Virus record (IMG/VR): IMGVR_UViG_3300025154_000253
Location: 1-37,019 of that record
DNA length: 37,019 nt
Direction: 5' to 3' (one strand)
Origin: a virus
In this document: piece by piece, positions 1-37,019 of the stretch
Layout: every line of letters begins with the position of its first letter
Position numbering within the stretch: the stretch's first letter is position 1
Notes under the pieces: generated by a model
Told to the model about the DNA's origin: nothing
The model's database searches: none
What the model saw: only the letters and a program-made list of their open reading frames with translations
Program-made: the position numbers and the translations under genes

Positions 1-100
1 AGACAAAAGACGCGCTGGCGGGCGTAATAGAAAATCGGGATACCTATCTTTTATTCACTGGCGTTACCCGTTTACGATTTACGGATGCCGCCAGCCCGAA
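1..100. repeat. terminal direct repeat, left copy
   Basis: These 100 bases recur at 36917-37016 with a single difference (G at 14, T at 36930). After that the copies diverge because the right one stops. A near-exact end repeat on a phage-sized contig means either an assembly circle or short terminal redundancy. Removing one copy leaves about 36,916 bp. The plus-strand promoter at 36880-36907 reads straight into this repeat, so in the closed molecule it is the leader of the early operon. Confidence 0.9.
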
Positions 101-130
101 CGCCAGTGAATAAAAGACGGGTATTTTTTT
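40..130 (+). terminator. long leader hairpin with U-run (possible attenuator)
   Basis: Bases 47-65 and 99-117 are perfect 19-bp inverted arms. The pairing extends outward to 40/124 with one A-C mismatch and one G-U pair, giving a stem of about 26 bp around a 33-nt loop. Seven Ts follow at 124-130, the layout of an intrinsic terminator. It lies between the promoter at 36880-36907 (across the closure point) and the first start codon at 151. It could therefore gate early transcription, or simply protect the mRNA 5' end. The loop is unusually large for a simple terminator. Confidence 0.6.
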
Positions 131-150
131 ACCAAAAATCGAGAGGCTGA

Positions 151-309
151 ATGAGCGAAGAACAAGCAGATTACATAATAGATGCAATTGAAATGATGGG
201 CAACGGATACGGAGATCAGAAAGCCGCAATCATTGAACGCCCCCGCAAGGTTTGTGATATAATCATTTTATCAAATGCAACTGGGAAGAGTCGCTATAAT
301 AATTTGTGA
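151..309 (+). CDS. hypothetical small protein, first gene of the early operon
   Basis: This is a 52-codon frame starting at ATG 151 and ending with TGA at 307-309. A purine-rich ribosome-binding site (GAGAGG, 141-146) sits four bases before the ATG. The product begins MSEEQADYIIDAIEMMGNGY and is acidic at its N-terminus; I recognise no domain. It follows the leader hairpin directly, so it is the first possible product of the early transcript. It could also be a short leader-type ORF. Confidence 0.5.
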   Translation: MSEEQADYIIDAIEMMGNGYGDQKAAIIERPRKVCDIIILSNATGKSRYNNL

Positions 310-367
310 AACTCGCCTGCTTGACATGCTTCCCCGTGTCGAGTGGGCGATTTCTATTGAGGAAAAC

Positions 368-610
368 ATGACGGACTTAAATCAATATTCGGAATATTTC
401 AAAAAAGAAGACGATTGCTCTTATACATACATACCAGAAAAACCAAGAATAGCGGTTTATGAAAGAGATAATTATATGTGTCTGAGTTGTGGCACTAGTT
501 ACAATCTGTCAATTGACCATGTAACGCCTAAGTCACAAGGCGGAAAAACCACTTTGAAAAATTGCCAAACTCTTTGTATGTCATGCAATAGAAAGAAGGG
601 GGCTAGATGA
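368..610 (+). CDS. HNH endonuclease
   Basis: An 80-aa protein with a compact HNH (beta-beta-alpha-metal) fold. It shows C38-x2-C41, the catalytic pair D50-H51 in SIDHVTPKSQGG, N65, and C70-x2-C73 followed by N74. The cysteine pairs would bind structural zinc. A longer frame starts at 275, but ATG 368 is preferred because a GAGG box precedes it and the conserved fold begins just after. The gene overlaps the next one by four bases (ATGA), so the two are translationally coupled. It is free-standing rather than in an intron. It may be a homing-type or recombination nuclease; specificity cannot be told from sequence. Confidence 0.85.
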   Translation: MTDLNQYSEYFKKEDDCSYTYIPEKPRIAVYERDNYMCLSCGTSYNLSIDHVTPKSQGGKTTLKNCQTLCMSCNRKKGAR

Positions 611-1326
611 GCAAAACAATTCTTGCACAGGTTGACGGATTTACTCCGCTTATTGACGGCGTAGTTTTGGATGTTGGATTAATGGCGGCGGCGATATTCG
701 GTAAGGCGTGGCGTTTTTGTCAAATGAGCGATGGGGTTTGCAGGGCTACTCAAGATCGTATTGCAAAAGAATTAGGAATAAGCAGGGCAACAGTAAATTC
801 ATACATGGATAAACTGACTGAGGCGGGATACCTGGAAGATACAACCCCCGGCCTACTAGGCTTGCCCCATGTTTATAAAGACACTGGAAAAGCCAACCTG
901 TCAATTTCTTTGACGGCTACCTGTAAAAATTCTTTACAGGGGGGTGTAAAAGAATTTGACACTAAGAAAGAAGTTAAAGAAACAAAAAAGAAAGAAATTA
1001 AAAGAAGCGCGAAAAAAACCGCGAAACCTCCGCCCCCACCCGAAGTGATGCTATTCAGGGAAGTGACAGAGAAATACCCAAATAAGATTAACTTTCCAGA
1101 CGTTGCTCTTATCATTCAAGGAGTTTCAAAAAGACTTGGAAGGGATTGTACCGCCGACGATTTACGCCCATTTTACGCGGCATGGTGTGCGAAAGGATTT
1201 AAGCCTATAAATCTTGCCTGGTTATCATGGGCTGAGAGTGGAGTAATTCCGCAACCACAAAAGCATGTCACAAACGAACCAAAAGGTTTTGATGCAATCA
1301 GGAAATGGGTGAGCAATAATGGCTAG
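607..1326 (+). CDS. winged-helix replication initiator-like protein
   Basis: A 239-aa protein with an N-terminal winged-helix DNA-binding domain: residues about 35-80 include DRIAKELGISRATVNSYMDK, a textbook helix-turn-helix. A Lys/Pro-rich linker (about 118-147, with KKEIKRSAKKTAKPPPPP) leads to a C-terminal helical domain with FYAAWCAKGFKP and WLSWA. This two-domain build is typical of phage replisome-organiser proteins, which open the origin and recruit the helicase loader. The next gene looks like such a loader, which supports the call. Starts and stops overlap on both sides, so this is one operon. It could alternatively be a transcription regulator, but the C-terminal domain and context favour replication. 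Confidence 0.65.
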   Translation: MSKTILAQVDGFTPLIDGVVLDVGLMAAAIFGKAWRFCQMSDGVCRATQDRIAKELGISRATVNSYMDKLTEAGYLEDTTPGLLGLPHVYKDTGKANLSISLTATCKNSLQGGVKEFDTKKEVKETKKKEIKRSAKKTAKPPPPPEVMLFREVTEKYPNKINFPDVALIIQGVSKRLGRDCTADDLRPFYAAWCAKGFKPINLAWLSWAESGVIPQPQKHVTNEPKGFDAIRKWVSNNG

Positions 1327-1879
1327 TCAACAGGAAGTAGCTCAGATCGTGGCGATTATTTCCGCCGCATATCCGAATTATTCACCAACCGAACACACGG
1401 TAGAGATTTACTTTCAATCTTTGCAGGACTTGGATTTTGAGATCCTGAAACTAGCTACCATGAAAAGTATCAACGAATCAGGTCGCGCTTTTGCTCCGTC
1501 GGTTGGGGAGATACGTGGAACAATCGGCGAGATACAACGCAGGGCGCGGGGCATTCCGTCTGCAATAGACGCATGGGATGAGGTATGCAATGCGCCAAAA
1601 CCCTACCCTGCTGATTATATAATCTATCGTGGTGGTGAAATGGTGGAGCATCCCGTTCATCGATGGTCTCATCCGCTGGTTGAGAGGATCGCCAAGCAAT
1701 TCGGTTGGCCTGATTTTCCGAAGTTTGAGGATGAGGGCATAGACCGCGCCCATTTTTTCAAGCAATACGAATCAGCCGTGCAAAATAATATCGCCGAAAT
1801 GATGGAGCTTCCACAAGTAATGAAATATATCGAAGCGGGCAACGCGATGAAGAAACTTGCAGACGGGATGAAGAGATAA
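1319..1879 (+). CDS. replicative helicase loader-like protein (G39P-like)
   Basis: A 186-aa protein. The first 90 residues match the pattern of phage helicase loader/inhibitor N-terminal domains: a helix with EVAQIVAIISAAYPNY, then YFQSLQDLDFEILKLATMK and the FAPSVGEIRG segment. In SPP1, G39P delivers the replicative helicase to the origin-bound initiator. Here no helicase is encoded, so the partner would be host DnaB. The frame overlaps the initiator-like gene by eight bases and ends on the ATG of the next. The C-terminal half (90-186) is unassigned. The family call rests on pattern and context rather than a search. Confidence 0.55.
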   Translation: MASQQEVAQIVAIISAAYPNYSPTEHTVEIYFQSLQDLDFEILKLATMKSINESGRAFAPSVGEIRGTIGEIQRRARGIPSAIDAWDEVCNAPKPYPADYIIYRGGEMVEHPVHRWSHPLVERIAKQFGWPDFPKFEDEGIDRAHFFKQYESAVQNNIAEMMELPQVMKYIEAGNAMKKLADGMKR

Positions 1880-2172
1880 TGGAAAAAGAAATTTATAAAC
1901 CAGTCAGACGCAAATATATCGAATGGGCGATTGACTACTCGCCCGTTACCGATCAACTCATCAAGCGCAAGCGGATATTATTATTCACTGGTGCAAGCCC
2001 CGAGGAGTGGCTGCAATTGGCAGGTGATTTTCAAACCGACGGCGGGCGGGCGAATTTTGCGTACTGTATGACAGAGTACAGAAAATTAACAGGCGTGGAA
2101 ATACAAGAGCCTGAATTCCAACAACCACCCGACGAAATATATGATTGGCAGTCGCGCGCCGATATGGATTGA
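1879..2172 (+). CDS. hypothetical early protein
   Basis: A 97-aa acidic soluble protein, MEKEIYKPVRRKYIEWAIDY at the start. Its ATG overlaps the TAA of the helicase-loader-like gene (TAATG). No domain, membrane segment or metal motif is visible. Position in the replication operon suggests an accessory DNA-metabolism or host-takeover role, but that is inference from place only. The stretch 2173-2250 after it holds no convincing gene. Confidence 0.7.
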   Translation: MEKEIYKPVRRKYIEWAIDYSPVTDQLIKRKRILLFTGASPEEWLQLAGDFQTDGGRANFAYCMTEYRKLTGVEIQEPEFQQPPDEIYDWQSRADMD

Positions 2173-2250
2173 AATAATTCGCAAGAGCGGCAGATATTGA
2201 GCCAGTATCCAGAGACCCGCAAGGATATGGAATAGAGAAAGGATGATGAG

Positions 2251-2400
2251 ATGATAAAACTAACCAATACATTAATTATATTTTTCGACTTGTTTGGAAG
2301 TGATTATTATGGCGAAAAAATTGATTCCGAATTTGCCTGGGAACTGGCGAAAATATTTGAAGAACACTCGGATGTGCTTGAAGGATTTGAGCGACTATGA
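2251..2400 (+). CDS. hypothetical 49-aa acidic protein
   Basis: ATG at 2251 follows a purine-rich ribosome-binding site (GAAAGGATGATGAG). The frame ends with TGA at 2398-2400, which overlaps the next ATG at 2397 (ATGA). The product begins MIKLTNTLIIFFDLFG and continues with an acidic helix (EHSDVLEGFERL). The tight overlap with the nuclease gene argues for this frame over the longer competing frame at 2294-2512. Function unknown. Confidence 0.7.
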   Translation: MIKLTNTLIIFFDLFGSDYYGEKIDSEFAWELAKIFEEHSDVLEGFERL

Positions 2401-2738
2401 GCGAGGACAAAAAAGATTTGTTTCTTTACTACTGGAAACTTATAACCACTTACAAAGAACCCGAAAAGGAATTCAACTTCGATGCAAGCATAGGCCGCAA
2501 ACATCATTTTGATTTATGTTGGCCTGAACGGAAGATCGCCGTTGAAATCAACGGGCAGGCATGGCACACAAAAGGCGGAGGCAGGCACGGTAAGGACGCC
2601 GACCTTGAAAAGATGAACCTGGCTGTTGTAATGGGCTGGCGCGTATTTCAACTCAGCCCGGAGATGTTGAATAATGATCCCGATAGATGGATCAACATGA
2701 TATTGAACCAATTGAGAGGAAACGATGACACTTACTGA
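2397..2738 (+). CDS. Vsr/DUF559-like PD-(D/E)xK endonuclease
   Basis: A 113-aa single-domain nuclease. Key residues are D39 in HHFDLCW, E50 in IAVEINGQAWH, H57, a basic GGRHGKDADLEKMN segment, and the C-terminal strand GWRVFQLSP. This is the order seen in Vsr-like and phage resolvase-type PD-(D/E)xK enzymes, which use D/E-bound Mg2+ to cut DNA. In an early operon, likely jobs are branch resolution, mismatch nicking or host DNA attack. It is a different subfamily member from the intein-borne enzyme at 23118-23840, although both share the E-I-x-G-x-x-W-H signature. Confidence 0.75.
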   Translation: MSEDKKDLFLYYWKLITTYKEPEKEFNFDASIGRKHHFDLCWPERKIAVEINGQAWHTKGGGRHGKDADLEKMNLAVVMGWRVFQLSPEMLNNDPDRWINMILNQLRGNDDTY

Positions 2739-2985
2739 CGAACAAATCGAATACATGGAAGCCAACCCCGACAAGTCCATGACCGCGGACATTTTAAGAG
2801 AGTGGCTCGCGCAGTGGCAGGAGATAGGATGTCTCACAAAGAAAACTGAGGCGGCGCGGAACGCATTCCAGGTCAGGGTTTATAGATACAAAAAAAACGC
2901 GAGACTAAAGCACGCGCTTCTGCGGGAAAGCGACCCATACGGTCAGATTGTTTATGACGACGGGGAGTCGGGAGTGCAGCAATGA
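2725..2985 (+). CDS. hypothetical early protein with basic centre
   Basis: An 86-aa protein overlapping the nuclease gene by 14 bases. Residues about 43-62 are rich in Arg/Lys and aromatics (FQVRVYRYKKNARLKHALL), flanked by acidic ends. A nucleic-acid-binding or adaptor role is possible but not shown. The stop codon overlaps the next ATG (ATGA at 2982-2985). Confidence 0.7.
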   Translation: MTLTDEQIEYMEANPDKSMTADILREWLAQWQEIGCLTKKTEAARNAFQVRVYRYKKNARLKHALLRESDPYGQIVYDDGESGVQQ

Positions 2986-3128
2986 ATACACTTGTAATAA
3001 TAGCCGTCATTATAATCCTCGTAGCAATCCTCATAACCCTATTCAAGGTTTTTATCGTTGGCGATATTCCCGATGGATGGGAGGATGAAGAGGCATTTCA
3101 CTATGGCATTGACCCGAGGCATAAATGA
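2982..3128 (+). CDS. 48-aa single-pass membrane protein
   Basis: ATG 2982 overlaps the previous stop (ATGA). The first 25 residues (MNTLVIIAVIIILVAILITL) are one strongly hydrophobic helix, followed by an acidic cytoplasmic or external tail (GWEDEEAFHYGIDPRHK). The stop at 3126-3128 overlaps the next ATG. It is too short for routine gene finders, but the ATGA couplings at both ends make it convincing. Possible superinfection-exclusion or host-membrane effector; this is inference. Confidence 0.7.
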   Translation: MNTLVIIAVIIILVAILITLFKVFIVGDIPDGWEDEEAFHYGIDPRHK

Positions 3129-3265
3129 TCGCGTTTATCCTGTATGGTCTGGTCATCATTGCGTTGACCTTGAATGTGGATGTTCGCTATCCTCGAAAAT
3201 ATCCGCGCCGTTTTAGCTGCCGCATTGTAGACGGAGTACCTAATGACATCAAATATATTGACTGA
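3125..3265 (+). CDS. 46-aa membrane-anchored peptide
   Basis: ATG 3125 overlaps the previous stop (ATGA); TGA at 3263-3265. Residues 1-17 form a short hydrophobic helix (MIAFILYGLVIIALTLNV), then a strongly basic stretch (RYPRKYPRRFSCR) and an acidic end. This is a positive-inside single-pass topology. It pairs with the preceding tiny membrane protein, and the two may act together. No family recognised. Confidence 0.65.
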   Translation: MIAFILYGLVIIALTLNVDVRYPRKYPRRFSCRIVDGVPNDIKYID

Positions 3266-3312
3266 TTTGAAGCGGATGAAAATAATTAGCGCCAAAAATC
3301 AGATTTGAATAG

Positions 3313-4095
3313 ATGAGGAAAAAAATGAAAGAAGCGCCTTTTAGATTAGCTTTATTTAGTATTCTTATTACCGTAATCCGTATTGCCCTATTCGTGTTCA
3401 TCATTGACAAAGGCTATGGCGAAACGCTCGGTAAAATCTTTGCCGTCACTTTTGCCTTCCTCATGGCGGCGGGCACTTATCTCTCCGCTTTTTCAGTCAG
3501 GTTTAAGAATTCGCGTTGGGCCGGACTGGCGGGACTTGCCCTGTTCGGGGCCGGCGATCTGCTTTTCAACGAGGCGGCGGTAGTGTACGTCACGTCCTCG
3601 GCGACTCTAATTCCGCCTGAAAGTAATTTTCTGAATATGTCGAGCAGCGATTTACTTTATTCCATGCAGGTATTAACATTGGTGTTTGGCGCAATGCCTA
3701 CCCTCGCGGCGGCAGTGTTGGGATGGATGCAGGCTAGTTTCTACAAAGTAACGGAGCTTAACAAGGCGGGGCTGATGGGGCGGATCAGCACGGCGCTCGG
3801 CAGGATAGTAATGAGTTGGGGGGTGGGGATTGCCGTCAGATTTGAGGGCGGAAAGAAAGGTTCGGGAAACTTTCGGAAAGATTCGGAAGAATATGAAGGT
3901 AAAAACGCCGAAGTTTTGAGATGGGACTGGCGTAGATTGAGCGACCAAGAGAAAGAAGAATTACGTGGTAAAGAACCCCGAAAGATTAGAGAGGAATACA
4001 CAGGAATGGACGGAAAGACTTCTGAGAATTGGTACTTTCGGGCGAATGGACGTAAGTATTCTGAAGTCAAGAAACTTATGGCGGGCAGAAAATGA
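3313..4095 (+). CDS. four-helix membrane protein with cytoplasmic C-terminal domain
   Basis: A 260-aa protein with about four hydrophobic segments: near 9-30 (LALFSILITVIRIALFVFII), 40-60, 73-100 and 122-145. A soluble C-terminal domain (about 175-260) follows, rich in charge, with WDWRRLSDQEKEELRGKEPR and a helix-turn-helix-like REEYTGMDGKTSENWYFRA. That last part resembles small DNA- or protein-binding modules in which an Ile/Ala-x-x-Tyr helix precedes a T-x-x-NW recognition helix. A second start (ATG 3325) is possible. It ends on the ATG of the zinc-ribbon gene. A membrane sensor or exclusion role is conceivable; function unknown. Confidence 0.7.
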   Translation: MRKKMKEAPFRLALFSILITVIRIALFVFIIDKGYGETLGKIFAVTFAFLMAAGTYLSAFSVRFKNSRWAGLAGLALFGAGDLLFNEAAVVYVTSSATLIPPESNFLNMSSSDLLYSMQVLTLVFGAMPTLAAAVLGWMQASFYKVTELNKAGLMGRISTALGRIVMSWGVGIAVRFEGGKKGSGNFRKDSEEYEGKNAEVLRWDWRRLSDQEKEELRGKEPRKIREEYTGMDGKTSENWYFRANGRKYSEVKKLMAGRK

Positions 4096-4319
4096 AAAAG
4101 TGTACTAATTGTGGCGAGAAAAAAGAACTCAAAGACTTTTATGAGGACAAATCAAAAAGAACCAAGTTTACATCCTGGTGTAGGATGTGCATACGCAATA
4201 GAGAAAGAGAATCGTATCCTGGCAAGAAAGACAAAAGAGAAATTATTCCATGTTACACCGAACAGAGAGAAATGCGTATTACAAGAAGATCAGAAATGAA
4301 TGCCCAGAAAAAGAAATGA
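4092..4319 (+). CDS. zinc-ribbon protein
   Basis: A 75-aa protein with two cysteine pairs, C4-x2-C7 (KKCTNCGEKKELKDFY) and C30-x2-C33 (WCRMCIRNRERE), separated by a short aromatic/basic loop, then a basic tail. The same C-x2-C...FY...C-x2-C layout occurs in small phage proteins related to HNH zinc knuckles but lacking the catalytic His. DNA binding or a degenerate nuclease is likely. It is the last gene of the plus-strand operon, coupled to the membrane protein by ATGA and followed by a terminator. Confidence 0.75.
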   Translation: MKKCTNCGEKKELKDFYEDKSKRTKFTSWCRMCIRNRERESYPGKKDKREIIPCYTEQREMRITRRSEMNAQKKK

Positions 4320-4371
4320 AATGGAAGCATAATCGGAGAGCGCGGCAATAGCGCAATTTATCGGTAAACAA

Positions 4372-4400
4372 AACACGCCCTGAGCAGGGCGTGTTTTGTT
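4372..4400 (+). terminator. intrinsic terminator of the early operon
   Basis: A perfect 10-bp stem (4372-4381 with 4386-4395), four-base loop GAGC, then TTTTGTT. It lies about 50 bases after the zinc-ribbon gene stop. The left flank is A-rich, so it may also stop minus-strand transcription that escapes the next hairpin. Confidence 0.85.
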
Positions 4401-4461
4401 ATATAATCCTTTCGTCTCCGCACGGAGAAATGAGAATGGTATCCGCGCGCGTAGACCGAGC

Positions 4462-4496
4462 AAAACAGGACGACTCCGATAAGTCGTCCTGTTTTG
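4462..4496. terminator. bidirectional terminator between convergent operons
   Basis: A perfect 14-bp stem (4462-4475 with 4482-4495) with a six-base loop. T-rich tracts flank it on the plus side (TTTTGTTATTT), and four As on the other side give Ts in the minus transcript. It overlaps the end of the minus-strand holin-like gene (stop at 4497-4499), so it closes the late operon. The 60 bases between the two terminators hold no gene. Confidence 0.85.
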
Positions 4497-4751
4497 TTAT
4501 TTCTTCAGCATCGGTTTATTTTTGACATACACAGCGAGATCAACGCCACCCATTGCGCCAAGATAGAACTTAGCGAAGTCAATGACTCCGTTGATCCAGG
4601 GCGCAGCGTTGGGGAACGCCAGTCCGATCTGCGGGGAGAGCCAAATGAACAATCCAACCAGGAAGGCGGCAAGGATCACATAGCTCCCTTTCAGTCCGAG
4701 GCGTTCTTTGAAGAACGCTGTGATCGCGGCAAGTAAAACTAAATCAAACAT
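4497..4751 (-). CDS. holin-like membrane protein
   Basis: An 84-aa protein with a short N-terminal hydrophobic helix (FDLVLLAAITAFF), a second stronger one at about 22-45 (GSYVILAAFLVGLFIWL), and a third amphipathic/hydrophobic region near 50-75, ending in a basic tail (KNKPMLKK). Size, two to three helices and a charged C-terminus fit phage holins, which form the pores that release or trigger endolysin. It is the last gene of the late operon, close to the GH25 lysozyme gene, which supports the call. Class cannot be set from sequence. Confidence 0.65.
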   Translation of the reverse strand: MFDLVLLAAITAFFKERLGLKGSYVILAAFLVGLFIWLSPQIGLAFPNAAPWINGVIDFAKFYLGAMGGVDLAVYVKNKPMLKK

Positions 4752-4791
4752 TTTTATCTCCTTATTATTTCACGGGCAGCGCACCCGGAAT

Positions 4792-5091
4792 TTACGGTTT
4801 TACGTTTTGAAAAAGGATCCACAACAGTCCGAGGATCGCAAACGTCGCCAGCTGCGGAACAACCTTGTCGAGAAATATTCTCTTGGCAGTTGAGCCTGTC
4901 TGCAACTCTTCTAAAATTTTCTTTTCTAGCATATAGGTGTGTAAAATTACTTTGGCTATATTTCGTATTGCCTCTGCATTTTGTTTTTGCGTTCGCAGAG
5001 GGCCTGAGATAATAACCAACAGGTCGTTTATAGTTCCGTTCATGTCGGGAATATCGTGTTTGTCTTCCATGCGTTTTGTAAACCTCTTCAT
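4792..5091 (-). CDS. C-terminally anchored membrane protein, lysis module
   Basis: A 99-aa protein whose first 75 residues are soluble and helical (MNGTINDLLVIISGPLRTQK, then an amphipathic helix with AIRNIAKVILHTYMLEKKI). It ends in one hydrophobic helix (VPQLATFAILGLLWILFQNV). This tail-anchor layout is seen in haemolysin XhlA-like lysis proteins, which partner with holins. It sits between the holin-like gene and an unassigned late gene, in the lysis cassette. The XhlA comparison is layout only. Confidence 0.6.
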   Translation of the reverse strand: MKRFTKRMEDKHDIPDMNGTINDLLVIISGPLRTQKQNAEAIRNIAKVILHTYMLEKKILEELQTGSTAKRIFLDKVVPQLATFAILGLLWILFQNVKP

Positions 5092-5095
5092 TGTT

Positions 5096-5779
5096 TCACC
5101 ACAGCCACGCGGGATTATAGGGATTCGGAATGCTCGCCACTTCCTTTAATTCATCCATCCTGATATACAAAGGCACGGGACTGATGAGGGCTGTCAAGCA
5201 GGGCTTATAAGGCGCAACGATCCGCCCGCCCATCTGAGGGAACGGATTGCGTCCCTGGCTTCCGTTCGCAATTCCTTTACCTATAATCTGATGATGGACA
5301 AGATGTTCGTTTCCAAAATAAGATATATTTGCTGGTAAATTATTCGGATCAAGCACTTCGATTTTCAGCACAGGTATTCCAGCGGGTATCCCCATACTCC
5401 CATCCGAAATCACAGGCTCGCCAGAGACAACGTTTGCCCGCATCCCGATATTTACTTCCATTTTTGCGGGTTGGTTTATATCGCCCTCGCCCGTGATGTA
5501 GTTATAACAACCATCGCTAAATTTTCCTACTGTGTTCCACGTATCTCTGTACGGCGCAAATGCGGCGTGGTCTCTCGCCTCGTTATCTGACCTGTTCAAG
5601 CCGAAGATGAAGTTCTGCAACTCGGACGTAAAATTGATCGTCTTTTGCGGACGATACTGGCAGGTCATTGGTTTGCCCTCGCGTTCTACGGGCGGGTCAA
5701 GCATATCGTCGGGTAGAATCCACCAAAGACGGCGGGGTTTATCAATCGAAATGGTGAAACGCAGATTTATATCCGTCAT
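5096..5779 (-). CDS. unassigned late protein, possibly tail-associated
   Basis: A 227-aa soluble protein with no transmembrane helix or signal peptide. It starts with a beta-rich stretch (INLRFTISIDKPRRLWWILP), then YNYITGEGDINQPAKMEVNI, and ends near PNPYNPAWLW, giving many Trp, Tyr and Pro. It overlaps the lysozyme gene (ATGA at 5776-5779). Its place between lysin and membrane proteins suggests either a virion accessory protein or a lysis helper. I do not recognise the family. Confidence 0.6.
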   Translation of the reverse strand: MTDINLRFTISIDKPRRLWWILPDDMLDPPVEREGKPMTCQYRPQKTINFTSELQNFIFGLNRSDNEARDHAAFAPYRDTWNTVGKFSDGCYNYITGEGDINQPAKMEVNIGMRANVVSGEPVISDGSMGIPAGIPVLKIEVLDPNNLPANISYFGNEHLVHHQIIGKGIANGSQGRNPFPQMGGRIVAPYKPCLTALISPVPLYIRMDELKEVASIPNPYNPAWLW

Positions 5780-6852
5780 AATGGATTCAAATCAAATGCC
5801 TTTGTTTCGTACCCATCCGCAGTAGCGGTCATGTGTAAAACGGGAAACCCAGTGGGCGGAGGGGTTGAATTAACTATGTCCCTTAAAAGCCATGCCGCTA
5901 CATAGCCCACACGCGCCACGCCATTAACTTTTGTGACGTGCATCCAGTTCTCGGCAGTGATAACATCGCCTTCGAGTTTGTCGTTCATCACTACCTGAGG
6001 CGGTAAAATATTGCCGCTTGAAACAACTGGCGCGGATCTGAAATTTAATACATCTGAATTTACTGTTGCCGTAATCATTGTTTCTCCTGTTGGTGGATCG
6101 TCTGGTGGAATGACAACTTCTCCAAGACTTTCTAAATATCCATCCAGCATGACGTTGAAATCATACGTGGTCGGCTGGTGGTTGTCCTTCATTATAAACC
6201 CGTCTATAAATCCTCCGTCGCTATACTGCCACACTTTCGGTTCACGATGATACCAAGATGGGCGGTATTTTGTCGATGTTGGAAACCAAATATTTTTGTC
6301 TATATAAGGTCCATCGGGATACCACGCCCACCACATGTCATGGTTGTTGATCCAATCAGGCATAAGATTATTTATCATCATGCGTTCAAGTTGGTCTTTG
6401 CGTGAGTATATCCCAGGCTTTTGTCCTATTTCGCGCTCTACATGATCGAGCCACTGTTTCACCAGATTGCGGTAATTCTTGCCATTTGGAACAGATGTGT
6501 TGCCATATTCCTCTAAATCAAGCCACAACTTTTCCTTGCCTGTATATCCAGCCAGTCTGATTTGCTTTATAAAATTCTCGGCTTGATCTCCAATTCCATC
6601 TGATGCGGTTTGTCCAGAATACATAGGAACTCCGTACCAGTAATGATAGGCGGCAACTGGAACGCCTTTATCGCGCCAGTAATTCCAATGGTTGACGAAC
6701 TCGGTATCCTGTCTTACGCCGTAGGTGGCACGAGCAATGACATGCTTTGGCTTTGGGTTAACTTTGCCATAGTCTGCACGTTCATACCAAATAGGCTCAT
6801 AGTACGACACATCAATTGCGTGGTCTTGCTTTACGATAAACGTGTTCGCCAT
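5776..6852 (-). CDS. endolysin: GH25 lysozyme with SH3-like wall-binding domain
   Basis: A 358-aa enzyme cutting the N-acetylmuramic acid to N-acetylglucosamine bond of peptidoglycan. Residues 10-220 form a GH25 barrel: D14 in HAIDVSYYEP, the D112-L-E114 pair in WLDLEEYG, AAYHYWYG in the middle, and WQYSDGG near the end of the domain. Residues about 255-335 form a bacterial SH3-like repeat (VNSDVLNFRSAPV, then GYVAAWLLRDI) that should bind the wall. Start 6852 is preferred over 6864 because GGAG sits seven bases before it. No signal peptide is present, so export needs a holin, which is nearby. Confidence 0.9.
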   Translation of the reverse strand: MANTFIVKQDHAIDVSYYEPIWYERADYGKVNPKPKHVIARATYGVRQDTEFVNHWNYWRDKGVPVAAYHYWYGVPMYSGQTASDGIGDQAENFIKQIRLAGYTGKEKLWLDLEEYGNTSVPNGKNYRNLVKQWLDHVEREIGQKPGIYSRKDQLERMMINNLMPDWINNHDMWWAWYPDGPYIDKNIWFPTSTKYRPSWYHREPKVWQYSDGGFIDGFIMKDNHQPTTYDFNVMLDGYLESLGEVVIPPDDPPTGETMITATVNSDVLNFRSAPVVSSGNILPPQVVMNDKLEGDVITAENWMHVTKVNGVARVGYVAAWLLRDIVNSTPPPTGFPVLHMTATADGYETKAFDLNPL

Positions 6853-6883
6853 TGTATTCTCCATAGGTCTACAAGTTTGATTG

Positions 6884-7177
6884 TTATAATTTTATCTCCT
6901 CAGCGTTCTCGACATCCGCTTTGAGTTCCAATAATTTCTCGTCCACAATGCCAAACGGATACGCACGCAGATAACCGACCAATGTTTCCCAATCAGCATC
7001 CTCAAGTTTCAGCACATCGCCAGCGGTTTTCAGTGTATTCAGTACGCGCAGAGCCTTACCCATTTCATCCAGTGTGATGCCCTGCGGATGATGCTTGATT
7101 ACGTCAGTCAGAACGGAGCGATAATCAATGACCAGTCCGCCGTCACCCTGCAATTGTTTTAGTTCGATTTGTTTCAT
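6884..7177 (-). CDS. hypothetical protein downstream of the tail protein
   Basis: A 97-aa acidic helical protein, MKQIELKQLQGDGGLVIDYR at the start. It contains a pattern like short phage proteins that follow tail genes (ITLDEMGKALRVLNTLKTA). It sits nine bases after the large tail protein gene with an AGGAG-type site. Small proteins here may be tail-fibre chaperones or Gam-like regulators; neither is shown. Confidence 0.6.
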   Translation of the reverse strand: MKQIELKQLQGDGGLVIDYRSVLTDVIKHHPQGITLDEMGKALRVLNTLKTAGDVLKLEDADWETLVGYLRAYPFGIVDEKLLELKADVENAEEIKL

Positions 7178-7186
7178 TTGATTCTC

Positions 7187-10100
7187 CTATGCAATTTTCA
7201 AAATACCGAAATTTTCTAATGCGATCAAAACCGCATTGATTTGCGTTATTGCTGATGCGGCATCTGTTGCATCGACAATGTGATTCTGCCGAATGATAGG
7301 CGTAGCATTATACACGGATATTTTCGCCGTGTCGCTTGCGCCAAATTTCGTGCCTGTTGTTGTTTGGACTGTAATATTAACTCCGTCTGCGATGCCTGCA
7401 AAAACTTTTAATAGTCCGGTTGAGTTAAACGATGTCAAAACCGTTTCGCTAGAATTTCTTAATTGTAGTATATCTCCTGGTGTAGTCGCCCCTGCGTTAA
7501 AAATTGCAGTTATCCCGCTGGTTGCGCCGAGTGCGTGTAAACGCCCGCCTGGTAATATCGTCCCGAATCCAACTATACCGTCAAAAGAAACTATTTTGCT
7601 GGTCCCATCATAGAGTCGCATCCATGTATTGTTGTATGCCGAAGATACACCTACACTAAAGTATGCGTAATATGTGCTTGGTGGAGTTGTCCCTGAATTC
7701 ATATTCCCATAAACACCATAATCAAGAAGTTTTGAGGATAGTGCGTTATTAAGATTATCTGCAAAACTTTGTGATATTGAATGTGCAAATCCAGAGTCAG
7801 TAATTCTCTGGTCTCTCTGTATTATGGAGGGGTTTGCTCCTAACGCTATAAACGCCCCTTTTCCACTGACAAATGATGAGTTTGTAGATGAAACAATTCC
7901 ATCAACGTCTAAGATATTATCCGCATTATCCCAAAACAACTTCGCGTTCTCCCCCACCAGATTATTCGCAATGCCAAATGGGATATATCCAGCTGTAAGC
8001 GCAGTTGCCTTGACCAATGCAACGCCTGTACCCGGTACAGTCAGATTCCAGTTGTCAACCGCCGTCAGTGTCAATGTTTTGCCGCTTGTCACAACAAGAG
8101 ATGTAATGCCTCCATCCGTTCCGCTGATGGTCACTGAATTAGATACCGTCAGAGTCTTTCCACTTGCGATGTTCAACGCCCCCACGCTCTCCGCATACGC
8201 AAATGGAGCCGCGCTTGATATTAGATATTTATACTGAGCAGAGGGTGGAGCGATTGTAGCTATCAATTGTTCGGCAGTTGATGCGAGAGGCGTTGCCCAC
8301 AATGTCCATTTCGTCCCATGATGAGTGGCATCGTGCGCTTCCGCCGCCACATTTTTCAGGTGTGCATCCGCGTAATATCCAACGCCATCGTGGGCGTAGG
8401 GCGCGACATTATATAAAACTTTTCCGCTTGGCACTGCGGTTGGAGATGCTTCTGTTCCATCCGCTGTCATACCCACAAAACCGACTACCCCGCCGAAAGC
8501 GTGTTGGATGATTGCTGGATTTGCACCGGTTGGCGCGAACATTTCCAGATCGCCCTCGCCGCCCAGGCTGACGGCATGATTGCCCGCCACGATTGCCGAG
8601 GTGAAACTTTTCACGCCTGCAACTGTTTGGTCGCCAGTCAGCGCGACATACAACGTGTCAAAATAAGTTTTGAGTGTCGCTTCGATGTTCGCCCAGGTTA
8701 TTTTCCGGAGCGTGTTGACTGTTGCTTCCCAAAAACCCATCTCATCTGTGTCTGTGATCGCGGACACGGCTGCATTATGGATTGCCGCGCCCATGTCGAA
8801 ACTACCTGAATTTTCCAAATACTCAATCAAATTCTCAAAATTATTTATATACGCGGCTGCCCCCACCGCCACTTTATCGCCAGCAGTTGTAAAATCGCCC
8901 GTCACATATATATCACGATCATAGATGCTAATGGAAGGCACGTAGGTCAATTCAAAATTATTTAATCCAGTTCCTAATGCGCTCCAATATCCGCCGCTAT
9001 ATCTGGCAATGTAATTTCCAATATCGGTGAAATTTCCGTAAACATAAATATCGGTCAGATAGACGGCGATACCGTAAATAGTGCCTGTTATATTCCCAAC
9101 AAAGGTTGTCCAACTCACCCCATCCCATTCCGAGATTGTCGAGATTCCCGCTGTCGTATGGCAAACTAATAGGTTGCCGCTGTATTCAGCAACCGACATG
9201 ACTAATCCACCCGTCCATGTTCCTAACTGCGTCCAACTCGAATTATCCCATCTCCAAATATTGCTGTTGATGTCTTGACCATAAAGATATAACGAGTAAT
9301 TACCGGTAAGCATTCCAGTCATAGTGCCGCTTACATCACTCCACGTATCTGTCAATGTGTTGTATTTAGCAATTACATCAATTGCAACTCCATCAATGGT
9401 TTCAAAATCACCTGTTACATATACATTCGTTCCAATTGCCACAATTTTAAGGGCATATGGATCAACCCCGACCGCCACAATCCCGATAGTGGTTCGCGTG
9501 TCTGTCAATGTATCATATTTATAGCAAAAACCAAATGCGGCAATATAAATGTCAGTTCCAATTGCCGCTATCATATTAACTGTACTTACCCCTTCCACCC
9601 CCGGCGCTTTGCTCCAGATCCCCGATGGAATATCATACATCCAGAGTGCATAGGCACACGCCACATAAAATTTATCGCCCGATACAATTGAATTTCTTTG
9701 AAGCGAAAACTCTGGTGCGGCTAGATTAGCCCAAAAACTAACCTCCAGCAAACCCGCGTCGTGCGCTGCCTGCATTTGATTTTTCAGACGCTCAATATCC
9801 TGCGCCATTTTTATTTTTTTATCGAGCATGAGCGAATTCAACTCGATTACGATATTTGAATATTCGTTCCCGTCAAAGCCACATTGAATCCCAAGTATCC
9901 TATCGTCCGTCACTGTCCCTTCAATGTCCAGCGCGATGGTGTCACCTAAAATGTAATTCACAAAAATGTATGGCGGCACACCGTCATATACCCTGATGGT
10001 TCTGCCAACGAGCGGATCTTTTTTTGTTGCCAGCACCGCCGCGCCATAAGTGGTTGCGCTTGTGGCAGTCTGTGCAAAATCCGCGTTTATAACTTCCTCA

Positions 10101-10888
10101 CGCCTGCCATAGGCAGATATTGACGTACTGTCCTCTACCAGTACCTCTCCGTTTTTATAAGCAACAAGCAGGGAATTTTTAATGTCATTTCCGCGCTGGT
10201 CGGTATCCACCTCCTGACAATTCGTGCCAGTTCTAAAATAGGTGGTTGCGCTTATGTCTGTCCCAATCCCGTTTTTATACGCGGACAAAACAAAGCCAGT
10301 CCCAGAATAATTCATCTCGAAATCAACGCCTGTTTCGGCGAATTGATGCACGAGATCAATCAATTTCATGCCTACATTAAGTTTGTATGTTTCGCTGTCA
10401 GTCCACGCGACCGCATCGCTGTCATTGGTTTCATCAAAATCCATCGTTACAGTAGACAGTCCGCCGCGCGCCTGCGCTTCAAGAATCAACGTCCGCAGGA
10501 TGCTGGCTTTTGCAACCGCTGTAAATTCGCGTGTCTTTTCGTTTGTCCCGCCGCTCCAAATCTCGGCGCGTTCGAGCAAAATCATCCCGCCGCGTCCGCT
10601 CATGGATAGATACTGCCCCGCCGCCTCGCCCGCGTCTGCGTGACGTTTGCGGATATTCTCTACAAAAAAACTGGCGTGGATAGATCCGCGATAATACAAT
10701 ACAGCCAGCTTGCCTTCAGTTACCATACTTGCCGCCGCCGATTTTAGCGGGATAGAGCATTCGCCGCTTCCAGCGTCGTTAAGGACAAAATAAAAATGTG
10801 ATGATGTGACGGGTAAAATTGGATCTGTCGCACCTGCGGTGAGACCTGTCCCTACCAATCTCCACTGATAACCGTCTGTATTTGCCAT
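7187..10888 (-). CDS. large tail tip/receptor-binding protein with beta-propeller
   Basis: A 1233-aa virion protein. Residues 1-375 look like a baseplate-hub module of the siphovirus ReqiPepy6 gp37-like kind (ECSIPLKS, FFVENIRKRH, a VGRTIRVYDGVP strand). An amphipathic helix (MAQDIERLKNQMQAAHDAG, about 360-380) leads to five or six kelch-like blades (about 385-680) repeating G-D-F/I-Y-V, YNTLTDTW and W-x-x-L-G. A fibre shaft follows (about 700-1233) with Gly/Ala/Ser-rich beta repeats, ending in a helical tip (INAVLIALENFG). It follows Dit, as the tail-tip protein does in siphoviruses. The propeller is the best guess for host contact. Confidence 0.8.
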   Translation of the reverse strand: MANTDGYQWRLVGTGLTAGATDPILPVTSSHFYFVLNDAGSGECSIPLKSAAASMVTEGKLAVLYYRGSIHASFFVENIRKRHADAGEAAGQYLSMSGRGGMILLERAEIWSGGTNEKTREFTAVAKASILRTLILEAQARGGLSTVTMDFDETNDSDAVAWTDSETYKLNVGMKLIDLVHQFAETGVDFEMNYSGTGFVLSAYKNGIGTDISATTYFRTGTNCQEVDTDQRGNDIKNSLLVAYKNGEVLVEDSTSISAYGRREEVINADFAQTATSATTYGAAVLATKKDPLVGRTIRVYDGVPPYIFVNYILGDTIALDIEGTVTDDRILGIQCGFDGNEYSNIVIELNSLMLDKKIKMAQDIERLKNQMQAAHDAGLLEVSFWANLAAPEFSLQRNSIVSGDKFYVACAYALWMYDIPSGIWSKAPGVEGVSTVNMIAAIGTDIYIAAFGFCYKYDTLTDTRTTIGIVAVGVDPYALKIVAIGTNVYVTGDFETIDGVAIDVIAKYNTLTDTWSDVSGTMTGMLTGNYSLYLYGQDINSNIWRWDNSSWTQLGTWTGGLVMSVAEYSGNLLVCHTTAGISTISEWDGVSWTTFVGNITGTIYGIAVYLTDIYVYGNFTDIGNYIARYSGGYWSALGTGLNNFELTYVPSISIYDRDIYVTGDFTTAGDKVAVGAAAYINNFENLIEYLENSGSFDMGAAIHNAAVSAITDTDEMGFWEATVNTLRKITWANIEATLKTYFDTLYVALTGDQTVAGVKSFTSAIVAGNHAVSLGGEGDLEMFAPTGANPAIIQHAFGGVVGFVGMTADGTEASPTAVPSGKVLYNVAPYAHDGVGYYADAHLKNVAAEAHDATHHGTKWTLWATPLASTAEQLIATIAPPSAQYKYLISSAAPFAYAESVGALNIASGKTLTVSNSVTISGTDGGITSLVVTSGKTLTLTAVDNWNLTVPGTGVALVKATALTAGYIPFGIANNLVGENAKLFWDNADNILDVDGIVSSTNSSFVSGKGAFIALGANPSIIQRDQRITDSGFAHSISQSFADNLNNALSSKLLDYGVYGNMNSGTTPPSTYYAYFSVGVSSAYNNTWMRLYDGTSKIVSFDGIVGFGTILPGGRLHALGATSGITAIFNAGATTPGDILQLRNSSETVLTSFNSTGLLKVFAGIADGVNITVQTTTGTKFGASDTAKISVYNATPIIRQNHIVDATDAASAITQINAVLIALENFGILKIA

Positions 10889-10902
10889 GATTTCCTTTTA
10901 AG

Positions 10903-11697
10903 TTAAGCGAAGGGAGGATAGAATGATACTTTGCAAGTTCCGCCGCCGTAATCAGCATCAGCAATCGTACAGGCGTTATTTCCTACCGCAAAAACCATTA
11001 ACTCAGATACGGGCGAATGAGATACATTACCAATCACCGAACCAGATACGCTGTGAGTAGCATAGTACTCTTTGTTGGTCTTGCCAATTGTCACGGTCGC
11101 GCCTGCCGCTATCGTGCCTGTGTAGGTGAGGGTATGCAAAACACCGTCCACCGTGCAAGAAAAAACAATGTTACGCAGGGGGCCTGTCAACAAAAATGTC
11201 GGGTTTCTTTCCTGCGCCGCGCCGCCGTTGACTACCGTCAACGTCTGCGGGGTGGGTGTGCCGTCTATCGCGTCGGATGTAACCTCGTACAAAGTATTCG
11301 ACCGCCAGAACGGGTATGCACAATCAAACTGAATAACCACGCGGGCGATGGTTGGCGATAATCTGTTTACCTGCAAGCCTTTATTAACCGTTGCGCTGAT
11401 GTTCCTCACACTCGCATCTTCCATCGTCATTGCTAATGTTTGCTCGGCTCGCGGCGCAAGTAATTTTCTAAGATTGTCAATAGACGTTTCTAGAGCCGCC
11501 GCCGTTGCCGCGTTTATCACCATGCCGATGGATATGGAGCGGCTGTCAGAATATTTCTTTGTAAATATCTTCCCGTCGTCAAGAGGGATTTTTATATCAT
11601 CGCCAACCCGCTCCGCCTGGTCGAGGTACGGGTCAGCATTTGTCACTTTACCGAAGCTGGTTAATGCAGTGCCGCCGTAGGTGAAACTAGTTGTCAT
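10903..11697 (-). CDS. distal tail protein (Dit-like)
   Basis: A 264-aa protein in the position of Dit, between tape measure and tail-tip genes. Features typical of Sipho_tail proteins are the start MTTSFTYGGTALTSFGKV, an early DDIKIPLDDG strand, a central helix, the AYPFWRSNTLYEV segment, and a C-terminal galectin-like domain with VNGGAAQERNPTFLLTG and GAATVTI-like strands. Dit forms the hexameric hub at the tail tip. The start overlaps the tape-measure stop (ATGA). The family call rests on position plus pattern. Confidence 0.8.
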   Translation of the reverse strand: MTTSFTYGGTALTSFGKVTNADPYLDQAERVGDDIKIPLDDGKIFTKKYSDSRSISIGMVINAATAAALETSIDNLRKLLAPRAEQTLAMTMEDASVRNISATVNKGLQVNRLSPTIARVVIQFDCAYPFWRSNTLYEVTSDAIDGTPTPQTLTVVNGGAAQERNPTFLLTGPLRNIVFSCTVDGVLHTLTYTGTIAAGATVTIGKTNKEYYATHSVSGSVIGNVSHSPVSELMVFAVGNNACTIADADYGGGTCKVSFYPPFA

Positions 11698-13631
11698 TCT
11701 GCTACTCCCAAATATTGCAGGTTCTTTAATGCGGTTCGGATGGAGTTCTCAGACGACTCTGGTTTCGCGTTTGTAATATTAAAAATATAGGTAGCACCAC
11801 CGCCAGCGCCTTTCTTGTCAGCGTTTGGCGTGAAATATCCGTTCTGCGTTGGTGTGAATTTTTCAGGCTGAGCGCCAGTTCCGATCATGTACTCCACGCC
11901 AGCCATGCCCCAACCTCCACTATCGCGTTTATTTCCACCGCCCGTTGACGGGGGAGTGGATGAGCCGCCGCTAACAGGCGGAATGGACGAGGCGGTTGCC
12001 GCCACATCCCGCGCCGCTTCCGCCATCGCAATATACGATTGCGTCGCGCTGTCAATAGACGCGGTGACATTATTTATCGCCGCCTCTTGTTCACCCGCCG
12101 CCGCTATCGCTTCAGAACTCACTATTTCATTTGTGAGTCGTTCTGTTTCCGCATCCACTCTTTTTTGTTCTGCCAATACATCTTCACTTTGTAAGATGCC
12201 GGCAATTGTAGAATCTGCAATCTCGCGCCGCCTGTTCGCCTCGTCAATGTCTGCCTGAGTTTTTATACCAGCCTTGACCGCGTATTCGTCCAATGCTTTT
12301 TGTTCGCTGTCCAACAGGCCGCCAGCGGATACACCAACGAGTATCATGTCATAAATCATGTTATTGGCGGACTCGTGCCAGGTTGCCTCAAGCTCCTGTA
12401 TTCCCTTTTGCGCCTCTGCTACACCCTCGCTTGCAGACAACGCTTCTTCGCTATTTTTTCCGAACTCATAAACTGCATCAAAATATTCTCTTTGTTTTTC
12501 TCTTAAATTTTCAATGCTATCTGCGTGATCTTTATCATATCCTTTTTGAAAATCTGCAACTTCCCTGCTCGTGCTCTCCATGTCAAGATTAGCCTGAGAT
12601 ACTTCGTCGAGCATGTCTTTATAATCATTCAGCGCATCTTCGGCGGATTTGATAACCGCTTCTTGAGCTGCTAAGGCTAAATTAGCCACACGTTCAGACT
12701 CCGCAAAGGCTGCCACGTCTGCCGCAGTGCTGGAAGTTGAATTTCCAAACTCATCAACGGCGTTACCGGCCGCATCCGTGTCTTCAACAAGTCCCCTCAA
12801 TCCTTTTCCTGCAATTTTTGAAAGCTGCATAAATGGATTGATTATCCACAGAATACCATTACCCCATTTTTTTAACGCCTCGTAATTTTTGTTAGTCCAT
12901 TCAACGCCTTCCCGCAAATTCTTAACCAAAAATATTAAATCAGGCAATAAATCATTTCCAACGGTTTCACCTAAATTCCCGACTTCATTTTTAAGCTGCG
13001 TCATCCTGCCTGTATAGGTATTTGCCGCCGCCGCCGCTTGTCCACCGAATTGCGTTGTAAGTTCTGAAAGTATTATTTTTTGCGCGCCAAGCGTATCGCC
13101 TGTTTCAACAAGCGTCTTAATCATTTTCTTTTGTTCATCTGTAAATTGTATGCCTGCACGCGAAAGTGATGTTAATCCAAGTATAGGATCATTTAGCGCC
13201 TTACCTACCTGAATTGTCGCGCCTTGTAAATCTCCCCCCATCGCAGATGCGACATTTAATATTGCTTGCTCCGCTTCTGGGAATGTTTCCTTGCTTATTT
13301 TCGTGAATGTAAGTAAAAGAGCTTCCGACCCTTTGATTGCTTCATCGTCGTAGATTGACATGCGGCTTAAATTTACAGCCAGCTTATCAAGTTCGTCCGC
13401 CGTCATTCCCGCCGCGCCCCCTGTTGATTTTAATGCCGCCTCTAATTTTGCATTAACTAATTCAGCCTCTGCCGCTTGAGTAATTACAAAATTAAGAGCC
13501 TTGCCTGCGGCAACCGCAACGGCAGCATAAGACACAAAACCAGCAGCCATGCTTTTCAAATTGGCAATGGTTTTGTTAGACACCGCCCCCGTCTGGTCTA
13601 TCATTCTTACGATAATATCTACGGTCGCCAT
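11694..13631 (-). CDS. tape measure protein
   Basis: A 645-aa helical protein. It has Ala-rich segments, a hydrophobic stretch near 30-55 (GFVSYAAVAVAAGKALNFVI), phage tape-measure motifs (VGKALNDPILGLTSLSRAGI, then QFGGQAAAAANTYTGRMTQ at about 190-212), and a long coiled coil around 305-520. It ends with a Gly/Ser/Pro-rich stretch before ATYIFNITNA. It is short for a tape measure, predicting a tail of about 95-100 nm by the usual 0.15 nm per residue rule. It follows the frameshifted chaperones as expected. Confidence 0.9.
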   Translation of the reverse strand: MATVDIIVRMIDQTGAVSNKTIANLKSMAAGFVSYAAVAVAAGKALNFVITQAAEAELVNAKLEAALKSTGGAAGMTADELDKLAVNLSRMSIYDDEAIKGSEALLLTFTKISKETFPEAEQAILNVASAMGGDLQGATIQVGKALNDPILGLTSLSRAGIQFTDEQKKMIKTLVETGDTLGAQKIILSELTTQFGGQAAAAANTYTGRMTQLKNEVGNLGETVGNDLLPDLIFLVKNLREGVEWTNKNYEALKKWGNGILWIINPFMQLSKIAGKGLRGLVEDTDAAGNAVDEFGNSTSSTAADVAAFAESERVANLALAAQEAVIKSAEDALNDYKDMLDEVSQANLDMESTSREVADFQKGYDKDHADSIENLREKQREYFDAVYEFGKNSEEALSASEGVAEAQKGIQELEATWHESANNMIYDMILVGVSAGGLLDSEQKALDEYAVKAGIKTQADIDEANRRREIADSTIAGILQSEDVLAEQKRVDAETERLTNEIVSSEAIAAAGEQEAAINNVTASIDSATQSYIAMAEAARDVAATASSIPPVSGGSSTPPSTGGGNKRDSGGWGMAGVEYMIGTGAQPEKFTPTQNGYFTPNADKKGAGGGATYIFNITNAKPESSENSIRTALKNLQYLGVAE

Positions 13632-13963
13632 TAGTTAAACATGAGTCCCATATCTTTTAAGTGTCTGAGTATTTTTCTATCGCTATCAGAGAGCGAGTGA
13701 ATCGTCCTGGTGTTTGCGCCTTGCCAGCGCATTAAAACACCGTATACATTCATAGCGCCTGTCATGCGATACATAAACGCGCAATCCTGATCCAGATACG
13801 CGCCGGCCTCTGGCAGACAACTCCACCGTTCGCACTGCCAGCCTATCCTTAACTCAGGCGGTGGTAAGCCTACACCGTAAGCACAATCCACCACCGCCTC
13901 TATTAGTTTTTTGGAATGTTTTCCAATTTGTCCATGTAGGATTTTACCCGCATGGCGGCCCAT
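13631..13963 (-). CDS. tail assembly chaperone, T part (made by -1 frameshift)
   Basis: A 110-codon open frame; the part from about 13906 down is reached by -1 slippage from the preceding chaperone gene, giving a fusion of about 202 aa. Beyond the slip the sequence starts KKLIEAVVDCAYGVGLPPPE and ends RKILRHLKDMGLMFN. No good ribosome-binding site precedes its own ATG, and the first 20 codons run antiparallel in sense to coding on the other frame, so independent translation is doubtful. In lambda-type phages the G-T fusion recruits tube subunits to the tape measure, whose gene follows directly. Confidence 0.75.
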   Translation of the reverse strand: MGRHAGKILHGQIGKHSKKLIEAVVDCAYGVGLPPPELRIGWQCERWSCLPEAGAYLDQDCAFMYRMTGAMNVYGVLMRWQGANTRTIHSLSDSDRKILRHLKDMGLMFN

Positions 13964-14238
13964 ACCAGTAATTCCGATTGTTCCGGGTTGGTCATGCCAT
14001 CAAGGTCAACGTCAATTTGTGGAATCGCTTCACATTTCCACTCTTGAATTAGAACCGCTGCGCCGAGCCAATAACGAGTTAGCATTTGATTTCTATCCAC
14101 GCCCGCAGTTGCTGAAAAGTATTCCATTTGTTGGCGCACGGTAGGGCGGGCGGGTATGGAGAATTCACAGATAGGATTTTCCCGTTCAAATTTTTTTAGT
14201 TCCATTTCAAACTTCTTTCTGCGCTTAGAGCGCGACAC
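13903..14238 (-). CDS. tail assembly chaperone, G part
   Basis: A 111-aa protein with a basic helical start (MSRSKRRKKFEMELKKFERE) and an acidic second half (IDVDLDGMTNPEQSELLVWA). It lies between tail-tube and tape-measure genes, the invariant place of the G-type chaperone. Its last two sense codons, AAA AAC, form a slippery heptamer directly before the stop, so a fraction of ribosomes shift into the T frame. Overlap with the T frame is 61 bases. Confidence 0.8.
   Translation of the reverse strand: MSRSKRRKKFEMELKKFERENPICEFSIPARPTVRQQMEYFSATAGVDRNQMLTRYWLGAAVLIQEWKCEAIPQIDVDLDGMTNPEQSELLVWAAMRVKSYMDKLENIPKN
13906..13912 (-). promoter_or_regulatory. -1 ribosomal frameshift site A AAA AAC
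   Basis: On the minus strand the zero frame reads CCA AAA AAC TAA, so the heptamer A-AAA-AAC ends exactly at the stop codon. Slipping back one base gives AAA AAA CTA ATA GAG and opens the T frame. A-AAA-AAC is the classic X-XXY-YYZ signal, used here at the same gene pair as in lambda and most siphoviruses. The adjacent stop codon should itself promote pausing. Confidence 0.85.
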
Positions 14239-14647
14239 TGGTACGAGTCATTACTCCGTCAAAGGTTGCCTCTGATGAAAACGTCTCCAGGCTGTTGACG
14301 CTGCCGGAATATTCAACCGAGGTAATCAATACCTCACCACGATACACACGGCCTGAATAAGCCGAATACTGAATGGTTCGGGTTGCGGTGGTACGATTAC
14401 CGATAAGTGGCCCGAAAGCATTGTCAGTCGTAGTATTGACCATGCCCGCAAGCGGAATGGACGCGCCAGCAAGACCGAACAGATAACTGCGTTCTTCGTC
14501 GCCCAATCCAGTATCTTCGATGGTGTCTTGTACCGCTCGAATTGATGCGCTGGACAAGTAAGCTGTAATGTCAACCAGAGCCAGCGTGCCTGTCGAGTTC
14601 GGCGCGTCCACTTTTATTGTCATGTCCTTATAAATTTTGTTTGCCAT
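14225..14647 (-). CDS. major tail (tube) protein, copy 2
   Basis: A 140-aa protein starting MANKIYKDMTIKVDAPNSTG. It is colinear with its upstream neighbour and shares long identical stretches (ASIRAVQDTIEDTGLGDEER, LAGMVNTTTD, VEYSGSVNSLETFS). Beta-rich character, size and position before the chaperones fit a tail-tube subunit. It lacks a short insertion (about PTNSTGSVG) present in the other copy. GGAAACA precedes the start. Two tube paralogues could mix in one tube or serve tube and tip. Confidence 0.8.
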   Translation of the reverse strand: MANKIYKDMTIKVDAPNSTGTLALVDITAYLSSASIRAVQDTIEDTGLGDEERSYLFGLAGASIPLAGMVNTTTDNAFGPLIGNRTTATRTIQYSAYSGRVYRGEVLITSVEYSGSVNSLETFSSEATFDGVMTRTSVAL

Positions 14648-14659
14648 TGTTTCCTCTTT

Positions 14660-15094
14660 TTATACAAGTTGCACGGATGTGCGATTAACCAAACCGTCAA
14701 AGGTCGCCTCTGCGCTGAATGTTTCCAGGCTGTTCACAGAGCCGGAATATTCAACCGAGGTAACGAGTACCTCGCCGTTGTAAAAACGACCAACGCTGCC
14801 CGTCGAATTGGTCGGATAAGCCCGATATTCGATGGTCTTTGTGGCGGTAGTGCGATTGCCGATAAGCGGCCCGAAGATCGCGTCTGTGGTGGTGTTCACC
14901 ATGCCCGCAAGTGGAATGGACGCGCCAGCCAAACCAAACAAATACGACCGCTCCTCGTCGCCAAGTCCGGTGTCCTCAATCGTATCCTGTACCGCTCGAA
15001 TTGACGCGCTGGACAAGTAAGCTGTAATATCAACCAGCGTTGCCGCCGCCCCATCGATTTTTATACGCAAGTCTTTATAAATTTTGTTTGCCAT
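14660..15094 (-). CDS. major tail (tube) protein, copy 1
   Basis: A 144-aa paralogue of the next gene, 12 bases apart. A start at 15145 is open, but MANKIYKD at 15094 matches the paralogue start and has GGAG eight bases upstream, so 15094 is chosen. It ends FDGLVNRTSVQLV where copy 2 ends FDGVMTRTSVAL. Four N-x-S/T tripeptides (NTT, NRT, NST, NRT) are visible. Synonymous divergence between the copies (for example GCGTTGGGG-type versus alternative codons) suggests the duplication is not recent. Confidence 0.8.
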   Translation of the reverse strand: MANKIYKDLRIKIDGAAATLVDITAYLSSASIRAVQDTIEDTGLGDEERSYLFGLAGASIPLAGMVNTTTDAIFGPLIGNRTTATKTIEYRAYPTNSTGSVGRFYNGEVLVTSVEYSGSVNSLETFSAEATFDGLVNRTSVQLV

Positions 15095-15269
15095 CTTCTT
15101 TTTTCTCCTGCTTCGCCACTGGGGCGCTTCGGACGGATACGCCATCGGCGGATTTCAGCAAGTTCGCAAGCATCTGATGAGCAGCCGTGTCGGTGTACCC
15201 CTTTGCCTCAAACTGCCTTACCTGCCGTTTTAACTTTTCGATCTGCCTTTCTTTTTCTTTATTCTGCAT
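15075..15269 (-). CDS. small coiled-coil protein between connector and tail-tube genes
   Basis: A 64-aa highly charged protein, with a basic coiled-coil helix in the first 25 residues (KEKERQIEKLKRQVRQFEAK) and a Lys/Glu tail. AGGAG lies ten bases before the ATG. It overlaps the preceding gene by 11 bases and the tail-tube start by 20. No family recognised; possibly a short assembly factor. Confidence 0.55.
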   Translation of the reverse strand: MQNKEKERQIEKLKRQVRQFEAKGYTDTAAHQMLANLLKSADGVSVRSAPVAKQEKKEDGKQNL

Positions 15270-15708
15270 AGGTTATATTCTCCTCTTCCTGCCATTGCAG
15301 GATAATATTACGGACAATCCAGTTTACCGAGCCGTCCTGCGCCACCCGTTCCTTCACCTCATCGTATCCGATAACATTCATATCTCGTATTGCCTTTGTG
15401 GTGTCCGCAATTTTCCGATATTGGTCAAGGCGCGTTGTAATATTATCAACGTGCCCAATCAATGTTACCGCCGCCGCGTCACCCGTTCCTATTTGCTGCC
15501 AGACTTCGACGATCGTTTGATAGTCATTGTCTTTAACGGTAAACGAAAGAGCGGTACGGTCTACTTTTCCGGGTCGGATGATAGCGTAATGGTCGCTCTT
15601 GCCGGAATTGCGAATGCCCCAATTGCAAATCGAAACATTGTCTGCGCTGAAACCTGTCGCTGCTTTTATCTGTGTTTCAATAAGGGTTAATCCTGCGCTT
15701 TCGCTCAT
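15259..15708 (-). CDS. head-tail joining or tail-completion protein candidate
   Basis: A 149-aa protein. ATG 15708 is chosen because it overlaps the upstream stop (ATGA); an alternative start is 15720. Mixed alpha/beta character with KSDHYAIIRPGKVDRTALSF and a C-terminal VNWIVRNIILQWQEEE strand-helix. Length and location directly before the tail-tube genes fit tail terminator proteins, which cap the tube and bind the connector. Assigned from position only. Confidence 0.55.
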   Translation of the reverse strand: MSESAGLTLIETQIKAATGFSADNVSICNWGIRNSGKSDHYAIIRPGKVDRTALSFTVKDNDYQTIVEVWQQIGTGDAAAVTLIGHVDNITTRLDQYRKIADTTKAIRDMNVIGYDEVKERVAQDGSVNWIVRNIILQWQEEENITYAE

Positions 15709-16220
15709 GTCGTATCCCATTGCCCGCGCAGGAACTTGGGTTGCTCCAACGCTGTATCATCAGGGTCAGCGCGTATGTTTTGCGCGTCAAGACCCGTATA
15801 CTGCAAACCATCAGAGGCTTTGTAATTTTGCGCGATACCGAGTTGAATAAATCCCAGCTTCTTGCCTATTACAAATTCATACGCAGTCTTTTCATTCATA
15901 TTAAACGCTGCAATCCTGCTGTTTTCGCTTGCGCTGTAGCCCATACCTTGCTGGGTCAATTCAACCTGCTTCGCCGACTCTTGCGCTATCCAGTCATCGC
16001 AGGCAAGTTTCGCAGTGGTATTGGCGCGAACAGAGGCGGGATTAAAACCAACAAAAGCGAGGGTCGTATTCAGAACGCCGCTCGCCCTGTCTATGATTTT
16101 TTCAACGTCCGTAACAGTCGGGCGGGTGGTTGAGTTGTAGGCAGACTGTCCACCAAGTAGATGGCGGGTGAATGCCGTTACCTCGGTTGTGGACGCGAAA
16201 GAATCACTTCGGATTGCCAT
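15705..16220 (-). CDS. head-tail connector (adaptor) protein candidate
   Basis: A 171-aa mainly helical protein: TTEVTAFTRHLLGGQSAYN, DVEKIIDRASGVLNTTLA, and the helix LACDDWIAQESAKQVEL. These helices, followed by a C-terminal flexible tail, fit gp6/gp15-type adaptor proteins that bind below the portal. It starts one base after the preceding gene ends. Three N-x-S/T sites occur early (NST, NTT, NTT). Assigned from pattern and position. Confidence 0.6.
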   Translation of the reverse strand: MAIRSDSFASTTEVTAFTRHLLGGQSAYNSTTRPTVTDVEKIIDRASGVLNTTLAFVGFNPASVRANTTAKLACDDWIAQESAKQVELTQQGMGYSASENSRIAAFNMNEKTAYEFVIGKKLGFIQLGIAQNYKASDGLQYTGLDAQNIRADPDDTALEQPKFLRGQWDTT

Positions 16221-16525
16221 TATTCTCCTGTGTATTTATACGCCATGATACTGAGTTTTGATGTTCCACCAGCGGCGCGAAAGAAACGCAATCCGGCGCC
16301 TGGAACATTCTCAAGCCAGTGATTACCGACTGCAAGTAACACGCCAGTCGTCAGCGCAGGCGCGACCGCATCAGCGCGGTATCTCACTGCCTGAGTTTCG
16401 ACGGAAATATTAAAAACATGAGCGACGCGGGTTGTTGTGTTGAGTAGTTGTGCGGTTGTGTTGCTTTGCGATGTGGCTTGAAAACCAACAGCCACTAAAC
16501 TTGCGGGAATATTTCGCTTTGCCAT
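16220..16525 (-). CDS. hypothetical virion-module protein
   Basis: A 101-aa basic, beta-rich protein starting MAKRNIPASLVAVGFQATS. It carries three NTT/NIS-type sequons within residues 20-42 and ends KLSIMAYKYTGE. It has no cysteines and no membrane helix. Position among head-completion genes suggests a small virion protein, perhaps decoration. Start overlaps nothing; AGGAG-like signal is weak (CTTAATATGG). Confidence 0.55.
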   Translation of the reverse strand: MAKRNIPASLVAVGFQATSQSNTTAQLLNTTTRVAHVFNISVETQAVRYRADAVAPALTTGVLLAVGNHWLENVPGAGLRFFRAAGGTSKLSIMAYKYTGE

Positions 16526-16526
16526 A

Positions 16527-16874
16527 TTAAGCCTCTTTGAGCGGCAATATTACGCGCCGCGAATCCAGATATTTCAAATTTCCTTTTTCATCCAATACCG
16601 GCAACGGAACAGAGAAAGCAATCCCGTTTGATTCGCCTTTGGCGTTTCTGTTCACTTTACGAAACTCATCAAACGCGGCATCCCACGTCCAGTCTTCAGG
16701 GACGGGGAATACATCGCCAGCTTTGTACTCAACGGTCTTGTATCCGCGCTTTAGTTCAAACTGGGCGGTTGCAATAAACTTGCCCGCTTTGCGCGGTTCC
16801 TCGGTCATCTCCACAAGTTCCTGTGTAGGTACGGCGCGACCCTCTTCAAAGTCCTGTACAATTTTCTTAGCCAT
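16527..16874 (-). CDS. hypothetical head-region protein
   Basis: A 115-aa protein. The open frame extends to 17033, but ATG 16874 has GGAAAAAATAAA before it, and MAKKIVQDFEEGRAVPTQEL looks like the true start. The centre has VEYKAGDVFPVPEDWTWDAA. Short proteins of this type, with repeated charged residues, occur between capsid and connector genes. No function can be named. Confidence 0.6.
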   Translation of the reverse strand: MAKKIVQDFEEGRAVPTQELVEMTEEPRKAGKFIATAQFELKRGYKTVEYKAGDVFPVPEDWTWDAAFDEFRKVNRNAKGESNGIAFSVPLPVLDEKGNLKYLDSRRVILPLKEA

Positions 16875-16875
16875 T

Positions 16876-17121
16876 TTATTTTTTCCTTTCTGTGTCCAAA
16901 TATTTTGCGCGTCGCTCTGACGCGGTATTGATAAAGTTCTGAATATCGGGCGGACGGGCATCTGCCAAATGGGGAGGCAGTCCGCGCCAGATGATATTAT
17001 TCGCCTGCGGTACGCGGTGCATCGGAACCCCACACACCTGACAGAAAACTATCGTTGTATACACCATAGAATGTTCTACTTCCTGTGAGTGCGTCCCGTC
17101 GCTGTAAAAATAAGTCGGCAT
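16876..17121 (-). CDS. FmdB-like zinc-ribbon protein with first cysteine pair missing
   Basis: An 81-aa protein starting MPTYFYSDGTHSQEVEHSM and carrying C27-x2-C30 in VFCQVCGVPMHRVPQ, then a Trp/Pro region. The MPTY-Y start, E-V-x-H-S-M and C-x-x-C-G-x-P-M order match FmdB-family zinc ribbons, which normally have another C-x2-C near residues 8-11. Here that place reads SDGTH, so the first zinc ligands are changed. It overlaps the preceding gene by 125 bases, which is unusual in this genome. Confidence 0.6.
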   Translation of the reverse strand: MPTYFYSDGTHSQEVEHSMVYTTIVFCQVCGVPMHRVPQANNIIWRGLPPHLADARPPDIQNFINTASERRAKYLDTERKK

Positions 17122-18577
17122 TTTTCCTCTGTACTTTCACCATTCCAATCACGCGCCCATCGGAGGCGGTGGTCAATACCGGTAGATGCGTAATCTCAAA
17201 TTGCTCTTTATCCAGCGCGTTGATAAACTTGTTGCAGCCTGCGCCTTCAGGCTTGCCCGCATGATAGTAATCATCGAATACGGCAATCACGCCACCCTTC
17301 ATGCAAGTAACTATCATGCCGTCATTGTGGATCGTATCTTCGGAGTGACCACCATCAATAAAGATGAGATCACAATCTGACTTCCGTTTTACAAACAGCG
17401 TCTTCTTTGTGTCGCCTTCTACAAGTTCAATGTTTGCGCCTGTTGCCTTTATTCGCTTTTCAACTATTGCGCGCTCCCATCCAGCCTTTGACAATTCGCG
17501 CCTGAATTGTTCGCCTGTCTGTGTATCGAAAAGATCAAAGCCTTGATAGCATATCTCGTTTATTGGTCGGTGCTTTGCGGCTCGTTGTATCATCTGGACT
17601 GCGCGGCTGCCGCTCCATGTGCCAATCTCTACAATACTTTTAGGCTTTGTTTCGTCTATGATGTCCAATATTTGAGCATAACGACTTGCGCCATACTCAG
17701 GATATAAGTCTACCGATTCGCCCAGCAATCTTCCGAATATAAGCGCATGTTCGCCGCAATAATCCTGCCACCTCCACGCGCGCGCCAGTTTATGACGGTA
17801 TGTGTAGGGGGTTGTAAACGCTTCAAGTTTATTTGCCAAATCTTCAACGCCATCGTAAAGTTGATCGTCTTCGAGCAAGTCGGCGGCGTATCCAAAGCGG
17901 GGGGATAATACATTGGCGCCTGACGCCATTGCTTCAAGCAGTGGGAGCGGGCCACCCTCGCGGTATCCTGTAGCCAGAAACAAATCAATTTGCTGGTAGA
18001 ACAGGCGAATCGCCTCGTCTGATTCTGCGTTATATTCTTTTGCCGCCACGCCGAGAGAGTTCAGCTTTGTTACCACATCATCCCAGCCAGTGCCAACAAA
18101 AATAAACTGATAAGGCGCCATGTCATAATTCCAAGCCAAATCGAGCAATAATCCTTCACGTTTGCGTCCGTTTGGCTGTGGGTGTCCGACAATCCCGATC
18201 AAACGTTTTCTAAAACTGAATTGATCTGCGGCGGCATAGATAACCCATAGTTTTGCGGGGTCTACGCCCATCTCAATAAGTTCGTTGCGTCCTGTAAACG
18301 TCATGCAGGTTATCAGGTCGGCTCGCTCACACGCATCTATTAAAGCATCCTCGCTTCCGACGTTGCAGTGGGTGTACGTAATTGCGTGTTTTCCATTACT
18401 CGTCTTTTCAAATCCAGCTATTGTGTGCCAGGGGATGTGATAATTCAGGTCTGCGGTTATATCTACTTCCGCGCTTGTTGTTACCCCGTAGAGTTTTGCC
18501 AGTTCATTGATAAGCGGAAGCGACATTCTTTTCATGGCGGCGGATTGATAGGGAACTACAAAATGGATGCGCTTCAT
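16997..18577 (-). CDS. glycosyltransferase-methyltransferase fusion
   Basis: A 526-aa two-enzyme protein. Residues 1-280 resemble GT-B glycosyltransferases: VVPYQSAAMKRMSLPLINEL at the start, FVGTGWDD, and the donor-binding GYREGGPLPLLEAMASGANV near 205-225. Residues about 310-490 are a class I SAM methyltransferase of the Methyltransf_24 kind: SIVEIGTWSGSRAVQMI (motif I) and DLIFIDGGHSEDTIHNDG. The last 40 residues run over the FmdB-like gene and may be a late extension. Lying between capsid and connector genes beside another glycosyltransferase, it probably glycosylates and methylates virion proteins or host surface. Confidence 0.8.
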   Translation of the reverse strand: MKRIHFVVPYQSAAMKRMSLPLINELAKLYGVTTSAEVDITADLNYHIPWHTIAGFEKTSNGKHAITYTHCNVGSEDALIDACERADLITCMTFTGRNELIEMGVDPAKLWVIYAAADQFSFRKRLIGIVGHPQPNGRKREGLLLDLAWNYDMAPYQFIFVGTGWDDVVTKLNSLGVAAKEYNAESDEAIRLFYQQIDLFLATGYREGGPLPLLEAMASGANVLSPRFGYAADLLEDDQLYDGVEDLANKLEAFTTPYTYRHKLARAWRWQDYCGEHALIFGRLLGESVDLYPEYGASRYAQILDIIDETKPKSIVEIGTWSGSRAVQMIQRAAKHRPINEICYQGFDLFDTQTGEQFRRELSKAGWERAIVEKRIKATGANIELVEGDTKKTLFVKRKSDCDLIFIDGGHSEDTIHNDGMIVTCMKGGVIAVFDDYYHAGKPEGAGCNKFINALDKEQFEITHLPVLTTASDGRVIGMVKVQRKNADLFLQRRDALTGSRTFYGVYNDSFLSGVWGSDAPRTAGE

Positions 18578-19398
18578 GCCTTTCTCGCTTTCTGCAACCG
18601 TTCGATTTCCTTGCTGTTTTGCTCGTGCATGGCGATGGACAAACTTCGCACTACATGAGCGGGTTGGTTAATGTAATCCTCCATGCGTATCGGATAATTA
18701 ACCACATGTCCGCAATTCACGCCGCTATCACCCCAGAGTTGATAGCCCGTCAGTTTTGCGTAAAATGGAAAACGAATGTCAGAGCCGACAATATCCTTTA
18801 CCATGCGGAGGGGGCGGATTTCCTCACGCAAAGCTTTGATGTCTCCAGACGCAAGAGCCTTCACAATTCTTGGCAAATCATAAGGGGCTACGTCCATATC
18901 ATCCTCGATAATGTCCAGCTCGCCTTTCAGAATTTTACGGGTCGCCGTCACGACATCGCGGTGTATCAGGATACACCCCCAGCCGCTTGCGCCAATTGGA
19001 TACAACCTGTCTTTTTCTGGAACAAATGTAAACGGCTTCATCGGCATTGCGCCAGGCTCGCCATTCTCAAACCACACAGGAGCGACAGGGTTGAATGTGC
19101 GCCGCATGTAAAAGCCTGAGACATAGGGTAATTTATGGTTCCGCAACTTTTCAAGCGTATCAACTGGAAACATCATGTCTGAATCAAGAAACAAAATAAA
19201 CTCGCTGCTTGTTTTATCGTACCAATTGTTAAGGTGCATTTGGCGGGCTTCATAGCCCTTTGTCGCCCGCACATAAATCGGCGGGGTATCGCCTTTGCGT
19301 CGTTTTATTACTTCAATGCTGTCCCTGCATTGCCCGTTTTCGGTTTCACTACCGACTACGGCAAAGTAGACAGAGCCGGTGTATTCTTTTTTCTTCAT
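18574..19398 (-). CDS. GT-A (family 2-like) glycosyltransferase
   Basis: A 274-aa protein with a nucleotide-sugar fold: N-terminal VYFAVVGSETENGQCRDSIE, the ARQMHLNNWY helix, and the metal-binding DxD in FILFLDSDMMFP (about 67-78). Further motifs are YVSGFYMRR and the acceptor-side GASGWGCILIHRDV, plus EDMDVAPYDLP-type acidic residues. No membrane helix. Its stop overlaps the start of the fusion enzyme gene (ATGA), so the two should be made together and act in sequence. Confidence 0.8.
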   Translation of the reverse strand: MKKKEYTGSVYFAVVGSETENGQCRDSIEVIKRRKGDTPPIYVRATKGYEARQMHLNNWYDKTSSEFILFLDSDMMFPVDTLEKLRNHKLPYVSGFYMRRTFNPVAPVWFENGEPGAMPMKPFTFVPEKDRLYPIGASGWGCILIHRDVVTATRKILKGELDIIEDDMDVAPYDLPRIVKALASGDIKALREEIRPLRMVKDIVGSDIRFPFYAKLTGYQLWGDSGVNCGHVVNYPIRMEDYINQPAHVVRSLSIAMHEQNSKEIERLQKARKA

Positions 19399-19415
19399 GC
19401 GTACTCATGCTTTCT

Positions 19416-19465
19416 CCCGATTTTATCGGGTTGAACAAGCGGGCGGTACGGAGTACGCCGCCCGC
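19416..19465 (-). terminator. paired hairpins after the capsid-decoration gene
   Basis: Two inverted repeats follow the gene ending at 19477: a GC-rich stem (19439-19449 with 19453-19465, GCGGGCGG arms with a two-base bulge) and a second stem 19416-19421 with 19425-19430. Neither has a long U-run on the minus strand. They may be a partial terminator or mRNA 3' protection that reduces glycosyltransferase output relative to capsid protein. Confidence 0.5.
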
Positions 19466-19476
19466 CCGCTCATTCA

Positions 19477-19836
19477 TTAAGTGGTTGTGTTGCCTGTGCT
19501 ATTGCCTGAAATGTACTTCGTGCCGATCTTTACACCGGTTGAATTGGATGTGATCTTCAGCGTGGTCAATGCGGCCATTTGAAAACCAGTCGCGGGAAGA
19601 ACAAGCGCCGTGGAGTTCGCGGTCACTTTCCCAACTGTCGCCTGGCCTCCAAGAAATACCGCACCGGGAAAGTTAACGCCCGTTGAATTGGACGTGAGTA
19701 ATCCTGCGGCTTTGCCGTTCAAACGAATACCGACGCTCAAAAGCAAGGCGGTGGAGTTATAGGTTTGCTCCACTCCGCCAATGTCGATTCGCTTTTTCGA
19801 GAAATACCCTCGCGGGCTGTTCTGAGGATGTGCCAT
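19477..19836 (-). CDS. N-S-T-rich repeat protein, probable capsid decoration
   Basis: A 119-aa protein made of beta repeats, each with a S/A/G-N-S-T-G/A tripeptide: YNSTALLLSVG, SNSTGVNFPG, ANSTALVLPA, SNSTGVKIG, GNSTGNTTT. That is five N-S-T plus one N-T-T site, spaced about 20-25 residues. It follows the capsid gene directly and precedes the glycosyltransferases, so it is a good candidate for an exposed, possibly glycosylated decoration protein. I recognise no Pfam family. The N-terminus (MAHPQNSPRGYFSKKRIDIG) may dock to the shell. Confidence 0.65.
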   Translation of the reverse strand: MAHPQNSPRGYFSKKRIDIGGVEQTYNSTALLLSVGIRLNGKAAGLLTSNSTGVNFPGAVFLGGQATVGKVTANSTALVLPATGFQMAALTTLKITSNSTGVKIGTKYISGNSTGNTTT

Positions 19837-19849
19837 GACACGCCTCCTG

Positions 19850-20797
19850 TTACACTACATCCGAGAAAAAATATCCGGTGTCAGCTGCGACAACTTTTTG
19901 ATCCCATGCTTCGGAGTGTTGAAGAACGTCACTCTTGGTCTGGTCTTCGCGGTACTGAGTGATGGAACCAAGCCCGCCGCCGCCGTCCCATGAGTAGGTA
20001 TAGCCCGCGGAGGCTTCCATAATCCCAGGGGTCGGGGTGACGTAGGTCACAAGGCAGTCGTCATCAATTACAGCGGCGGCGGTCATTGACTGACCTTCAT
20101 TTGCGCTGTTGTATGACGCTTCGGCTACCCAATAATTCTGGACGCCAAATGCGGCGGCTAAAATTCCTTCGAGGGTTGTCTGAGTTGCAACCTGGGTATA
20201 TTTCACGCGATCAATGATGTCGGGATGATTCTTGATTGCCTGATCGACAATCGTACCAAGAACCATCGTGTTTGCCCCAACGCCGGTATTCAGACTGACG
20301 GTGCGGCGGGCGGTCAAAACGTCATTAACGGGGTCGCCGGACGTGAAATCGTCCCAATCGGTTGTTGCATTGCTATCGTCGGTTCCCCAAACGCCGGTCG
20401 TCATGAAGTCGGCGGCGAAAGCACGCTCCTTTCGGATAAGGCTTTGCTGTGCGAGCCAGCGTAAGCCGGTCTGCTCCAACGACATGGCCATTTGGTTGTT
20501 TGCGCGGTCTTCATCGGCAATTGGATGCTCCAACCCCCAAAGAATTGCAGCGCCGGTGGCGGTTTCAACGCCATAACCGGAGCGGGCAAATTTTCCGCCC
20601 GGGGCGCGGGTCTTCATTTCATCCACGAACCAATACTTCTTGGTCAGGATGTAATAGGTGAAACCCTTTTTGTCAACGCCGATTTTAGGGAATACTTTAC
20701 CGGCAACAAAACGACTTGTAGCCTGCATGTACCCCAAGAGCATATTGGTGAGGACGGGGTCAACCGCTTGAATGGATGAACCAGTAGGTTGAGACAT
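19850..20797 (-). CDS. major capsid protein
   Basis: A 315-aa protein lying after protease/scaffold and decoration genes. Typical features are an N-terminal segment with DPVLTNMLLGYMQATSRFVA and KVFPKIGVDK, the long spine helix region (LEQTGLRWLAQQSLIRKERA), DDFTSGDPVNDVLTARR, the NTMVLGTIVDQAIKNHPDII strand-helix, and a C-terminal A-domain-like end (GYTYSWDGGGGLGSI, YREDQTKSD). This matches HK97-fold capsids of the phage E-type/DUF5309-like group. It has a GAGG site before MSQPTGS. No N-terminal delta domain is seen; the scaffold is separate. Confidence 0.85.
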   Translation of the reverse strand: MSQPTGSSIQAVDPVLTNMLLGYMQATSRFVAGKVFPKIGVDKKGFTYYILTKKYWFVDEMKTRAPGGKFARSGYGVETATGAAILWGLEHPIADEDRANNQMAMSLEQTGLRWLAQQSLIRKERAFAADFMTTGVWGTDDSNATTDWDDFTSGDPVNDVLTARRTVSLNTGVGANTMVLGTIVDQAIKNHPDIIDRVKYTQVATQTTLEGILAAAFGVQNYWVAEASYNSANEGQSMTAAAVIDDDCLVTYVTPTPGIMEASAGYTYSWDGGGGLGSITQYREDQTKSDVLQHSEAWDQKVVAADTGYFFSDVV

Positions 20798-20800
20798 GGT

Positions 20801-21208
20801 TTAGTACCTCCGTCCGCCGTTGCCTGCGAGGTCAACGGTGATAATATCGTTTGCGGCTCCCGAGGTCTGCAAAGCGCGAGCAACAAAAAAGACATTGTCA
20901 GTTACTCCCGCGTCATTGCCTTTCGATGTGCTGTTAATACCGACTCGGTCGCCAATTGCGATGGTGGATGTTGCGACCATCATTTTGCAAATACCGCTAA
21001 AAGCGACCTCGGCTTCCTCGCCTCCGCCTGGCGCGTTCTGCAAAATTCCCGCATACATTGCGGGACCGGTTGTGGTATTCATCGCGCCAGCCAAAACAAC
21101 CTGCCCAACGGTTGAAGCCAGCTTCACGGCTAAAAACTGTGAGGTTGCAAGACCCGTGCTATTGGCAACAAGTCCCGCTAAAGTGTCGTAATCTTGTCCG
21201 TATGCCAT
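20801..21208 (-). CDS. head decoration protein (DUF2190-like)
   Basis: A 135-aa Gly/Ala/Val-rich beta protein. ATG 21208 (MAYGQDYDTLAGLVANSTGL) is preferred over 21253 because AGGAG precedes it. A central AEVAFSGICKMMVATSTIAIGD and ENVFFVARALQ-type end resemble DUF2190 capsid-stabilising proteins, which form trimers on the shell. Location between protease/scaffold and capsid genes supports this. Three N-S-T or N-T-T tripeptides are present. Confidence 0.7.
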   Translation of the reverse strand: MAYGQDYDTLAGLVANSTGLATSQFLAVKLASTVGQVVLAGAMNTTTGPAMYAGILQNAPGGGEEAEVAFSGICKMMVATSTIAIGDRVGINSTSKGNDAGVTDNVFFVARALQTSGAANDIITVDLAGNGGRRY

Positions 21209-21209
21209 T

Positions 21210-22211
21210 TTATTTCTCCTTCTTGACAAACGCCGAAGCGAATAAATCGGCATTTTCGGTTTTTATGATCTCGAAAGCGGCGTTGTAATCCACGCGCTTC
21301 TCCGCGCTATATTTCAGAACCAGCGCATTGAAGGCGGCTTTCGGGTCTTCGATTGCATTCCCTTCGCTGCCTTTTTCGGTAGTGAGTTTGGTCGTGTCGA
21401 TCTGCACGATGAAAGCGCGGAAGTTTTTCATAACCCAATCGCGCTGCTCGGTACTCATGCCAGCAAGAACGGTAGCGGCTTCGTCTGCGGCTTTAAGTTC
21501 CACATACGACATGCCGAAATTGTCCTTGTTTTGCAGTTCGGTAACAATACCCGCCTTGAGTGTGGCGGCCTTGTCTGCGTTTTCGCGCTTGGTCTGCTCC
21601 GCCTTGAATTTTTCATTCTCGCTCTTAAGAGCCGTATAGTCTTCGGGTATAACATCGACTTTCTGCGGTTCGGGCGGAGTGATCTTCGAGTCAAGGAAGG
21701 CAGTAAACTTATCCCACAAATTGCGGGGAACGCTAATATTTTCGTCCATTGTTTTTATCTCCTGTGTAATAGGCTCGACGCTGTATAATGCCGCGTCATT
21801 TCCAAGATGGGGGGTATGAAGCAGGGCTGTACCGACAATCATCGGAGCGCGTATAACGCTGCCATCTTTCGGATTTTCCAAACCGCCATCCCATAAAATT
21901 TCAGGGCTATTGAATCTAAACGCCCCGTTATCTATTGCTTTTTGTCCCGCTTCGTTCCATTCTGGTATTGCATACAATCCATCGTCACGAACTTCTAAAG
22001 CTGTGATGAACCCCCCTGCGGGGGTTGTGTCTTCGTGGCTTCCAAGTTTTATGGCTGCCGCAAAGTGAGGCAGCTTAACGCTCTTTGCGAATTCGGGTGT
22101 GATGTCGTGCGCCTTGCCGCCTTTGTACACGCGCCCAAAAGGGAACAAGCGAAAACCGTCTCCCGCTTTTAGTGTTGTAAACTCGCTATATAGGTATGTA
22201 CTGTTTTGCAC
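21210..22211 (-). CDS. Mu I-like head maturation protease with scaffold tail
   Basis: A 333-aa protein. The N-terminal 150 residues match Mu I-type proteases: FRLFPFGRVYKGGKAHDITP, GSHEDTTPAGGFITALEVRD, then YAIPEWNEAGQKAIDNGAFR and the FNSPEI segment. The C-terminal half (about 180-333) is an acidic, Lys/Glu-rich coiled coil (DYTALKSENEKFKAEQTKRE) that would be the scaffold. In Mu-like phages the protease and scaffold share one reading frame. The start is GTG at 22209-22211. A hairpin with U-run lies 18 bases upstream. Confidence 0.8.
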   Translation of the reverse strand: MQNSTYLYSEFTTLKAGDGFRLFPFGRVYKGGKAHDITPEFAKSVKLPHFAAAIKLGSHEDTTPAGGFITALEVRDDGLYAIPEWNEAGQKAIDNGAFRFNSPEILWDGGLENPKDGSVIRAPMIVGTALLHTPHLGNDAALYSVEPITQEIKTMDENISVPRNLWDKFTAFLDSKITPPEPQKVDVIPEDYTALKSENEKFKAEQTKRENADKAATLKAGIVTELQNKDNFGMSYVELKAADEAATVLAGMSTEQRDWVMKNFRAFIVQIDTTKLTTEKGSEGNAIEDPKAAFNALVLKYSAEKRVDYNAAFEIIKTENADLFASAFVKKEK

Positions 22212-22223
22212 GTTATCTCAAAC

Positions 22224-22258
22224 AAAAAGCGCCTCACATCTCGAAAGATGCAAGGCGC
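22224..22258 (-). terminator. leader hairpin with U-run before the protease gene
   Basis: On the minus strand a stem of 6 bp plus 5 bp (22229-22234 with 22253-22258, and 22237-22241 with 22246-22250; loop CGAA), interrupted by a two-base internal loop, is followed by UUUUU (22224-22228). It sits only about 18 bases before the GTG start, downstream of a likely promoter. This is the shape of an attenuator at the start of the capsid operon. Confidence 0.65.
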
Positions 22259-22310
22259 GGCATGTACTACGTCTTTATTCTGTGTCACCCTTACAGGCAA
22301 CTATGACGGC

Positions 22311-22319
22311 ATTATAACA
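22311..22319 (-). promoter_or_regulatory. extended -10 promoter of the head operon
   Basis: Reading the minus strand, TGTTATAAT forms a consensus TATAAT (22311-22316) with the TGn extension (22319-22317). No good -35 is found 17 bases upstream, which is usual for extended -10 promoters. It lies in the only gap of note inside the late module and points to the protease/capsid genes. Confidence 0.5.
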
Positions 22320-22325
22320 CTGTTT

Positions 22326-22436
22326 TTAAACTGTATCATGATACTCGCCTAATCCATACCGCTTTTCAATTGCCCTGACAAACATTATCAGCGCAGCTCG
22401 GACGGTGATCCAAAACTCACGGTCAATATCACTCAT
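22326..22436 (-). CDS. 36-aa conserved-looking small protein
   Basis: ATG 22436 follows directly after the stop of the upstream tiny ORF (TAAATG). The product starts MSDIDREFWITVRAALIMFV and goes on AIEKRYGLGEY. An acidic start, D-R-E-F-W, and an amphipathic helix with R-A-A-L then A-I-E-K-R-Y look like a conserved phage microprotein. A similar D-x-E-F-W...AIE-x-R-Y pattern is one I associate with small phage ORFs near head genes. Function unknown. Confidence 0.6.
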   Translation of the reverse strand: MSDIDREFWITVRAALIMFVRAIEKRYGLGEYHDTV

Positions 22437-22523
22437 TTAAAGCACCTTATGCCAAACCATGAAAATACAGTAAACGCTGAATAGATATAGTAAGTACAAT
22501 TCTGCAAATAAAACAATATTCAT
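22437..22523 (-). CDS. 28-aa hydrophobic peptide
   Basis: ATG 22523 overlaps the stop of the HK97-gp10-like gene (ATGA), and TAA is followed without gap by the next ATG. The product is nearly all hydrophobic (MNIVLFAELYLLYLFSVYCI, then FMVWHKVL), so it is a single membrane helix. The tight couplings at both ends argue that it is translated. Role unknown. Confidence 0.5.
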   Translation of the reverse strand: MNIVLFAELYLLYLFSVYCIFMVWHKVL

Positions 22524-22987
22524 TTGCTTTTGGCATTAAGAAACGCAGCTAATTTCTGCATAATGCCTTCCCATATTTTTGTTATCTTTGGCTCTGCCTT
22601 CGGAATGATGTCAGTCAAATGCCACCAATGCGCGTTTTGTTTTGCCTGCCCTTCGCCGATAACATATTCAGCATAGTTAAGATTTGTGCCAAAATTACCT
22701 TCATAACCAGACATTGCGCCCAAAGATTTAACTGTATAAACATCAGGCTTACCGCCGCCCTTACCGCCCGACTCGGACGAGCCAAGCGTTCGCCCCAGCG
22801 TTCCGGTTCTGTCATACGTCGAGCCTTCGGGCTGTGATGGATACGACGGCACGTTCTCCCACAATACAAGCATGGATGCGTTCATCCCGATCTGACTGAC
22901 TTTTTTTAATTCTTTCGGAAAATGCTGCATTGCAGTAAGTATTTCTTTCATACCGCGCTGTTCAACAGAAATAATATTATTAGCCAT
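22520..22987 (-). CDS. HK97 gp10-like tail-completion protein
   Basis: A 155-aa protein: helical start (RGMKEILTAMQHFPKELKKV), VPSYPSQPEGSTYDRTGTLG (the Y-x-R-T-G-x-L motif typical of this family), and a final region ending AAFLNAKSK. HK97 gp10-like proteins join tail and head. Here it is placed by the portal/MuF genes rather than beside the tail tube, as in some Mu-like and Gram-positive phages. It overlaps the MuF gene by eight bases. Confidence 0.7.
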   Translation of the reverse strand: MANNIISVEQRGMKEILTAMQHFPKELKKVSQIGMNASMLVLWENVPSYPSQPEGSTYDRTGTLGRTLGSSESGGKGGGKPDVYTVKSLGAMSGYEGNFGTNLNYAEYVIGEGQAKQNAHWWHLTDIIPKAEPKITKIWEGIMQKLAAFLNAKSK

Positions 22988-24404
22988 TCAGTGCCTCATC
23001 AACCTGCACTAATACATCTTCGACATTCACAACTGGAGAATTCCAGCATCTACAATTGTGCGTTATAATATCATTGCAGGTGTATAATTCATAATCTTTA
23101 GTTTGGAGATCGTAAACATGCCCAGAATAATCCAAGTTCCCGATATTGACAATCTCATCAAGCGTTATGTCGTTGGAGAATCGGAGAACAAACTTGCGCG
23201 CGAGGCTGGAATCAATCGATGGACTTTTAGGCAACGGTTGATCAAGGCTGGCATAACTCCCAGAAATCAATCCGAATCCGAATCTCTCAAATGGGCTTCG
23301 CTGAGCGAATCCCAGAGAAGGAATCAAGTTTCCGCGGCTCACATTGCCGCTAAAGGAAGGATTGTTTCTTTCTCTGAAAAAGTTAAGCGCGCTTTCAGCA
23401 TTGAGCGTAACGCCTCGCATATTGTCCCAGCGGAGACCATGCTTGCAGATTGGTTGAAGCAACTTTTTGGGTATGGTGTTGTCCAGCAAAAAGCGGTTGG
23501 GGTATACAATCTCGACATTGCCATAAATGTTCCACCCATCGCCATTGAAATCTTCGGGGGACACTGGCATAGTTCGGCACAACATAAAGTTAGATTTTTT
23601 AAGAGAACAAAATACCTCGTCAATTCGGGTTGGTCTGTAGTCATAGTCTGGGTGGATGGAAGACACTATCCTCTGACCGTTGACTGCGCGTATGGTATTC
23701 ACTCCTACATTCAAGAACTTGGCAAGAACCCACCCATCAGTAGTAAGTACAGGGTGTTGCTCGGTGACGGTAAGCCTGCGTCCGCTTTTGGTAGTTATTT
23801 CAACGACGTTACCAGCATAAAAAGACTTGGTTGCGGCTAGTAAGCCAGGAGCCACAATTTTATTATGGGGCAAAATACAATTAACATGAATTGGCGGCTT
23901 ATGCCCATAATCATCAACGTCGAATTCCTGTCCGTCCAATGGCGAGCAATACGGACAAACTAAATCGTCCTGCGCCGTATTGAATGTCACGCTATTCACA
24001 AATCCAGTAGATTTCCAGGCGTTTGCATTACCCTCTGCGAATATGCGTGTGACTTCCGTCACCGCGATTCGCTCGGCGCGAGTCTCACCAAATATAGGAG
24101 CGAGTTGATCTTCCAATACGCTTAATGGGTCTCCGCTTTGTATCCAGTTCGTAATTGCGTCCTGCGTCTGTTCGCGGGTTGTTTCTGTAATTTTCTTTAT
24201 CAGATCGTATCTATATTCTTTCGCATATTTCAGCGCGTTGGTATTGACCATGTCGGAGTTGATAAGCACGCGGAACTCAGGCGGAAGTATTTCCGTGCCG
24301 CCCTCTATGCCAGCAAAAAAGGCGTGCAAGAATACCTCTGACATAGCCTCCCACATCAAGCCTTCCTCATCCAGCCAGAATTGAGAACCGTATAAATTAA
24401 GCAT
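22980..24404 (-). CDS. MuF-like head morphogenesis protein interrupted by an intein
   Basis: A 474-aa precursor. The host protein (residues 1-175 and 451-474, about 199 aa after splicing) is a MuF/SPP1 gp7-type minor head protein: AVTEVTRIFAEGNANAWKST, the zinc-knuckle CPYC (150-153), the DGQEFDV strand, then PPIHVN joined to CRCW. Insertion sits exactly in the H-x-N-C-R-C metal site, which is disrupted until splicing occurs. Gene order portal-MuF-gp10 is standard. If the intein failed to splice, this protein should be inactive. Confidence 0.85.
   Translation of the reverse strand: MLNLYGSQFWLDEEGLMWEAMSEVFLHAFFAGIEGGTEILPPEFRVLINSDMVNTNALKYAKEYRYDLIKKITETTREQTQDAITNWIQSGDPLSVLEDQLAPIFGETRAERIAVTEVTRIFAEGNANAWKSTGFVNSVTFNTAQDDLVCPYCSPLDGQEFDVDDYGHKPPIHVNCILPHNKIVAPGLLAATKSFYAGNVVEITTKSGRRLTVTEQHPVLTTDGWVLAKFLNVGVNTIRAVNGQRIVSSIHPDYDYRPTRIDEVFCSLKKSNFMLCRTMPVSPEDFNGDGWNIYGNVEIVYPNRFLLDNTIPKKLLQPICKHGLRWDNMRGVTLNAESALNFFRERNNPSFSGNVSRGNLIPSLGFAQRSPFERFGFGLISGSYASLDQPLPKSPSIDSSLARKFVLRFSNDITLDEIVNIGNLDYSGHVYDLQTKDYELYTCNDIITHNCRCWNSPVVNVEDVLVQVDEALNG
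23055..23879 (-). mobile_element. intein in the MuF-like protein (275 aa, residues 176-450)
   Basis: Block A starts with C176 (CILPHNKIVAPGLLAATK). Block B has the T-x-x-H signature (TVTEQHPVLTTDGWV, T214 to H217). Block F is GHVYDLQTKDYELYT, and block G ends CNDIITHN with H449-N450, followed by the +1 Cys of CRC. All catalytic residues for class 1 protein splicing are therefore visible. The middle (about 235-420) does not look like LAGLIDADG; instead it is the reverse-strand shadow of an endonuclease gene (23118-23840). I see no stop in the intein frame. Confidence 0.88.
23118..23840 (+). CDS. Vsr-like homing endonuclease, antisense inside the intein
   Basis: A 240-aa protein on the strand opposite its host gene. 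Residues 10-50 are a helix-turn-helix (ENKLAREAGINRWTFRQRLI). Residues 105-185 are a PD-(D/E)xK nuclease of the Vsr/EDxHD type: VYNLD133IAI, IAIE144IFGGHWH with H149 and H151, R159, and a last strand SGWSVVIVWVDG. A GGAG site at 23105-23108, nine bases before ATG 23118, lies inside the intein block F coding region. The frame is codon-aligned with the antisense intein frame. This enzyme would cut intein-free copies of the MuF gene. A longer frame from TTG 23103 is less likely. Confidence 0.8.
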   Translation: MPRIIQVPDIDNLIKRYVVGESENKLAREAGINRWTFRQRLIKAGITPRNQSESESLKWASLSESQRRNQVSAAHIAAKGRIVSFSEKVKRAFSIERNASHIVPAETMLADWLKQLFGYGVVQQKAVGVYNLDIAINVPPIAIEIFGGHWHSSAQHKVRFFKRTKYLVNSGWSVVIVWVDGRHYPLTVDCAYGIHSYIQELGKNPPISSKYRVLLGDGKPASAFGSYFNDVTSIKRLGCG

Positions 24405-25848
24405 TTCTCATCTCGCGCGCGGCTTTTACAATGCGTTTGCGCTGCCCATCCATAAACGCAGACATTTCTTTTTGAAATTGCTTTTCAAATTTTATGCGGC
24501 GTTTACTGTCCGGCGCATCAGCAGTAAATATGTCCATCTTGCTATTGTCTTGTTTATCGCCAGACTTTATATCGTTTTGCGGATTTGCGGTTCTTTGCGC
24601 AAACATCTTAGCCGCCTCCGCGCGCTGTTGAGCCATTGTATCGCGCTCTGTCTGTAATGTTTCCACATCGCGCTCCGGCGCGCCCGCCAATTGGCGTATC
24701 CATAACTCGTCCTCGGCGTTCCACGTGATCATGTCTTTAATTGACGCCAGGAATGCTCCGATCTTGGTAAGGTCAACACTCGCGGCAGGCGTATGAGTTA
24801 ATTTGATTCGCCGCGCCTCGTCCTCGGTCGCGCCGTTCAATTTCAACAAACGATAAACGGCATATTTGGTAAACGTTTCGCTGAATATGTCGGCAATGGA
24901 ATTAACAGCCGACATGAAAAAACCGGTACTGTTCTCACTCAACGCCATTGACCCGACTCCATCCTGTCCAAGCATAAGAAATTGAGAAAAAAACGCCGTT
25001 GCGATTCGCTTCTCATATCTGTCTATTGCGTTCGCCAAAGCGTCAAACGACTTACCACTACCGCTGAGTAACAGCGCGTCCCACCCAAACGGAAGTACCA
25101 ACCCCGCCTGCTCGTCCACGCGCATATTGCGTACGATTTTCGCCGCCTTGCTTGAGTCGCTGGTTGCGCTGTCTTCGTTTGTATCCGCACCCTCGGGTAA
25201 TTTGATGACCGGCATACCGTTTACATCACGTTCAAAGCCTATCGCCTCAATTTGCTGTAGATTTTTTAGGTAATAATAACTCACCCATACGATGCGAAGT
25301 AAAGACCGGCCTTCCGGACTATTCTTTTCGAGCCGCGTGCGAAACAGTATTGATTTTTCAATGGGTATATCAACTGCCTGAAAGCGGGGAGCGGCTAATT
25401 GCCTAAATCCCGCCAGCGAACCGTTGTCTCCAAACAACCATTGATATATAGTGTCCTGACCTCTCGGCGCGAACTTGTGCCACGTCCATTGTCCGTTTTT
25501 GTCCCTGTCGTAGATAATTTCAAATATGCTATATCCAGCCCAGACAAACGATACCGCCTCGCTGATGAAATCATTCCACGACTGCGACATATTGTCTCGC
25601 GCTTGCCGAATGAATTCAAGCCAGGGGTCTGCGTCTTCACTGCTCATAAACTCCCATGACATTGAACGGATAACATACTCAATCGCCAATAATCCAGCAC
25701 CGACAGTGGCGTTATTTAGACGCATTTCGTTAAATCTGGCATAAGCTTTTTTACCGTGAAATTCTTGTAAAAAATCATCCCTTATTTGGCCGCTATACTC
25801 AACCAATCCTGTAAAACCAATTTCATCCTTTCTAGCCGTATTAGCCAT
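24397..25848 (-). CDS. portal protein (Mu gp29/DUF935-like)
   Basis: A 483-aa protein. Conserved parts are LNNATVGAGLLAIEYVIRSM with W-E-F near 66-75, EAVSFVWAGYSIFEIIY, the stem region with SILFRTRLEKNSPEGRSLLR, and GFERDVNGMPVIKLP. These follow DUF935-type portals, which form the dodecameric DNA channel at one capsid vertex. A C-terminal Lys-rich region (about 425-483) may contact the MuF-like protein. It overlaps the MuF gene by eight bases and the HNH gene by eight bases. Confidence 0.85.
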   Translation of the reverse strand: MANTARKDEIGFTGLVEYSGQIRDDFLQEFHGKKAYARFNEMRLNNATVGAGLLAIEYVIRSMSWEFMSSEDADPWLEFIRQARDNMSQSWNDFISEAVSFVWAGYSIFEIIYDRDKNGQWTWHKFAPRGQDTIYQWLFGDNGSLAGFRQLAAPRFQAVDIPIEKSILFRTRLEKNSPEGRSLLRIVWVSYYYLKNLQQIEAIGFERDVNGMPVIKLPEGADTNEDSATSDSSKAAKIVRNMRVDEQAGLVLPFGWDALLLSGSGKSFDALANAIDRYEKRIATAFFSQFLMLGQDGVGSMALSENSTGFFMSAVNSIADIFSETFTKYAVYRLLKLNGATEDEARRIKLTHTPAASVDLTKIGAFLASIKDMITWNAEDELWIRQLAGAPERDVETLQTERDTMAQQRAEAAKMFAQRTANPQNDIKSGDKQDNSKMDIFTADAPDSKRRIKFEKQFQKEMSAFMDGQRKRIVKAAREMRNA

Positions 25849-26041
25849 TTCTTAATCTCCTTGCAAATTCGCCCTTATCAGGCCTGTAGTCAATTGTACT
25901 CATCCATTTAGAGCGGTTACACTTGCCGCAGATGGGCTGAATGTTGTCTATATAATTACTTCCACCCTTTACAAGCGGTTGTACATGGTCTACAGTTTGA
26001 CGGGAAGCATTGCCGCACGCCAAGCATTTACCATTGTCCAT
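25841..26041 (-). CDS. packaging-associated HNH endonuclease
   Basis: A 66-aa minimal HNH: C6-x2-C9, D18-H19 in TVDHVQPLVKGGSN, N33, C38-x2-C41 and N42. In many phages an HNH protein encoded next to terminase is needed for cutting at the packaging site. The gene lies directly between terminase and portal. Shortness is normal for this type. A homing role is possible but less likely because the gene is tightly packed in the operon. Confidence 0.85.
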   Translation of the reverse strand: MDNGKCLACGNASRQTVDHVQPLVKGGSNYIDNIQPICGKCNRSKWMSTIDYRPDKGEFARRLRNG

Positions 26042-26063
26042 ATCTTTCTACTCCGTATAAGAG

Positions 26064-27389
26064 TTAGTATTTTTTGAAACGTCCTACAACCTCGTCATCC
26101 TGCTCATTGCGGAATTTGGAATCTTGCAGGGGTTGTTTGTTCGGCAACGATCCGGAATAAACATTCAACTCGGTATCAGCCCACACTTTAGCGTCCAGCC
26201 TGTTTGGGCTTTTGTCACCCTGCACCCACAAACATAATTCATCCTCCAGGTCAAGGAAAACTCCAACCATGTGATCTGTACCGCGTTCGGTCAATGCCGA
26301 TATTGGCTCTGCCCGCACTGCCTTGCCGCGCGTCGCTGATACTAATTTAACGTTGATAGTTGGGTCTGTGTCTTTGATGACCTTTTCAACCATTTCACCG
26401 CCGTAATTTTTTTCGGCAACCATCACATCAGCCTTAACTTTATGATATGTTTTACAGGCCTCGCGTGCCCACATATTGGGGCTTCCTTGAATGCTATTAT
26501 CTTCAATTGTGTAATGATGTCTATTTGCATCAATACCAGCCGCTATTATACCGCAAGCGTCGCCAGTGGATGAACCAGACGGATCAACGCCGACGACCAC
26601 GCGGATAAGTTCCGGGGTTTTCATTACCCTGTTTTCTTCAAGTCCCAATACCCATTGATTCCCAATCAGCGTCTTTTGCCTATGCCATAACGCCCCCGGC
26701 GCTTGGTCCATATCCTCTGCGTAAATTTCCTGTCTAATTGCCGCCGCGCTCATATCCTCTGTAATATCCTCCAATGCCGCCGCTGATATGTATGGATTAT
26801 CATGTGATGTGAAAGAAAATATTTCCCAGCGTCCTTTTTGGTCACCGGCGTGTTGCTTTACAAACTTTGTAATCCAGCCCTTGTCGATTGCCTTGCTTGT
26901 ACTGCGCGAGTGTAATGACGGGGGAGTATAGATAAAAATTGAGTCACCATTGTTATCCAATAGCATTGGCGCTCCCACCGTTCCCCATGTGTCCTCTGCC
27001 ATAAGTTGTATTTCATCCAGTATCAAAAAATCTGCATAGTCACCGCGCAATGTCTCTGCATTCCAACAGGTTTTTGCCCTGATTCTGTTTTCTGTTCCCG
27101 CCCGTTCTATGGTGTGCATGGTCTTATCAACTTTGTATACCCCCGTTGCTATTGGTTCTGCTAACGCCCTTGTAATTTCAAACCAAAATTTTTGAAGTTG
27201 GTCGGTTGTTGGTACTCCATATAGTACTCGCTTGTTATCAAGAAACTTTTCTATTGCCTCATCTGCCGCGTAAACCGTTTTACCGCTGCGTCTGCCAGCC
27301 CGCACTATTTTGCGCTTCGCCTTACTCACTTTAATAAGCTCCTGCCTGGGATGCAGGACGCGCAACCGAACAGCCAATTCAAGCACCAT
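26064..27389 (-). CDS. terL: terminase large subunit
   Basis: A 441-aa packaging motor. The ATPase domain has Walker A AGRRSGKT (31-38) and Walker B with catalytic Glu, FLILDEIQ (121-128), followed by the coupling strand IFIYTPPS. The RNase-H-like nuclease starts at VVVGVDPSGSSTGD (D269) with later acidic residues near KNYGGEMV and LDAKVWADTELN. The motor pulls DNA into the prohead and cuts it. The N-terminus is a little short. It overlaps the small-subunit candidate by eleven bases. Confidence 0.92.
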   Translation of the reverse strand: MVLELAVRLRVLHPRQELIKVSKAKRKIVRAGRRSGKTVYAADEAIEKFLDNKRVLYGVPTTDQLQKFWFEITRALAEPIATGVYKVDKTMHTIERAGTENRIRAKTCWNAETLRGDYADFLILDEIQLMAEDTWGTVGAPMLLDNNGDSIFIYTPPSLHSRSTSKAIDKGWITKFVKQHAGDQKGRWEIFSFTSHDNPYISAAALEDITEDMSAAAIRQEIYAEDMDQAPGALWHRQKTLIGNQWVLGLEENRVMKTPELIRVVVGVDPSGSSTGDACGIIAAGIDANRHHYTIEDNSIQGSPNMWAREACKTYHKVKADVMVAEKNYGGEMVEKVIKDTDPTINVKLVSATRGKAVRAEPISALTERGTDHMVGVFLDLEDELCLWVQGDKSPNRLDAKVWADTELNVYSGSLPNKQPLQDSKFRNEQDDEVVGRFKKY

Positions 27390-27792
27390 CTATTTTCTTT
27401 GTTTCCTCTCGCACAACCCGCAAAATTACTTCGCCGCCATCCTTGCCCGTCACCTCCATCGCCTGCGGCACTTTGCCGTATCTGCGCTCCATGAACGTCA
27501 AAAAGCCATTGATATTCTTATCACGCATGATGCGGCGAATATTTATTTCCTCTTCGGTCATCTTTTGTTTCCTGCCATGCAATGTAACTTCCGACTCGTC
27601 ATTAAGTATCTTGTCTATTAAATCTTCAAGATACTTTTTATTGCGCGTCTTTTTATTGCTTCCTTTTGGATTGCCGCTTTGACCTGGCTTCCAGCGTGAT
27701 TTCATAGGCGGCTTCTTATTGCCGACTTCGTACTCTTTGCTTTTTCCTTGCACCGCAGGGAGTTCCTGCGCGTCCGTTTGTTTCTTGGTCAT
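27379..27792 (-). CDS. DUF5681 protein, small-terminase candidate
   Basis: A 137-aa basic protein with the DUF5681 signature RWKPGQSGNPKGSNKKT near 33-49, then helices (KKYLEDLIDKILNDES, EEINIRRIMRDKNINGFL). Genes with this signature sit before the large subunit in many phages and are thought to recognise packaging DNA. No classical small-subunit helix-turn-helix is visible. Assignment by pattern and neighbour. Confidence 0.75.
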   Translation of the reverse strand: MTKKQTDAQELPAVQGKSKEYEVGNKKPPMKSRWKPGQSGNPKGSNKKTRNKKYLEDLIDKILNDESEVTLHGRKQKMTEEEINIRRIMRDKNINGFLTFMERRYGKVPQAMEVTGKDGGEVILRVVREETKKIDGA

Positions 27793-27793
27793 T

Positions 27794-27994
27794 TTATGCG
27801 CTTGCCTGCTTGACTAATATCCCGTTTACATCATCGTCCCACCTCAATATTTTTAGGCTATAAAAATCCAAATATTTAGGCAGTTCGGATAATGGAATAG
27901 TAACAGGCACGCCCGCCTTGAATACAGGCAACGAATCGAACGGGATTTTTTTTGTAATTATTTTTGTTTGTTTTTTTACGTTATATTTAAGCAT
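27794..27994 (-). CDS. hypothetical small basic protein
   Basis: A 66-aa protein starting MLKYNVKKQTKIITKKIPFD, with a Lys-rich N-terminus then a hydrophobic beta region (FKAGVPVTIPLSELPKYL) and NGILVKQASA. It lies two bases after the radical-SAM gene and one before the DUF5681 gene, so it is co-transcribed. Length and make-up are like small head or regulatory proteins; none recognised. Confidence 0.55.
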   Translation of the reverse strand: MLKYNVKKQTKIITKKIPFDSLPVFKAGVPVTIPLSELPKYLDFYSLKILRWDDDVNGILVKQASA

Positions 27995-27996
27995 GT

Positions 27997-29323
27997 TTAC
28001 TCCATGGTAGAAACGGGAAGTCCTGTTCTTTTTGCGTATACATCATACGCCCTGCGCGCCATGTCTCTGTAAGAATATTTAACACGCCAGTTAGGAGGGT
28101 CTTTGTGTAACCAGCCATTGCGTAATTCAACCTCGCTTGCTCCCATAGACGCCATTGCGTGTTCCAGCCTTGATTTTGTTCCTGCACATCGAAACAACTG
28201 TATTTTTCTGGTGAACCCATCTTTTTCGAAAAAGTATTTCCAAAAATCGTCAAACCTATCCCAATAACCATCGTCTAGCGGGGAAAGGCACATTGGCGCG
28301 CCGGCGTCTGGGCAAAACGCCGTAAAACTTAATTGCAACGCACCTTTTTTGATTTCGTGCCTTGCGCGCCTAACGATTTCTTTGAGTTCATTGTAGTCTT
28401 CTGCTTGCTCCCCAGGAAGCCCTGCAATCATAAACCATCTAACGCCAATGCCCAGGTTTAATAGTTTGCAAGACAATTCAAACAAGGCTTCCGTTTCAAA
28501 TGGCTTGCCAATTATTTTTCTGAGTCGAGTCGACGGCGACTCGACTCCAAAGCGAACACTTTTTACTTTTCCGACTAAAGCGTTAATGCCTCCGCTGTCT
28601 CTTATCAAGTCCTGTGTTTGGCTATAGCTTGCGCTAAAATGTTCTAAAACTGTTAATTCGTCAAAGAAAGACAGCGCGGGCGCGTCATTGGTTACGACAT
28701 TAACTTTGTAGCCTGCGTTGATTAGCCTATCATATTGATTTTTTAAAAATTCCGCATCGTTCTCCCTGTAGGTGGTCGCCCACCCTATGTGACAAAATAG
28801 ACATTTTTTTTTTGCACGATCTGCTCGCAAAAATCCTAACAATCCCATCCTCTGCCATTACGGGGGGGGCGTCCCACGGAAAATCGTTGTCTGGTACTAC
28901 TTCTCTTGATTCTCCTGGAATCCAAGTGTTATGCAATGACCGCGCTTTGTCCGCTCCTTGCATAACAAGCGTCCGGATAAAATTTCTGCCTTCGCCAACA
29001 CATGTCATATCAACGTAAGGATCAAACACAATCGGAGACATTGCGCCTTGCCCGCCTAAAATAACCATCTGCTGCTTGTTTCTTTTTTCCCTCAACGGCT
29101 GGACTCCAACCCGTTTCAACGCTCTTGGGACGCATTTATATTCGTGTGGTGAAACAACGGTAACTAAAATAATATCAGCGTCTTTTGCTTCGCTCGCGAT
29201 AATTGCGCCGCTATTTTGCAATTCCCATTCTACGTATTTTGCGGCCAAGCCTCGAAAACGCTTTTCCGTACCGGCAACAGACGCATCTATTACAATATAC
29301 TTTTTATGCTTTTGTTTATCCAT
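27997..29323 (-). CDS. radical SAM protein with B12-binding-like domain, frameshifted
   Basis: Two overlapping frames (28730-29323 and 27997-28848) together make one protein of about 441 aa. Residues 1-165 look like a B12-binding-type Rossmann domain (KYIVIDASVAGTEKRFRGL, ILGGQGAMSPIVFD, DMTCVGEGRN). The radical SAM core follows with C170-KKK-C174-LF-C177, a GVESPSTRLRKIIGKP segment and WFMIAGLPGEQAEDY. The CX3CX2C iron-sulfur motif is split between frames at a run of ten As (minus strand; 28804-28813). With nine As the motif would read straight through. It could be slippage-corrected, phase variable, a broken gene, or a sequence error. Substrate unknown. Confidence 0.75.
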
Positions 29324-29982
29324 TTTTCGGCACCTTCTCTAATAGTCTCGCCTGATTTGTCTAATTTTTTTCTCCATTTTTCATATAGCTTTTTATCAAC
29401 CCCAAATTCTATGTCGCCGACTATACATCTTATTTTACCTGACGGCAATACCCTGCTCCAAGGACTAGACCCCGACCTGCCTTCGTCTTTGCCAACAACA
29501 TCATCAGAACCAAGAACAAAAACAGGATTTTCGCTCTCCACAAAATTCGCCAGCCCGCCGAAGCTGTGTTTCATATCCGCTAAAAAATCTGCGTCAAGTC
29601 CAAAGTCTGTCAACTCCACCGCGTCCCACCCGCTGATAAGGCCATAGTCCAACGAGCCTGTCGCCGTGCGCGTCATAATCGGCACGGCGCGGCGTTCGTT
29701 CGCATTCAGCATCCGCGAGGATTGCAACGCCCATACTTTTGTATCCGCGCCGTAGGCTTGCGACCAGACGCGGATGCGCTGATGACCATCATACACAAGA
29801 TGTTTATTTTTAACTTTTGGGCTGATCGCAATGGTTTGTAATTTCCCCAGTTTCCTCTCTGATTTTAATAGCTTGTCCGCCTGTGCCTTGCTTAACGTGA
29901 CGGGGTTATCTTTCCATAATTCAAGATCACCCAGTTTGACCTGTACTGGCGTCCATAAAATTTCTTTGTTTTTCGCGCTCAT
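29290..29982 (-). CDS. ParB/Srx-like nuclease-domain protein
   Basis: A 230-aa protein with the ParB N-terminal pattern in residues 10-105: VKLGDLELWKDNPVTLSKAQ, KLGKLQTIAIS, and the nucleotide-pocket YDGHQRIRVWSQ, then ERRAVPIM. Such domains in phages occur beside methyltransferases and terminases and bind CTP/ATP or act on DNA; they are distinct from plasmid partition. The C-terminal part (about 140-230) is unassigned. It overlaps the radical-SAM gene by 34 bases. A link between the two is suggested only by this overlap. Confidence 0.75.
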   Translation of the reverse strand: MSAKNKEILWTPVQVKLGDLELWKDNPVTLSKAQADKLLKSERKLGKLQTIAISPKVKNKHLVYDGHQRIRVWSQAYGADTKVWALQSSRMLNANERRAVPIMTRTATGSLDYGLISGWDAVELTDFGLDADFLADMKHSFGGLANFVESENPVFVLGSDDVVGKDEGRSGSSPWSRVLPSGKIRCIVGDIEFGVDKKLYEKWRKKLDKSGETIREGAEKWINKSIKSIL

Positions 29983-30056
29983 CGTCCATCCTGGCTGTTT
30001 AATACGTTCTCGATCTCGACGCTGCCCAATACCGCATTGAGTTCGACAAACTTCAT
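29979..30056 (-). CDS. 25-aa ORF at the array edge
   Basis: ATG 30056 lies two bases inside the phage side of the last, truncated attC, and the stop overlaps the ParB-like start (ATGA). The peptide MKFVELNAVLGSVEIENVLN looks protein-like, but no ribosome-binding site precedes it. It may be the surviving 3' end of a phage gene whose front was removed when the cassette array joined or was trimmed. Confidence 0.35.
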   Translation of the reverse strand: MKFVELNAVLGSVEIENVLNSQDGR

Positions 30057-30057
30057 C

Positions 30058-30136
30058 GCCCGATTAGTGGTTTTAGATCCATGCCCCCATTATACAACAT
30101 ATCCAAGCCCCCTGTCGGGTTCACGCTTTGTTAGGC
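30058..30136 (-). repeat. attC site 9 (terminal, R' box deleted)
   Basis: The right arm TTCACGCTTTGTTAGGC (30120-30136) is intact. The left arm reads GCCCGATTAGTGGTTT, which matches other sites (for example GCCGAAC...GCGTTAGTGGTTT at 30909) with about ten bases missing, including the conserved AAC. The cut site on the distal edge is thus lost, which should fix this end of the array in the phage. Confidence 0.7.
30089..30118 (-). promoter_or_regulatory. promoter within the terminal attC, reading into ParB
   Basis: On the minus strand TATAAT (30094-30089) is preceded by CCGACA (30118-30113) with an 18-base spacer. It lies in the variable central part of the last attC and points out of the array toward ParB, radical SAM and packaging genes. 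It may replace native transcription at the insertion. Confidence 0.4.
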
Positions 30137-30156
30137 TTCGCCGCCGTTACCGCGGA

Positions 30157-30294
30157 TTATTGTATTGCGACTGACACGGCGAAGACTAAACCTGTAACGG
30201 CGGGGTGGACTTTCGCCACCTTTAGCATTCTATGACCATGCGAACGTTTTCTTTCTACGCCAGGCAGAGGGTTCAAGCACGCCGAAACATTCAT
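30157..30294 (-). CDS. doubtful 45-aa ORF of the most distal cassette
   Basis: The cassette between attC 8 and attC 9 (30137-30325) has no long ORF. The best frame starts at ATG 30294 without a clear ribosome-binding site and encodes MNVSACLNPLPGVERKRSHG, ending VTGLVFAVSVAIQ. Strong inverted repeats (30136-30143 with 30177-30184; 30141-30150 with 30194-30203; 30204-30208 with 30216-30220) overlap it, so the cassette may instead make a structured RNA. Confidence 0.3.
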   Translation of the reverse strand: MNVSACLNPLPGVERKRSHGHRMLKVAKVHPAVTGLVFAVSVAIQ

Positions 30295-30325
30295 TTGATA
30301 AAGTGCGCCTGTTTGCAAGATAGGG

Positions 30326-30454
30326 GGCTAGCGGTTTGCGTTACTGGCTTTGCCAAGCCAGCATTTCGCAATCTTCACACATATCACTTTTGCGGGCAAC
30401 GGATTCACCGCAAACCGAACACATAGGCAAAATCCAGTGCACGCTTTGTTCGGC
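30326..30454 (-). repeat. attC site 8 (degenerate R')
   Basis: The right arm is TGCACGCTTTGTTCGGC, ending at 30454. The left arm is GGCTAGCGGTTTGCGTTACTGG (first 7 bases 30326-30332), where the needed AAC has become AGC. The arms pair, and an inner stem CGGTTTGCG/CGCAAACCG (30332-30340 with 30409-30417) is perfect. The mutated core should weaken recombination. Confidence 0.75.
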
Positions 30455-30583
30455 GGCAATTTCTTCGGGAGTGGCTTCACGGAACGCGACGGTAGGCTCA
30501 TCAACACGCCCCCATTTGAGGACATAAACACCTACGAATTGAACAGACTCATCAGACGGCAACTCAACCATTTTGAATAACAT
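30341..30583 (-). CDS. cassette protein with zinc-ribbon tail
   Basis: An 80-aa product with AGGAG nine bases before ATG 30583. It begins MLFKMVELPSDESVQFVGVY and carries C54-x2-C57 and C68-x2-C71 (MCSVCGESVARKSDMCEDCE), a plausible zinc ribbon. From about residue 44 onward the sequence is read from attC 8, so the zinc ribbon is coded by the recombination site itself. That could be real use of attC as coding DNA or a chance frame. Function unknown. Confidence 0.6.
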   Translation of the reverse strand: MLFKMVELPSDESVQFVGVYVLKWGRVDEPTVAFREATPEEIAAEQSVHWILPMCSVCGESVARKSDMCEDCEMLAWQSQ

Positions 30584-30606
30584 ATTTTCTCCTTTGCGGG
30601 ATGTCT

Positions 30607-30698
30607 GCCGAACGGCAAGCGTTACTTGCTCGCCGAATTGATGGAATCACCAACGCTGACCAGAGCCGAAGGCGGGGCAAGTGCACGCATTGTTCGGC
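30607..30698 (-). repeat. attC site 7
   Basis: A 92-bp site with GCCGAACGGCAAGCGTTACTTGC at the left and GCAAGTGCACGCATTGTTCGGC at the right (plus strand). The core triplets AAC/GTT are intact and the arms pair over about 20 bases. Its centre holds the last 25 codons of the preceding cassette ORF. Confidence 0.85.
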
Positions 30699-30885
30699 GG
30701 CGTTCAAGTTCAGCGGTGATGATTTTGACAAAATACTTATTTTTTTCAAGACGATTATTGACAGAGCCATGACTGTACGATGTGACATCGTGGAGCAAAG
30801 CCAACTCGCACACCTTAATATCATTCTGACTATCCAGCAAATCGCTTTCAAGTTCACTCGTTGGGATTTCTTTTATATCAACCAT
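30622..30885 (-). CDS. cassette-encoded hypothetical protein
   Basis: An 87-aa acidic helical product (MVDIKEIPTSELESDLLDSQ) with a long helix to about residue 63 (KNKYFVKIITAELERR). GAAAGAAGGAAAC precedes the ATG, the same leader as in two other cassettes. The tail from about residue 64 (TMRALAPPSALVSVGDSINS) comes from attC 7. No family recognised. Confidence 0.6.
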   Translation of the reverse strand: MVDIKEIPTSELESDLLDSQNDIKVCELALLHDVTSYSHGSVNNRLEKNKYFVKIITAELERRRTMRALAPPSALVSVGDSINSASK

Positions 30886-30908
30886 GTTTCCTTCTTTCTC
30901 GGCAAGCC

Positions 30909-30999
30909 GCCGAACGGACTAGCGTTAGTGGTTTGCGGGTTGCGCCACGAACCACAGCCCACAAGCGACGCAAGCCGTCGCCTGCACGCTTTGTTATGC
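30909..30999 (-). repeat. attC site 6
   Basis: A 91-bp site: GCCGAACGGACTAGCGTTAGTGG at the left and TGCACGCTTTGTTATGC at the right (plus strand). Both AAC and GTT are intact. The stop codon of the cassette ORF (TTA at 30994-30996 on plus) lies inside the R'' box, a layout often seen in integron cassettes. Confidence 0.85.
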
Positions 31000-31266
31000 G
31001 GCGGGTTTGTTTTTACTGCCTTTTGGACGCCCGCCAAGCCTGCCGTTATTAGCGGACGATTTTTGTTTTGCCTTGCTGGTGGATGATCCACCTTTGCGAC
31101 CAAGTTCTGCCGCTGTGCTGACATCCACAATATCAGACCAGTTATATGCTTGCCCATCATCATCCACAAAAACAGGATGACCATAAGAACTGGCGGCGTG
31201 GGCGGTTGTTAGCCGCCCACTTACCTTTGAACCATCAAGTAATGTTGCTGTTGCTTTGGTATCCAT
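30994..31266 (-). CDS. cassette protein with Gly/Lys-rich DNA-binding-like tail
   Basis: A 90-aa product: a small beta domain (ATLLDGSKVSGRLTTA, HPVFVDDDGQAYNWSDIVDV), then AELGRKGGSSTSKAKQKSSA and RLGGRPKGSKNKPAA. The GRKGG-S-x-x-S...GGRP tail is an AT-hook-like motif common in small DNA-associated proteins. Its ATG overlaps the stop of the preceding gene (TAATG), so the cassette carries two coupled genes. Confidence 0.65.
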   Translation of the reverse strand: MDTKATATLLDGSKVSGRLTTAHAASSYGHPVFVDDDGQAYNWSDIVDVSTAAELGRKGGSSTSKAKQKSSANNGRLGGRPKGSKNKPAA

Positions 31267-31661
31267 TACAGACCTGCCAAAAGTTTTTCTGTTTCATCAA
31301 CTTCTGCGCCGATTGCAGAGAGCATTGTTTCGAGATTTGCAACTGCTACTCTTTTGCTCCAGCATTTATCCGCACCGTTCCAGCGGAAACCATTTGCTTT
31401 GAGCATATCTTTTTCGGCAAACGAGTTATAAGCCATGATAGTAATCATCGGTTCGGCGGGTGCATGGTTGGCGCTGTCTTGCAGTTGTTTGATTTCATTT
31501 TCCAACCGAGCCAACATCAACTTGCCTTCATCGACGCGTGACTGACCAAACTGACCATTTGCCATTGAGTGCCACTTGGATGTTTCAAGTTCGGCTTGCT
31601 TGCGGGCTACTGCTTCGAGGGCTTTCTTGTTGCTTTCTACGGGGTTGAGTTCGATATTCAT
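31266..31661 (-). CDS. cassette protein with DUF5710-like C-terminal domain
   Basis: A 131-aa protein. A coiled-coil half (ESNKKALEAVARKQAELETS, RLENEIKQLQDS) is followed by YNSFAEKDMLKANGFRWNGA and KCWSKRVAVANLETML. The pattern E-K-D-x-x-K-A-x-G-x-R-W-x...K-x-W resembles DUF5710-type modules seen in DNA-primase-like and mobile-element proteins. AAGGAGAT lies before ATG 31661. It has its own strong promoter (31692-31719). Confidence 0.65.
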   Translation of the reverse strand: MNIELNPVESNKKALEAVARKQAELETSKWHSMANGQFGQSRVDEGKLMLARLENEIKQLQDSANHAPAEPMITIMAYNSFAEKDMLKANGFRWNGADKCWSKRVAVANLETMLSAIGAEVDETEKLLAGL

Positions 31662-31691
31662 TTTTTTATCTCCTTGTTGGTTGATACCCTG

Positions 31692-31719
31692 ATTATATCC
31701 TAATCGTTTAGGTTGTCAA
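31692..31719 (-). promoter_or_regulatory. cassette-borne promoter with palindromic spacer
   Basis: On the minus strand TTGACA (31719-31714), a 16-base spacer, and TATAAT (31697-31692) give a near-ideal sigma-70 promoter. The spacer holds CCTAAACGATTAGG, a 5-bp inverted repeat with a 4-base centre, in the position of a repressor operator. It lies inside cassette 6 about 30 bases upstream of its first gene, so that cassette is independent of upstream transcription. Confidence 0.7.
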
Positions 31720-31769
31720 GGGTTGGAGATGACCAATTTCAGAGCAACTTTGAGACCGCGCAGATAGCC

Positions 31770-31867
31770 GCATAACGGTTTGCTTTACCAGCGTATGGTG
31801 GCGGGAGCGGGAAAAACTGTCCGCGAAGCCGAAGCCCACCATACGTCTGGTGCAAGCTGTGTTATGC
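31770..31867 (-). repeat. attC site 5
   Basis: A 98-bp site: GCATAACGGTTTGCTTTACCAGC at the left, TGCAAGCTGTGTTATGC at the right (plus strand), with inner arms CGTATGGTGG/CCACCATACG pairing. Core triplets are intact. It is the clearest hairpin of the set. The preceding ORF stops seven bases outside it. Confidence 0.9.
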
Positions 31868-31873
31868 GCCGCT

Positions 31874-32101
31874 CTATTTGAAACTATCATCGTTCCAGAG
31901 TTTCGACGCTTCAAACTCAGGAAACACTTTCGCCATATCTTCAATCATCAGAACGAAAAAGTTCATCAATTGAACTGGATCACCAAAGTGCATTTCTAAA
32001 ACTGTGTTTCCTGTATTGATTTCAAGCACGACAGTTTTTGCTGTCCGCTTGACTTTTCCTTCGATGTTGTAAATTTCAATTCGATTAGGCGTGTTGCTCA
32101 T
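31874..32101 (-). CDS. cassette-encoded hypothetical protein
   Basis: A 75-aa beta/alpha protein: MSNTPNRIEIYNIEGKVKRT, TVVLEINTGNTVLEMHFGDP, then a helix (LMNFFVLMIEDMAKVFPEFE). Coupled to the gene before it by ATGA (32098-32101), so cassette 5 carries two genes. No cysteines or membrane segment. Unknown family. Confidence 0.65.
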   Translation of the reverse strand: MSNTPNRIEIYNIEGKVKRTAKTVVLEINTGNTVLEMHFGDPVQLMNFFVLMIEDMAKVFPEFEASKLWNDDSFK

Positions 32102-32310
32102 ACTTCTTTCCTTTGCAAAAGTTTCAGGCGTAGTTGATTGGGCTTCACGGATTGCACCCGAAATTTACTGCCACGAATTTCAATGACTTCGCCTTCCCGA
32201 AACCAGCCGCCATGCACGGGAAATTTGCTTTCAAGTTCAAGCATTTTCTGCTTGAGTTCTTCTTCGGTTGCGGCATTGATTTGTTCAAACCTTCCTTGAC
32301 CTGTATCCAT
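32098..32310 (-). CDS. cassette-encoded small beta-barrel-like protein
   Basis: A 70-aa protein. Start 32310 is chosen over 32358 because AGGAG precedes it, and the longer frame would extend across the attC boundary. The product has a helix (EEELKQKMLELESKFPVHGG) and a beta part (EGEVIEIRGSKFRVQSVKPN). Unknown function; basic C-terminus (LRLKLLQRKEV). Confidence 0.65.
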   Translation of the reverse strand: MDTGQGRFEQINAATEEELKQKMLELESKFPVHGGWFREGEVIEIRGSKFRVQSVKPNQLRLKLLQRKEV

Positions 32311-32333
32311 AACTGACTCCTTTGCCCGAAGGC

Positions 32334-32461
32334 GCATAACGGACTGCATTACCCGCAAGTGGGCGGGGTAGATAAAACTTCAAGATGTGGATAATCTCGA
32401 AGGTGGGAAAATGCCTGTAAAGGCGCAGACTCCCACTTGTCGGGTGCATGCTTTGTTAGGC
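32334..32461 (-). repeat. attC site 4
   Basis: A 128-bp site: GCATAACGGACTGCATTACCCGC at the left and TGCATGCTTTGTTAGGC at the right (plus strand), with AAGTGGG/CCCACTT inner arms. Core triplets intact. The final 26 or so codons of the methyltransferase ORF run into it. Confidence 0.88.
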
Positions 32462-33057
32462 GCAGAGAAGACATGCAAGCCTAGAGATGGGATGACGCAA
32501 TTACGAAGGATTTGCCGTTTATTAGGCAACTTATATTTACTCAAATCAATTCCGTGTAATTCTTGCAAATCAGGGATTTGCGCATTCCTTATCTTTGCGC
32601 CAGTTATTTCGATTTCAGGAATATTGAAATTAGACCAGAACAGATGACGATGAAGGCGGGCGGTTGGTTGAATGAGTGGCTCATAATATGGATTGACGTT
32701 CTCGACAACCCAATTAGATTTACAGTTAACTTGCAAAAATAGAATTTCCTGATATAGCTTCATATCTGGATACACAGGCTCTACACCACGAAAACGTACG
32801 CCAATATTCTGACGAAAGCTGGAATGACTCTGGCAAGGCGGGCTTGACCATATAAAATCAAACTCGCTGTAATGCTCTGCAAGATAGGCGTGAGCATCGC
32901 CAATGATTAGGGTGTCTTGTGGGTACAGGTCTGCGTAAACTTTCGCAATATCGGGATTGAACTCAACGGCGGTTACTTCCACGCCTTCCCATAATTTGCG
33001 ATTACCGCCAATGCCTGCGTACAGATTCAATGCTTTGTACAGATTCAATGCTTTCAA
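32380..33057 (-). CDS. short C5-cytosine DNA methyltransferase (cassette gene)
   Basis: A 225-aa Dcm-type enzyme: LNLYAGIGGN (motif I, SAM binding), SSPPCQSHS with C75 (motif IV nucleophile), VVENV with E119 (motif VI), QPTARLHRHLFW (motif VIII) and RNCVIPSLGL (motif X-like). It is short and lacks a sizeable target-recognition domain. It starts at TTG (33055-33057) with AGGAG nine bases upstream. The first codons contain an exact 18-bp tandem repeat giving KALNLY twice. About 26 C-terminal residues are read from attC. It probably protects phage DNA from restriction. Confidence 0.85.
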   Translation of the reverse strand: MKALNLYKALNLYAGIGGNRKLWEGVEVTAVEFNPDIAKVYADLYPQDTLIIGDAHAYLAEHYSEFDFIWSSPPCQSHSSFRQNIGVRFRGVEPVYPDMKLYQEILFLQVNCKSNWVVENVNPYYEPLIQPTARLHRHLFWSNFNIPEIEITGAKIRNAQIPDLQELHGIDLSKYKLPNKRQILRNCVIPSLGLHVFSAPNKACTRQVGVCAFTGIFPPSRLSTS

Positions 33058-33073
33058 GTAACTATGCTCCTGC

Positions 33074-33170
33074 GCCTAACGGCAAGCGTTAGTGGCAAGT
33101 GGCGGCGGATGTAGAATCGCCGTCAGATTTGCCAACGCCCGCCACTTGTCCACTGCACGCATTGTTGGGC
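33074..33170 (-). repeat. attC site 3
   Basis: A 97-bp site: GCCTAACGGCAAGCGTTAGTGG at the left and CCACTGCACGCATTGTTGGGC at the right (plus strand), with inner arms CAAGTGGCGG/CCGCCACTTG. GCCTAAC fits the consensus fully. It is a near-ideal attC. Confidence 0.9.
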
Positions 33171-33370
33171 GTAAATGCACACCTACAATTAACGTGCTTT
33201 GGTGGAAGTGTAACAAAACGAATGATGTATGTCACGCCACGAAATTTTTTATAAACCAGCATTACCTCTGTGCCAAGTTCATCATCAAAAGAAACGTGGT
33301 TTTGCTCTTTGATGAAAAGCAATGCCAGCCGTTCAAAAAAACCTACTTGTTTTGGTTGCCAATTTTTCAT
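33089..33370 (-). CDS. cassette-encoded hypothetical protein
   Basis: A 93-aa product (MKNWQPKQVGFFERLALLFI) with an N-terminal helix, then GTEVMLVYKKFRGVTYIIRF beta strands. From about residue 68 (NNACSGQVAGVGKSDGDSTS) it is attC-coded. No clear ribosome-binding site lies between the cassette junction and ATG 33370, only ten bases away. Unknown family. Confidence 0.55.
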   Translation of the reverse strand: MKNWQPKQVGFFERLALLFIKEQNHVSFDDELGTEVMLVYKKFRGVTYIIRFVTLPPKHVNCRCAFTPNNACSGQVAGVGKSDGDSTSAATCH

Positions 33371-33378
33371 AAGATTAC

Positions 33379-33504
33379 GCCCAACGGTTTGCGTTAAGCG
33401 CGGCTGGTAACTTTGCGCTTCTTCGCAGGGGATTTACTGCCTGCGGTGGATGGCTGCTTTTTAGCGGGAGACTCTAAAGCCGTCGCTTGCACGCCGTGTT
33501 CTAC
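33379..33504 (-). repeat. attC site 2
   Basis: A 126-bp site: GCCCAACGGTTTGCGTTAAGCGC at the left and TTGCACGCCGTGTTCTAC at the right (plus strand). The outer boxes are imperfectly complementary, but AAC and GTT are kept. A long centre codes the Lys/Ser/Pro-rich tail of the cassette ORF. Confidence 0.8.
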
Positions 33505-33696
33505 GGCTTCATATTTGCGCTTGAGTCTGATGTATGTTGATCGCTCATAACATGGGATATATTCATTGTGCAAACACGGATTAGTAACCATGCACTGACA
33601 ATCATTACACCATTCCCAATAACCCGATGCGCTTTCTTCGTAGTTGTGCATGTGCTTACCATTGACACCTTCGCCTACAAGTTTACTGATTGGCAT
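33394..33696 (-). CDS. cassette protein with cysteine cluster and basic attC-coded tail
   Basis: A 100-aa product. The core has WCNDCQCMVTNPCLHNEYIP with a C-x2-C-x-C...C cluster, likely zinc binding, then a helix (ERSTYIRLKRKYEAVEHG). The last 34 residues (ALESPAKKQPSTAGSKSPAK, then KRKVTSRA) come from attC 2 and resemble a histone-H1-like tail. The leader GAGAAAGAAGGTAAT precedes ATG 33696. Confidence 0.6.
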   Translation of the reverse strand: MPISKLVGEGVNGKHMHNYEESASGYWEWCNDCQCMVTNPCLHNEYIPCYERSTYIRLKRKYEAVEHGVQATALESPAKKQPSTAGSKSPAKKRKVTSRA

Positions 33697-33719
33697 ATTA
33701 CCTTCTTTCTCAACGAGCC

Positions 33720-33830
33720 GTAGAACGGCTTGCGTAACCCGCGTGTGCGAGAACGCAAGACCGTAAATTTATTGATCAATACCTATGCCAACCGTGACGT
33801 TGCACATGTCAGGTTCACGCATTGTTAGAT
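33720..33830 (-). repeat. attC site 1
   Basis: A 111-bp site: GTAGAACGGCTTGCGTAACCCGC at the left and TTCACGCATTGTTAGAT at the right (plus strand). On the minus strand R'' is ATCTAAC, a full consensus match. It closes the first cassette, nearest the phage gene at 34126. Confidence 0.82.
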
Positions 33831-34096
33831 GCGACAATTTCATGCGCTTCGACATCCTCATCAACATTCTCAATGATGCGAGCATTCTCATTCGGCTGAT
33901 CTCCCCAGCCATCAAGGTCGTTCAAATCGCTATGAAACAAAACCATGCACCGACCTATCATTGATGCTATTTCTTCTGGCTCATGGAGGTTATAAAAAGT
34001 CTTCCACCATTCGTCATCAACAGCATCAATTACGGCATCGTCCAATTCTAGGTTGATGGTTTTGGTTACAGTGACTTCAAAAATTCTTTTACCCAT
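33815..34096 (-). CDS. first cassette protein, acidic
   Basis: A 93-aa very acidic product: beta start (MGKRIFEVTVTKTINLELDD), DDEWWKTFYNLHEPEEIASM, then DLNDLDGWGDQPNENARI and a Glu/Asp tail. The charge is DNA-mimic-like, as in anti-restriction proteins, but that is only suggestive. The leader GAGAAAGAAGGAACA precedes the ATG. Its stop lies within attC 1. Confidence 0.6.
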   Translation of the reverse strand: MGKRIFEVTVTKTINLELDDAVIDAVDDEWWKTFYNLHEPEEIASMIGRCMVLFHSDLNDLDGWGDQPNENARIIENVDEDVEAHEIVASNNA

Positions 34097-34125
34097 TGTT
34101 CCTTCTTTCTCAAGGGAGCATTTAA

Positions 34126-34374
34126 CTATGTGTTTAGCAATTCTGTATATATGGTCTCAACGTACTTTCTTGTTGCAGTGCGGATAATCTCATTCTCGTT
34201 GTAAAAATAACCCAAGCGAGTTGAAATATAAGCCAGCATCAAATTTGTCTCATCATCCAACCGATATAATTTCGGTTTCCCTAATCCCGATGACTTTCTG
34301 CCCTGTGTTCCTTTGCGGGTATAGGTTGAAATCTTGCCGTCTACCGTTTTGCGAGTAAAAATATTTGACGCCAT
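34126..34374 (-). CDS. small basic DNA-binding-like phage protein at the array junction
   Basis: An 82-aa basic protein: MASNIFTRKTVDGKISTYTR, KSSGLGKPKLYRLDDETNLM, then a helical end (NENEIIRTATRKYVETIYTE). A strand followed by two helices with R-T-A-x-x-K-Y-V recalls ribbon-helix-helix regulators. Its TAG stop supplies the G of the GTTAAAT junction, so the array joins exactly at the end of this gene and leaves it intact. Confidence 0.65.
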   Translation of the reverse strand: MASNIFTRKTVDGKISTYTRKGTQGRKSSGLGKPKLYRLDDETNLMLAYISTRLGYFYNENEIIRTATRKYVETIYTELLNT

Positions 34375-34376
34375 AA

Positions 34377-34610
34377 CTAGAACTCCATTTCAATTTCGAC
34401 AGGCTGATCCAGTTCCGCCCGTATCACGTCCGTCCATTTCTCCTTATACTCGCATCCATCGGTAAAACGGTGCGGGCATACCAGGCGGCGCTTATAGCGG
34501 GGTCGATCGGGGTCGGTTGTCTTGATCTCCTGCTCCTGCACGATCAGGGGATCCCGGTGCTTCGGGCAGGAGCAGGAGCAGGAGATAACGTAGCGGTTAT
34601 TGTAAATCAT
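34377..34610 (-). CDS. cysteine-rich hypothetical protein
   Basis: A 77-aa protein with C-x-C-x-C then H (SCSCSCPKHRDP) and a later CPHRF...C pair, likely binding one or two zincs, and an acidic C-terminus (IRAELDQPVEIEMEF). It starts four bases inside the end of the neighbouring recombination-like gene (ATGA). Unknown function. Confidence 0.65.
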   Translation of the reverse strand: MIYNNRYVISCSCSCPKHRDPLIVQEQEIKTTDPDRPRYKRRLVCPHRFTDGCEYKEKWTDVIRAELDQPVEIEMEF

Positions 34611-35542
34611 TTCACCTCTGGATTTTCAATAACCGCTTTGAACTCAGCTTTGCTCATTTTTCCAAGTTTGGCCTTGCCGAGCTGTTTAGCGGCGGCAGGT
34701 TTTTCCATGTTCCAGAACTTCGCGGCCTGCGTTACGGCCCAATCGCCCATCGTGTCAACAAGTTCAATCGCTCCGCCGACCTCGCCAGTCTCCTGGTTGA
34801 TATTTTCGGGTTGCACTTTGTTGACGGGGGTGGATTTGAGTACTCCGACAAACTCGCCAGCAACAAAATCCTCAATGTCCTGGGTAAAATATTCGCTTAG
34901 TCCGGTGGCTATCAGAGTTGCGGCGACAAGCGCACGCTTATCTGCCATTTTCAAAATAGTGTTTGCCAAATCCGCAACATCTGGATTTTTGATCTGTCCA
35001 GTTTCCTGGTTGACAATGGCGGGATCATTTGCTGAAAACTCAGCACCGCACCCGCCAATTTTGGAATAGCAATAAAACCCGGGCTGTGCGGTCGGGTCGG
35101 TCTTTGGTGGGAACTTACTTTTATTGATTGTCGCTTTCCCGCATTCAGGGCATACACGCCCGCCACCGCGATAGCGGTATTTTTTTTCAAAAGAATTGCA
35201 AGAACCATCAACAGACGCGACAATGTAATCTCCGCGCCAAAGGTCGCATGTTCGGCGGTAAAAGAAGAACGCCTCACCATCGTGGTCTTTGCCTGTGAAG
35301 TCCTCGATCACCTTTGCATCTTTGAATCTAGGTGACAATCCAAAGAATGACGTGGCCTTTTCTGCCCCCGCCTTGAGCAGAGTGTTCTTGCTTGTGCCGG
35401 GTATGATTCCATAATCTACATTCGGCTTCATGATCCCATCAATCAATTCTTTCTTGGCCTGGTATGCAAGCAGCGCATTTTGCACACTCACAACGGGGGA
35501 CAGAAAACCGGCCTGCTCAATTACTACAATATCATTAGTCAT
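34607..35542 (-). CDS. phage DNA-recombination-like protein with zinc ribbon
   Basis: A 311-aa protein. Start 35542 (MTNDIVVIEQAGFLSPVVSV) has AAGGAGAACGAC upstream; a longer frame reaches 35719 but is low-complexity. Residues about 30-65 hold DYGIIPGTSKNTLLKAGAEK then FFGLSP, a signature of a phage/plasmid family I associate with single-strand annealing or repair. A C-x2-C (CPECGK) and C...C zinc ribbon follows near 130-165, with ADKRALVAATLIATGLSEYF later. The C-terminal acidic/basic region may bind DNA. SSB-like neighbour supports a recombination role. Confidence 0.65.
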   Translation of the reverse strand: MTNDIVVIEQAGFLSPVVSVQNALLAYQAKKELIDGIMKPNVDYGIIPGTSKNTLLKAGAEKATSFFGLSPRFKDAKVIEDFTGKDHDGEAFFFYRRTCDLWRGDYIVASVDGSCNSFEKKYRYRGGGRVCPECGKATINKSKFPPKTDPTAQPGFYCYSKIGGCGAEFSANDPAIVNQETGQIKNPDVADLANTILKMADKRALVAATLIATGLSEYFTQDIEDFVAGEFVGVLKSTPVNKVQPENINQETGEVGGAIELVDTMGDWAVTQAAKFWNMEKPAAAKQLGKAKLGKMSKAEFKAVIENPEVK

Positions 35543-35552
35543 GTCGTTCTCC

Positions 35553-36137
35553 TTAGAATGGTATTTGATCGTCCGATATTTTGGGCGCTGATTGAATTGT
35601 GTACAACATTTCACCGCCTGAAATAATCGGCGAAGCCTCGGTTCCTTCCTGTTCTTCTCCTTCCCGTTCTTCTCCTTCTCGTTTGACTTCCTCAACTCGG
35701 TCACATTCCTCGTCTTCAACCCACGCGATACGTCCGTATTTACGCAAAGACTTCATCACATCCAGCGCGGCTTGAAGATCAGTCAACGTGCCCCTCAATG
35801 TGCTGCCCCCACTGGCAATCCAAACTGCGCTGGATGCCGCCTCTTTTCGCTTGTCCATCTCTTTTTCAGGCGGGGTATAGGATGTCCAGATGCGGGACGG
35901 CGATTGTTCGCGCACCCCGGCTATTACTGCTTCGACTTTCTCGCAGATGGTTTTCCACGAATTGCTCTCGTTCCAAAACTCTGCGACCAGCGCGTCTGCG
36001 TCAGGGGTTAGTTTGTCCAGCGCCTTTAGCGTCCCCACTGCAAATGATTGCCAGTATCCATCATCGTCTGATAGCGTTGATTCGTCAACGGTGAAACCGC
36101 CCCTCATGCGTGACTGTCCGTGGAAATGTCTACTCAT
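35553..36137 (-). CDS. hypothetical protein with SSB-like acidic tip
   Basis: A 194-aa protein: helical middle (DALVAEFWNESNSWKTICEK, TDLQAALDVMKSLRKYG), a Glu/Arg-rich linker (about 150-168), and the end ISDDQIPF. That last part closely resembles the D-D-D-I-P-F tip by which bacterial SSB recruits repair proteins. No OB-fold is obvious, so it may borrow SSB partners instead of binding single strands itself. It precedes the recombination-like gene by ten bases. Confidence 0.6.
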   Translation of the reverse strand: MSRHFHGQSRMRGGFTVDESTLSDDDGYWQSFAVGTLKALDKLTPDADALVAEFWNESNSWKTICEKVEAVIAGVREQSPSRIWTSYTPPEKEMDKRKEAASSAVWIASGGSTLRGTLTDLQAALDVMKSLRKYGRIAWVEDEECDRVEEVKREGEEREGEEQEGTEASPIISGGEMLYTIQSAPKISDDQIPF

Positions 36138-36139
36138 GG

Positions 36140-36316
36140 CTATTCTCCTATAATCTTACTGATGGCTGGCAGCTTCTTGGCGGGAATGCTCACGCTGGTT
36201 TTGACGTGCGGGTTTCCCACGTTGATCGGGACTCTTAATGCAATTGCAATTGCCCGCAAGATTGCGCTGTCGGCAAAGATGGTTACTTTCGTTCCGCTTC
36301 GTATAATGATTGTCAT
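36140..36316 (-). CDS. 58-aa hypothetical basic protein
   Basis: ATG 36316 has AGGAG eight bases upstream; TAG is at 36140-36142, two bases before the next ATG. The product is MTIIIRSGTKVTIFADSAIL, then a helix and VSIPAKKLPAISKIIGE. Basic and beta/alpha mixed. Missed by length cut-offs. It lies just after the tRNA in the minus-strand transcript. Function unknown. Confidence 0.6.
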   Translation of the reverse strand: MTIIIRSGTKVTIFADSAILRAIAIALRVPINVGNPHVKTSVSIPAKKLPAISKIIGE

Positions 36317-36355
36317 GTTTTCAACTCCTGAGAGGGTCGGTTTGACATTCGTACT

Positions 36356-36434
36356 TGGTAGCGCAGGCGGGATTTGAACCCACGATCTCCAGGGTATGAA
36401 CCTAGCGAGGACGACCAGACTCCTCTACCGCGCA
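36356..36434 (-). tRNA. tRNA-Met-like (anticodon CAT), CCA encoded
   Basis: Minus-strand cloverleaf of 79 bases. The acceptor TGCGCGG pairs with CTGCGCT, with a mismatch at pair 1-72. The D arm is GAGG/CCTC, including A11-U24, with a GG-bearing loop. The anticodon arm is CTAGG-TTCATAC-CCTGG, anticodon CAT after U33. The T arm is GTGGG-TTCAAAT-CCCGC. The 3' end ACCA is encoded. The 1-72 mismatch and A11-U24 are initiator traits, but the three G-C pairs of initiator anticodon stems are missing. It could also be an Ile tRNA with modified CAU. Confidence 0.85.
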
Positions 36435-36572
36435 ACAATCTTCTATCTCTTCATCCTCAAGCGGGGTCATAAGTTCCGCTTCTCTGCCCCACAACTGGCG
36501 ATATATTCTGAGTATATCTTCCGTGGTCGCCCGCTGCATGGTGTTGGGGTCAAAGTCTTTTTCGATCTCCAT
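36402..36572 (-). CDS. 56-aa hypothetical protein overlapping the tRNA 5' half
   Basis: The frame starts at ATG 36572 (or 36578) with MEIEKDFDPNTMQRATTEDI and continues RIYRQLWGREAELMTPLEDE. It looks coding up to about residue 45. The last eleven codons are within the tRNA gene, so translation and tRNA processing compete. A small acidic helical protein; unknown. No strong ribosome-binding site. Confidence 0.45.
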   Translation of the reverse strand: MEIEKDFDPNTMQRATTEDILRIYRQLWGREAELMTPLEDEEIEDCCAVEESGRPR

Positions 36573-36607
36573 GCACATACTATACAACAAAACAAGGCGG
36601 AGAAACA

Positions 36608-36637
36608 TTGCAGTTTTAGAAAAAAACAAAACTGCAA
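36608..36637. promoter_or_regulatory. operator-like inverted repeat
   Basis: Perfect 10-bp arms TTGCAGTTTT/AAAACTGCAA (36608-36617 and 36628-36637) around ten bases, next to an AT-rich segment (TATATATAATTTT, 36644-36656). It lies upstream of the first minus-strand ORF and could be a repressor site or mRNA hairpin controlling the minus-strand early genes. Confidence 0.5.
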
Positions 36638-36658
36638 CAAAACTATATATAATTTTCG

Positions 36659-36878
36659 TTGACATTCACCCCTCACTGTGCAACAATAAGCGCGATGTAG
36701 TTCTCTTCCTTTGACAGTCACGGCTCGGTCTTGGCTCCGAGCCGTGGCAAAGACCTTACCGGGGTGTCCGCATCCCGATAGGTAGCATGGGTTCATCCAT
36801 GCGCCCCGCCGCTGGTGACTTCAACGCGCTTACTGCCGTTGGCAGTAAGCAGTTACAATAAGCAGGCGGCGGGGACTA
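36659..36878. other. structured control region, possible origin
   Basis: About 220 bases without a gene but dense in inverted repeats. There is a perfect 10-bp stem (36719-36728 with 36737-36746) and a 6-bp stem (36785-36790 with 36797-36802). A nested pair follows: outer 9-bp arms CCCCGCCGC/GCGGCGGGG (36804-36812, 36866-36874) enclosing a perfect 10-bp stem GCTTACTGCC/GGCAGTAAGC (36828-36837, 36841-36850). It sits between divergent transcription units. Replication origin, packaging site or non-coding RNA are all possible. Confidence 0.55.
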
Positions 36879-36879
36879 C

Positions 36880-36907
36880 TTGACAAACAGGATTTAATCC
36901 GTATAAT
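36880..36907 (+). promoter_or_regulatory. strong early promoter
   Basis: TTGACA (36880-36885), 16-base spacer, TATAAT (36902-36907): both hexamers match the sigma-70 consensus exactly. It reads rightward over the contig end into the leader at 1-150, so it is the probable promoter of the plus-strand operon. The start of transcription would be near 36914. Use of host RNA polymerase fits the absence of a phage polymerase. Confidence 0.85.
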
Positions 36908-36916
36908 GAATGAGTA

Positions 36917-37016
36917 AGACAAAAGACGCTCTGGCGGGCGTAATAGAAAATCGGGATACCTATCTTTTATTCACTGGCGTTACCCGTTTACGATTTACGG
37001 ATGCCGCCAGCCCGAA
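36917..37016. repeat. terminal direct repeat, right copy
   Basis: Copy of 1-100 with one difference (T at 36930). The final three bases of the window (AAT, after the repeat) no longer match. In the circular molecule this is the transcribed leader; the copy stops before the second hairpin arm. Confidence 0.9.
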
Positions 37017-37019
37017 AAT

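Follow-up and report, generated by a model that had tools for sequence, protein, structure and literature searches.

An attC array within a tailed-phage genome

The window, as we call the whole 37,019-nucleotide stretch of DNA analysed here (IMG/VR record IMGVR_UViG_3300025154_000253), has the backbone of a tailed phage, with genes for TerL, portal, protease, major capsid, tape measure and endolysin proteins. Its contig ends share a 100-base terminal repeat that is 99% identical, suggesting that the window is a complete circle. The sole match among GenBank phages is a methyltransferase gene of a Vibrio phage, at 70%, and an Rfam scan found one tRNA only. Three phage genes serve as landmarks:

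19850–20797, minus strand: major capsid protein (phrog_1005, 3.4e-73), which defines the clade of relatives and has 70–86% amino acid identity in those that bear attC sites
26064–27389, minus strand: terminase large subunit (phrog_2, 1.7e-28; PF17289, 3.9e-12), about 2.9 kb downstream of the array
34126–34374, minus strand: phage gene of 82 amino acids directly upstream of the array; it has a homologue in the array-bearing record G019, 1.8 kb upstream of the first attC there

To search for attC sites we used a covariance model, R1, made from 29 sites that all came from other viral contigs and none from the window. R1 detects eight full-length sites (E 1.1e-7 to 1.7e-17, 33–66 bits), all on the minus strand and spanning 30326–33830 (3.5 kb), and has no further match at E ≤ 1 in the rest of the 37 kb. 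A position weight matrix version of the test gave 0 matches in 705 kb of shuffled sequence. In array order, with R1 scores and DNA fold z values, the sites are:

33720–33830, minus strand: attC1, R'' ATCTAAC, R' GTTCTAC; 39.3 bits, E 1.5e-9; z −2.97
33379–33504, minus strand: attC2, R'' GTAGAAC, R' GTTGGGC; 45.5 bits, E 2.4e-11; z −1.0
33074–33170, minus strand: attC3, R'' GCCCAAC, R' GTTAGGC; 66.4 bits, E 1.7e-17; z −3.69
32334–32461, minus strand: attC4, R'' GCCTAAC, R' GTTATGC; 51.6 bits, E 3.8e-13; z −2.44
31770–31867, minus strand: attC5, R'' GCATAAC, R' GTTATGC; 51.2 bits, E 5.1e-13; z −5.64
30909–30999, minus strand: attC6, R'' GCATAAC, R' GTTCGGC; 33.0 bits, E 1.1e-7; z −0.4
30607–30698, minus strand: attC7, R'' GCCGAAC, R' GTTCGGC; 51.3 bits, E 4.8e-13; z −1.4
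30326–30454, minus strand: attC8, R'' GCCGAAC, R' GCTAGCC, with the crossover triplet GTT changed to GCT; 52.6 bits, E 2e-13; z −2.76
30119–30136, minus strand: R''-L'' half of a ninth attC, recognised by sequence; R1 match at 30045–30136 with filters off, 10.9 bits, E 0.044; z +1.0

All four boxes (R'', L'', L' and R') are present in 8/8 sites, which lie in direct repeat orientation, and the bottom-strand fold beats shuffled sequences (z ≤ −2.4) in five of them and is not distinctive in three. The initial annotation had counted nine sites running in one direction; the direction and eight of the nine are borne out, and the ninth, which does not fold, has lost its L'-R' half and therefore represents the array's decayed distal end. 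With this half gone and GTT missing from attC8, some of the array may no longer be active.

The array lacks the parts of a complete integron, which has both intI and attI: there is no intI, and at the 5' junction lies the end of a phage gene. At E ≤ 1e-3 the integron integrase model TIGR02249, which also matches ordinary tyrosine recombinases (in 14/14 control genomes), has no match in the window record, and no other tyrosine recombinase is detectable in the window. Eight attC sites clustered within 3.5 kb, where two suffice, and no integron integrase nearby make this a CALIN, and the phage structural genes of the surrounding genome make it phage-borne in the sense of Qi et al. 2023 (PMC9892861). 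The initial annotation had thus correctly proposed an integrase-free array inside a tailed-phage genome, oriented with the phage transcript, as the array follows the late genes. Its reading of the neighbourhood is not supported: the upstream 'recombination genes' encode 370- and 194-amino-acid proteins without an informative match, and the 'ParB' gene has no family match, only a weak one to the methyltransferase family phrog_498.

Cassettes are bounded by integron crossover points

The array has a sharp start: its first crossover directly adjoins the stop codon that ends gene 34126–34374. From there the cassettes are arranged as follows:

34117–34126, minus strand: array 5' junction, TAG^TTAAATGC; the crossover G is the third base of the TAG stop that ends gene 34126–34374, and the junction is complementary to attC1 R'' in 8/9 bases
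33815–34096, minus strand: cassette 1 ORF, 93 amino acids; weak phrog_19384 match, Shine–Dalgarno-like GAAGGA ahead of the ATG
33394–33696, minus strand: cassette 2 ORF, 100 amino acids, extending into attC2
33089–33370, minus strand: cassette 3 ORF, 93 amino acids, extending into attC3
32380–33057, minus strand: cassette 4 ORF, 225 amino acids, a compact C5 DNA methyltransferase (PF00145, 6.3e-8; phrog_363, 3.4e-17) with its C terminus extending into attC4
31874–32358, minus strand: cassette 5, two ORFs (32098–32358 and 31874–32101), common to phage record G034
30994–31661, minus strand: cassette 6, ORFs 31266–31661 (131 amino acids) and 30994–31266 (90 amino acids)
30622–30885, minus strand: cassette 7 ORF, 87 amino acids, with remote homologues in the arrays of G002 and G007
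30341–30583, minus strand: cassette 8 ORF, 80 amino acids, zinc-ribbon-like C terminus; weak PF18912 match (1.1e-3, below cut-off)

All seven internal cassettes of the window are units running from TTRRRY to RYYYAAC...G, and within each of them R'' and the 5' end are complementary to each other. Over 25 records this complementarity holds in 62/89 cases, versus 14/120 for the R'' and R' of one site (Fisher p 3e-18); it is the signature of G^TTRRRY recombination. Small ORFs reaching into their sites, another feature pointed out in the initial annotation, are general in the phage arrays surveyed, where 73/88 cassette ORFs overlap their attC. Only one window cassette has a recognised function.

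Otherwise different phages share cassettes

About 27 IMG/VR viral records carry attC sites of the window's type. Among them are the capsid-related phages G001, G034 and G008, whose arrays lie at other places with different content, and across related phages arrays differ in place and orientation. We considered a fixed insertion site, always upstream of the terminase gene and on its strand, a pattern that G009, G012 and G021 break; other phage arrays sit next to lysis or tail genes. A conserved attI-like role for the 82-amino-acid upstream gene was likewise rejected, its G019 homologue being 1.8 kb off the array and a scan having given no further relatives. A search for empty-site relatives with the flanking genes at 34126–34610 or 29290–29982 found none.

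The mobility foreseen in the initial annotation is supported by cassettes common to different phages. Cassette 5 matches G034 at 97.3% nucleotide identity over 329 bases and 91.6% over 107 (99% amino acid identity over 75 residues), beginning at the G^TT crossover; cassette 5 is thus 97% identical between two phages with a backbone identity of about 70%. The 3' end of cassette 6 is 94% identical to G004 over 105 bases. Three more cassettes are common to the phage pairs G016/G034 (94.5%), G006/G009 (88%) and G013/G015 (96%), none of which has another long nucleotide match. All four shared blocks start at CCG^TT, and two of them, G006/G009 and G013/G015, also end at the next crossover, so that each comprises a whole cassette unit, G^TT to G^TT, attC included. 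The other two (window/G034 and G016/G034) stop just past R''/L'', short of the next crossover, and so their attC stems differ; IntI alone does not explain such ends.

These last two blocks speak for a different route, in which homologous recombination is the main way that cassettes pass from phage to phage: the conserved attC boxes AACAAAGCGTGCA and TAACGCNNNCCGTT would offer phage recombinases short islands of homology, and IntI would have acted only in the original bacterial capture. Exchange at the boxes predicts just such blocks, of cassette body plus R''/L'' with different stems, and mosaicism is general among phages. We nevertheless consider this route unlikely to be the main one, as G006/G009 and G013/G015 share whole units, boxes of about 13 bases would recombine inefficiently, and the arrays of related phages differ in place and orientation. 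Still less probable is a fossil, left when a segment of host chromosomal integron entered this phage in a single illegitimate transfer, with no later traffic. The distal half-site, the mutated GTT of attC8 and the missing integrase speak for such a relic; the different arrays in related phages, the near-identical cassettes in otherwise different phages, and a cassette content and attC lengths unlike those of host arrays tell against it. Misassembly, or host contamination joined to the phage contig, is conceivable, the window being a metagenomic contig, and is highly improbable, since arrays of this kind also occur in relatives: attC sites are present in capsid relatives from other metagenomes, G034 and G039 share 7.4 kb at 100% identity, including the attC upstream of the portal gene, phage genes flank the window's array on both sides in one contig, and the terminal repeat suggests a complete circle.

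Cognate integrons in Anaerolineae and the cargo of phage cassettes

The attC type of the window matches integrons of Anaerolineae, where such sites occur in 49/249 genomes and intI in 65/249; in the Chloroflexota genomes G025 and G029 the same type adjoins intI. Phage and host sites belong to one attC family, recovered with a single model, and the phage's host is probably an Anaerolineae bacterium (Chloroflexota). Unlike the window, the host arrays possess intI, mostly have attC sites of about 129 nucleotides, versus often about 90 in phages, and carry longer, functionally diverse cassettes. The initial annotation had proposed a search for the same cassettes in host chromosomal integrons; in the host arrays sampled none of the window's was found, and phage and host cassette proteins match only at 24–36% amino acid identity.

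DNA methyltransferases make up 10/11 of the Pfam-recognisable phage cassette proteins, a bias not seen in the host cassettes sampled. One cassette common to two phages, present in G016, encodes a Mom-like DNA modification protein, and the top PADLOC matches of the cassettes are almost all of methyltransferase type. Orphan phage DNA methyltransferases and Mom are familiar from PHROGs families; the cargo is of the same type, with C5, N4/N6 and Dam-like methylases and a Mom-like protein, delivered here as attC-bearing cassettes. The anti-defence role guessed at earlier fits this content: mostly orphan DNA methyltransferases and small proteins, the cargo probably shields the phage's DNA against restriction.

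Discussion

Research on integrons has dealt with their role in bacteria, in antibiotic resistance and lately in phage defence. The initial annotation called phages with attC sites little described, which is true, although such arrays have already been reported and experimentally tested: CALINs are known from Tetrasphaera phage TJE1, Polaribacter phage P12002L and Pseudoalteromonas phage PH101, and IntI1 recombined 5/6 phage attC sites tested (Qi et al. 2023, PMC9892861). The kind is therefore known. As there, the window has an integrase-free attC cluster in a tailed phage, with cassettes in one direction and DNA methyltransferases in the cargo. It differs from those CALINs in its eight intact Anaerolineae-type sites and in belonging to a whole set of uncultivated array-bearing phages with common cassettes that have crossover ends. 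The temperate Vibrio anguillarum phage Va_90-11-286_p16 also holds integron parts, as a complete integron including intI that is a piece of a host array (PMC9892861), whereas intI is missing from the window and no host was found to share its cassettes.

Block 30119–34125 is a CALIN resident in the phage genome, and we think it likely that its cassettes are loaded and shuffled by the host's IntI and that the phage transcribes them as a counter-restriction cargo. During infection, host IntI would recombine the folded attC sites, so that circular cassettes would enter at the G^TT of resident sites and others be excised; the first cassette may have entered through a secondary GTT site, for which the stop codon at 34126 is a candidate. 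With insertion and excision performed by host IntI, the phage array would be a passive landing pad. Its cassettes, most of them with putative ribosome-binding sites, would be read in the late-gene direction from phage promoters.

More tentatively, Anaerolineae phages might keep their own pool of short-attC cassettes, specialised in counter-defence, DNA modification included, which unrelated phages would exchange via host integrases, making the host cassette machinery a phage adaptation system. Integron cassettes are part of phage genomes, recur across a set of uncultivated phages, and are common to some phages that have little or no other DNA in common; with named cassettes and crossover points, phage cassette exchange via IntI becomes testable. 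If a host integrase loads the cassettes, phages swap their counter-restriction genes by means of a gene-capture system that belongs to bacteria, and can bring cassettes from one host to another.

An attC array in a tailed phage

We searched for integron recombination sites with a degenerate attC pattern run over IMG/VR. Because a non-circular test of the nine attC sites in the initial annotation was wanted, we made a covariance model (R1) from 29 aligned sites, all from contigs other than the window. The window is an IMG/VR record in full, 37,019 bases long. R1 matches eight attC sites in it, on the minus strand only and inside 30326-33830 (E 1.1e-7 to 1.7e-17), and has no further match at E≤1. 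The ninth site scores 10.9 bits with filters off and has lost its L'-R' half, so that the array consists of eight sites and a decayed end. A PWM finder run on 705 kb of shuffled viral DNA returned zero matches, and five of the eight bottom strands, folded as DNA, clearly exceed shuffles in stability. No integron integrase or other tyrosine recombinase was detected in the window. The flanks encode tailed-phage terminase, portal, minor head, protease, capsid, tape-measure and endolysin proteins, and replication genes occupy the left end.

Further features of the window
1-100 and about 36917-37016: direct repeat of 100 bases at the contig termini, the two copies 99% identical
16997-19398, minus strand: glycosyltransferase and glycosyltransferase-methyltransferase genes within the head-tail module, kept in related viral records G001, G008 and G034
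27997-29323, minus strand: B12-binding radical SAM protein, split over two frames at a ten-A run (GTGCAAAAAAAAAATGTC)
36356-36434, minus strand: tRNA-Met (CAT), near the contig end

The terminal repeat suggests that this record, which IMG/VR does not list as circular, is complete and closes into a circle of about 36.9 kb. The radical SAM frame split could reflect an indel introduced in assembly, a disrupted gene or frameshifting at a slippery site.

Cassette boundaries

The hexamer TTRRRY just past the crossover of an integron cassette pairs with the R'' box of that cassette, and not with the R' box with which it shares an attC in the array. This pairing is exact in all seven internal window cassettes; across 25 viral records, all four variable bases match in 62 of 89 cassettes versus 14 of 120 same-site comparisons (Fisher p 3e-18). 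The first cassette opens at TAG^TTAAATGC, in which the phage gene upstream has its TAG stop codon; insertion at a secondary GTT site would produce a junction of this kind. SD-like sequences precede most window cassette ORFs.

Cassette exchange among phages

This type of attC is present in about 27 viral records; among the first 25, 12 encode a tape-measure homologue, and terminase is found in others. Relatives at 82-86% capsid identity include G001 (six attC), G034 (ten) and G039 (one, just upstream of portal; identical to G034 over 7.4 kb), as well as G033, a 19-kb fragment with none. G008 (capsid 70%, head-tail module colinear) has three, attC are likewise present in G024 and G061, which are terminase relatives, and the remaining capsid relatives searched have none. 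Array position and strand vary among these phages. A lone attC lies directly upstream of the portal gene, in the packaging module, at G034 30929-31018 (minus strand) and at locus L208 1674-1763.

Window cassette 5 is 97% identical to a G034 cassette, with backbones at about 70%; identity opens exactly at the crossover, and the preceding attC differs. Three further pairs of viral records have one cassette and otherwise no long DNA stretch in common: G016/G034 (495 bases, 94.5%), G006/G009 (531 bases, 88%) and G013/G015 (310 bases, 96%). The first bases of all four common blocks are CCG^TT. Two blocks run as far as the following crossover; the other two stop just past R''/L'', there with a different attC stem. 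This latter pattern is not expected from IntI alone, so homologous recombination at the conserved boxes may also play a part.

Cassette cargo

At most 11 of 87 phage cassette proteins have Pfam matches, besides one overlapping weak match, and ten of these 11 are DNA methyltransferases. Among ORFs of at least 200 aa, methyltransferases account for 10 of 11 in phage cassettes versus at least 4 of 26 in the host cassettes sampled (Fisher p 3e-5), the host count being a minimum from the first 25 host families among the matches listed and the host sample coming mostly from a few MAGs, one unclassified. Phage cassette ORFs (median 88 aa) are shorter than host ones (Mann-Whitney p 1e-6). The cassette common to G016 and G034 encodes a Mom-like DNA modification protein. 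One phage cassette protein in alignment A3 has an FtsK gamma DNA-binding domain (E 7e-15).

Integrases and the likely host

When genomes were scanned under strict settings for short-type attC, eight contigs emerged: five are Chloroflexota or Anaerolineales, and the remaining three belong to bins that are other or unclassified. Two of the genomes, G025 and G029, have a full intI next to such attC. The class to which G025 belongs, with Anaerolineales genomes G030 and G032 among its members, has R1 attC in 49 of 249 genomes and intI above the curated cut-off in 65 of 249; one of its genomes encodes a capsid relative (46% aa). Given these attC, neighbouring intI, class-wide counts and capsid relative, Anaerolineae are the likely, not proven, host. 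The attC nearest host intI (loci L194 in G025 and L196 in G029) are short and phage-like, and most of the remaining host sites measure about 129 nt; attC length is biased in the viral set because short attC were used to find most records.

Two viral records bear integrase sequence. G018 (67.7 kb; L163 15003-15950 and following) encodes an integron integrase that is intact (E 4e-123), has five attC and a tape-measure gene, and is possibly a phage carrying a complete integron. In G004 (L140), a C-terminal integron integrase remnant at 20941-21138 (minus strand) lies at the edge of the phage attC array and marks a past transfer from an integron platform.

The best reading of the window array is a phage-resident attC cluster without integron integrase (CALIN), which host IntI would fill and whose cassettes it would reshuffle. 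Phage transcription would read the promoterless cassettes, and their products would serve largely in counter-restriction. Phage CALINs are a known kind, since Qi et al. 2023 (PMC9892861) described 17, with methyltransferases among their contents and five of six phage attC recombined by IntI1. New here are the Anaerolineae setting of phage CALINs, their recurrence within one capsid clade, and cassette-sized exchange among phages with ends at the crossover.
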